A DNA stretch of 41,011 bases from an uncultured bacterium (lineage in GTDB: Bacteria; Vulcanimicrobiota; CADAWZ01), in NCBI GenBank assembly GCA_902790465.1, contig CADASF010000013.1, forward strand, positions 1 to 41,011, given 5' to 3'. The notes below the pieces were generated by a model. That model was not told the origin of the DNA. It did not search any database and worked only from the letters and a program-made list of their open reading frames with translations. The stretch's first letter is position 1, and every line of letters begins with the position of its first letter. This document shows positions 1 to 41,011 of this stretch, piece by piece. A program made the translations under genes and the position numbers.

Positions 1-1520
1 ACCTTGTTTCTGCATTTTGGCAACTTCGGCAGATGTTTTTGCAAATTTGAATTCAATAATAATTATTTTATCATCGAATTGAATTATAACATCAGAACGA
101 CCTTGGAAATCGTGAGCTTCAGGATAAGCAGTTAATCCTGTTGCATTTAATAACATCATAAATAATGAACGATACCAATACTCCCCTCGTTCTGCTTCGC
201 CATTTTTAATGTTTTTTTCTTTGTTTTCTGAAAAATCGTCGTAAGGAATTGGTTTTAATGCTTGATTAAATAATTCTACAACATTTTCAATATTTCCAAC
301 TTTTAATGCTTTCCAAATTCGATTTCCCAATGTTGCATATTCTTCAATATTGTACATATTTTCAAGATATAATCCATCCATTGAGCTACTGACTTCTTTA
401 TTTGGATAATCAAGAGTCATAAGAAGATCATCTTTTTTCTTTATAGTTAAATATCCAGCTTGATATAGAAAACTTTCAACACTTGCTGTTTCTATTTCTC
501 TTGCATCTGCAAAATGAATATCAACTTCTTTATTTTTGTATAAGTCAGGTTTTTTGACTTCGTGTTTTTTTAGATATTTAACGAGGAAAGATGAAACATT
601 TAGCTCCTTCTTCGAAGGAGGAAAAAAAAGAGAAGAAATATACCAATAATTATAAAAATATTTTTCTTTGAAAAATTTTAATACAGAAAATGGATTATAT
701 ACTCTTGTTATTCCATCAAAAGAAAAACCATCATAGTATTCTTTTATTTTATCTAAAAGCTCTTTTTTACTCATTGATTTTTTTTGAGCAGTTATTTCGA
801 GCCACTCAGAAAAATTGTCTTCAAGTTCTTGCTGTGTGTAACCAACAATATCCCCATATTCTTCAGACATAGAAATATCATCTAAATTATTTAGTCCAGA
901 AAAAATTCCAACCTTTGTAAATTTAGAAATTCCAGTGATAAAGACAAATCTTAAATAGTCCGTATAAGTTTTTAAAATGCCATAAAAAGACCGTAAAAGT
1001 TCTCTTATTTCATTTGCTTTTTTCAAATCATCAATATTATCTGTTATTGGTTTATCATATTCATCAATAAGTACAACAACTTGACCTTGTTTTTCATATA
1101 ATCTTGTGATTATATTTGCTAATAGTCGTCCAGTGTTTTTTTGTGTTGGGATACTTAATTTATTAATTCTTGCAATTTCTTCAAGATAATCAATAAGTGC
1201 AGATTTTAATTCTTTTTATTTGTATAATCTCCTAAACCACTCATGTCCAGTTTAATAACAGGATTTGGGTGATTTGCTTGTTCTTTTACCCATTTTTCGG
1301 CATAAAGCCCTTTGAATAATTCAGCTTTACCTTGAAACATAGCTTCGAGTGTAGAAATAGTAAGTGATTTTCCAAATCGACGAGGACGAGAAAGAAAATA
1401 ACTATTTTTTGTTTTAGCAAGTTGAAGTAATTTTTCTGTCTTATCAACATAAAGATAATTGTAATCATTATCTCTAATACTCTTAAAACTTTGAAGCCCA
1501 ACAGGTAATTCTTTTAACAT
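1..1520 (-). pseudogene. AAA-ATPase-like protein with C-terminal PD-(D/E)XK nuclease, frameshifted, partial at window edge
   Basis: The family is common in anaerobes: an N-terminal AAA-ATPase-like domain (Pfam AAA-ATPase_like) followed by a PD-(D/E)XK nuclease-like domain; its biological role is not settled. The first part reads LKELPVGLQSFKSIR, YVDKT and the arginine-rich Walker A-like SRPRRFGKSL, then stops at 1206-1208. In the -1 frame the protein continues without interruption: KELKSALIDYLEEIAR, the Walker B-like VVVLIDEYDKP (about 1061-1100), FITGISKFTK, and near the window edge the nuclease core GRSDVIIQFDDKIIIIEFK with D..E.K spacing. The break falls at a five-T run (1213-1217; AAAAA in the gene), where one added A would restore the frame. 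I chose the start at 1520 because AAGGAG lies nine bases upstream and homologues begin near this LKELP; an ATG at 1538 is the alternative. The true C-terminus lies beyond position 1. Confidence 0.85.
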
Positions 1521-1563
1521 ATATTTTTTCTCCTTCATTTATGAAGGAGCTTCAATGCTCCTT
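1521..1563 (-). promoter_or_regulatory. two mutually exclusive hairpins around the ribosome binding site of the AAA-ATPase-like gene
   Basis: Read on the minus strand, the leader is AAGGAGC-ATTGAA-GCTCCTT followed by CAT-AA-ATGAAGGAG. The central CTCCTT can pair upstream with AAGGAG (7-bp stem) or downstream with TGAAGGAG (8-bp stem, 4-base loop). The downstream AAGGAG is the ribosome binding site of the start at 1520. The two pairings exclude each other, so this could set translation on or off. It could also be a chance triple repeat or a remnant of a palindromic element. Confidence 0.4.
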
Positions 1564-1774
1564 ATTTAATCTTGGTCTTTTTTTCTCTTAAATTTTATTT
1601 TATCATATAGAAATAAATAATACAATATTTTTCATGTTTTATCATTATATCAACAAATATTATTTGGCGAACCGATGGAGAGTAAATATAAAAAATTGTA
1701 AAAAAACTATAAAGCCGATAAAATAAATGAATAAGACACTATAAATATATTTTAACAATAGGGGAAAGAGAGAG
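1564..1774. other. noncoding AT-rich intergenic stretch
   Basis: I see no open reading frame of note here. It lies upstream of the left-edge gene and downstream of the zinc-ribbon gene terminator, and presumably carries the promoter of the left-edge gene. I could not pick out a convincing -35/-10 pair. Confidence 0.5.
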
Positions 1775-1819
1775 AAAATAAAAAATTCCTCACCTTTGAT
1801 TTTTCAAAAGATGAGGAAT
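1775..1819 (-). terminator. rho-independent terminator after the zinc-ribbon gene
   Basis: ATTCCTCA (1785-1792) pairs with TGAGGAAT (1812-1819), with additional imperfect pairing of the inner CTTTTGA/TCAAAG. On the minus strand the stem is followed by a T-rich tract. It lies about 27 bases past the stop codon at 1846. Confidence 0.8.
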
Positions 1820-1845
1820 GAGTGGAAAATTTTTAATATTTTATT

Positions 1846-3063
1846 TTACACCAAATTCTGTATTTTATCGTTATATAATGTTACTATTCCTGTGAAATCA
1901 TGTTTATGTTTAATTAGTCCTACTAAATTTTTTAGCTGTTTATCTATTGAATAGAAATCTTCTTTTTCTATGGCTATGATATATTCCAACTGATATTTTA
2001 GAATATGTATTTTGTCTAATTTATCTAATAATATTTTCCTATTTTTTATTTGTTTTGATAATTTACTCTCTATTTGCTTAATTTTTGATTCGCTTGAAGA
2101 ATCTTTATTTATTATATTTAATAATTTAACTTTATAATTTTTTGATTCATCAATTTCTTTTTCTAATTTTTTGATTTTTTGATATTCTTCTTCTACTACT
2201 TCTGTTACTATATTTAAAGTATTTTGATAATCTTTTTTCTCTATTATTAAATACGCAACATAAAATTGTTTTATTTTTTCTTTTGAATCAAATTTATTAG
2301 GGGCTTCTAATATTTGTTTGTAGGCTATTTCACTATTTGCTTCATGAATTTTTTTTTCTAATTGGGTTTTAAGTTTATTTTCTTTTATGATTTTAAAATT
2401 AGTAATAACTATTACAATGAATATCAGAAATAGGGCTGTTGACCAACTTTGGTCTGAATTTAGAGAAATAAAAAATATTATTATAATTATTATTCCTATA
2501 ATTGAGCTTACTATTGTACAGGCAATAGATTTTTTTTCGAATGTAAATGTTTCTTGTGATTCTTTTATTTTACTCATTGATAATATCAATCTATCTTTTA
2601 TTGTCAATGAAATATTTTTAAATAATATTTTTTTATTTTCTATAATTTTTTTTATTTTTTCTTTTTGTTTTTCACTACCAAATTGTATAACTCTTTTATA
2701 ATTTTTATTTTCAGTTAAAGTGTCTAAAAAAATATATTTATCTGTTATACATTTTTCATTTTTTATACCTAAATCAATAAATAATTTTCCTAAATATGCA
2801 TCTGCATTTTCAGGGTCTAAATTTAAAATATTGTCTGCTACTTCGCTTGCTTTCTTAAAATCTTCATCTTCGAGTAATAAAGACATTCTTTTTGTTAAAT
2901 TAGAAATTTTACCTTGATCTGATATAGCAATTCCTCTAACAACAGTTTCTTCACCAATATTTTTTAGATTTGTTTCATAACCACAGAAAGGGCATTTAGC
3001 AATGGAATCTCCTTCTTTATAATTGAGTTGTCCTCCACAGTTGCCACATTTTAATACTTCCAT
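1846..3063 (-). CDS. zinc-ribbon, TPR-like, membrane-anchored coiled-coil protein
   Basis: A 405-residue protein of unknown function. The N-terminus has a zinc ribbon, CGNCGGQL then CPFCG (two CxxC knuckles, residues 6-28). A short helical region containing NADAYLGKLFIDLGI follows and resembles one TPR-like unit. Two hydrophobic segments (about residues 180-203 and 208-225) form a hairpin anchor. The rest is charged and predicted coiled coil (about 230-400). There is no signal peptide, so both soluble ends are probably cytoplasmic. It stands alone between two terminators. Similar zinc-ribbon/TPR proteins occur in Firmicutes and other anaerobes, but no function is established. The start is the first ATG and directly precedes the zinc ribbon. 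Confidence 0.85.
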   Translation of the reverse strand: MEVLKCGNCGGQLNYKEGDSIAKCPFCGYETNLKNIGEETVVRGIAISDQGKISNLTKRMSLLLEDEDFKKASEVADNILNLDPENADAYLGKLFIDLGIKNEKCITDKYIFLDTLTENKNYKRVIQFGSEKQKEKIKKIIENKKILFKNISLTIKDRLILSMSKIKESQETFTFEKKSIACTIVSSIIGIIIIIIFFISLNSDQSWSTALFLIFIVIVITNFKIIKENKLKTQLEKKIHEANSEIAYKQILEAPNKFDSKEKIKQFYVAYLIIEKKDYQNTLNIVTEVVEEEYQKIKKLEKEIDESKNYKVKLLNIINKDSSSESKIKQIESKLSKQIKNRKILLDKLDKIHILKYQLEYIIAIEKEDFYSIDKQLKNLVGLIKHKHDFTGIVTLYNDKIQNLV

Positions 3064-3164
3064 ATTTTATCCTTTGATTTATTTTAAAAATTCATTTTGC
3101 TAAGAAATTTGAAAAATAAGTTTGTAACTTTTATGTTAAAAATATATTGATAAATTGTTAATTG

Positions 3165-3207
3165 ATTTTTTTAAAAAATTAGGGCGAATCTCATAGAGAT
3201 TCGCCCT
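3165..3207 (-). terminator. rho-independent terminator after the LRR gene
   Basis: A perfect 12-bp stem AGGGCGAATCTC / GAGATTCGCCCT (3181-3192 and 3196-3207) with a 3-base loop. On the minus strand it is followed by AATTTTTT. It sits about 135 bases downstream of the LRR gene stop and ends the operon that begins with the PspA-like gene. Confidence 0.85.
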
Positions 3208-3342
3208 CTATAAGACTTATAGATAAGTATAATTTAATTAACAGTGTTTATCAATATTTTTTAAATATTGTTTATTTTATCATAATAGTCCTTATAAATA
3301 TTTCCAACCGCCTTATTTTAAGGGCATTGGTTATTGGCTTGA

Positions 3343-4653
3343 TTAGAATGTTTTTCTTTCTTTTGCATGCCAGTTTACATCATTATAATTATTACTTTGA
3401 TATTTATTTTCTGTCCAAGAAGAATATGTTGCATTTCCATTGTAATAAATAACTGGAATATCCCAAAATGCAAATTTGCCTATTTCTGTAACGCTTTCTG
3501 GAATTATCAATTTTAATGATGTGCAGTTATAGAAAGCATATGAGTCAATTAATGTAACTGTGTCTGGAATTTCTATGGTTGTAAGTGAGATACAATTGTA
3601 GAATGCACTTTCTCCAATACTTGTTAAACCATCAGGAATTGTTATATTTTTTAATTCTTTACAATCCCCAAAGCATTCTGCAGAAATAGATGTTATTTTT
3701 TTAGGAATTTCTATTTCTGCTAAATTTGAACAAGCATAAAAACATCTTGGTTCAATGTCAGCAATACTGTCAGGTAATTTTATTTCAGTCAAAGATGGGC
3801 AGTTTTCAAAAGTACTTGTTCCTATTTTTGTTACTGTATCTGGAATTGTTACATCTTTTAAGATAGAACAATCTTTAAATACACATTTACCAATTTCAGT
3901 AACACTGTTAGGAATTTCTATGCTTTTTAAACTCGAACAACCTGTAAAAATATTGCTTTCAAGAATCTTTATTGTGTCTGGAATAGTTACATCTTTTAAT
4001 GCAGAACAGTTTTCAAAAGCACCTTCTTTGATTTTAGTAACACTGTTAGGAATTTCTATTTTTTCTAAATTGGAACAATTTTTGAAAGCATTATTTCCAA
4101 TTGTTGTTACTGTATCTGGAATATTTATGTCAATAAGCAGTTTACAATTTTCAAATGCTCCATCATCAATTCCAACAACTTTGTAATTTTTTCCTCTGTA
4201 TTTATATGTTGTTGGAATATCTGCTTTAGTCATTTCATCTTTGTCTATATTGTCTATTTTTTGAAGGAAGAAGAGTTGTCTAATGTTTTCACTGTTTAGA
4301 GTAACTTCTATGTATGAGGTTATAGGGGATTCATTATCATTTAAGTTTTGCTCTGCAGGTGATTTTTGTGAATTTGTTGGTTTTATAAAAGAATTGATTA
4401 TAAAATCTATCCAATCTGAAGACATTCCTTGTTCTTCAAATTCTTCTTTTAGTATTGATATTTTTATATTTTCTCTTTTATTGCTAAAAATAGTTTGCAA
4501 TATATTATCATCTAAAGCTCTATTTAATATTTTTAGCTCTTTAGGATTGTCTGAGCAGAGATCTTTTAAATAAGCATTAAATCTCTTTGAATCTGTCAAT
4601 AGACTATCGTCTTTTTGGTCGATAATAAATTTTATCGCATTTTGTATTTTCAT
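3343..4653 (-). CDS. BspA-type leucine-rich repeat protein (LRR_5), no signal peptide
   Basis: A 436-residue protein. Residues 1 to about 105 form a helical N-terminal domain (FNAYLKDLCSDNPKELKIL..ALDDNI). This resembles the small helical region found at the start of some anaerobe LRR and Zn-ribbon proteins. From about residue 150 to 425 there are roughly 11 repeats of about 23 residues of the BspA/LRR_5 type, with the recurring pattern C..L..I.IP..VT.IG..AF.NC. These repeats usually mediate protein-protein contacts. I see no signal peptide or anchor, so unlike classic surface BspA proteins it is probably cytoplasmic. AAAGGAA precedes the ATG. It lies 18 bases after the spermidine-synthase-like gene and before a strong terminator, so it is probably the last gene of that operon. 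Confidence 0.85.
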   Translation of the reverse strand: MKIQNAIKFIIDQKDDSLLTDSKRFNAYLKDLCSDNPKELKILNRALDDNILQTIFSNKRENIKISILKEEFEEQGMSSDWIDFIINSFIKPTNSQKSPAEQNLNDNESPITSYIEVTLNSENIRQLFFLQKIDNIDKDEMTKADIPTTYKYRGKNYKVVGIDDGAFENCKLLIDINIPDTVTTIGNNAFKNCSNLEKIEIPNSVTKIKEGAFENCSALKDVTIPDTIKILESNIFTGCSSLKSIEIPNSVTEIGKCVFKDCSILKDVTIPDTVTKIGTSTFENCPSLTEIKLPDSIADIEPRCFYACSNLAEIEIPKKITSISAECFGDCKELKNITIPDGLTSIGESAFYNCISLTTIEIPDTVTLIDSYAFYNCTSLKLIIPESVTEIGKFAFWDIPVIYYNGNATYSSWTENKYQSNNYNDVNWHAKERKTF

Positions 4654-4671
4654 TATCTTTTTCCTTTCTAT

Positions 4672-6210
4672 CTACCAGTATTTCCAACCGCTGAGGTAGT
4701 ATTCAGAAATAGTTGGTTTATCGAGTGTTGAAGGCTTTATATTTTCCCTTATTAAATCTTTTCCAAACACAAACGATGATCTAAAAACATCATCTGTCAA
4801 ATATTTTGTTTTTACAGATAGTTTAAATTTATTTACATCATAATTGATATTTGAAGCCATTACAAATCCCCAATCACCAAAAGAAGGCACATAGCCGTGA
4901 TATGGGTAAGTATGTTCAAATCCTGCACTTTTCATCGTCTCATTTATACACCAAAAAGCCTCTGGTGAAAAGAAAGGACTTGATGCTTGCGTTACAACTA
5001 TACCTGTTTTTGAAAGATGATTTTTTACATTTTGATAAAATTCTTTGCTATATAATCTTGCAAGTGCCGTGTTATTTGGATCAGGCAAATCTATTATTAT
5101 CACATCATAATATTCATTGCTTTCTTCAATATATTTATACGCATCGTCATTAATCACATGTACTTTTGGATTTGACAGACTTCCCTCATTTAATTTGCTT
5201 ATTAGTTTATCTTTTTTTGACAGCTCTGTCATTGCAGGATCGAGATCAACCAATGTTATTTTTTGGACATCTTTGTATTTTAAGATCTCCCTTGCAGCAA
5301 GACCATCTCCGCCTCCCAATATTATGACATTTTCTCTATTTGCCACTATTGATAGGGAAATGTGTGTCAAAAGTTCGTGATAACGAAATTCATCTATTGA
5401 AGAAAATTGAACATTTCCGTCAATATACAGCCTTAGATCATCTTTTCTTTTTGTCATTACAAGCTGTTGATATTGTGTCTTTTTGGAATAAAATACTCTG
5501 TCATTATATATTGATTTTTCCCAAAATTTTACGACATTGACAGATTGTATAAACATGACTATAAGTCCAATACATACGACAGCAGATGAAATATATAATT
5601 TCATTTTTTGTCTTTTTAAAAGTCTGTTTTGGAACCAGTATAAATTTATTACCCCTACTATTAAATTTAACATACCAGTTGCAACAGATGTATTGAACAA
5701 TCCTAAGAAAGGAACCATTACGAACGGGAAAATAAGTGTTGCTGCAAAAGAACCTAAATAGTCAAGAGAAAGTACATTTGATATATTGTGTTTTAGATCG
5801 TAATATGTCTCCATTATTCTTGTGAGAATTGGGATTTCAAGACCTATTAAAGTTCCTATTGCCAATATTGTCAAACACATTATGGGATAGTAAAATGTTT
5901 CTGACATATATGCAAAATATAATATCGGAACTGAAAGCCCACCTATTATGGCAAGTAGGATTTCAACTCCTGCAAATATTGATATTAGATGTTTTGTTAT
6001 AAATCTTGAAATAAGAGTCCCTATTCCCATTGAGGTCATAGAAAGACCAATGACAATGGAAAATTGTTTTATGCTGTCACCCAAAAAATAAGAGGATACA
6101 GCACCAATCAATAACTCATAAATTATAGTACAAAAGCCGACAATACATACAGATATCAAAAGTATGCCAGCTTCTTTGGCTGTTAGTTGATCTGATTTAC
6201 TTTCCACCAC
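4672..6210 (-). CDS. membrane-anchored spermidine synthase-like aminopropyltransferase
   Basis: A 512-residue protein. About residues 15-220 hold seven hydrophobic segments. The C-terminal half is a SAM/dcSAM-binding Rossmann domain of the polyamine synthase family: YIDGNVQFSSIDEFRYHE, the glycine loop VIILGGGDGLAAREIL, the acidic end LVDLDPAM, and DVIIIDLPDPNN, which corresponds to the catalytic-loop region of SpeE. Known spermidine synthases transfer aminopropyl from decarboxylated SAM to putrescine. Membrane-fused members travel with PspA and DUF4178 genes, and their substrate is not established. No SpeD or SpeA is visible in the window. The start overlaps the preceding small ORF by 14 bases. 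The gene belongs to the 8655-to-3343 operon. Confidence 0.88.
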   Translation of the reverse strand: MVESKSDQLTAKEAGILLISVCIVGFCTIIYELLIGAVSSYFLGDSIKQFSIVIGLSMTSMGIGTLISRFITKHLISIFAGVEILLAIIGGLSVPILYFAYMSETFYYPIMCLTILAIGTLIGLEIPILTRIMETYYDLKHNISNVLSLDYLGSFAATLIFPFVMVPFLGLFNTSVATGMLNLIVGVINLYWFQNRLLKRQKMKLYISSAVVCIGLIVMFIQSVNVVKFWEKSIYNDRVFYSKKTQYQQLVMTKRKDDLRLYIDGNVQFSSIDEFRYHELLTHISLSIVANRENVIILGGGDGLAAREILKYKDVQKITLVDLDPAMTELSKKDKLISKLNEGSLSNPKVHVINDDAYKYIEESNEYYDVIIIDLPDPNNTALARLYSKEFYQNVKNHLSKTGIVVTQASSPFFSPEAFWCINETMKSAGFEHTYPYHGYVPSFGDWGFVMASNINYDVNKFKLSVKTKYLTDDVFRSSFVFGKDLIRENIKPSTLDKPTISEYYLSGWKYW

Positions 6211-6442
6211 TTATCCCTTTTTTTGAAAATCTTGAACCACCTGTGCTTGTCTCTCTATTACTTGCAGGTTCGTATCTATCATAATTACCCCAATAACCAA
6301 AGTAATATGTATGATAAGCTCTATGATTATGATAACCTTTATAACCTGGATATCCATAACCATAATCAGATGTATTCCAACAAAATATAAATATTCCGAC
6401 TAAGAAAGCTATTATAATTAGATATCCTATTGTATCTCTCAT
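6197..6442 (-). CDS. small single-pass membrane protein with Gly/Tyr/His-rich tail
   Basis: An 81-residue protein. One hydrophobic helix (about residues 5-22, IGYLIIIAFLVGIFIFCW) is followed by a tail rich in Gly, Tyr and His (YGYGYPGYKGYHNHRAYH) and then a Ser/Gly/Arg-rich end. I chose the ATG at 6442 rather than the upstream in-frame one at 6499 because GGAGAG lies just upstream of it and the longer version overlaps the previous gene. It sits between the 201-residue membrane protein and the spermidine-synthase-like gene. Small membrane proteins occur at this position in PspA/DUF4178/SpeE-like clusters. I do not recognise the family. Confidence 0.75.
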   Translation of the reverse strand: MRDTIGYLIIIAFLVGIFIFCWNTSDYGYGYPGYKGYHNHRAYHTYYFGYWGNYDRYEPASNRETSTGGSRFSKKGISGGK

Positions 6443-6464
6443 AATTTTCTCTCCATTCTCTTTT

Positions 6465-7070
6465 TTAATCGTCTGACATCTCTTCAAACATATTGCCAAT
6501 TCCTGAATTTACCCAACTTGCATTGAAAATATAAAATACCAAAAGTGCAAGAATCAATGCCCCAATTCCAGCTTGAGTAAATCCAACATAACTTTTTACT
6601 TTATTTTTGATTCTTATCTCGATAGAGTTATTTATAGCGTTATTTGCTGCACCTTCTTTGTGCAGTTTTATTTTATATTTGCCCTTATCTTTGAAAGCTA
6701 ATTCAATAGACATATCTCTACTTGAATCACTCCAATAACCTTCATCATCTCTGCCTTCTTCAAACCACATATCTTTTCCAAATTCGTACAATGTTTCACC
6801 TTCATCATTTGTAACTTCGCCTGTGATAGAAACATTTTCGCCATTTATTCTTCCAGTGTAATGGGCCTCTACTTTATATACCTGTGCTTTGTCTTTTATT
6901 TCTATTGGAATTTCCATTCCGTCTTGAAATTTGCACTCTTTTATAGGAGTTCCTGAACCCATTAAACAAATTGCAGTTATGAAGTAAATAAGTGAAAATA
7001 TTGATAATATAAGACAGAGATTGTTTATAAAAAATAGATTTTCTTTTTCTTGATTTGGATCTATTGTCAT
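6465..7070 (-). CDS. two-TM membrane protein with extracytoplasmic beta-rich domain
   Basis: A 201-residue protein. Hydrophobic helices lie at about residues 15-38 and 168-187. They bracket a polar, beta-rich domain (about 45-160) with alternating hydrophobic strands and acidic stretches such as FEEGRDDEGYW. If both helices span the membrane, this domain faces outside. The N- and C-termini would be cytoplasmic and the C-terminus is acidic (MFEEMSDD). I do not recognise the family. Tight spacing to the DUF4178-like gene (17 bases) and to the following small gene places it in the PspA/spermidine-synthase-like operon. Confidence 0.75.
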   Translation of the reverse strand: MTIDPNQEKENLFFINNLCLILSIFSLIYFITAICLMGSGTPIKECKFQDGMEIPIEIKDKAQVYKVEAHYTGRINGENVSITGEVTNDEGETLYEFGKDMWFEEGRDDEGYWSDSSRDMSIELAFKDKGKYKIKLHKEGAANNAINNSIEIRIKNKVKSYVGFTQAGIGALILALLVFYIFNASWVNSGIGNMFEEMSDD

Positions 7071-7087
7071 GAAATTATCTCCATTTT

Positions 7088-7717
7088 TTAGTGTTCAGAT
7101 GAATTTTTATAGACAGTTATTTGTTGTTGTTTTATTTGTTGCGAACAGAATACTTGGTATTCATTATTTCCCCATTTTTCAACACTCAAAGAATATGTAA
7201 CGCCCATATCTGTTGATTTGAAATCCCAGTAGTAGAGTTTTTCTGCATTTGCTCTTTCACATCTCTTATAAAATGTTGCATTGTCTGAATCTTGATAGAA
7301 GAATTTTCTACTTCCATAAGTGACAGAACCAGATTCATCGTCATCAATTTTTGTCAATCTTTGTGGTGTCAATTCAGGTACAGCTTCTAAGCCAAGTTTT
7401 TCTAAAACGATGCTTACGATTATTTCATCATCATCTTCTACTTCAGCCCAAATCTTTTCTCCTGTTCCTTTATCACATTCGAGTTCAAACCAACTGAAAT
7501 CTCCTGCTTTATATAAGTGTTTATCCAATACTGTCAATTCGAGAGTTTCAGAATCTTGACCAAATCCAGTAACTTTGAATACTCCGCCTTTTTCAAGATT
7601 CAAAACACTAAGTTCATTTTTATCTCTTTTCGATTTTTTAGGAATTTTTGAGTTTCTAATTAATATTACAACAATTAAGCATATTGCCATTGCTATAAAA
7701 AAGAAAATCCAACACAT
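7088..7717 (-). CDS. DUF4178-like membrane-anchored protein
   Basis: A 209-residue protein. An N-terminal hydrophobic helix (residues 2-21) is followed by a basic stretch (KIPKKSKRDK). Next comes a beta-rich domain: LEKGGVFKVTGFG, then FSWFELECDKGTGEKIWAEVEDD. The W.E......G...W...EDD pattern is typical of DUF4178. The second half (about 120-205) has another beta-rich segment ending in EYQVFCSQQI. DUF4178 proteins are known to cluster with PspA, DUF350/DUF4247 and spermidine-synthase-like genes, with unknown biochemistry. Here it is the second gene of such an operon. I recognised the family by eye only, so a profile search would settle it. Confidence 0.7.
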   Translation of the reverse strand: MCWIFFFIAMAICLIVVILIRNSKIPKKSKRDKNELSVLNLEKGGVFKVTGFGQDSETLELTVLDKHLYKAGDFSWFELECDKGTGEKIWAEVEDDDEIIVSIVLEKLGLEAVPELTPQRLTKIDDDESGSVTYGSRKFFYQDSDNATFYKRCERANAEKLYYWDFKSTDMGVTYSLSVEKWGNNEYQVFCSQQIKQQQITVYKNSSEH

Positions 7718-7790
7718 TTTTTTTTCTCCTTTTTAATTTTCTTTTGTTTTTGTTTAATATTTTACCACAAAGTCATAATTAGTCTTTGTT

Positions 7791-7887
7791 CCCTCCTTTT
7801 AAAGGAGGGTTAGGGATGATTAGCCGATCAATAGGTGTCGGCTGACACCGACCTATACTCCCCTCAAGATTGAGGGGAAGGGGGAGT
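7791..7887 (+). repeat. palindromic REP-like element with three hairpins
   Basis: Three inverted repeats follow one another: CCCTCCTTT/AAAGGAGGG (7791-7809), GGTGTC-ggct-GACACC within TAGG..CCTA (7832-7855) and CCCCTCAA/TTGAGGGG (7860-7877), ending AAGGGGGAGTTGA. A second copy with the same architecture but different stem bases lies at 40914-40977. It is inserted between the PspA-like and DUF4178-like genes of one operon, where it could form transcript structure. Confidence 0.7.
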
Positions 7888-7893
7888 TGAAAT

Positions 7894-8655
7894 TTAATTT
7901 TTCACATAATTTTGACTTTGTGGTATTGTTTCTTCCGTTGTACTTGTATTTCCTGATGAAAGTTGTTTTTTCATCATTTCAAGTTCAGAATTGATATTTG
8001 GATCATATAATAGGGAAGATGATGTGTCTTCTTCGGCAAGTGGATCATCTAATCCGATCATGTCATTATATGCTTCATTTGAAGCAGAAATTGCATTTTC
8101 ATCTCTTGTAATTTCACTTTTTAGCTGTCTCAGTTTGTTTCCTGTTGAACCTTTTGATATAGAATTTAAACCTTCCTGTATTTCCTTAGTCGAATCTACA
8201 ACTTGTTTTCTTGCTTTTAAATTTGCTATTGCTGATTCTTGAGCTGAAATTTGATGTTTTATTGATGAAATAGTTTCTTCTGCTTTTAATGCCTGTAACT
8301 CATAATTTTTTATGAGTGAAGCAAAATGATTAGCTTCTTTTTGTGCTATGCTCTTTTCTTTTAAAACTTTTGCTGCTTCTATATCTGCCTGTTCTTGAGA
8401 CATTTTTCCACTTTGGGCTGATCTTAATATTGCCTCAGCTCTTTTTGTGAGATCTTTTATTTCTTGTTGTTTCTTTTCAAGTTCTCTTTTTGTGTTTATA
8501 GTCAAGGCTTTCATATTGCCTAAACTTTCATTTGATTTAGATTGTAGTTCTTTTAGTTCTTTTATTTTGTTTTCAGCCGTTTTTATCGGACTTCTAAAAA
8601 GACTTAAAAAAGAATCCCAAAGACTTTTTAATGCTTTTAATAAGTTTTTAAACAT
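7894..8655 (-). CDS. PspA/IM30 (Vipp1) family membrane-stress protein
   Basis: A 253-residue, almost fully helical coiled-coil protein. The amphipathic N-terminus (FKNLLKALKSLWDSFLSLF) is followed by long heptad-rich helices (about 25-190, e.g. KKQQEIKDLTKRAEAILRSAQ). The C-terminus is low-complexity and acidic. This matches PspA/IM30 proteins, ESCRT-III-like membrane-remodelling scaffolds that protect the inner membrane. GAGG lies five bases before the ATG. It is the first gene of the minus-strand operon with DUF4178-like, small membrane, spermidine-synthase-like and LRR genes. It is divergent from the GAF-GGDEF gene, so both promoters must lie within 8656-8802. Confidence 0.88.
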   Translation of the reverse strand: MFKNLLKALKSLWDSFLSLFRSPIKTAENKIKELKELQSKSNESLGNMKALTINTKRELEKKQQEIKDLTKRAEAILRSAQSGKMSQEQADIEAAKVLKEKSIAQKEANHFASLIKNYELQALKAEETISSIKHQISAQESAIANLKARKQVVDSTKEIQEGLNSISKGSTGNKLRQLKSEITRDENAISASNEAYNDMIGLDDPLAEEDTSSSLLYDPNINSELEMMKKQLSSGNTSTTEETIPQSQNYVKN

Positions 8656-8802
8656 AATACCTCATTATTTTTCTTTATTATATTTTATATATATACTACA
8701 AAAATTAATATTATCTTTTTTTATCTTCTAATTTACAAAGGATATTTTTTTTTCTATGGAGAAAATTTTTTTGTTATTATCTTTTTTTTGTTGGGGTTTT
8801 AT

Positions 8803-10713
8803 ATGAATAATACAGAAGAATTTGTAAAATCCGAAAAACTTAGAACTTTCCTTATGGGATTTAGATTTATTACCCTTTTGTTTCCAGTAGTTTTTAATTG
8901 GCTTATGTTGGATAGAGAAGGTGGATTTACTTCAATTGTACCTAATATTAATGGTAATATGAAAATTGCTATTATATTTCTTTTATTTGTTTATCATATA
9001 GTAGCATGTATTTGGATGATAAATTTTTATACTGACAGAAATAAAATAAAGTTTCTTATTATTGCAGATGTTATATTAGGAATGGCTGCAATTGTCCTTT
9101 TGGGAACTCCTTATTTTTTTGTTGGAATAGCTTTGCCTGCTCTTGAATCAAAATGTTTTTTTGAAAATATTGGGGCTAATAGTATATTGGGGCTTTGTGG
9201 AATTATATTTTTAGTTATTCTTTTAGGAGAATTGGGTAAAATAAATAACATAAATGTTGGTATTGATGAAACCCCAAAAAGTTTTACGGTTAAAGATATA
9301 ACACTTAATATTTGGGGAACTGCACAATTTTTTTTGGTTTTTGTTGTTCCTATTATTTGGGCTTATGATGTAGCAGTAAAAATTGAAAATGAAAAAAATC
9401 AAATTATTTTGAAAGCACAAGATGCTAAAAAAATGATAATTGAAGATACTGCTAAAGATAAAATGACAATGCAACAACTTATGAATGCTTTGAGTGAAAA
9501 AGAAAATGCAATTGAAGAATATCAAAATCAAATATTTAGATTAAAAGAAGAAGCTGAGCAAAATTATAGGAAATATAATGAACAGAAAAATCAATTTGCC
9601 ACACAAAATGAAAGTTTTAGAGCAAAAGAAAATGAACTTACTACAAGTTTTGACAATAAATTGAAAAAAGTTCAACAAGATAATGCTGAGCTTGCAATGA
9701 ATTTGAAAAAAGCTGAAAATTTAATAAGTGTTACTGTTGATTTAAATAAAAGTCTCAATTTACAAGAGGCTTATGTTTCTGTTGTTGAACATTTGATTAA
9801 ATTAGTTCCTGTTCAAACTTGTATTTTGTTTATGCTTGATACTGTTGACAAGAGAACTGAAATTTTTGCTGAGATGGTTTATAGTCCTTATTCTGAATAT
9901 TTTAAGAATTTCAGTGTAAAAATTGGATATGGAATAGTTGGAATTGCAGCTGAAATGCAGAGAATTTTTAGAATAGATAATTCGATTATTGATATTGATG
10001 GAAAAGAATATAGAGGGCTTTTGGATGATGAAAGAAGTGCCTTGATTGTTCCAATTTCTTATGAAGAGGAACTTTTAGGTCTATTTTATCTTGGCAAAGA
10101 AGAAGTATCTGCGTTCGATGAAGAGACTACAGAACTTGTAAAATCTTATGCAGATATTTCTGCAGTTACACTTCAAAATGCACAGTTATTCCAAAAAACC
10201 ATATCTGGTGGCATGTTTGACGATTTGACAGGATTTTATAATGCCGTTTATTTCAATGAAAGATTTGGAGAAGAAATCAATAGAAGCAAGAGATATAGAA
10301 TTGAACTTGGAATTGTGCTTGTTGAGATCGATAACTTCGTACCATTGACAGATGAATTTGGCTCTAATTGGTCTGAAGATGTTTTGAAAGAAGTTTCTGA
10401 AGTTATAAGAGAACAAGTCAGAGATACTGATATAACTGCTCGAATTCAAGCAGGTCAATTTGTTATAATTTTATTACAGAGTGATAGAAGAAATTCTTAT
10501 ATAATTGCAGAGAAAATAAGAGCTTCTTTTGAGAGAAAGAATATGACGAGAATGCGTCGTTCAAGAGCTTCAACTACAATTTCTGTTGGTGTATCTATGT
10601 TCCCACAAGATGCACAAGACAAAACATCACTTATTTCATCTGTTGAAGATGCTTTAAATATATCCAAGACACATGGTGGAAATAAGACATTTGTTACAGG
10701 TATGAGAGTATAA
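8803..10713 (+). CDS. membrane GAF-GGDEF protein with degenerate GGDEF motif
   Basis: A 636-residue sensor-like protein. Residues 1 to about 205 hold five or six transmembrane segments. Next comes a coiled coil (about 205-305), then a GAF domain (about 310-465, including VGIAAEMQRIFRIDN and ALIVPISYEEELLGLFYLGKEE), then a GGDEF-fold domain (about 470-635, beginning DDLTGFYNAVYF). The catalytic signature is replaced: where diguanylate cyclases have GGDEF after AR, this has ARIQAGQFVIIL. The upstream metal motif is EIDNF rather than DIDxF. It therefore probably lacks cyclase activity and may act as a nucleotide-binding or signal-relay domain. The start is the ATG at 8803 behind TTGGGG; a TTG at 8788 is possible. 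Confidence 0.88.
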   Translation: MNNTEEFVKSEKLRTFLMGFRFITLLFPVVFNWLMLDREGGFTSIVPNINGNMKIAIIFLLFVYHIVACIWMINFYTDRNKIKFLIIADVILGMAAIVLLGTPYFFVGIALPALESKCFFENIGANSILGLCGIIFLVILLGELGKINNINVGIDETPKSFTVKDITLNIWGTAQFFLVFVVPIIWAYDVAVKIENEKNQIILKAQDAKKMIIEDTAKDKMTMQQLMNALSEKENAIEEYQNQIFRLKEEAEQNYRKYNEQKNQFATQNESFRAKENELTTSFDNKLKKVQQDNAELAMNLKKAENLISVTVDLNKSLNLQEAYVSVVEHLIKLVPVQTCILFMLDTVDKRTEIFAEMVYSPYSEYFKNFSVKIGYGIVGIAAEMQRIFRIDNSIIDIDGKEYRGLLDDERSALIVPISYEEELLGLFYLGKEEVSAFDEETTELVKSYADISAVTLQNAQLFQKTISGGMFDDLTGFYNAVYFNERFGEEINRSKRYRIELGIVLVEIDNFVPLTDEFGSNWSEDVLKEVSEVIREQVRDTDITARIQAGQFVIILLQSDRRNSYIIAEKIRASFERKNMTRMRRSRASTTISVGVSMFPQDAQDKTSLISSVEDALNISKTHGGNKTFVTGMRV

Positions 10714-10734
10714 TAGTATTTTTAGGATTTTAAA

Positions 10735-10767
10735 AAAGTGTGAAACTTGATATTTCACACTTTTTTT
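10735..10767 (+). terminator. rho-independent terminator after the GAF-GGDEF gene
   Basis: AAAGTGTGAAA (10735-10745) pairs with TTTCACACTTT (10753-10763), with a 7-base loop and a T7 run. It lies 22 bases past the stop codon. Confidence 0.9.
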
Positions 10768-10788
10768 ATAGAATAGAGAGGGGAGAAA

Positions 10789-11262
10789 ATGATTTGTCCT
10801 CAATGTGGATTTGAATTGAAATTTTATGAAGATAAATGTCCTTTATGTGAACATAAATTAGAACAAAAAGATTATGACGAAAATAATAAACAAGTTAAAG
10901 CTGAATCTAAGGTAACATTATTAGACAATATAAAGGATATTATATTTGGAAAAGATGAAACTTCAATTTATAGAAAAATAATTTTGTTTCTGTTTCTTAT
11001 TCTTCTTATTCTTGCAATATTATTTGTTATTGGAGCATTTGTTCCATCAATAGGTCATTTTATGGATTGTTTTTGTGAATTATTTGGTAAATTATATGAT
11101 TCTTTTTGGTCGTTATTTGGATTGAAACCGCCTCAACCATCTATTAACCCTAATAATAAGGGTGATATAAGAAGGATATTTACAGGGGTAATTATTATTG
11201 TTATTATTAATTACTTATTTGTAAAAGCGAAGTATGTTTTTAATAAAGAATACTATAAATAG
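10789..11262 (+). CDS. zinc-ribbon membrane protein
   Basis: A 157-residue protein of unknown function. It starts with a rubredoxin-like zinc ribbon, CPQCG then CPLCEHK (residues 3-20). Two or three hydrophobic segments follow (about 64-86, 88-110 and 130-150), separated by a proline/asparagine-rich linker (KPPQPSINPNN). GGGGAG precedes the ATG. It is 14 bases upstream of the M23 peptidase and probably cotranscribed with it. Several other zinc-ribbon membrane proteins occur in this window. Confidence 0.75.
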   Translation: MICPQCGFELKFYEDKCPLCEHKLEQKDYDENNKQVKAESKVTLLDNIKDIIFGKDETSIYRKIILFLFLILLILAILFVIGAFVPSIGHFMDCFCELFGKLYDSFWSLFGLKPPQPSINPNNKGDIRRIFTGVIIIVIINYLFVKAKYVFNKEYYK

Positions 11263-11276
11263 ACTGGAGAGAGAAT

Positions 11277-12152
11277 ATGACACGATATTTAAAATTTGTT
11301 TTTGTCTTATTGATTTCTTTTGTATTTTTGTTTGGAAATTCGAATGGAAATTCGAAATATTCACTTGTTTTAAAAGGTGAATTTACTCAGGGAAGTATTC
11401 TATTTGCTGAAGTAAATGGAGTTTCACAAGAAGCAAAAGGAACTGTTACTTTTAACAATAATGAATATGATTTTGAAAACGATAAAAATACATTATTTAC
11501 AAGTATTCCTGTTGGTCTTCCAACAAAACCTGGGGACTATAAAGTAGATGTTAATATAGAAGAAAATGGAAATAAATATTCGTTTTCAAGAACAATAAGT
11601 ATTAAATCAAAATCCTATGGAACTCAACAACTTTGGATGTCAGAAGATCAACTTGCAAAATATGATAATCCACAGGCGGACAGAGATAATGATGCTATTT
11701 TAGAGGCATTGAAATCTGATGTTGAAGATATTGAATGGGAAAGTCAATTTATAAAGCCTGTTCAAGGTAGAACTTCTACAGGATATGGTCTTAGAAGATA
11801 TTATAATGATGATCCTGAGCCTGAATTTCATAAGGGAATCGATATAGCTTCTTGGAATGGTTATAATGTAGTTGCACCACAAAATGCAATTGTTGTTATG
11901 GCAAAAGAGAATTTAATTCTTCATGGAACAGTCATTGTTTTAGATCACGGCAGAGGAGTTGGAAGTTTATATCTTCATTTGGGTTCTATTTCTGTTAAAG
12001 AGGGACAGTATGTAAAGCAGGGACAGGTAATTGGCACTATTGGCTCATCAGGTGCATCAACTGGACCACATCTTCACTGGGCAACATATAGTCACGGAGT
12101 ACCTGTAAATCCTTGGCAATTATTTGCAGTTCCTTCATCTTGGATAAAATAG
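11277..12152 (+). CDS. secreted M23 family metallopeptidase (LytM-type)
   Basis: A 291-residue protein. The signal peptide is residues 1 to about 24 (FVFVLLISFVFLFG). Residues about 28-115 form a beta-rich Ig-like domain. The C-terminal M23 domain (about 160-285) keeps the zinc ligands: H and D of FHKGIDIA (about residue 185) and the HxH of GPHLHW (about 263), plus SLYLHLGSI and GQVIGTIGSSG. M23 enzymes cut peptide cross-links in murein or act as scaffolds when degenerate; here the ligands look intact. GGAGAG precedes the ATG. The stop is 17 bases before the GTG start of the R-M subunit M gene, so read-through transcription into that gene is possible. Confidence 0.92.
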   Translation: MTRYLKFVFVLLISFVFLFGNSNGNSKYSLVLKGEFTQGSILFAEVNGVSQEAKGTVTFNNNEYDFENDKNTLFTSIPVGLPTKPGDYKVDVNIEENGNKYSFSRTISIKSKSYGTQQLWMSEDQLAKYDNPQADRDNDAILEALKSDVEDIEWESQFIKPVQGRTSTGYGLRRYYNDDPEPEFHKGIDIASWNGYNVVAPQNAIVVMAKENLILHGTVIVLDHGRGVGSLYLHLGSISVKEGQYVKQGQVIGTIGSSGASTGPHLHWATYSHGVPVNPWQLFAVPSSWIK

Positions 12153-12169
12153 AGCTATGGGGGACAAAA

Positions 12170-12817
12170 GTGAAAGAGCTTATAGATTTTAAATCTTATC
12201 CTGTTAATAATATGCTTTCTGATTTGTTGAAGGATAAGACAACGAAGAAAAATATTATTTTTGCCACGAGTGATTATGATGATGAAAAATTGGGAATAAA
12301 TGAGAAATCAGAAATAACTGTTGATATTCTTTCTCGTTCAGATTTATCTCTTATTCAGCCAAGAATTTGTAAAAGTTTTGAAGAACAGACAGAGAGAACG
12401 AGGAAAAAAGCAGAAGTTTTTACTCCTTCGTGGATTTGTAATAAGATGAACAACCAATTTGATATTGAATGGTTTGGTCGTGAGGGAGTTTTTAACAAAA
12501 CGGAAAATCAAGATTGGGAAGTAACATCTGAGCTTGTTTATTTTGAAAATTCTGATGATTGGCAAAAATATATAAAAACAACTTGTTTGGAAATTGCTTG
12601 TGGCGAAGCTCCGTTTATTGTGTCGAGGTATGATGTTTCAAGTGGAGATATGATTCCTATCAATAGGCGAATAGGGATTTTGGATAGAAAACTTAGGGTT
12701 GTCAGTGAAAATACTGATAACGAGGCTGATTGGCTAAATTGGGCTTTTTCTTCTTATAAAGCTGTCTATCTATATCGTGAATTGATTTCGTCCAGTCGAT
12801 ATCCGACTTGTCTGTAA
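12170..12817 (+). CDS. R-M methylase subunit M, N-terminal part (gene cut by inversion)
   Basis: The start is the GTG at 12170, six bases after GGGGGA. The sequence matches the N-terminal two thirds of the protein usually named restriction endonuclease subunit M: ERTRKKAEVFTPSWICNKMNN, the SAM-binding motif I-like TCLEIACGEAPFIVSRYD, then RIGILDRKLRVVSENTDNEADWLNWAF. Family-type sequence ends exactly at SYKAVY (200 codons, to 12769); the following 15 residues are unrelated and encode the reverse of the NPPY gene. The missing rest, beginning GYELQGDNLLIARINLLL, is on the opposite strand at 14939-15247 in the matching phase. Rejoined, the protein would be 302 residues. As it stands the gene product is truncated and probably inactive. 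Confidence 0.85.
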   Translation: MKELIDFKSYPVNNMLSDLLKDKTTKKNIIFATSDYDDEKLGINEKSEITVDILSRSDLSLIQPRICKSFEEQTERTRKKAEVFTPSWICNKMNNQFDIEWFGREGVFNKTENQDWEVTSELVYFENSDDWQKYIKTTCLEIACGEAPFIVSRYDVSSGDMIPINRRIGILDRKLRVVSENTDNEADWLNWAFSSYKAVYLYRELISSSRYPTCL

Positions 12818-13724
12818 AGTCCTGTAGAGGGACAAATCGCCATTTTTCAGGTGGATTATCTTGTGTTACTTTTAATACTCCCAATAAAGCTCTTGCAAAT
12901 TTTGATTTAACATATTTTAATGCAGATTGTGTTTCACTTAGTGAATCAAATGCTCCAATCATTATAAATGATTGAGTAACTCCAATTAGGGGCTTCCCAA
13001 TTAATGGTTCTCCGATTAAAGGTGTAGATGAAACCTCTCCTATAGCTCCACTACCATTAGATTTAGGCAAGATTACTTTATATTTATATAAATTACTGAC
13101 TTTATTTACATAGTCTTTCCTTAGATATTTATAAACTCTTTCGTTATTTTCTCTTCCCAAAATTTGTATATATTCTCTATTGTCATTAGGTTTTTCATCA
13201 TAAAAAATTTGTGGCAATTTTAAAAAAATATTTGTTCGTAAATCAAAAGAAGCTCCAACCAAATTTACTGATTCAGGAATTTCTTGTTTTAAAACATCTG
13301 TGAAACGATATGGAACTGCTCCTATCATTATTTCTGAAATGCTTTTGTTTAATTTTTTATTTACTTTTTTTAAAATATTATTTAATTCTTTATATGGAGT
13401 AAATACTTTTATTGCTCCAAAATTTTTTTCTTTATCTCTATATGTAATTGCAACTCCACCTTTTACATCGGTGTTTTTAAAAACTTTTGAACTATCTGCC
13501 TCATATTCAAGAACTTTAAAATGTGGATCATTTAACAATTTTTCATTCCAAACTTTAGGAGTATTACCAGCATTAAACAAAAATCTTGCAGGAGTTACTA
13601 ACTCAACTTTATCTGCCATTTCATAAGCTACTTCCATAAATTTATCATATATAGAAGGCTGGCGTCCATTGTCTTCTTTTTCTTCTTGATAAGGCGGATT
13701 TCCAATAACAAAATCAAATTTCAT
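12702..13724 (-). CDS. Eco57I-type N6-adenine methylase (NPPY) subunit, C-terminus replaced by inversion
   Basis: A 340-residue reading frame. It begins MKFDFVIGNPPYQEE, the catalytic NPPY motif IV of N6-adenine methyltransferases. PARFLFNAGNTPKVWN and KGGVAITYRD follow, as in Eco57I-type restriction-modification methylases. A region around IGEPLIGKPLIG may belong to target recognition. It has no motif I of its own, so SAM binding probably comes from a partner subunit. Family sequence runs to DIDRQLYKK (12750), then is replaced by an unrelated tail that reads the subunit M gene backwards. The expected end, YNLSQDEIDFIETNVKEMN, is encoded on the plus strand at 15268-15327 in the matching phase. 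Rejoined, the protein is 344 residues. GAGAGG precedes the ATG at 13724. Confidence 0.87.
   Translation of the reverse strand: MKFDFVIGNPPYQEEKEDNGRQPSIYDKFMEVAYEMADKVELVTPARFLFNAGNTPKVWNEKLLNDPHFKVLEYEADSSKVFKNTDVKGGVAITYRDKEKNFGAIKVFTPYKELNNILKKVNKKLNKSISEIMIGAVPYRFTDVLKQEIPESVNLVGASFDLRTNIFLKLPQIFYDEKPNDNREYIQILGRENNERVYKYLRKDYVNKVSNLYKYKVILPKSNGSGAIGEVSSTPLIGEPLIGKPLIGVTQSFIMIGAFDSLSETQSALKYVKSKFARALLGVLKVTQDNPPEKWRFVPLQDFTDKSDIDWTKSIHDIDRQLYKKKKPNLANQPRYQYFH
12750..12769 (+). repeat. left inverted repeat of the R-M inversion
   Basis: CTTCTTATAAAGCTGTCTAT, identical over 20 bases to the reverse complement of 15248-15267. On the plus strand it encodes SYKAVY of subunit M. On the minus strand it encodes DRQLYKK of the NPPY subunit. 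Homology to both proteins breaks at its edges. Confidence 0.9.
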
Positions 13725-13858
13725 ATTTTTTCCTCTCGTTTTCTTCTTTTATTTTTTGTCCAATTACTCTTACGGAAAACAATTTTTGTTATTAATTTTG
13801 CAGTTAAATAATTTTCAAAAATAAGTAAATAAAAATTTGCTGTAAACTATCCAATATA

Positions 13859-14068
13859 TGCCTGTATACTGCCACTTTGTCATTGCGAGGCTTTAGCCGT
13901 GGCAATCTAAGCCTGTAAATTATTATTTACTTAAAAATTGAGTCGATTGCCTTTATTTATCCAATTTCTGCCTGGTCTATTTAATAAATTACTAAATTTA
14001 AATTAAGTGGTTGAGATTGCCACGGTCGCACAGCTCCCTCGCAATGACATCGCCCCTAAATACAGGCA
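13859..14068. repeat. MITE-like palindromic element (TGCCTGTAT ends)
   Basis: Both ends carry TGCCTGTAT / ATACAGGCA (13859-13867, 14060-14068) followed inward by GTCATTGCGAGG (13879-13890) and its partner CTCGCAATGAC. Further inward GTGGCAATCT pairs with AGATTGCCAC. The GTCATTGCGAG..GCAATCT core resembles dispersed palindromes seen in many bacterial genomes. About 115 bases of the left part recur inverted at 18519-18636. No coding capacity. Confidence 0.7.
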
Positions 14069-14113
14069 GTTTGAGTAGATTGTAAAACTGCACTATTTAA
14101 CAAATAATACAAA

Positions 14114-14258
14114 GTTTTGGGGTATAATAAAGGGAACGATTTCAATTTTCTATAGTAGTTTCTATAAAAATGCACTTAGAAAAAGAATGGTTATTTTTTT
14201 TAATTATACATAAACCTTGGGGTAAAATTGTTTAGTGAGTCTTATTATACACCAAAAC
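14114..14258. repeat. short element with 17-bp inverted terminal repeats
   Basis: GTTTTGGGGTATAATAA (14114-14130) is matched, with one mismatch, by TTATTATACACCAAAAC (14242-14258). The 111 bases between show no reading frame. It looks like a small nonautonomous insertion, but I see only this copy. Confidence 0.5.
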
Positions 14259-14319
14259 TAAAACTTGCAATTTCGTCACAAGTAGAAAGAAATATTAGCA
14301 AAAAACACTAAATAAGATA

Positions 14320-14400
14320 AATGTTATTTTGTGAGAAAAAGCGAACAACATCATGAGCTTGCGAGTGTTTAGAGTGAGCTTTTTCAAACAAAGTAACATT
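14320..14400. repeat. long imperfect hairpin, 27-base arms
   Basis: Arms 14320-14346 and 14374-14400 match at 22 of 27 positions (AATGTTA..GAAAAAGC / GCTTTTTC..TAACATT) around a 27-base loop. It is noncoding and lies just downstream of the Rpn-like gene on its strand. It could fold in RNA or be another nonautonomous palindromic element. Confidence 0.5.
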
Positions 14401-14447
14401 CGGCTAAAAATAAAAAAATAGTATTTTTGAAAATTTTCTTCTCGCCT

Positions 14448-14789
14448 TTAGAGGGTATTTAACTGTGCCAAATAAAAATCATGTTCTTCCTGTGGAATTT
14501 TTAAAGCCTTCATTGCTTTTTCAGCTGTTATATTCATAGTCTCCATTATTGATTTTATACTATTTAACAATGATTTAGCCATTCCGAGCTTTTCGCCCTC
14601 GGCTTTGCCTTTAGCAATTCCAAGCTTTTCGCCCTCGGCTTTGCCCTTAGCAATTCCAAGCTTTTCGCCCTCGGCTTTGCCCTTAGCAATATATTTATCT
14701 TTGTTCTGTTTTATATATTTATCCGCAGTTTTTTTCAATAAACTTGATATTTCCATTCTTCCCTTTTTCTTTTTTGTACTTTTTTTCAT
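14448..14789 (-). CDS. short Rpn-type nuclease C-terminal remnant with 12-residue repeats
   Basis: A 113-residue, lysine-rich helical protein. Three copies of AKGKAEGEKLGI (about residues 34-70) sit in a C-terminal part (SIKSIMETMNITAEKAMKAL..PQEEHDFYLAQL) like the tails of Rpn/PD-(D/E)XK family transposase-like proteins. In those proteins an xGxxEGxxxG coiled repeat follows the nuclease domain. The catalytic nuclease domain is absent, so this is a remnant or a short stand-alone product (Rpn genes are known to encode such short C-terminal proteins from internal starts). It lies inside the inverted segment, and in the restored orientation would sit between the two methylase genes. Confidence 0.6.
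   Translation of the reverse strand: MKKSTKKKKGRMEISSLLKKTADKYIKQNKDKYIAKGKAEGEKLGIAKGKAEGEKLGIAKGKAEGEKLGMAKSLLNSIKSIMETMNITAEKAMKALKIPQEEHDFYLAQLNTL
14581..14688 (-). repeat. 36-bp tandem repeat, three copies, in frame
   Basis: Three near-identical 36-base units (14581-14616, 14617-14652, 14653-14688) encode the AKGKAEGEKLGI repeats of the Rpn-like protein. A unit length divisible by three means copy-number change would keep the frame. Confidence 0.85.
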
Positions 14790-14860
14790 ACCCCATAACC
14801 CATTTTTATTTATTGCTCTCTAATATTTATTTTACCACAATATGTGCTAAATTACAATAA

Positions 14861-14932
14861 AAAAGGGACTGTGAAAAAGTATTTTTTTATATAATTAATG
14901 ACATCTATTCTATTTACTTTTTTCACAGCCCC
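14861..14932 (-). terminator. long-stem terminator after the subunit M C-terminal fragment
   Basis: GGGACTGTGAAAAAGTA (14865-14881) pairs with TACTTTTTTCACAGCCCC (14915-14932), with one bulged base, around a 33-base loop. On the minus strand a T6 run follows. It starts six bases after the stop of the fragment at 14939. In the flipped orientation it would end subunit M transcription. Confidence 0.7.
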
Positions 14933-14938
14933 TTCGGT

Positions 14939-15280
14939 TTACTTCTTCAAATCCCTATATTTTATCTCTTTGTTATTTTCCCAATCAAATACCACACAAT
15001 CTACTTCATCATCTTTTTTTTCTACTCCAAATAATAGCAACTGACCTTGATTTTCACAAGGCTTTTTAAAAGGAATCGTCTCAGTTATTCCGTCCATCTG
15101 CCAAAAATTCCAAGTAATAATATCCACAATTTCTCTCAATTCTTCATTTTTTGGATCACGATTCCATTTGTCTTTCATATATTCAACAAATGTCAAAAGT
15201 AGGTTTATTCGAGCAATAAGTAGGTTATCGCCTTGAAGTTCGTATCCATAGACAGCTTTATAAGAAGTACAATCTTTCAC
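14939..15280 (-). pseudogene. R-M methylase subunit M, C-terminal part (other side of the inversion)
   Basis: The reading frame shows 113 residues. From SYKAVYGYELQGDNLLIARI onward (GDNLLIARINLLLTFVEY, then DIITWNFWQMDGITETIPF and the C-terminal DWENNKEIKYRDLKK) it is the C-terminal third of restriction endonuclease subunit M. The first five residues (MKDCT) come from the reverse strand of the NPPY gene end and are not family sequence. It lacks motif I, which is in the fragment starting at 12170. The two fragments share SYKAVY at the 20-bp inverted repeat and are in the same phase when the segment is flipped. I see no proper ribosome binding site for it in this orientation. Probably not expressed or not functional alone. 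Confidence 0.85.
15248..15267 (-). repeat. right inverted repeat of the R-M inversion
   Basis: ATAGACAGCTTTATAAGAAG on the plus strand is the exact reverse complement of 12750-12769. It is embedded in the detached ends of both methylase genes. Confidence 0.9.
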
Positions 15281-15327
15281 AAGACGAGATCGACTTTATA
15301 GAGACAAATGTAAAAGAAATGAACTGA
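15248..15327 (+). pseudogene. detached C-terminus of the NPPY methylase subunit
   Basis: In frame this reads RQLYKKYNLSQDEIDFIETN then VKEMN and TGA at 15325-15327. It is the family's typical C-terminus and continues the NPPY gene (12702-13724, minus strand) in the correct phase once the segment is flipped. No start codon or ribosome binding site precedes it here. Its TGA overlaps the ATG of the helicase (TGATG), a coupling that only makes sense if the NPPY gene is upstream on this strand. Confidence 0.88.
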
Positions 15328-18300
15328 TGGCAGTATTTCGAAAATTGAGCCAAGAAAAAAAAGGAAATGATCTAAAGATGAACAGTGTCCCAAAAATTCA
15401 ATCAGCAATAAAAGTTATCCCTCAAATATATGCCTATAGCACTTTGAATGTTCCTTATCAAAATGGTTACATAAAAATTGGATATACAGAACAAGATGTC
15501 AATAAACGAATTTTACAGCAGACACAGACTGCAGGCATAAGGGCAAATCTTGAATGGCAGGGAAACGCAATTTTTGAAGAAAAAGGCGATAGATTTACAG
15601 ATCACGATTTCCATTTATATCTTCGCAAAAATGGCATACTACAGCCACAAGATTTGAAGAATAAAGATTTTCCTGAAAATGGCAGAAATGAATGGTTTCA
15701 CACAACTTCTGAAGAATCAAAAAAACTTTTTGATGAATTTAGGAAAAATCGTGGATTAACCAAGTTACAAGAAAAAGCCATTCCTTATCTCTTGCGTGCA
15801 GAACAAAAAGAAGCCATTGATATCACAAAAAGATATTATGACACTTCTGATAAAAAGAAAGAATTTTTGTGGAATGCAAAACCTCGTTTTGGAAAAACTC
15901 TTACAGTCTATGATTTTTGCAAGCAGATAAAAGCTGAAAAAATTTTGATTGTAACAAATCGTCCTGCTATCGCAAATTCTTGGTTTTCAGATTATGCAAA
16001 ATTTTTGGGTTCTGAATCAGGATATTATTTTGTAAGTGAAGTTGATTCTTTAAAGGGAAAAAATGGTGTTCTATCTCGTGAAGATTATGCAAATTTGGAC
16101 GAAGTGGAAGCAAAATTTATTGAGTTTGTGAGCCTTCAAGATTTAAAGGGAAGTAAATATTTTGGCGGTCATTATGATAAATTGCGTGAAGTAAGAGACA
16201 TTACTTGGGATATTCTTGTAATTGATGAAGCCCATGAAGGTGTCGATACATATAAAACAGATGTTGCTTTTGATAATATACATCAAAAGTTTACACTTCA
16301 CCTGTCTGGCACACCTTTTAAGGCTTTGGCAAATGAAAAATTTGATTCAGACGCCATTTTTAATTATACTTACGCAGATGAACAGAAAAAAAAGCGTGAT
16401 TGGGATTATTCTTTAGGTGAAAATCCTTATTTACCACTTCCAAAATTAAATCTTTATACTTACCAGATGTCAGAAATTATCCGTGACGAGATCTCACAGG
16501 GAATAGAAATAGATGGAGAAACAGAAGAATATGCTTTTGATTTGAATGAGTTTTTCAGTGTAAATAAAAATGGAAAGTTTATTCATGAATCTTCTGTTGA
16601 TAAATTTCTTGATTCCCTTACAGAAAAAAAGAAATTTCCATTTTCTACAGATGAATTGAGAGACGAATTAAAACACACATTTTGGTTTCTTGATAGAGTT
16701 GACAGTGCAAAGGCAATGGCTAAAAAACTAAAGGAACATAAGATTTTTAGAGATTATGAAATCGTTCTCGCTGCAGGTGATGGAAAAATTGATGATGACG
16801 ATGAAAATAAAAAGTCTTATGATAAAGTAGTTGAAGCAATAAAAAAATATGACAAGACAATAACCCTTTCTGTTGGTCAACTGACAACAGGGATAACTAT
16901 TCCTGAATGGACGGCTGTCTTGATGTTGTGTAATGTAAAATCTCCTGCACTGTATATGCAGGCTGCTTTTAGATGTCAAAATCCATGTTTGTTTAAGGTG
17001 GGGAATGAGTTTAAAAGAAAAGAAAATGGCTATGTTTTTGATTTCGATCCTGCTCGTACTTTGATTATTTTTGAAAAGTTTGCAAATGATCTTTCTGTAA
17101 AAACTGTTTCAGGTGGTGGAGATGTTGAAACAAGAAAGAAAAATGTTTGTGAACTGCTAAATTTCTTTCCTGTAATTGGAGAAGATGAAAATGGCGAATT
17201 AATCGAACTCGATGCAGAAAAAGTTTTGACAATACCACGCAAAATTAAATCTGTTGAAGTCGTCAGACGAGGATTTATGAGCAATTTCTTATTTCAAAAT
17301 ATACACAATATCTTTTCTGCTTCAAGTGATATTCTTGATATTATCAATCGTTTTGAGGCTGTGGAAGAACCTAAGAATTATTTGCAAGAAGGACTTGGAG
17401 ATGATCTTTCACTTGATGAAAATGGAAATATAGCCCTTGATGATGAATTTATAAATAATAAAACAAAAGAAATTTTTGGAGAAAAAATTTATGGTGTAAA
17501 TCAAATAGACACCTTTGTAGATGTACTTTATGATAAACCCATTGAAAAAGATGTAATTAATGAAGCTAAAAATATTCTTAAAAGTGATGTAAAATATATA
17601 ATTGATACTGTAAATAAAAATTATGGCTCTGATATTAAGCCAAATGTAAAAAAACAACTTGAAAATAAAATAAATGATTTTATTTCAGATTCTAAACAAG
17701 AGGTTATAAAAACAGTAGAGACAGATATTCAAGAAAGAGAAAAAGATAAAATAGAAGAGGGTATCAGAGACCATTTGAGAGGATTTTCTCGAACTATTCC
17801 TTCATTTTTGATGGCTTATGGAGATGAAAATGTAACATTGGAAAATTTCGACAAAATCGTTCCAGACAATGTATTTCAGGAAGTAACAGGCATAACACTT
17901 GATGAATTTAGATTGTTGAGAGATGGGGGAGTATGTAATGGAAAAGAATTTGATGGGCAGATTTTTGATTCAATCGTTTTCAATGATTCTGTAAAAGAAT
18001 TTTTGGCATTGAAAAAGAAATTGGCAAATTATTTTGATGAAAACAGCACTGAAGATATTTTTGATTATATCCCACCACAAAAGACAAATCAGATTTTTAC
18101 TCCCAAAAAAGTTGTAAAAAAAATGGTTGATATGTTGGAAGAAGAGAATCCAAATTGTTTTGATGATCCAAACAAAACTTTTATTGATCTGTATATGAAA
18201 TCAGGATTGTATATTGCCGAAATTGTAAAAAGACTTTACAAAAGCAAAAAGATGAAAGATATTTTTCCAGATGAAATGGAAAGATTGAAACATATTTTTG

Positions 18301-18473
18301 AAAAGCAGGTTTTTGGGCTTGCTCCAACAGAAATTATATATAAAATAGCAACAAATTATATTTTAGGCTTTGATGAAAATTTAGATATAAAGAAATACAA
18401 TTTTAGACATCTAAACACTCTGCCTTATGCTAAAAACGGAACACTTAACAACTATCTAGAATTTTTATTCTGA
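15327..18473 (+). CDS. R-M helicase-nuclease subunit: GIY-YIG (T5orf172-like), DEAD/DEAH helicase, methylase-like C-terminus
   Basis: A 1,048-residue protein. Residues about 28-130 form a GIY-YIG/T5orf172-like nuclease (IPQIYAYST, GYIKIGYTEQDVNKRI, DHDFHLYL, EWFHTT). A superfamily 2 helicase follows: AKPRFGKTLTVYDF (Walker A-like), LVIDEAHEG (DEAH), LHLSGTPF, and VGQLTTGITIPEW with QAAFRCQNP (motif VI region). The C-terminus (about 915-1048) has QIFTPKKVVKKMVDMLEEE and DLYMKSGLYIAEI, an N6-methylase N-terminal-like and motif I-like region. It may complement the NPPY subunit, which lacks these. This is the third gene of a known operon type (subunit M, Eco57I-like methylase, helicase). The ATG overlaps the stop of the detached NPPY C-terminus; its own ribosome binding site is weak. 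The gene itself looks intact. Confidence 0.9.
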   Translation: MAVFRKLSQEKKGNDLKMNSVPKIQSAIKVIPQIYAYSTLNVPYQNGYIKIGYTEQDVNKRILQQTQTAGIRANLEWQGNAIFEEKGDRFTDHDFHLYLRKNGILQPQDLKNKDFPENGRNEWFHTTSEESKKLFDEFRKNRGLTKLQEKAIPYLLRAEQKEAIDITKRYYDTSDKKKEFLWNAKPRFGKTLTVYDFCKQIKAEKILIVTNRPAIANSWFSDYAKFLGSESGYYFVSEVDSLKGKNGVLSREDYANLDEVEAKFIEFVSLQDLKGSKYFGGHYDKLREVRDITWDILVIDEAHEGVDTYKTDVAFDNIHQKFTLHLSGTPFKALANEKFDSDAIFNYTYADEQKKKRDWDYSLGENPYLPLPKLNLYTYQMSEIIRDEISQGIEIDGETEEYAFDLNEFFSVNKNGKFIHESSVDKFLDSLTEKKKFPFSTDELRDELKHTFWFLDRVDSAKAMAKKLKEHKIFRDYEIVLAAGDGKIDDDDENKKSYDKVVEAIKKYDKTITLSVGQLTTGITIPEWTAVLMLCNVKSPALYMQAAFRCQNPCLFKVGNEFKRKENGYVFDFDPARTLIIFEKFANDLSVKTVSGGGDVETRKKNVCELLNFFPVIGEDENGELIELDAEKVLTIPRKIKSVEVVRRGFMSNFLFQNIHNIFSASSDILDIINRFEAVEEPKNYLQEGLGDDLSLDENGNIALDDEFINNKTKEIFGEKIYGVNQIDTFVDVLYDKPIEKDVINEAKNILKSDVKYIIDTVNKNYGSDIKPNVKKQLENKINDFISDSKQEVIKTVETDIQEREKDKIEEGIRDHLRGFSRTIPSFLMAYGDENVTLENFDKIVPDNVFQEVTGITLDEFRLLRDGGVCNGKEFDGQIFDSIVFNDSVKEFLALKKKLANYFDENSTEDIFDYIPPQKTNQIFTPKKVVKKMVDMLEEENPNCFDDPNKTFIDLYMKSGLYIAEIVKRLYKSKKMKDIFPDEMERLKHIFEKQVFGLAPTEIIYKIATNYILGFDENLDIKKYNFRHLNTLPYAKNGTLNNYLEFLF

Positions 18474-18518
18474 GGCTGTGAAAAAATTAAATAGATTGAG
18501 TACAGATTTCTAAATAGA

Positions 18519-18636
18519 GCCGATCGACTTAATTTTAAGTAAATAATAATTTACAGGCTTAGATTGCCACGGTCGCACAGCTCCCTCGCAATGACAAAGT
18601 GGCAGTATACAGGCATATAATATTAGATAGTTTAGA
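18519..18636 (-). repeat. second, inverted copy of the GTCATTGCGAG palindromic element (partial)
   Basis: The reverse complement of this stretch matches the region 13842-13952, including ACTATC..ATATGCCTGTAT, GCCACTTTGTCATTGCGAGG, GTGGCAATCTAAGCCTG and TTATTATTTACTT. Only the left part of the 210-bp element is present. It lies between the helicase stop and the bidirectional terminator. The helicase-to-amidohydrolase gap (18474-18754) holds no gene. Confidence 0.75.
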
Positions 18637-18701
18637 GCAACTTTTTATTTATTTTTATTAACTATCACAACGAGTTAATTTACGAAGATTATATAAAAGT
18701 T

Positions 18702-18741
18702 AAAAAAAACAGGTTGATCAAATCGATCAGCCTGTTTTTTA
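18702..18741. terminator. bidirectional rho-independent terminator
   Basis: AAAAACAGG-TTGATC pairs with GATCAG-CCTGTTTTT (one mismatch) around a short loop, with T runs on both strands. It serves the convergent helicase (+) and amidohydrolase (-) genes. Confidence 0.85.
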
Positions 18742-18754
18742 TCTTTTTTAAATT

Positions 18755-20224
18755 TTACTTTTGATGAGCTCCTGTGTCATTAATCTTTGGAGCCGTTTTT
18801 GCATATTCATCAAACATTTCAGACAATTCGAGAACTTCGTCTTTAATTTTCTTGTCATCAAGTGTTGTAAATTTGCCATTGTCAAGTAATACTTTTCCAT
18901 TTGCTATGACATATTTTACTTCATTTCCATTTGAAGCCCAAATCAAGTTTTCTGCTACATTTGTTATTCTTGTTGGTGTCAAGTTTGGATATGTTGTGTC
19001 AATGAATATGACATCAGCGTCTTTGCCTTTTTCAAGAATACCAGTATTCATTCTGAGGTGTTTTGCAGGCTCTGCTGTAATAAGTCTCAAAAGTTGTTCT
19101 ACTGGGAGTAGGGAAGCATCTTGGTGTAGTGCTTTTTGATATTGTGCTGCAAGTCTTGCTGCACCAAGTATATTTTGGTTGTCTGCACTTCCTGAGCCGT
19201 CTGTTGAAATTACAACAGGGATTCCCATATCAATCATTTTTAAAATTGGTGGCATACCTGAGCCAAGTATTGTGTTTGCAAGTGGATTGTGGACAACTAC
19301 TGTTCCTGTTTTTTGCAAGATCTCGAGATCGTGTTCTGTGCAGTTGACTTGGTGGGCAACTATTGTGTTGTTATCCAAGAAACCTATGCTCTCAAAATAT
19401 TCAACAGGTGTCATTCCATATTTTTCTCTAAACCAAGCCGTTGTTTTTGGCTCTTCTGAGGAATGGATATGAATAAGTGTTCCGTTTTCATTAGCCCACT
19501 GTTTCAACTTTTTTAACTGCTCTGGACCGTTTGAGAAATCTTGATCAGGTCCAGGTATAATTCTTGTTCTCTCTACATTTCTGAACTCGTTTATATATTT
19601 ATTCATTCTTTCATAAGCGATTTCAGGGGTATCAAGTATGCGTTTGTCATAATTTCTATCTTGAGCTCCGACAGCAATTATCATTTTTGTGCCTGCATCG
19701 ACATTTGCTTGAACTATATCGCCTACATGATATTTACCGTGATTACAGTGGTGAACCATTGTTGATGTGATACCATAGAAAATATCATCAACTCTTGCTT
19801 TTATATATGTAACATAATTTGGAGATTTTCCAAAATGTTTTGTGAGTTCGTCTCTCTTTGCATTCATAAATCCTGTGAATTGATTTACTGCATTGTCGAG
19901 CCAAGCTGTCAAAGGTTGGTCTTTTGCTATTCCAATAAGTGGAGATTCGTGATCATGTCCGTGTGCTTTTACAAATCCTGGCATTATAACTCCTTCGAGT
20001 TTTGGAATATCTGAAGAAGTTATTTCGTCTTTTTGATTTTCAAGACCGATTACTTGTAGTTCATTTCCACATTTTTTTATAATGTTATTACCAATTTCAT
20101 CAGTCCATTTTCCGACTTCAGAAATTTTACTTCCATCTATTAATACATATCCATCAGATATTCTTGGCATATCTTCTGTCATAGGAAGTAAAAATTTGCC
20201 ACGCATTAACTTAAATTTTTTCAT
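18755..20224 (-). CDS. amidohydrolase (SsnA/TrzA-type metal-dependent hydrolase)
   Basis: A 489-residue cytosolic protein of the amidohydrolase superfamily (deaminases and chlorohydrolases acting on purines, pyrimidines or triazines). Metal-ligand motifs are visible: PGFVKAHGHDHE (HxH, residues 88-90), STMVHHCNH, LIHIHSSEEP (about 250), IVAHQVNCTEHD (about 290) and STDGSGSADN (about 345, the catalytic Asp). The C-terminus has the usual KGKDADVIFIDTTYPNLTPT composite beta domain, ending in KVLLDNGKF. The substrate cannot be fixed from sequence; SsnA-like or aminohydrolase activity is the best guess. AAGGAG precedes the ATG. A terminator follows, so it looks monocistronic or the last gene of a unit. 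Confidence 0.88.
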   Translation of the reverse strand: MKKFKLMRGKFLLPMTEDMPRISDGYVLIDGSKISEVGKWTDEIGNNIIKKCGNELQVIGLENQKDEITSSDIPKLEGVIMPGFVKAHGHDHESPLIGIAKDQPLTAWLDNAVNQFTGFMNAKRDELTKHFGKSPNYVTYIKARVDDIFYGITSTMVHHCNHGKYHVGDIVQANVDAGTKMIIAVGAQDRNYDKRILDTPEIAYERMNKYINEFRNVERTRIIPGPDQDFSNGPEQLKKLKQWANENGTLIHIHSSEEPKTTAWFREKYGMTPVEYFESIGFLDNNTIVAHQVNCTEHDLEILQKTGTVVVHNPLANTILGSGMPPILKMIDMGIPVVISTDGSGSADNQNILGAARLAAQYQKALHQDASLLPVEQLLRLITAEPAKHLRMNTGILEKGKDADVIFIDTTYPNLTPTRITNVAENLIWASNGNEVKYVIANGKVLLDNGKFTTLDDKKIKDEVLELSEMFDEYAKTAPKINDTGAHQK

Positions 20225-20313
20225 TTTTTCTCCTTAAAATCCACAAAATCAATTGATTTTCTAAAAAATATACTATTTAGCTAATTAGCCACTTTTGTTG
20301 CATAAGTTAAAAA

Positions 20314-20937
20314 TCAGTCTTCTGATTCTATGTTATCATGATTTTCAAGCAAGAATTTAGGAATAGGTGGAAGGTCTAAATTCCCCTTCATTCTTTTTGC
20401 ACCAGCTCTTTTAAGAATTTTGGCAAGTCCCTGATTATTTTGTATTTCAGCAATATCAAGAGGGCTATTTCCGTTATTTGTAAGTGCATTTACATCTGCA
20501 TTTCTATTGACAAGCATTTCAAGAATTTCTTGTCTGTCATTTGTTTCTTCACATCTTGCTACTTCATGAAGTGGAGTAAACCCCCATTCTGTTTTTGCTT
20601 CAATATTGGCTCTGTAGTATAAAAGAACTTTAGCAAGTCTTGCATTGTTTTTCCAAATTGCAATGTGTAACATGGAATATCCATGTTGTACAGTTGCATT
20701 TGCGAGTTTTTGCGAAAAATTAGGGTCTTTTGATTGTTTTGCTCTTTCTAAAGCAATTTGCAATTCATCTTCATCATTGTTATTAACTGCATCAATAATA
20801 TCTTGTGAAGTTGTCAATGTTTTGGCATGTATCTGTCTTGTTGGAGGTGGTGGAGTTTTCTTTTTTTCTTCCGTACAAGAAGAACAAAATATTATCGAAA
20901 TAATCAGCAATGAAATTGTAAAAAACTGTTTAATCAT
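20314..20937 (-). CDS. ankyrin-repeat lipoprotein
   Basis: A 207-residue protein. The leader MIKQFFTISLLIISIIFCSSC ends in a lipobox-like cysteine (residue 21; SSC, slightly atypical because Cys also sits at -3). It is followed by a charged and proline-rich linker (EEKKKTPPPPTR). About three ankyrin repeats fill residues 75-180: GYSMLHIAIWKNNARLAKVLL, then GFTPLHEVAR..RQEILEMLV and GNSPLDIAEIQNNQGLAKIL. Such proteins are periplasmic or membrane-tethered binding modules. It lies 31 bases downstream of the secreted CarboxypepD_reg-like protein and is probably cotranscribed with it. Confidence 0.82.
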   Translation of the reverse strand: MIKQFFTISLLIISIIFCSSCTEEKKKTPPPPTRQIHAKTLTTSQDIIDAVNNNDEDELQIALERAKQSKDPNFSQKLANATVQHGYSMLHIAIWKNNARLAKVLLYYRANIEAKTEWGFTPLHEVARCEETNDRQEILEMLVNRNADVNALTNNGNSPLDIAEIQNNQGLAKILKRAGAKRMKGNLDLPPIPKFLLENHDNIESED

Positions 20938-20968
20938 GCTAAAAACTCGCTTTCTTTTTTATTAATGA

Positions 20969-21742
20969 TTAGTATCCTGAAGGGCAGTCATAAATAAAGT
21001 TTTTATCTTCTATATCAAGTGTTTCATCCCAATATCTTGTTTTTGAATCTGAACCTCGGAAACTTCTCCATTCTATTTCAATTCTGTATGTATGCCCTTT
21101 TATTGCATCTCTACAAAATAATTCTTTTACAGCTGAACCAAATCCATCACCATGGTGTGGTTTTGAATATGTTTCGTTCCATTTTCCATTTCCATCTTTA
21201 TCTTCAACATTTATAGAATATACCCACCAAAGTTTACCATAATTGTGATAACCACCTGTGAGGTCTCTTGTTGGATATACTTTTATATTCATAGTTGTAT
21301 ATTCAGGTCTTTGAGATAATCTTGAATTAGTTCTTTTGTTTCTTGTCTGTCGTACATTGGAATTTATTTTTGATAAATCTATAAGAACAGACCTTTTTTC
21401 ATTTTCAGTTACAACAACATTTCCATGAGCTGGTTTATATCCTTCTTTGAATATTTCTATTCCATAAACACCTGCTTCAAGGTTGTTTATTTCATATTCT
21501 CCATTAAAATCTGTTACTGCATTAATTCCATTGCTCAATATTATTGAAGCATTTGACAATGGTTTTCCAGATGATACAACTTTTCCTTTGATACTTCCTA
21601 TTTTTTGAGTTAGTGGAGTGTCATATTGAGTTGGTTCTTCTGGTGTATATATTTGAAGCTCATCAAATTGAGCAAATACTTTTGATGACAAAGTTGAAGC
21701 TAAGAAAATTGCAATTACAATGAACAATAAAAATTTTCTCAT
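20969..21742 (-). CDS. secreted protein with carboxypeptidase regulatory-like domain
   Basis: A 257-residue protein. The signal peptide is RKFLLFIVIAIFLASTLSSKVFA (residues 2-24). A CarboxypepD_reg-like beta sandwich follows at about 50-120 (IKGKVVSSGKPLSNASIIL, DFNGEYEINNLEAGVYGIEI), a fold usually used for binding or structural roles. The C-terminal half (about 135-257) is an unrecognised polar, beta-rich domain with one CYS pair (LFCRDA and YDCPSGY). I chose the ATG at 21742, behind GGGGGG, over the in-frame one at 21769, because the signal peptide then begins at residue 2. Confidence 0.8.
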   Translation of the reverse strand: MRKFLLFIVIAIFLASTLSSKVFAQFDELQIYTPEEPTQYDTPLTQKIGSIKGKVVSSGKPLSNASIILSNGINAVTDFNGEYEINNLEAGVYGIEIFKEGYKPAHGNVVVTENEKRSVLIDLSKINSNVRQTRNKRTNSRLSQRPEYTTMNIKVYPTRDLTGGYHNYGKLWWVYSINVEDKDGNGKWNETYSKPHHGDGFGSAVKELFCRDAIKGHTYRIEIEWRSFRGSDSKTRYWDETLDIEDKNFIYDCPSGY

Positions 21743-21810
21743 AATCCCCCCTTTTCGTCTTTTTATCATGTATTTAAATTTTATCTTTATCTTTTTTATC
21801 CTTCACTGAT

Positions 21811-21852
21811 TGATAAAAAAGCGGAATTCATATTTTTTGAACCCCGCTTTTA
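21811..21852 (-). terminator. terminator overlapping the stop codon of the last TM2 gene
   Basis: On the minus strand AAAAGCGG..TTCAA pairs imperfectly with TGAATTCCGCTTTT and is followed by a T-rich tract. The stem begins within the TAA stop region (21850-21852). Confidence 0.75.
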
Positions 21853-22101
21853 GTTGTTTGTTTTAATAAATTTTTTGTTATATTTTTTATCCCATTTATC
21901 GTCAGTCATTGTTATATAAAGAAACGCATCTATAAATCCTATTATTGGAGAAATCCAAAAAAATAATATATATAATATCCCTATTAAAGGCTTTTTTAAA
22001 TAAAATTGATGAAGTCCAACTATTCCACCAAAAAATGCAAGAAATGCCGCAAAATATTTATTTTTTTTATTTTTGTTAATATTTTCGATTCCAGTCGTCA
22101 T
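21850..22101 (-). CDS. small TM2-domain membrane protein
   Basis: An 83-residue protein that is essentially one TM2 domain: KNKYFAAFLAFFGGIVGLHQFYLKKPLIGILY..ISPIIGFIDAFLY. It has two transmembrane segments joined by the signature GLHxFYL turn. The start overlaps the previous TM2 gene by 26 bases without a clear ribosome binding site, which suggests translational coupling. It lacks the zinc ribbon and repeat region of its two upstream neighbours, so it is a stripped-down paralogue. TM2 proteins are common but their bacterial role is unknown. Confidence 0.82.
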   Translation of the reverse strand: MTTGIENINKNKKNKYFAAFLAFFGGIVGLHQFYLKKPLIGILYILFFWISPIIGFIDAFLYITMTDDKWDKKYNKKFIKTNN

Positions 22102-22609
22102 TCGAAGTACATAAATACATTATTGATTCTATAAGTGCCACAAAATAAGGAATACCTGTCCAACAAATTAATAAATACAAGAATCCCAAACCTGGTTTTC
22201 CTAAATAGAATTTGTGTAAACCAAACCCACCAAAGAAAAATGCTAAAAGTGCTGCAAGATATTTATTTTTACTCGATTGTGGAGGTTCATGGGTTATATT
22301 TATATTTATTTGTTGATTGGGCATACCCATATTTGGCATTTGATTAGGATATTGATTGGGCATACCCATATTTGGCATTTGATTGGGATATTGCATGGGC
22401 ATACCCATATTTGGCATTTGATTAGGATATTGATTGGGTATATCCATATTTTGTATAAATTGAGCTTTGTTGTTGTTTATATTTGTATTCGGTAAATGCA
22501 AGTTTGTCTCATTTTCAGATGATTCTGGAAGTTTGGGCAATTCACCACCACATATATTGCAAAATGTTGCACCTTTAAGTTGTTCAGTTCCACAATTTGG
22601 GCAAAACAT
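22076..22609 (-). CDS. zinc-ribbon, MPN-repeat, TM2-domain membrane protein
   Basis: A 177-residue protein. The N-terminal zinc ribbon is CPNCG..FCNICGG (residues 3-21). A low-complexity region follows with three 13-residue units of the type MPNQYPNQMPNMG (about 60-100). The C-terminal TM2 domain is KNKYLAALLAFFFGGFGLHKFYLGKPGLG.. (about 115-177). It is the middle member of three tandem TM2 genes, all on the minus strand, and a paralogue of the following longer gene. No function is known for the combination. Confidence 0.85.
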   Translation of the reverse strand: MFCPNCGTEQLKGATFCNICGGELPKLPESSENETNLHLPNTNINNNKAQFIQNMDIPNQYPNQMPNMGMPMQYPNQMPNMGMPNQYPNQMPNMGMPNQQININITHEPPQSSKNKYLAALLAFFFGGFGLHKFYLGKPGLGFLYLLICWTGIPYFVALIESIMYLCTSNDDWNRKY

Positions 22610-22629
22610 ATTAAATTCATCCCTTTATA

Positions 22630-23490
22630 TTAGTATTTGTTTTGGAAGTCTTCGTTTGACATAAATATATACATTGCTGCTTCTGCCCAAGAAACAACAA
22701 TTGGCAAAAAACATAGCATAAATATTGCTTCAGAATCTGCAGCTAATGCAAGTATAAGTGAGAAAAATGGAAATAAAATATATAAAATTCCTAAACCGTA
22801 TTTTCCTAAATAGAATTTATGAGCTCCTAGCCCTCCAAAAAAGAATGCTAATAAAGCAGCAAGAAATTTACTTTTTCCCTTTTTTGTTGGTTTATCAACT
22901 ATGTTTATATTTATTTGTTGTTGCATAGGCATGCCTGTGTTTTGCATATTGGGTATTTGATTAGGATGTGGCATACCCATATTTGGCATAACTGGCATTT
23001 GGTTAGGTTGTGGCATACCCATATTTGGCATAACTGGCATTCGATTAGGTTGTGGCATACCCATATTTGGCATAACTGGCATTCGATTAGGTTGTGGCAT
23101 ACCCATATTTGGCATAACTGGCATTTGGTTAGGTTGTGGCATACCCATATTTGGCATAACTGGCATTTGATTAGGTTGTGGCATACCCATATTTGGCATA
23201 ACTGGCATTTGATTAGGTTGTGGCATACCCATATTTGGCATTTGTTTTTGAATATTTACTCTTTGTGCATTTTGATTTTGGACAACTCTATTAAAAGGAT
23301 CGTTTGGGATTTTTCTTAAATTTATGCCTTGTTGTTCATTTGTAAAATTGTTAGGTACAGAACTTTCTTCAGTATTATTTAATGATGTTGGGGGAGGAGA
23401 TACTATTTTTATATTTGAAAGTTCTGCCCCACAATTACTGCAAAATGTTGTTCCTTGAAGTTGCTCTGTACCACAGGTTGGACAAAACAT
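22630..23490 (-). CDS. zinc-ribbon, 14-residue-repeat, TM2-domain membrane protein
   Basis: A 286-residue protein. The zinc ribbon is CPTCG..FCSNCGA (residues 3-21). The linker is followed by six near-identical units MPQPN[QR]MPVMPNMG and one degenerate unit (about 83-190), then a basic stretch and a TM2 domain (KSKFLAALLAFFFGGLGAHKFYLGKYGLG, about 205-286) with a third hydrophobic segment. AGGAGA precedes the ATG. The Met/Pro/Asn repeat region is unusual and probably disordered. The gene probably heads the three-gene TM2 operon. Confidence 0.87.
   Translation of the reverse strand: MFCPTCGTEQLQGTTFCSNCGAELSNIKIVSPPPTSLNNTEESSVPNNFTNEQQGINLRKIPNDPFNRVVQNQNAQRVNIQKQMPNMGMPQPNQMPVMPNMGMPQPNQMPVMPNMGMPQPNQMPVMPNMGMPQPNRMPVMPNMGMPQPNRMPVMPNMGMPQPNQMPVMPNMGMPHPNQIPNMQNTGMPMQQQININIVDKPTKKGKSKFLAALLAFFFGGLGAHKFYLGKYGLGILYILFPFFSLILALAADSEAIFMLCFLPIVVSWAEAAMYIFMSNEDFQNKY
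22970..23242 (-). repeat. 42-bp minisatellite inside the TM2 protein gene
   Basis: Six 42-base units start at 22970, 23012, 23054, 23096, 23138 and 23180, with a partial seventh from 23222. The unit encodes 14 residues, so copy number can change without a frameshift. There are no spacers, which rules out a CRISPR array. Confidence 0.92.
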
Positions 23491-23557
23491 ATTTTTATCT
23501 CCTTTTCTTATATTTGATTATAAAGAGGTAATAGTAGTTTTTTTATTGCACTTTGAT

Positions 23558-24427
23558 TTAATAATTTACTGGCACAGCCGTATAGTTGATTTGTGTTGTG
23601 AATTTGGCAAGAGGATCTTTACTTACATCATCATAATATTCATCAGTATGTGTTTCAATTACTGAATCTTTTAATTCTCCATCTTTATCGTAATCAATGG
23701 CTTGTATTGTCTTTATAAAATAATCGTCTTTTAATCCAAACACATTATTTGCATTTTGAGGAGTAAATACTTTTAGCGAATATCTAACACCTTTTCCTTT
23801 AAATTTTGGAACAAATGCTATGACATTTTTGGCTAAAATTCTATCAAGATGTTTGTGAGAATATTTTGTTTTGGTAAGTGTATCAAATTTTAAGCTGTTT
23901 GCTGTATAATCATCTGCATCTTCATATTTTAAAAGTTCTAAATCTTTGTAGTCTTCATCAAGTGCGTAGTATCGTTTGACAAGTATTTTGTGAGGACATA
24001 CTTTTGTTAAATTTAGTTCTTTACAGTATTTACACTCTGTTTCTGTTTTAGCTGTAAAGTATAATATTTTGAATGCCCAGTTGAGTGTGCTGTCATTTTC
24101 TTCTACAATATAATTTACTTCATTTTCATTTATTGATGTCTTTCCACCTTTATATTCTGCATTTGAAGCACTATTTAGAGCAATCCAACCATTTCCATAT
24201 TCCAAATTATTTATTTGTATCTCATTTTTTAATGTGTTTCTTATAGCATAATTTAAATCTGTTGTTGCAAGATTTATGCTTCTATCAGATTGCAATTTTA
24301 CATCTGTCTCTTTCCAATATTTTAATCCCAATTTAAATACTAAAAAGAAAATCATTGCCAATACTGAGAATATTATTGTTGCCACTAATGTTTCGATAAT
24401 TGTAAAACCTTTATTTTTTTTAATCAT
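23558..24427 (-). CDS. PilW/GspJ-like prepilin with CxxC...CPH zinc-finger-like insert (cassette B)
   Basis: A 289-residue protein with a class III signal: KNKGFTIIETLVATIIF, cleavage expected between G and F with Glu at +5, then a hydrophobic N-helix and a globular domain. CKYC..LTKVCPHK (about residues 145-162) is a four-ligand zinc-finger-like knot and recurs in the paralogue at 27365-28255. The start ATG overlaps the stop of the PilV-like gene (ATGATTAA), as in cassette A. Minor pseudopilins of this type prime type IV pili or type II secretion fibres. It is the third gene of the second pseudopilin cassette. Confidence 0.82.
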   Translation of the reverse strand: MIKKNKGFTIIETLVATIIFSVLAMIFFLVFKLGLKYWKETDVKLQSDRSINLATTDLNYAIRNTLKNEIQINNLEYGNGWIALNSASNAEYKGGKTSINENEVNYIVEENDSTLNWAFKILYFTAKTETECKYCKELNLTKVCPHKILVKRYYALDEDYKDLELLKYEDADDYTANSLKFDTLTKTKYSHKHLDRILAKNVIAFVPKFKGKGVRYSLKVFTPQNANNVFGLKDDYFIKTIQAIDYDKDGELKDSVIETHTDEYYDDVSKDPLAKFTTQINYTAVPVNY

Positions 24428-24932
24428 TTGATAACATTATAAGCCTTTTAAATTTTGTGTATTTTAAGACTGTTCCATCTTTACGTATGAATTTTTCTTT
24501 GTTATTTTGTAAATATGTGTCCATATCTTGACTATTGTTTACTACTATTGAATTTATCAATTCAGGTGTGTTTATATTCCAAAATACAAATACATTGAGT
24601 TCTATTATATATTTCTTTTTAAAATAGTCATCTGTAAGGGTTTTTAATTCTGTTATGCAATAGTAAGGTTTGCCATTTATTATATCTTTTGTTTTATAAA
24701 TTTTTATCTCTTTATCTCCATTTTTTTGTTCTGCTTTGATTTCTGATAGTATTTTTTTATCTATTGTTCCAGCAACCCTTTCAGCAATAGATGTAGCTAT
24801 TGTCATCTCTGTTCCTTTTGAGGATGATTTCATCATAGATATATACATTGCTATCATCGACAATATTGCTATTGATATTATTGCAATACTTATAACAACT
24901 TCTAAGATTGTAAAACCTTTACTATTTTTCAT
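24420..24932 (-). CDS. PilV/GspI-like prepilin (cassette B)
   Basis: A 170-residue protein: KNSKGFTILEVVISIAIISIAILSMIAM is the prepilin N-terminus (G/F cleavage, Glu at +5), followed by a small globular domain. It is three bases downstream of the PilX-like gene and overlaps the PilW-like gene by 8 bases. The paralogue in cassette A (28248-28703) has the same order and overlap. Confidence 0.82.
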   Translation of the reverse strand: MKNSKGFTILEVVISIAIISIAILSMIAMYISMMKSSSKGTEMTIATSIAERVAGTIDKKILSEIKAEQKNGDKEIKIYKTKDIINGKPYYCITELKTLTDDYFKKKYIIELNVFVFWNINTPELINSIVVNNSQDMDTYLQNNKEKFIRKDGTVLKYTKFKRLIMLSND

Positions 24933-24935
24933 GAT

Positions 24936-27347
24936 TTAAAATACCGATTGAAAAACTAAATTAGTGATTATTCCATAATTTTGGAAAAATGGTACATAAT
25001 CTGGATCATATTTTAGTTCAGATGATGAAACATTATTTATATTTATATTTCCTTTGGATATCAAAGCTCCTAAAATATTAAAAGAGTGCTTTGAACCATT
25101 TATATTTATATTTCCGTTTGTATATACTGTGCCCTTTACTTCTGTACTTGCTATTGCATTTTTTATATATGCTTCCAAATAATCTTCTAAATATGTATCT
25201 GTTACTTCAATATCTATATCATCTTCATCATCTTGTACATCACTTTTCCAAGCTGTTTTTTTCCCTGTTCCTTGCGTTGTTGCTATTTTTTTATCTATGA
25301 ATTGTTTCTTTTTGTGATCATAGGTTGAAAATAACATGTTATTACCATCATATATCGTATTATTTGGATTATATTTATCTTTATAGGAGTTAAAAGCTAG
25401 TCTATCAATAACACCTACTTTATTGTTATTTATTCTTACTTCATAATCTCCAATATGTGCACCAGTTCGATGTATTTGTATTTTTGTATTGACTCCACTT
25501 TTATTATTATCTATACTACCTGATAAAATGCCTTTTATATTTCCGTGTGTGAATGTATATAAATAATTTTCATTTTTATATACATTTACTTTTGAATCTT
25601 TTAATTCTATTGTAATTTCACTAAGCTTTTTATTGTTATCTTCCATAAAGAATGAATATGAGTCTCCATGGGTTGTGTCAATGTCAACATCGTCAATCGT
25701 TTCATTTACTGTATATGTATTTTTCCCTATTTGTATTTTACTGCCATCTGAAGTTGTTATGCCTTTTTTAAAAGCAGATTCATAAGCTTTGCTTAAAAGT
25801 TTATCTGTTACACTGTTATCTGTGTCATAACTCAAATTTTTTGCTTCTTTTATATTTACATCTCCATTTGCCCAAATTGCAACACCACTTTGAGGCTTTG
25901 TCTCCATTACAGAACCTGAATTCATTGTCAAATTGCCATTTGACAAGATTTTTCCTGTTCCTGTAACTTCTCCCTTTATTGTCAAATCTCCATTTGTTTT
26001 TAATGCTCCATTGTCAATCGAAAAATCAACAGAAAGATTTGAATTTTTATATGTTGTTATTGTTTGATTTGTATCTTTATCGACAACTGAAGATTTGTCT
26101 GCAACCATAAATGTTACTGGACCATCTGAAGAAACATTATCTGTAATGCTTATTCTTCTTGTTGGCTCTTGAACTGTTACATGCTCCATTTTTGTTTTTC
26201 CACGGCGGTCTCTCTTCATTATAACTTTATCTACTTCTGAAGTGAACGAAATGCCTGTTTTATTTTTCACTTCTTCTGGATTATTAGTTTTTATAAAATT
26301 ATCTATATCTTGATTATCTATGTTTTGTGGAAAATATTGCCATTCACCTGTACCTGACTTTTTATCTCTAACAAATACATAAGTGCCAGATGATATTTTT
26401 GATTTGAATGAACTGTCAGAGATTTTGGCATTTTTCATAGCATTTTCAATAGTATCTATAGTGCTTATCTCATCTTTATTTGGTGTGTTGTTGTCGAATA
26501 TAATATTATTACTTTCTAATTCTTCTCTGTCTGATGTTTTTGTTCTCTTTCCAATTTTTGCTTCATTACTCGATATTATTGTAGGTTTTTTTGTGTATAT
26601 AAGGTTGCCTATGTCATTTGTTACACCAGTTAAAGAAAAATCTCTTCCTGCTATAAGTTTGCCACTTTTTGCGGAGTTTTTATTTAATATTGATAGAGCT
26701 GGTTCATTTAAAATTGAATTTTGTTTTGTTTGGTGTATTGATATATTTCCAAAGGCATTGCTTCCTTGATCTAAAACTGAAGGTCCATCTGATGTGAAAA
26801 CTGTTTCAATATATTTTACTCTCTTTCCACATTTCCCCTTAACTACAAGATAAAAAGCTTCGCCAGGAATATCTCTTCTAAATAGTATTTTTTCTCCCTT
26901 AATATTAATGCCTGATTCTTTTGGAATTGAAGATTTACTGTTTAAATTATTTATCGAGGCAAATTTACATCTGTCTTCCTGTTTATCGTCAAAAACAATG
27001 TCAAATCTTGAATCATATTCTGTTTCAGATAAGTTTGTTGTAGGATTTAGCTTTATATATCCTGTTAAAAAGTTATTCTCTCTTTTTATAATTATATCTT
27101 GACCATTTGACAGTTTTGAAGTTAAGCTTGTACTTTCTCCCCAATGTTTGTTTTCATATAATTCTGCTTTTACTAATTCGACACCAGATAGAGCTGCCAT
27201 ATATGCCTGTTCACTATCTGAATAGCTTTTACCACCTGAAAGAGAGTTTATTCCATTTTGTACAATGATAAGAGTCATCATTGTCATAATTGCCATAAAT
27301 AATAAAGTTGTTATTAATATAATTCCAGACTTTTTATTTTTTTTCAT
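24936..27347 (-). CDS. large PilX-like pilus-associated protein (cassette B)
   Basis: An 803-residue protein. The N-terminus KKSGIILITTLLFMAIMTMMTLIIV and the following SDSEQAYMAALSGVELVKAEL match PilX/GspK-type minor pilins (hydrophobic N-helix without a typical GFTxxE). Two extended beta-rich regions follow. One contains GKILSNGNLTMNSGS and VAIWANGDVNIKEAKNL, with repetitive N-G-N-L and N-I-N-I strands suggesting a solenoid or bactofilin-like fold. The C-terminus is YDPDYVPFFQNYG..FQSVF. I chose the ATG at 27347 because AGGG lies nine bases upstream and the paralogue at 31441 has the same arrangement. This is far longer than usual PilX (about 200 residues) or GspK (about 330 residues). It is the first gene of cassette B. 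Confidence 0.78.
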   Translation of the reverse strand: MKKNKKSGIILITTLLFMAIMTMMTLIIVQNGINSLSGGKSYSDSEQAYMAALSGVELVKAELYENKHWGESTSLTSKLSNGQDIIIKRENNFLTGYIKLNPTTNLSETEYDSRFDIVFDDKQEDRCKFASINNLNSKSSIPKESGINIKGEKILFRRDIPGEAFYLVVKGKCGKRVKYIETVFTSDGPSVLDQGSNAFGNISIHQTKQNSILNEPALSILNKNSAKSGKLIAGRDFSLTGVTNDIGNLIYTKKPTIISSNEAKIGKRTKTSDREELESNNIIFDNNTPNKDEISTIDTIENAMKNAKISDSSFKSKISSGTYVFVRDKKSGTGEWQYFPQNIDNQDIDNFIKTNNPEEVKNKTGISFTSEVDKVIMKRDRRGKTKMEHVTVQEPTRRISITDNVSSDGPVTFMVADKSSVVDKDTNQTITTYKNSNLSVDFSIDNGALKTNGDLTIKGEVTGTGKILSNGNLTMNSGSVMETKPQSGVAIWANGDVNIKEAKNLSYDTDNSVTDKLLSKAYESAFKKGITTSDGSKIQIGKNTYTVNETIDDVDIDTTHGDSYSFFMEDNNKKLSEITIELKDSKVNVYKNENYLYTFTHGNIKGILSGSIDNNKSGVNTKIQIHRTGAHIGDYEVRINNNKVGVIDRLAFNSYKDKYNPNNTIYDGNNMLFSTYDHKKKQFIDKKIATTQGTGKKTAWKSDVQDDEDDIDIEVTDTYLEDYLEAYIKNAIASTEVKGTVYTNGNININGSKHSFNILGALISKGNININNVSSSELKYDPDYVPFFQNYGIITNLVFQSVF

Positions 27348-27364
27348 GGCATTCACCCTCTTTT

Positions 27365-28255
27365 TTACTTATTTAATGGTTTTACAGTGTAATTTATTTG
27401 TGTCGTAAATTTAGATAGTTTGTCATTTACAGTTGTATTATTATTTCCTGTAACAGTTGTTTGGGAATCAGCAAGTTTCAGTCCCATATTTTTTTCAATA
27501 TCTAATTCAGATGCTTTTATTGTTGTTTCTAAATCGCTCTCTTCTATTGAAGTTCTTACTAAATTGTGTCCTTTTAACAATTTAAGTGTATATACTATCT
27601 CATTATTTTCGTTTAATGCTGGAATAAAAACTATCACATTTCTAGCCAAAATTTTATCGTATTTCTTTTTATTATCTCCCTCATAGCTTTTAAAGAGATC
27701 ATTTATACTTGTTTCTTCTGACCATTTTAACAGGTTTGGATTTGGGTTATCTTTGTCAATTTCATCATTTATAGCAAAATATCTTTTAACTAAATATTTG
27801 TGAGGACATATAGAAGAACTCAATCCCATATCAACACATTTTGGACAATGTGATATTTTAGCCGTAAAATATGCTATTTTAAAATTCCAATTTAATTGAC
27901 TTGATGCTTCTAATATATTAAAATTTAAATCATTGTTTAATATATTTCCTGTTGCAGAATCATAAGTTGAAGCACTTGACATCAAAATATAATATAATAC
28001 ATCTTTATCACTTGTGCTCTGTGAACCAGATGCTATTTTGATGCTTGCAAGAGATGTGTTTCTGATTGAAAGATTGAGGTCTTGGGTTGCTAAATTTATA
28101 CCTCGTTCATTTTCCAATCTCGAACTTGATTCTGCTAAATATCTATGTCCATTATTGAAACAAGCAAATAATATCATTGATATAAATGCAAATATGGAAC
28201 AAGCTATTATTGCTTCTGCTATTGTAAATCCTTTAAAATTTCTTTTTTTAATCAT
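27365..28255 (-). CDS. PilW/GspJ-like prepilin with CxxC...CPH insert (cassette A)
   Basis: A 296-residue paralogue of the gene at 23558-24427. The prepilin signal is NFKGFTIAEAIIACSIFAF. The zinc-finger-like insert is CPKCVDMGLSSSICPHK (about residues 138-154). The globular domain ends KFTTQINYTVKPLN, matching KFTTQINYTAVPVN of the paralogue. Its start overlaps the PilV-like stop by 8 bases. Confidence 0.82.
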   Translation of the reverse strand: MIKKRNFKGFTIAEAIIACSIFAFISMILFACFNNGHRYLAESSSRLENERGINLATQDLNLSIRNTSLASIKIASGSQSTSDKDVLYYILMSSASTYDSATGNILNNDLNFNILEASSQLNWNFKIAYFTAKISHCPKCVDMGLSSSICPHKYLVKRYFAINDEIDKDNPNPNLLKWSEETSINDLFKSYEGDNKKKYDKILARNVIVFIPALNENNEIVYTLKLLKGHNLVRTSIEESDLETTIKASELDIEKNMGLKLADSQTTVTGNNNTTVNDKLSKFTTQINYTVKPLNK

Positions 28256-28703
28256 TGTCTGTAATCATTATAAGTCTTGAAAATTTGACTGAATTTTTTT
28301 CATTTACTACATTTTTTAATGTAGTTTCACTTGTTGCTTCTACATCCCAACTGACTGTGCAGTCTATTTGTAATAGATTTGTATCTTTTAGATAATTGCC
28401 ATTCACAGGATATATTTCTGCATAGTAATAATATGGAACATCATTTACAAAATCTTTGCCAGATATTGTTTCTTTTATATTTGACTGATTGGCTTTCATT
28501 TTAATTTTGATATCTGATATCTTTTTATTTGCAATATCTTGCATTACTCTTGTTGCTAATGATGAAGCTATTGTTTTTCCAACTCCTTTTGATTCTGCTT
28601 TTATCATCGTTGTGTAAATAGCTATTATCATCAATATAGCTGTAGATATTATCATTATGCTTAGTGCTACTTCTATTATGCTAAATCCACTGTTTTTTTT
28701 CAT
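28248..28703 (-). CDS. PilV/GspI-like prepilin (cassette A)
   Basis: A 151-residue protein: KKNSGFSIIEVALSIMIIS prepilin N-terminus (G/F cleavage, Glu at +5), then a small globular domain ending SVKFSRLIMITDND, similar to KFKRLIMLSND in the cassette B copy. It is two bases downstream of the PilX-like gene. Confidence 0.82.
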   Translation of the reverse strand: MKKNSGFSIIEVALSIMIISTAILMIIAIYTTMIKAESKGVGKTIASSLATRVMQDIANKKISDIKIKMKANQSNIKETISGKDFVNDVPYYYYAEIYPVNGNYLKDTNLLQIDCTVSWDVEATSETTLKNVVNEKNSVKFSRLIMITDND

Positions 28704-28705
28704 GA

Positions 28706-31441
28706 TTAAAATACCGATTCAAATAGAGATCTTGTAAAAATACCTTCATCATTAAAAAATGGCACATAGTCGGGATCATAAGTCAATGTTGCATGTGTGA
28801 TACCATTTATATTTAGAGAACCATTTACTGTTATCAAAGCACCTGTTATATTAAATTCTCCACCATTTCCATTTATATTTATATTTCCTTCTTTTGAATA
28901 TATAGTTCCTTTAACATCAGTATTTGCTATTTGTTTTTTGTAGTAATTGACAACATATTCTTCCATTGTGTTTGATTTTTGTTTTACTTTGTCATCCGCT
29001 TGTTTGGCTGTAGCAGTTACTGTTGTTGGGTTTGATATTGCAAATTCTTTGTATTGAGCATCTTTTTTAGATAAGTTCCAATAATTATTTGTTGAAAAAA
29101 ACATGTTATTGTTTGTTTTAGATGTTATTTTTTCGTTATTTTTGTATTTAGAATTGTATTTTTGATAATTTATATCAATTATTCCAACTGATTTACCGTC
29201 TATATATAACTGCATATCTCCAATGTGATTATCTCTATAATATCCCCAAGAATCAGAGCTATCATAGTCTTCTAATTTTACTTTGCCACTTTCTATTTTT
29301 CCTTTACATTTATAATAATTAAGCCAATAATTTATATAAGCTGAATCTTGATTATCACAGTCAATCCATATATCAAATAGATTAAAATCTTGCTTATCAA
29401 GTTTAAAATTATACATACTTTTTAACTGTGTAGCTGTACTTCTAAATATAGGTTCTTTTTTTTCATTTTCATATATAGATATGGCATCGCCTTTTATTTC
29501 AATTTTATAATTTGTTGTTACTGTTTTTGGTTGTCTTTTATTACGTTCATGAGGTGGTACAGGCTCAGTTTTTTCATGTTTGAATGTAACTGTTTGTATT
29601 GTATCATTTGTTTGTGTTTGCTCTGATGTGCTTATTTGTGTATTTTGACCATTTATATTGATATCGGTACCTTCAGATGGTAAACCTGAGTTTTTAGCTT
29701 CTTCTATTCCATCTTTTATAATCATATTTTGTAGTGATTCAGATTCAGATGTCAAATTTTTGGCTTCTTTTATGTCAACATTTCCCTTAGCCCAGACAGC
29801 TACACCACTGTTTGCCTGTGTTTCAAGTGTGGAACCTGAATTCATTGTCAGATTGCCATCACAATAAATCTTTCCACTTCCTGTAACTTCGCCATTTATA
29901 AATAAATTTGCGTTTCCTGAATTAGCTTTCGTTTTTATAACACCTTTGTCACTTATTGAAAAATCAACAGTATTTCTACTCGATTGTGTGTATTTGTAAT
30001 CTGATGTGGTGTTTTCTGGGTTATCTTTATCTTTTGGATTTTGTTTGTCAACAACAATGAAACTCAAATTTCCTTTTGATTCTACTTTTCCTATTATATT
30101 TATTTTTCTTGTCTGTTGTTTTTGGCCTTCATTTTCTTTTGTTACAAATGCTATATTTTCAAATTTTTTATTATTAATGTCTAATTTTTCAAATTTTGTT
30201 GTGCTTATTTCTTTATTTTCTGTGTCAGATGTTAATATGTCTTTTGTATATACCCAATGGCTTTCTTGAGGTTTTTCGATATCATTTATAAAAACATAAG
30301 TTCCAGGTTCTAGTTCTGTATATTTATTATCTTCTGATTGTTCTGTTGATGTATTTCCTGTGGTGTCTCCTGCAACAGTGTCAACATCTGAAAGAGAACC
30401 AATTTTGTCAATGATTTTGGGATTTGGATCGTAAGTTATATGTGATGGTGTATCCTTAGAATCAGGAAGATTTTGTGAAGAATAATTGAAATTTCCAATT
30501 TCAATACCTTTTGAAGATATAATTGTTTTGTTTTTTGAATTCAATAAATAGTATGGATCTGATGTTGAATTTGATTCTATTGTTAGTGCATTTCCACTTG
30601 TTATTTTTCCATTCTTTTCTGCACTTTTGTTATTTATTGTGATGAATGGATTTTCTGAACTATATTGTTCTACATCACTAACTGTAACATTGTCTTCTGA
30701 AATAGCGGTATATGAATTAATGTTTACTTTACCATTTATTACACTGCCACCATCGAGGGATTTGGGACCGTTTGAGACAAATATTGCTTCTGCATATCTC
30801 ACAGTTTTTCCACATGTGCCTTTTACATAGGCATAAAATGACTTTGCAGGAACATCTCTTTTATTTTTAGTTGTGTCTTCTGTTGTTGTTTGTGCTGTTT
30901 GTTCTGGTGAATTTGAATTTTCCTCTGAAGGAGGTAAAGGAGCTTCAGTAGGGAGTTGAGTAGTTTGCGTATTAGCTGTATCTCTCATAATATTACTATC
31001 ATTGTCAATGTTGTTTATACAGGCATATTCTTTGTTTGTTGGGTTATTTTTAAAGAAAATTTCAAATTTTGAATCATAATTATTTTCTGAAACTTGACCT
31101 TTTGATGTGTCGAGTAATATATAGCCAGTAAGTCCATTATTATCAGAATGTTTTTTTATTATGATAGTTTGTGAGTTACTGTCAGAAGAGGTAGTAGAAG
31201 GTTGTATTTGTAATTGATTATTTTTATATGTTCCCCAAGCTTTATCTCTGTATAGTTGGCCTTTTATGAATTCCAATCCTGATACTGCTGCTAAATATGC
31301 CTGTTCACTGTCTGCATATCTATTACCACCCATTAAAGTTTCTTTTCCATTTTTGGCAATAATAACAGCAAGCATGAATGCTATTGCCATAAATAATAGA
31401 GTTGTTATTAAGATGATCCCTGATTTTTTATTTTTTTTCAT
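28706..31441 (-). CDS. large PilX-like pilus-associated protein (cassette A)
   Basis: A 911-residue paralogue of the gene at 24936-27347. It shares the same N-terminus (KKSGIILITTLLFMAIAF), SEQAYLAAVSGLEFIKGQL, GKIYCDGNLTMNSGSTLE, VAVWAKGNVDIKEAKNL and the C-terminus YDPDYVPFFNDEG..FESVF. It has extra low-complexity inserts, including a Thr/Pro/Glu-rich linker (about 165-195). I chose the ATG at 31441 over the in-frame GTG at 31450, with AGGG nine bases upstream as in the paralogue. It is the first gene of cassette A and follows the lipoprotein gene by 22 bases. Confidence 0.78.
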   Translation of the reverse strand: MKKNKKSGIILITTLLFMAIAFMLAVIIAKNGKETLMGGNRYADSEQAYLAAVSGLEFIKGQLYRDKAWGTYKNNQLQIQPSTTSSDSNSQTIIIKKHSDNNGLTGYILLDTSKGQVSENNYDSKFEIFFKNNPTNKEYACINNIDNDSNIMRDTANTQTTQLPTEAPLPPSEENSNSPEQTAQTTTEDTTKNKRDVPAKSFYAYVKGTCGKTVRYAEAIFVSNGPKSLDGGSVINGKVNINSYTAISEDNVTVSDVEQYSSENPFITINNKSAEKNGKITSGNALTIESNSTSDPYYLLNSKNKTIISSKGIEIGNFNYSSQNLPDSKDTPSHITYDPNPKIIDKIGSLSDVDTVAGDTTGNTSTEQSEDNKYTELEPGTYVFINDIEKPQESHWVYTKDILTSDTENKEISTTKFEKLDINNKKFENIAFVTKENEGQKQQTRKINIIGKVESKGNLSFIVVDKQNPKDKDNPENTTSDYKYTQSSRNTVDFSISDKGVIKTKANSGNANLFINGEVTGSGKIYCDGNLTMNSGSTLETQANSGVAVWAKGNVDIKEAKNLTSESESLQNMIIKDGIEEAKNSGLPSEGTDININGQNTQISTSEQTQTNDTIQTVTFKHEKTEPVPPHERNKRQPKTVTTNYKIEIKGDAISIYENEKKEPIFRSTATQLKSMYNFKLDKQDFNLFDIWIDCDNQDSAYINYWLNYYKCKGKIESGKVKLEDYDSSDSWGYYRDNHIGDMQLYIDGKSVGIIDINYQKYNSKYKNNEKITSKTNNNMFFSTNNYWNLSKKDAQYKEFAISNPTTVTATAKQADDKVKQKSNTMEEYVVNYYKKQIANTDVKGTIYSKEGNININGNGGEFNITGALITVNGSLNINGITHATLTYDPDYVPFFNDEGIFTRSLFESVF

Positions 31442-31463
31442 GGCAGTCACCCTCTTTTATTTT

Positions 31464-31988
31464 TTAAAATTTTACTTCCCCAGGAGGCATTAATACGATT
31501 CTCCAACGATTGTCTTCTAATTTCATTGTAATTTTGTCAGATACAGTGTCGTCTTTAGATTTTTCCATTTGTAATACTGCAGTATCACCTTCAATAGTAA
31601 CTTTTTCAATTTTTCTTTCTGGTACAAGGCTTTTTAAAAGATAATCTCTCAATTCAGTATGTTCAAGTTGAAAAACAAAAAAGTCTTTTGCAGTCATTTT
31701 TTCCATGTCTTCAATAGTCATATTTGTATTAGGAAATTTTATCTGCTTTTTATCTTTTGGAATTTTTTTTAAATTATCAACAAATGGTTTATAGATAAAA
31801 TCATTATATTGTTTTTGAGTTCCGTAAGCGAGCAAATTCCAAACTTCTTCGTAATTTCTATTTGAAACAGCTGACAAAAACTCATTATATGACTTTTCAA
31901 CTTTTTTTTCTTCAGATGTAAAAAAACTACAAGATGAAATTAATATTACACTTATTAATATTATAGCAGTAAAAACAAATTTTTTCAA
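31464..31988 (-). CDS. small lipoprotein upstream of the pseudopilin cassettes
   Basis: A 174-residue protein with a lipoprotein leader KKFVFTAIILISVILISSC (lipobox ISSC, Cys about residue 20). The following domain (EKKVEKSYNEFLSAVSNRNYEEVWNLL, then ATVLQMEKSKDDTV and RWRIVLMP) resembles the NTF2-like/DUF4878 fold of secreted lipoproteins. The start is a TTG at 31988 with AAGGAAAT about eight bases upstream; no ATG fits. It lies 22 bases before the first pseudopilin cassette and is probably cotranscribed with it. Confidence 0.75.
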   Translation of the reverse strand: MKKFVFTAIILISVILISSCSFFTSEEKKVEKSYNEFLSAVSNRNYEEVWNLLAYGTQKQYNDFIYKPFVDNLKKIPKDKKQIKFPNTNMTIEDMEKMTAKDFFVFQLEHTELRDYLLKSLVPERKIEKVTIEGDTAVLQMEKSKDDTVSDKITMKLEDNRWRIVLMPPGEVKF

Positions 31989-32057
31989 TTTTTTATTTCC
32001 TTAAATTTTAAATATTGTTTATATAATTCATTTTATATTTGTAAAAACCTTTATTAT

Positions 32058-33437
32058 TTAATTTATAAACATTTTTATTAAGACTATTGGTTGAAGTATT
32101 ATTGCAGGCAATATTCCTATTGCTATGATTACAAAATTCATTATTATCAGTCCTGTTTGTTCATATATGGTTATAGGTTTTAGATTTATTTGATTTTTAT
32201 CTTTTTGGAGTATTGGTTGTAATTTTTTGTATAGATATATTTCTGATGAAATTGGATATATCAATAAAAATAGTAGTGTCAATGCTGAATTTTGTGTTGC
32301 TAATTCGAGCATAAATATATATGGTATAAAATTGGCTGTTCCTGGAATAAAAAGAGCTGATAGGCAATTGATAATCAACATAGCCCTAAAAAATAAATTG
32401 TCTTTATTTATGAAAATATTTTCTGATTTTTGACTTTTTAGGTTTATGAGTGTTGAACAGAATAGCAGTCCAGTCTGTGTTATTAGTCCTGTGAAAATAG
32501 AAAATATAATACACATAAAAGTTAAATTAGATAGAGTATCTGTCGATATAATCATTATTGCTGAGTTTATTGCTAAATAGTTGATACAAATTTTTTGAAA
32601 ATTTTTCTCAGTCATTGATTGTATCGTTTTTATTGTTGCAAATATTATTCCAGATATTATTATGAATGACAAATAAAAATTGATTGAGTTTAAACATAAA
32701 ATGATAACATATTTAAAAAATATCAAAATTCCACATTTTCCAAAAATAGTTAATGTAAATATTTCATTTCCATTATTTAATTGGTGTTCTGTTAGCCATT
32801 TATCTGTATATGGAAAGCCTGAAAGAATTAATGAGGTTATAAATAATATTGGAAATATCATGAATATGTTTTGTATTAATTTGAAATGTTCTAATAATAA
32901 TATTACCAATGTTATTATTATTGATATCGAAGGAGTTATTATTTTATTTCTGTCTTTTTTCTTGAATAATATTAAATAAAAACATAAACTTGCAGTTATT
33001 AGAAAGAATGAAAATAAAAAAATATTGTCACTTATAATGCAGCCATAAATTCCAAATTTAAAGAATTGTGTATATGCCGTTTGTTTTTTATTTATTATCT
33101 TATCTGGAAATAGGTCTGTACAAAATGATATAATTGAAATTGCTATAAGTATTATTACATTATAGTTATTGATATTTAAATAATTTGTTATATCAAATAT
33201 TATGTGTTTTTGTGCTAATATTGGAATAATCGTTGAATGTATTATTTCATTTTCTACATTACTACTTTGTATGCAATAAAAGCAAAAAGAATAAATTGAG
33301 GTAATAAGAAATATTAATGAAGTAAATATTTTTATTTTTGTTATTTCATTAATATTTATTTTTTTTTCAAAGATTAATATAATAATTCCGATTAAAAGTG
33401 GAATTATCATAAATGTAGATATGATGAAAACATTCAT
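32058..33437 (-). CDS. highly diverged NuoM/MrpD-like proton-translocating subunit homologue
   Basis: A 459-residue, very isoleucine-rich membrane protein with about 13 hydrophobic segments. The layout resembles NuoM/MrpD antiporter-like subunits of complex I and related hydrogenases. The partial match is in the middle: SGFPYTDKWLTEHQ stands where family members have KSP..PFHTWLPDAH, and LTIFGKCGILIFFKYV corresponds to the LGKVGTYGLLRF helix and keeps its Lys. The conserved Glu of the fifth helix (normally in a FFxxGEW-type motif) is not visible: the place reads LITASLCFYLIL. Proton translocation therefore cannot be assumed. It is 9 bases downstream of the NuoL-like gene. No other complex I or hydrogenase genes are in the window. 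Confidence 0.6.
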   Translation of the reverse strand: MNVFIISTFMIIPLLIGIIILIFEKKININEITKIKIFTSLIFLITSIYSFCFYCIQSSNVENEIIHSTIIPILAQKHIIFDITNYLNINNYNVIILIAISIISFCTDLFPDKIINKKQTAYTQFFKFGIYGCIISDNIFLFSFFLITASLCFYLILFKKKDRNKIITPSISIIITLVILLLEHFKLIQNIFMIFPILFITSLILSGFPYTDKWLTEHQLNNGNEIFTLTIFGKCGILIFFKYVIILCLNSINFYLSFIIISGIIFATIKTIQSMTEKNFQKICINYLAINSAIMIISTDTLSNLTFMCIIFSIFTGLITQTGLLFCSTLINLKSQKSENIFINKDNLFFRAMLIINCLSALFIPGTANFIPYIFMLELATQNSALTLLFLLIYPISSEIYLYKKLQPILQKDKNQINLKPITIYEQTGLIIMNFVIIAIGILPAIILQPIVLIKMFIN

Positions 33438-33446
33438 AATTATTTT

Positions 33447-35042
33447 TTAATTTTTCCCTAAGATTTTATAAAAGTTTGAATTTTTAACTTTGTCTCTTAT
33501 TAGGCTGATATATTTATTTTTGTAAAATATAGTATATAAAATAACAATTATTAATCCTAAAATAATTGGAAACAGGCTATAATTTAATAATATTTTTTGA
33601 TTATTTATTACATAAATTATATGATTTATTTCTGTTAAAAAAAATAATGCACTTAAAAAGAATATCCCAGCATCTTTTATGCTTATATTAAAAGGTGATT
33701 CAAATTTTCTATTGTCTTTTTGTTTGTTGGAATTTGATAAAATTGTAAATATTGGTTTTATTGAAGCTATATTTATAAATAAAAATATTATTGTATATAA
33801 ATATAGATTATTAGATAAAAATTCTTTATTTACTAAATCTTTTTCTATTCCTGTAAAAGGTGGAAAACCAGATATTATTATTAAACAAATTATATATATA
33901 AATGTTATAGCAGGTTTTTCTTTCCATTGTATTTCTTTTATGTCTTCGGTTTTAGATATTTTACAAAGATATGATGAAGATATCAATATAAGTGCAGGTA
34001 TTATAGATGAAGATATTATGCAGTATATGGAAAAAATATTATTTTGTAACATACCAGCAGTTACTATTGATGTATTTGCTATACATAGACAACCTGTTAT
34101 TTTCATTATATTTGATTGAAGTAATGAGTATATGCTTAAAATAAGGGCTGTTATATTCAATAATCCTATAAAAGTTATTATTATAATATTTGTAACGTAT
34201 TCTTTGTTTGGATTGAGAATATATATGAGCCAAAAAGCTATTATTGTGTTTCCTATTGATATTATTTTTAATGTTGTGTCGCTAAAAAAACTATTTTTTA
34301 TGAAATAAATTAAACTAAAAGGAATCATTCCTGCTCTAAACATTGAACCCATTAACATCATACAAAATGCAATGCTTTTTATCTCTTTTGATTCTATTTG
34401 TATTGATATATTACTTATTATGTCTATTTGATTGTTATATGAATTAGAAAATATCATTGCACCAATAATTGTAATATAATCAAAAAATACGGTTGTTATT
34501 GCCATATTATTTATTTGATTACTTTCAGATGTATCTTTAGAATTATTGAACATCAATATAAATTGTGCTATAGAAGAAAGTAATAAAAATGTTGCAGTTT
34601 GAATATAGGAATAAGATATTATTGCCAATATAATAAGTGAATCATATATTGAAGAAAACGATGTTATTTTTGATTGTTTTTCTTTTTCTTCAAATAGGTT
34701 ATTTGAAACATAATTTATGTGGGAAGTAAAAGCTATTATTGTAATTATTAAAATTAGAGTCGCATTAATTTGATTTATTCCAAATGAAATAGGTATATTT
34801 CCATAATATGTTTTAAACCATTGAAAAGACCAAATAAGCGGATCACTTGATTTATTAAAGTATTCTATTACATGCTTTATTATTATTATTGATATTCCAA
34901 TATTTATTGCTTTTATAATGAGTAATATGACATTTGAAATTGTTTTTGATTTTAATGTAAAATTTAATGTCAATATAGAGCTTATGATTGAAAATATTGG
35001 AATTGATATTATGTATGTAAATATTAAATTATTTTCAGACAT
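33447..35042 (-). CDS. highly diverged NuoL/NuoN-like membrane protein
   Basis: A 531-residue protein with about 14 hydrophobic segments. Resemblance to NuoL-type subunits is seen in the SFGINQINATLILIIT..SHINYVS region (as FRLDPLS..HLYSIGYM). It is also seen in LLLSSIAQFILMF at the site of LGWEGVGLCSYLL, and in MGSMFRAGMIPFSLIYF at the site of GAVAKSAQLPLQTWLPDAM. The Glu in the former and the Lys in the latter are replaced by Ser and Arg/Ala. It is the first gene of a two-gene unit with the NuoM-like gene, divergent from hfq. It could be a remodelled ion channel, a scaffold or a remnant. Confidence 0.6.
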   Translation of the reverse strand: MSENNLIFTYIISIPIFSIISSILTLNFTLKSKTISNVILLIIKAINIGISIIIIKHVIEYFNKSSDPLIWSFQWFKTYYGNIPISFGINQINATLILIITIIAFTSHINYVSNNLFEEKEKQSKITSFSSIYDSLIILAIISYSYIQTATFLLLSSIAQFILMFNNSKDTSESNQINNMAITTVFFDYITIIGAMIFSNSYNNQIDIISNISIQIESKEIKSIAFCMMLMGSMFRAGMIPFSLIYFIKNSFFSDTTLKIISIGNTIIAFWLIYILNPNKEYVTNIIIITFIGLLNITALILSIYSLLQSNIMKITGCLCIANTSIVTAGMLQNNIFSIYCIISSSIIPALILISSSYLCKISKTEDIKEIQWKEKPAITFIYIICLIIISGFPPFTGIEKDLVNKEFLSNNLYLYTIIFLFINIASIKPIFTILSNSNKQKDNRKFESPFNISIKDAGIFFLSALFFLTEINHIIYVINNQKILLNYSLFPIILGLIIVILYTIFYKNKYISLIRDKVKNSNFYKILGKN

Positions 35043-35177
35043 ATCTAAGGAAAAATTTTAATTCTAATTTTTATTATTTATTATAAAGTTATTATTCTTA
35101 TATAAGTTGAAAAATTCCCTTTTGTTTAAATATTAAGAAATAGTCAAATTTTTATTTTTTTTGATTTTTTATAACTA

Positions 35178-35206
35178 TTGCATAAAAAAAAAATAAGTAG
35201 TATAAT
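35178..35206 (+). promoter_or_regulatory. sigma70-type promoter of the hfq-dapF-oxidoreductase operon
   Basis: TTGCAT (35178-35183), a 17-base spacer and TATAAT (35201-35206), about 42 bases before the hfq start. The ribosome binding site GGAGG lies at about 35238-35242. Confidence 0.75.
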
Positions 35207-35248
35207 AAATAAATTGTTAGAATTTATTTATTTTTATGGAGGTTTTTT

Positions 35249-35530
35249 ATGGCTCGCAATCTTCAAGATGCTTTTTTTCAAAAAGCAAAAAATGACGGAA
35301 TTCCAGTCTCTGTATATCTTTTAAGTGGTTTCAGAATTTCTGGCATAATTAAGGGATTTGATACTTTTACAGTATTGATTGAGCAACAGGAAGGTGGAAC
35401 ACAACTTATTTTTAAGCATGCAATAAGCACAGTAAGTGGTGGAAAGAGCTTGACAACATCTGGAGTTTTTTCTTGTTTGGAAAAACCAAAAATGAAAGTT
35501 GTTGAAGAAAAAGAAGAAGTCAAAGAATAG
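35249..35530 (+). CDS. hfq: RNA chaperone Hfq
   Basis: A 93-residue protein. The Sm1 motif VYLLSGFRISGIIKGFDTFTV and Sm2 motif LIFKHAISTV are the Hfq signature. NLQDAFFQKAKNDGIPVSVY at the N-terminus also fits, and an acidic C-terminal tail (VVEEKEEVKE) follows. Hfq forms a hexameric ring that binds small RNAs and AU-rich mRNA. It is the first gene of a plus-strand operon, 11 bases before dapF. Hfq is usually beside miaA or mutL in many bacteria, so this neighbourhood is a little unusual. Confidence 0.95.
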   Translation: MARNLQDAFFQKAKNDGIPVSVYLLSGFRISGIIKGFDTFTVLIEQQEGGTQLIFKHAISTVSGGKSLTTSGVFSCLEKPKMKVVEEKEEVKE

Positions 35531-35541
35531 AGGTTCTTTTT

Positions 35542-36429
35542 ATGGCAAGTGTTACTAAAATGCATGGATTAGGCAATGATTTTGTAATTGGCTATTTAAA
35601 AACTTTTAAATGGTGTATACCTCAGATTCGAGATATTGCCATTGAAATTTGTGATAGACACAGAGGAATAGGGGCTGATGGTCTTATTCTCTATGATTTT
35701 GACGATGAAAATAATCCAACAATGAGCATTTGGAATTCAGATGGTTCAAAAGCTGAAATGTGTGGAAATGGTATAAGGTGTCTTGCCTCTTATTTGTATG
35801 AGTTGAAACTTGTAAAGTCAGAAAATTTTAAAATAAAAACTTTGGCTGGTTTTAAGGAAGTTTTTGTTGACAATAAAATAAATGTAGAGGATTCTAAAAA
35901 GTTTCTCAAAGGTAGAACAGACTATGTCGGAGTAGTCATGGGCTATCCCGAATTTTTGGCTTCAAAGATTCCAGTAAAGACAGAAGAAGAATTCTTTATA
36001 GATAGAGAAATAAATGTTTTAGATCGCACTTTTAAAGTTTCTGCAGTGAGTATGGGAAATCCACATGCTGTTATTTTTGTAAATAGTGATTTTTCTTCAG
36101 AAGATTTTTACAAATATGGTCCAGCTATAGAAAAACATGAACTTTTTCCAAGATTTACAAATGTAGAATTTGTAAATTATAAAAATCCACATGAATTTTC
36201 TGTTAGAGTTTGGGAAAGAGGAGCAGGAGAGACTTTGGCATGCGGTACAGGAGCATGTGCTGTTTATGCTGTTGCTTGTAAACTTGAAAAAGCTTCACTA
36301 TATGCTGATATTCACTTGCCAGGTGGAACACTTAGAATTTCAACTGGTAAAAATGGAGTAATCCAGATGACTGGTCCTGCCACAGAAGTTTTTTCTACTA
36401 AAGTAGAACTTCCTTGTGAGGATTTATGA
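35542..36429 (+). CDS. dapF: diaminopimelate epimerase
   Basis: A 295-residue enzyme that converts LL-DAP to meso-DAP in lysine and peptidoglycan synthesis. Signature motifs are HGLGNDFVIG near the N-terminus, NSDGSKAEMCGNGIRCLASY with the first catalytic Cys (about residue 74), MGNPHAVIFV, and ERGAGETLACGTGACAVYAV with the second Cys (about 234). Both cysteines are intact. Its length is about 20 residues above the E. coli enzyme because of an insert around FLKGRTDYVG. The stop TGA overlaps the next start (ATGA). Confidence 0.95.
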   Translation: MASVTKMHGLGNDFVIGYLKTFKWCIPQIRDIAIEICDRHRGIGADGLILYDFDDENNPTMSIWNSDGSKAEMCGNGIRCLASYLYELKLVKSENFKIKTLAGFKEVFVDNKINVEDSKKFLKGRTDYVGVVMGYPEFLASKIPVKTEEEFFIDREINVLDRTFKVSAVSMGNPHAVIFVNSDFSSEDFYKYGPAIEKHELFPRFTNVEFVNYKNPHEFSVRVWERGAGETLACGTGACAVYAVACKLEKASLYADIHLPGGTLRISTGKNGVIQMTGPATEVFSTKVELPCEDL

Positions 36430-37106
36430 TGGAGCTTCCTTTTAAAGATACTGGTATTACTGTTCTTGTCGGAGGTCTTGGTTGTGGAAAAACAGAGATT
36501 TCTGCTAATTTAGCATTTTGTATGGCTGAAAAATATAATAAGTTGATTCACATAATAGACCTCGACAATATAAAGCCTTATTTTAAAATAAGAAACCTCA
36601 ATGAAAAATATAGAATATCCAATGTAAATATTGTAGCTCCTGATATTCGATATTCTTTTGCAGATTTGCCGATAATATCCCCTGAGGCTCGGACTATTGC
36701 AGATATTTCTGAACATGTTATCATAGATGTTGGAGGAGATGCTTCTGGAGCAAGAGTTTTGGGGGGATATTCTGAGGTCATTTCAAAGAGAAAATACAAC
36801 ATGTTTTTTGTTGTAAATGCTTCAAGACCTTTTATGAGAGATTTTGATTCGATATTATTGGCTTTAAAAGATATAGAAAATATGTCAGGGTTAAAAGTAA
36901 CTGGGATAGTAAATAATACTCACATGATGTGGGATACAACTTTGGAAATTTTTGAAGAAGGTAGGGAGATTTCAAAAAAGTTGTCGTCTGAATTGAATAT
37001 TCCCTTTGTGTTTAGCTGTGTGAGTGTTGATTCTATTTTAGAAAAAAGAGATTTTTATTATGAAAATCTTTTTAAAATGGATTTGTATTTTTTGAGTGAA
37101 ATTTAA
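36426..37106 (+). CDS. P-loop nucleotide-binding protein (MinD/ParA-like) next to the 2-oxoacid oxidoreductase
   Basis: A 226-residue protein. Walker A is ITVLVGGLGCGKTEIS (residues about 11-26). IIDLDNIKPYFKIR matches the region following a deviant ParA/MinD-type fold, and HVIIDVGGDASGARVLGGY (about 98-116) gives the Walker B-like and switch II region. Proteins of this kind sit beside 2-oxoacid:ferredoxin oxidoreductase genes in other anaerobes, where their role is not established; cofactor handling or assembly is a guess. The start overlaps the dapF stop by four bases. An alternative start is the next codon, also ATG. Confidence 0.8.
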   Translation: MMELPFKDTGITVLVGGLGCGKTEISANLAFCMAEKYNKLIHIIDLDNIKPYFKIRNLNEKYRISNVNIVAPDIRYSFADLPIISPEARTIADISEHVIIDVGGDASGARVLGGYSEVISKRKYNMFFVVNASRPFMRDFDSILLALKDIENMSGLKVTGIVNNTHMMWDTTLEIFEEGREISKKLSSELNIPFVFSCVSVDSILEKRDFYYENLFKMDLYFLSEI

Positions 37107-37125
37107 ATGTGTAGGAGATTTCAAA

Positions 37126-37329
37126 ATGGCAAAAATTGAAGTCGATCCCGAGAGATGTAAGGGATGTCTTCTTTGTGCAGAATTTTGTCCCAAAAAGATT
37201 ATAAAGGCATCTGATACTTTAAATTCTAAGGGATATTATCCAGCAATGCAGATCGAACCTGAAAAATGTATTGGCTGTGCAATATGTGCAAAGATGTGTC
37301 CAGATGTAGCGATTAGTGTATTTAAGTGA
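37126..37329 (+). CDS. 2[4Fe-4S] ferredoxin-like delta subunit of 2-oxoacid:ferredoxin oxidoreductase
   Basis: A 67-residue protein with two clusters: CKGCLLCAEFCPKK and CIGCAICAKMCPDV (CxxCxxCxxxCP twice). It carries electrons from the TPP enzyme to ferredoxin. I chose the ATG at 37126 because AGGAG lies eight to nine bases upstream. The longer frame at 37096 overlaps the previous gene and has no fitting site. Next comes the alpha subunit. Confidence 0.9.
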   Translation: MAKIEVDPERCKGCLLCAEFCPKKIIKASDTLNSKGYYPAMQIEPEKCIGCAICAKMCPDVAISVFK

Positions 37330-37338
37330 GGATATAAA

Positions 37339-38385
37339 ATGGGTGAAAAAATTTTGATGAAAGGCAATGAAGCCATAGGAGAAGCTGCTATTTCTGCTGG
37401 TTGTCGTTGTTTTTTTGGTTATCCAATAACACCTCAGAGTGAATTGCCTGCATTTCTCGCTAAAAAAATGCCACTTGTCGGTGGTGTTTTTCTACAAGCA
37501 GAAAGTGAAATAGCTGCAATTAATATGGTTTATGGTGCTGCAAGTGCAGGAGTCAGAGTTATGACTTCCTCTTCAAGCCCTGGTATTAGTTTAAAACAAG
37601 AAGGTATTTCATATATTGCAGGTGCAGAACTTCCAGTACTTATATGTAATGTCCAGAGAGCTGGACCAGGTTTGGGAACAATACAGCCAAGCCAGTCAGA
37701 TTATTTTCAAGCTGTAAAAGGTGGCGGTCATGGCGATTATAGATTGATAGTTCTATCTCCATCTTCTGTTCAAGAAGTCATTGATTTGATAAGACTTGGA
37801 TTTGATCTTGCTGATAAATACAAAACTCCAGCAATGTTTTTAGCTGAGGGCATGTTAGGTCAATTGATGGAACCTGTTGATTTGGGAGATTATAAGCCAA
37901 ATATTCCTGACAAGCCATGGGCTTTGACTGGTTGTAAGGGTAGAGAAAAAAATATTGTAACTTCCCTTTGGATCGATCCTGAAGAACTTGAAAGACACAA
38001 TTTAGAACTTCAGAAAAAATATGCTAAAATTAAAGAAAATGAGCAGAGATGGGAAGAATTCAAATTCGATGACGAAGCAGAATATTTGATAGTAGCTCAT
38101 GGAACAATGGCAAGGATTGCAAAATCTGCAGTTATAAAAGCAAGGGAAGAGGGTATTAAAACTGGATTGATCAGACCGATTAGTTTGTGGCCATATCCAG
38201 AAAAAGCCTTTGCTAATTTGAAGAATATCAAAAAGATTCTCGTTGTTGAAATGAGTATGGGGCAGATGGTTGAAGATGTGAGACTTTCTGTAAATGGTCG
38301 TGTTCCAGTCGAATTTTTCGGTAGAGCTGGAGGTATGTTCCCAACTGTCAATCAGATACTTGGAAAATTGAGGGAGATTAAATAA
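37339..38385 (+). CDS. vorB: 2-oxoacid:ferredoxin oxidoreductase alpha subunit (VorB/KorA-type)
   Basis: A 348-residue protein: KGNEAIGEAAISAGCRCFFGYPITPQSELPAFLAKKMP, the TPP-domain partner (pyrimidine-binding) signature, with QAESEIAAINMVYGAASAGVRVMTSSSSPG. The length and the SEIAAINMVYGA and SQSDYFQAVKGGGHGDYR runs match proteins usually named VorB (3-methyl-2-oxobutanoate) or KorA (2-oxoglutarate). The substrate is not fixed by sequence. The enzyme works with the beta, gamma and delta subunits to form acyl-CoA and reduced ferredoxin, or the reverse reaction in anaerobes. It is nine bases after the delta gene. Confidence 0.9.
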   Translation: MGEKILMKGNEAIGEAAISAGCRCFFGYPITPQSELPAFLAKKMPLVGGVFLQAESEIAAINMVYGAASAGVRVMTSSSSPGISLKQEGISYIAGAELPVLICNVQRAGPGLGTIQPSQSDYFQAVKGGGHGDYRLIVLSPSSVQEVIDLIRLGFDLADKYKTPAMFLAEGMLGQLMEPVDLGDYKPNIPDKPWALTGCKGREKNIVTSLWIDPEELERHNLELQKKYAKIKENEQRWEEFKFDDEAEYLIVAHGTMARIAKSAVIKAREEGIKTGLIRPISLWPYPEKAFANLKNIKKILVVEMSMGQMVEDVRLSVNGRVPVEFFGRAGGMFPTVNQILGKLREIK

Positions 38386-38386
38386 C

Positions 38387-39130
38387 ATGGAAAAGATATT
38401 TGGAATGCCAAAATCATTGACTGCTAAACCCTTCAGTTTTTGTGCAGGCTGTACTCATGGAATTATTCATAGACTTGTTGCTGAAGTCATTGATGAACTT
38501 GGCATAAAAGAAAGTGCTATAGGTGTTGGTTCTGTAGGTTGCAGTGTTTTTTCTTATGAATTTTTTGATGTTGATATGGCAAGTGCTTCACATGGAAGAG
38601 CTCCTGCTGTAGCTACTGGTATAAAGAGAGCAAGACCAAATAATATAGTTTTCACATATCAAGGAGATGGAGATCTTGCAGCAATAGGTACTGCTGAAAT
38701 TGTACATGCAGCAGCAAGGTCAGAAAAGATAACAGTCATATTTGTAAATAATGCAATTTATGGAATGACTGGTGGACAGATGGCTCCAACAACTGTTTTG
38801 GGACAAAAAACAGAAACTACACCTTATGGAAGAACTGTTGAAAATCAGGGCTATCCTGTTAAGATGTCAGAGATGTTATCTGCTCTAGATGGTTCTAATT
38901 TTATTGAAAGAGTTACTGTTGTAACTCCTGCTTATGTAAATAAAGCAAAGGCTGCAATTAAAAAGGCTTTTCAATACCAGATTGAAGGCAAAGGATTTAA
39001 CTTGGTTGAAGTTCTTTCAACTTGTCCTTCATGTTGGGGTATGCCACCATTAAAAGCTATGGATTGGCTGAAAGAAAATATGTTGCCTGTTTTCCCATTG
39101 GGTGTATATAAAGATAATGGAAATAAATAA
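38387..39130 (+). CDS. 2-oxoacid:ferredoxin oxidoreductase beta subunit (TPP-binding)
   Basis: A 247-residue protein: KPFSFCAGCTHGIIHRLVAE near the N-terminus, GDGDLAAIGTAEIVHAA and VNNAIYGMTGGQM (TPP/Mg binding: GDGDL..NN), and a cysteine-bearing C-terminal segment CPSCWGMPP. Cysteines at FCAGC and CPSC are consistent with the [4Fe-4S] cluster seen in many OFOR beta subunits. It begins one base after the alpha stop, so it is translationally coupled. Confidence 0.92.
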   Translation: MEKIFGMPKSLTAKPFSFCAGCTHGIIHRLVAEVIDELGIKESAIGVGSVGCSVFSYEFFDVDMASASHGRAPAVATGIKRARPNNIVFTYQGDGDLAAIGTAEIVHAAARSEKITVIFVNNAIYGMTGGQMAPTTVLGQKTETTPYGRTVENQGYPVKMSEMLSALDGSNFIERVTVVTPAYVNKAKAAIKKAFQYQIEGKGFNLVEVLSTCPSCWGMPPLKAMDWLKENMLPVFPLGVYKDNGNK

Positions 39131-39153
39131 ACTGTAATTTTGGAGATCTTAAA

Positions 39154-39696
39154 ATGCATGAAGAAATGATGATTGCTGGATTTGGTGGACAGGGCGTTCT
39201 TTTGATCGGTCAACTGATAGCACAAACTGCTCTTGTTGAAGATAAAAATGTCCTTTGGATGCCTGCCTATGGACCAGAGACAAGAGGCGGATTTGCAAAT
39301 TGTACAGTTATGGTATCTGATTCAGATATTTATTCACCTGTAACAAGTGAGCCAACATCTATGATAGTAATGAATCTTCCTTCTTTGAATAAGTTTGAAA
39401 GAAGTGTAAAAGAAGGTGGTTTTCTCTTTGTAAATAAATCTCTTGTAAATAGAGATGTATTTAGAAATGATATAGATAGTATTTGTGTTCCTGTAACAGA
39501 AATAGCTCGTGATTTGGGAAATGTAAAAGCAGCAAATATGGTTGCTTTAGGTGGATTTATTGCAAAAAAGCCTATTGTTGAATTTAAAACTTTGATTGAT
39601 TGTCTCCCTAAAGTCTTTAAGGGAACAAAAGAAAAACTTATTCCTTTCAATAAAGAAGCACTTTTAAAAGGTGCTGAATATGTAAAGGGTATGTAA
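39154..39696 (+). CDS. 2-oxoacid:ferredoxin oxidoreductase gamma subunit
   Basis: A 180-residue protein: EEMMIAGFGGQGVLLIGQLIAQTAL (glycine-rich start of the gamma/POR_gamma fold) and YGPETRGGFANCTVMVSDSDIYSPVT. It is the last subunit of the operon (delta, alpha, beta, gamma) and is followed by a strong terminator. GGAGA precedes the ATG. Confidence 0.92.
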   Translation: MHEEMMIAGFGGQGVLLIGQLIAQTALVEDKNVLWMPAYGPETRGGFANCTVMVSDSDIYSPVTSEPTSMIVMNLPSLNKFERSVKEGGFLFVNKSLVNRDVFRNDIDSICVPVTEIARDLGNVKAANMVALGGFIAKKPIVEFKTLIDCLPKVFKGTKEKLIPFNKEALLKGAEYVKGM

Positions 39697-39701
39697 ATAG
39701 T

Positions 39702-39748
39702 AAAAAAAAGTTGGCTGTGGTAAAATTTTATCACAGCCAACTTTTTTT
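39702..39748 (+). terminator. strong terminator ending the hfq-to-oxidoreductase operon
   Basis: AAAAAAAGTTGGCTGTG pairs perfectly with CACAGCCAACTTTTTTT; the inner TAAAA/TTTTA pair continues the stem around a G.T pair. It has A- and T-runs at the two sides, so it could act in both directions. Confidence 0.9.
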
Positions 39749-39867
39749 ATAAGATCTTTGATTCTTATTTTTTCTTACAATGACATAGAAAGGAGATAAA
39801 GGAAATTTTTATTTTTTACAAAGAAATTAATAAAAGTTAAATTGTAAATTATTTCAAGGAGCATTAA

Positions 39868-40863
39868 ATGCTTTACAAATCAATAGACCTTTTTGCTGGA
39901 ATAGGTGGAATTAGAAAAGGTTTTGAAAATATTTTTCAAGATAGATTAAAAACAGTATTTGTAAGTGAATTTGATAAATTTGCACAAAAAACATATAAAA
40001 TTAATTTTCATGATTCTTTTAAAATTTCAGGTGATATAACAAAAATAGATGAAAAGGATATACCAAAATTTGATATTTGTTTTGCTGGTTTTCCATGTCA
40101 GGCTTTTTCAAAAGCAGGTAAACAAGAGGGATTTAGTGATAATTATAAAGGAATATGTAGAGGAACTCTTTTTCAAGATGTAGTCAGAATATGTGAATAT
40201 CATAAACCAAAAGTCATTTTTTGTGAAAATGTAAAAGGTCTTTTGATTCAGGATCATGGCAATACTTTCAAAATAATAAAAAAATCTTTTGAAGAAATAG
40301 GATATAATGTTTTTTATAAAATTTTAAACAGTAAAGATTTTGGTGTCCCTCAAAATAGAGAGCGTATTTATATAGTATGTTTTAGAAAAAATATTAATAT
40401 AGAACACTTTGATTTTCCTGTTGGTCGCTTTCAAAAAACTTCTATTTTCGATATATTAGATCCCGCTCCAATATCGTCTAAATATTATTTAAGTGATGTT
40501 TATCTTAATTTTTTAAGAAATCACAAAGCAAGACAAGAAGCAAAAGGAAATGGTTTTGGCTATGAAATAAGAGATTTGAATGGAATTGCAAATGCTATTG
40601 TCTGTGGTGGCATGGGGAGAGAACGCAATTTGATAATAGATGATAGAGAACATTCACTTGTTCCAATAACTCATATTAAGGGAAAAATAAATGAAGAAAA
40701 TATAAGAAAGATGACACCGAGAGAGTGGGCGAGACTTCAGGGATTCCCTGAAGATTTTAAATTAGAGCTTGCAGATACTCATTTATATAAGCAATTTGGA
40801 AATAGCGTTACTATAAATGTTATTGAAGATATAGCTACAAAAATAATGGAGATATTAGAATAG
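39868..40863 (+). CDS. DNA (cytosine-5) methyltransferase
   Basis: A 331-residue type II C5 methylase. Motif I is SIDLFAGIGGIRKGFE, motif IV is CFAGFPCQAFSKAG with catalytic Cys (about residue 78), motif VI is FCENVKGL, motif VIII is QNRERIYIVCF, motif IX is REWARLQGFPEDF and motif X is FGNSVTINVIEDIA. All are intact. AAGGAG precedes the ATG. No restriction endonuclease is seen on its downstream side; only a 27-codon frame cut off by a repeat follows. It could be an orphan methylase, or its partner could lie beyond the window. Confidence 0.95.
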   Translation: MLYKSIDLFAGIGGIRKGFENIFQDRLKTVFVSEFDKFAQKTYKINFHDSFKISGDITKIDEKDIPKFDICFAGFPCQAFSKAGKQEGFSDNYKGICRGTLFQDVVRICEYHKPKVIFCENVKGLLIQDHGNTFKIIKKSFEEIGYNVFYKILNSKDFGVPQNRERIYIVCFRKNINIEHFDFPVGRFQKTSIFDILDPAPISSKYYLSDVYLNFLRNHKARQEAKGNGFGYEIRDLNGIANAIVCGGMGRERNLIIDDREHSLVPITHIKGKINEENIRKMTPREWARLQGFPEDFKLELADTHLYKQFGNSVTINVIEDIATKIMEILE

Positions 40864-40896
40864 CTCTATTTAAAGCCATTACTTTTGGAGGTTTGG

Positions 40897-40977
40897 ATGG
40901 GTAAGACAAATCTTAGGCTCCGTCAGGAGCCGTTCCTGTACAGCCCCCTCAAGACTGAGGGGGTAAGGGGGTGTTGA
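40897..40977 (+). pseudogene. short reading frame interrupted by the palindromic repeat (possible cut-off partner gene)
   Basis: GGAGG followed after five bases by ATG starts MGKTNLRL, then the frame runs into the repeat at 40914 and stops at TGA (40975-40977), 26 residues. The ribosome binding site looks real. One reading is that a gene after the C5 methylase lost its body to the repeat insertion; another is chance. Low certainty. Confidence 0.3.
40914..40977 (+). repeat. second copy of the REP-like hairpin element
   Basis: GGCTCC-gtca-GGAGCC (40916-40931) and CCCCCTCA/TGAGGGGG (40944-40963), followed by AAGGGGGTGTTGA. The order and spacing match the element at 7791-7887 (GGTGTC/GACACC and CCCCTCAA/TTGAGGGG, then AAGGGGGAGTTGA). 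Stem bases differ but pairing is kept, which suggests the structure is under selection or copied with drift. Confidence 0.65.
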
Positions 40978-41011
40978 TTCAAGAAATAAAATTTAGAATT
41001 ATAAACAACAA

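What the first reader, a model, noticed from the sequence alone, without database searches (positions are those of the whole stretch)
12170..15329. A 2.5-kb inversion between 20-bp repeats breaks two restriction-modification genes at once
Seen: CTTCTTATAAAGCTGTCTAT at 12750-12769 recurs exactly inverted at 15248-15267. Flipping the 2,478 bp between gives an intact subunit M (200 codons + 102 codons + stop) and an intact NPPY subunit (325 codons + 19 codons + stop). Both are in frame, and the NPPY stop overlaps the helicase start. Known: the three-gene order subunit M, Eco57I-like methylase, helicase exists in other genomes, and the motifs SYKAVYGYELQGDNLL and DRQLYKKYNL are contiguous in homologues. 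Inference: this is an intragenic invertible switch that turns a whole R-M system off, or an inversion that fixed recently. A switch whose repeats lie inside two genes and truncate both at once would be a compact defence on/off device. I know of inversion-type phase variation for type I hsdS genes and of intragenic invertons, but not of this arrangement in this family.
Basis: partly seen in the sequence, partly recalled or inferred. Interest (0 to 1): 0.95.

Follow-up and report, generated by a model that had tools for sequence, protein, structure and literature searches.

The report
Invertase-like flip disabling a restriction-modification operon
A 2.5-kb piece of DNA between two 20-letter mirror repeats has flipped and cut two genes of a bacterial DNA-defence operon in half, and the repeats carry the core sequence shared by repeats next to a known family of DNA-flipping enzymes that this genome also encodes, so this may be a defence on/off switch, although nobody has yet seen it flip back.

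Summary
The 20-bp inverted repeats at 12750-12769 and 15248-15267 are the only copies in the genome. A virtual flip of 2,478 bp restores a 302-codon subunit M and a 344-codon NPPY (Eco57I-like) subunit N, in frame and upstream of helicase H. M-N-H on one strand is the usual order in relatives, and no fetched relative is inverted. The repeat is specific to this genome: 79 relatives match at only 6.2 of 20 positions.

New here: the genome encodes an intact PsrA-family tyrosine invertase beside an hsdS gene on another contig. Inverted repeats of PsrA-type loci in other organisms share the core TTATGAGAAG. TTATRAGAAG occurs twice in the 41-kb window, exactly in the two repeats. On the M side the core falls on two serines where 105 of 108 relatives have Ala at the second. 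On the N side it uses two of only four AAG lysine codons in the gene.

Best reading: a PsrA-type site-specific inversion in trans that leaves the system OFF. Reversibility is not shown. The contig runs unbroken through both junctions, and a sister species has deleted the system. A single fixed inversion remains a serious rival.

The parts
12170..12769 (+). subunit M, codons 1-200 (motifs AEVFTP and CGEAPF); now runs on into 15 foreign residues and stops at 12817
   Evidence: relatives
12750..12769 (+). left 20-bp inverted repeat CTTCTTATAAAGCTGTCTAT; core TTATAAGAAG on the minus strand at 12750-12759; in M it encodes (S)SYKAVY
12750..13724 (-). NPPY subunit N (Eco57I-type), codons 1-325; now runs on into 15 foreign residues and stops at 12702
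12770..15247 (.). 2,478-bp inverted segment
13813..14110 (.). copy of a multicopy element (about 40 good copies in the genome), between M and N in the restored order
14448..14789 (-). orphan 113-aa ORF with 12-residue repeats, of the same kind as an ORF near another recombinase in this genome (L128)
14939..15247 (-). subunit M, codons 201-302 and stop (YGYELQGDNLL ... WNFWQMDG)
15248..15267 (-). right 20-bp inverted repeat; core TTATAAGAAG on the plus strand at 15258-15267; in N it encodes DRQLYKK
15268..15327 (+). N codons 326-344 and stop (YNLSQDEIDFIETNVKEMN)
   Evidence: conservation
15327..18473 (+). subunit H: T5orf172 + ResIII helicase + C-terminal methylase-like half, intact

Best explanation
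The window holds an M-N-H restriction-modification operon in which a site-specific tyrosine invertase of the PsrA family, encoded elsewhere in the genome beside an hsdS gene, has inverted 2,478 bp between two 20-bp sites lying inside M and N. Each site carries the PsrA-type core TTATRAGAAG. The inversion cuts M after codon 200 and N after codon 325 and turns N against the operon, so the methylase pair is lost and the system is OFF. The same enzyme could restore it. Shown: the inversion, its exact repeats, the intact virtual flip, the presence of an intact invertase gene, and the shared core. Inferred: that this enzyme acts here, that OFF means no methylation or restriction, and that flipping still goes on.
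For: Exact repeats, unique in the genome, and both genes restored in frame. Normal conservation of restored M and N otherwise: 2 of 79 and 4 of 81 conserved columns depart. An invertase gene on contig C69 is 60-64% identical to tyrosine recombinases beside hsdS genes in other organisms, one annotated PsrA, keeps the conserved columns R127, K152, H215, R218, H241 and Y250 (catalytic residues by general knowledge), and sits beside hsdS. The k-mer shared by most PsrA-type loci among their inverted repeats is TTATGAGAAG. Repeats there are often 16-21 bp, and several end at the same ...GAAG edge as the window's. TTATRAGAAG is found 42 times in 3.05 Mb and twice in the window, in the two repeats. 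Outside the repeats, 0.05% of window 20-mers hold the core within one mismatch. Among repeats of 14-40 bp, 1 of 107 in relatives' loci hold it, against 9 of 64 in PsrA-type loci. Of the 42 core sites, only the window pair shares 20 bp. The M side uses S194 S195, where A195 is present in 105 of 108 relatives; the N side uses two of its four AAG codons out of 39 lysines. L109, a related R-M system, has inverted N cassettes and a PsrA-type invertase. PsrA acts at a 15-bp intragenic repeat (PMC4948785, PMC7096588).
Against: No invertase in the window contig. The core here is TTATAAGAAG, one base off the PsrA consensus, although that variant exists in an E. faecalis locus and TTATAAGAAC in L109. 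The core overlaps YEK codons of hsdS, so part of its conservation may be coding rather than recombination. The repeat is not conserved in the family. No genome with the other orientation of this locus was found. The contig is unbroken through both junctions. The sister species has deleted the system, so it may simply be decaying.
Confidence: 0.52

Rival explanations
1. A one-time inversion by illegitimate or short-homology recombination at a chance 20-bp match broke M and N and is now fixed; the system is a young pseudo-operon on its way out, as in the sister species.
For: The sister species G001 has the same flanking genes but only the start of M and the last 61 residues of H, 67% identical. 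Relatives show many broken versions of this system. The locus is full of multicopy elements. The contig is unbroken, so one orientation dominates.
Against: A 20-bp M-N inverted match is far outside the chance range, and it carries the core of an invertase family present in the genome. Apart from the inversion, M, N and H have no stops or frameshifts and no excess of unusual residues.
Confidence: 0.34
2. Inversion by another recombinase of this genome (XerC/D-like on C5, or the phage-type integrases on C36 and C101), not by the PsrA-type one.
For: Three other tyrosine recombinases are encoded.
Against: None lies near the locus. The core matches PsrA-type repeats, not a known site of those families. 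No serine recombinase family hit in the genome.
Confidence: 0.08
3. Assembly artefact or chimera.
For: A draft genome of 121 contigs; no reads could be examined.
Against: A 20-bp repeat is shorter than the usual smallest assembly word of 21, and both reciprocal junctions would have to be false at the same repeat. The contig is otherwise colinear with the sister species on both sides.
Confidence: 0.05

Closest known systems
PsrA / hsdS inverton of Streptococcus pneumoniae (cod locus, type I R-M)
   Same: Tyrosine invertase of the same family; short inverted repeats inside coding sequence of R-M genes (15-bp IR1, PMC4948785, PMC7096588); the core TTATRAGAAG is shared with repeats of PsrA-type loci.
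   Different: There the inversion swaps specificity alleles and the invertase is adjacent. Here the repeats lie in two different subunit genes, both are truncated at once, the system is not type I, and the invertase is on another contig.
M-N-H system with PsrA-type N cassettes in L109 (IMGVR_UViG_2524614553)
   Same: Same M family, NPPY subunit family and helicase family; PsrA-type invertase 61% identical to the one in this genome; inverted repeat with core TTATAAGAAC.
   Different: The repeats lie at the start of N and swap N variants fused to H; not an on/off break of M and N.
M / Eco57I methylase / DEAD helicase operons, e.g. Bifidobacterium longum plasmid NZ_CP065398 and gut contig MT835780 (L013)
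   Same: Same three genes and order.
   Different: No inversion; no 20-bp repeat.
Short-repeat invertons in general (Sekulovic 2018, PMC5903667)
   Same: Inverted repeats of 10-20 nt, invertase may be encoded elsewhere.
   Different: Most are intergenic promoter switches; both orientations were seen in reads there, not here.

Membership tests
PsrA-type R-M inverton | PsrA-family tyrosine recombinase with conserved R-K-H-R-H-Y residues in the genome | tested here: met
   C69:11643-12446, 60-64% identical to hsdS-associated members including one annotated PsrA, conserved columns present
PsrA-type R-M inverton | recombinase encoded next to the invertible segment | tested here: not met
   none on the window contig C13; nearest is on C69 beside hsdS
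PsrA-type R-M inverton | short inverted repeats inside coding sequence of R-M genes | tested here: met
   20-bp repeats in M and N
PsrA-type R-M inverton | repeats share the core found in other PsrA-type loci | tested here: met
   TTATAAGAAG, one base from TTATGAGAAG; only two TTATRAGAAG in the window
PsrA-type R-M inverton | inversion exchanges specificity alleles | tested here: not met
   inversion truncates M and N; no alternative N cassette in the window
invertible on/off switch (phase variation) | both orientations exist in the population | not testable with these tools
   no reads; no other genome of the species with the locus; contig continuous in one orientation
invertible on/off switch (phase variation) | one orientation restores intact genes | tested here: met
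M-N-H restriction-modification operon | M, Eco57I-type NPPY subunit and ResIII/T5orf172 helicase, same strand, in this order | tested here: inconclusive
   all three present; order and strand met only after virtual flip

The most novel reading that the evidence does not exclude
A trans-acting PsrA-type invertase, best known from reshuffling type I hsdS genes, also operates a true reversible ON/OFF switch of a second, non-type-I R-M operon through sites buried in two different subunit genes, so that one flip truncates both methylase subunits and reverses N.
Probability: 0.36. Interest if true: 0.75.

Novelty: new variant of a known kind. Interest (0 to 1): 0.56.

Why it matters
If it flips, one invertase would couple specificity switching of type I systems to on/off switching of another defence operon, and sites hidden in conserved coding motifs would be easy to miss in inverton surveys that look at promoters. 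The core motif TTATRAGAAG found here gives a simple way to search for further PsrA-type targets outside hsdS. If it does not flip, the locus is a clean example of a defence system broken by a single reciprocal inversion in a lineage that is losing it.

Tried and rejected
Conservation of the repeat across the family: rejected, 79 pairs average 6.2 of 20 matches against 6.0 for random pairing, maximum 11. A shared recombinase site elsewhere in the genome as a full 20-mer: none with up to 3 mismatches. Serine invertase: none. M simply overwritten by N through conversion: considered because M has atypical SS residues, but N also shows two rare AAG codons at the core, so direction is left open. The 17 of 20 match near the L109 invertase start: suggestive, but not seen upstream of the C69 gene or its sister copy. 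Exact 20-mer in viral contigs: none. Solved structures by sequence for M, N, H: none. Promoters and terminators: at chance level. PsrA query as a single protein in viral contigs: no relative; an alignment worked.

Full report
Observation. The repeat CTTCTTATAAAGCTGTCTAT at 12750-12769 recurs exactly inverted at 15248-15267, with 2,478 bp between. Apart from copies of a multicopy element it is the longest inverted match in the window, and the 20-mer has no other copy in the 3.05-Mb genome, even with three mismatches. Flipping the interior restores a 302-codon subunit M (GTG at 12170; 200 + 102 codons) and a 344-codon NPPY subunit N (325 + 19 codons), followed by helicase H with TGATG overlap. 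Relatives align to H only from about residue 22, so the real H start may be the ATG at 15378.

What the genes are. N has the Pfam Eco57I domain; H has ResIII and T5orf172 domains. PADLOC places M and N among type II methyltransferases, and N and H match a type IIG model in part. M carries AEVFTP, CGEAPF and GYELQGDNLL; N starts at the NPPY motif. By general knowledge of amino-methyltransferases, M and N look like two halves of one methylase (inference). In relatives the order M-N-H on one strand is the rule. None of the fetched relatives is inverted, but the search favoured full-length M. In the present state M loses 102 residues with many invariant positions and N loses its conserved last 19. 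Each ends in 15 foreign residues.

Repeat or accident? In 79 M-N pairs of relatives the same two sites match at 6.2 of 20 positions (random pairing 6.0, maximum 11). The longest exact inverted match between M and N in 86 loci is 10 typically and 15 at most. So the repeat is special to this genome. On the M side its first codons are Ser-Ser, where 105 of 108 relatives have Ala at 195 and Ser is not among the commonest residues at 194. On the N side the protein sequence DRQLYKK is typical, but N uses AAG for only 4 of 39 lysines, and two of those four are the adjacent lysines in the repeat. Apart from this, the restored proteins depart from conserved columns as often as other members do: 2 of 79 for M and 4 of 81 for N. 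There is no other stop or frameshift.

An invertase. The genome has no serine recombinase family hit and four tyrosine recombinases, none on the window contig. One, on contig C69, sits downstream of an hsdS gene. It is 61% identical to a recombinase in L109 and 60-64% identical to recombinases beside hsdS genes in Ruminococcus, Segatella, Enterococcus and Streptococcus, the last annotated PsrA. The conserved columns R127, K152, H215, R218, H241 and Y250, the catalytic residues by general knowledge of the family, are present. The same-genus genome G001 has it at 97% identity. PsrA inverts pneumococcal hsdS genes at intragenic repeats as short as 15 bp (PMC4948785, PMC7096588).

The core. Exact inverted repeats of 14 bp or more were collected from 16 loci with PsrA-type recombinases, without reference to the window. 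The most widely shared k-mers are those of TTATGAGAAG, in six loci. Repeats there are often only 16-21 bp, and several end exactly at GAAG, like the window's. The variant TTATAAGAAG occurs at an E. faecalis site, and TTATAAGAAC in L109. TTATRAGAAG occurs 42 times in the whole genome (control 88) and twice in the window, precisely in the two repeats. Outside the repeats, 0.05% of window 20-mers hold the core within one mismatch; among inverted repeats of 14-40 bp, 1 of 107 do in relatives' loci and 9 of 64 in PsrA-type loci. Of the 42 core sites only the window pair shares more than 15 bp.

A precedent in the same R-M family. In L109, M is followed by an H-N fusion, then an N copy without a start codon in frame and an inverted N copy, then a PsrA-type recombinase. 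A 36-bp perfect inverted repeat with TTATAAGAAC joins the fused and the inverted N, and a 29-bp one lies at the NPPY motif. So PsrA-type enzymes are associated with N genes of this family. There the result would be variant swapping, not truncation (inference).

Context against a live switch. G001 keeps the flanking genes but only the start of M, the multicopy element and the last 61 residues of H, 67% identical. The system was therefore present in the ancestor at this place and has been lost there. The contig passes through both junctions, which suggests that one orientation dominates in the sequenced population, whereas at least seven hsdS matches in this genome lie within 2 kb of a contig start; those breaks may have other causes. 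Decay after a single inversion cannot be excluded.

Conclusion. The inversion is real with high probability. That a PsrA-type invertase made it is the best-supported mechanism (about 0.5). That it is a working reversible switch is possible (about 0.36) and needs reads or a flipping assay. It works like a PsrA inverton but fails two features of the classical kind: the invertase is not adjacent, and no specificity alleles are exchanged.

Noticed in passing
L109:7218-15213 (IMGVR_UViG_2524614553_000001): M-N-H type system with H-N fusion, a start-less N copy, an inverted N copy and an adjacent PsrA-type invertase: an hsdS-like inverton in a non-type-I R-M system.
   Followed up: partly
own genome, contigs C3, C5, C7, C8, C15, C26, C27, C31, C32, C35, C52, C64, C69, C72, C74, C107: 25 Methylase_S (hsdS) domain matches on 16 contigs, at least seven within 2 kb of a contig start; suggests extensive hsdS shuffling.
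   Followed up: no
window 13813-14110 and 18486-18655: Multicopy element with about 40 good copies in the genome and many in the sister species; copies lie on both sides of the NPPY-to-helicase part, and in restored orientation would be direct repeats able to delete it.
   Followed up: partly
L170:7150-7865 (sister genome G001, contig C42): Same chromosomal place with the R-M system deleted; only the start of M and the last 61 residues of H remain.
   Followed up: yes
L040:11190-11197: Run of eight G inside an otherwise intact N gene, out of frame: a possible slipped-strand on/off site for N in another genome.
   Followed up: no
L122:1566-4533: A PsrA-like recombinase overlaps an N-6 methylase-like gene and lies upstream of a divergent M gene in a viral contig.
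   Followed up: no
window 14448-14789: Orphan ORF with three near-identical 36-bp units (AKGKAEGEKLGI), like a short ORF beside another recombinase on C36.
   Followed up: no
window 39868-40863: Cytosine DNA methyltransferase gene near the contig end, a second R-M type gene in the window.
   Followed up: no
L038:1949-2988: Second, inverted, frameshifted N-like gene upstream of M in another genome.
   Followed up: partly
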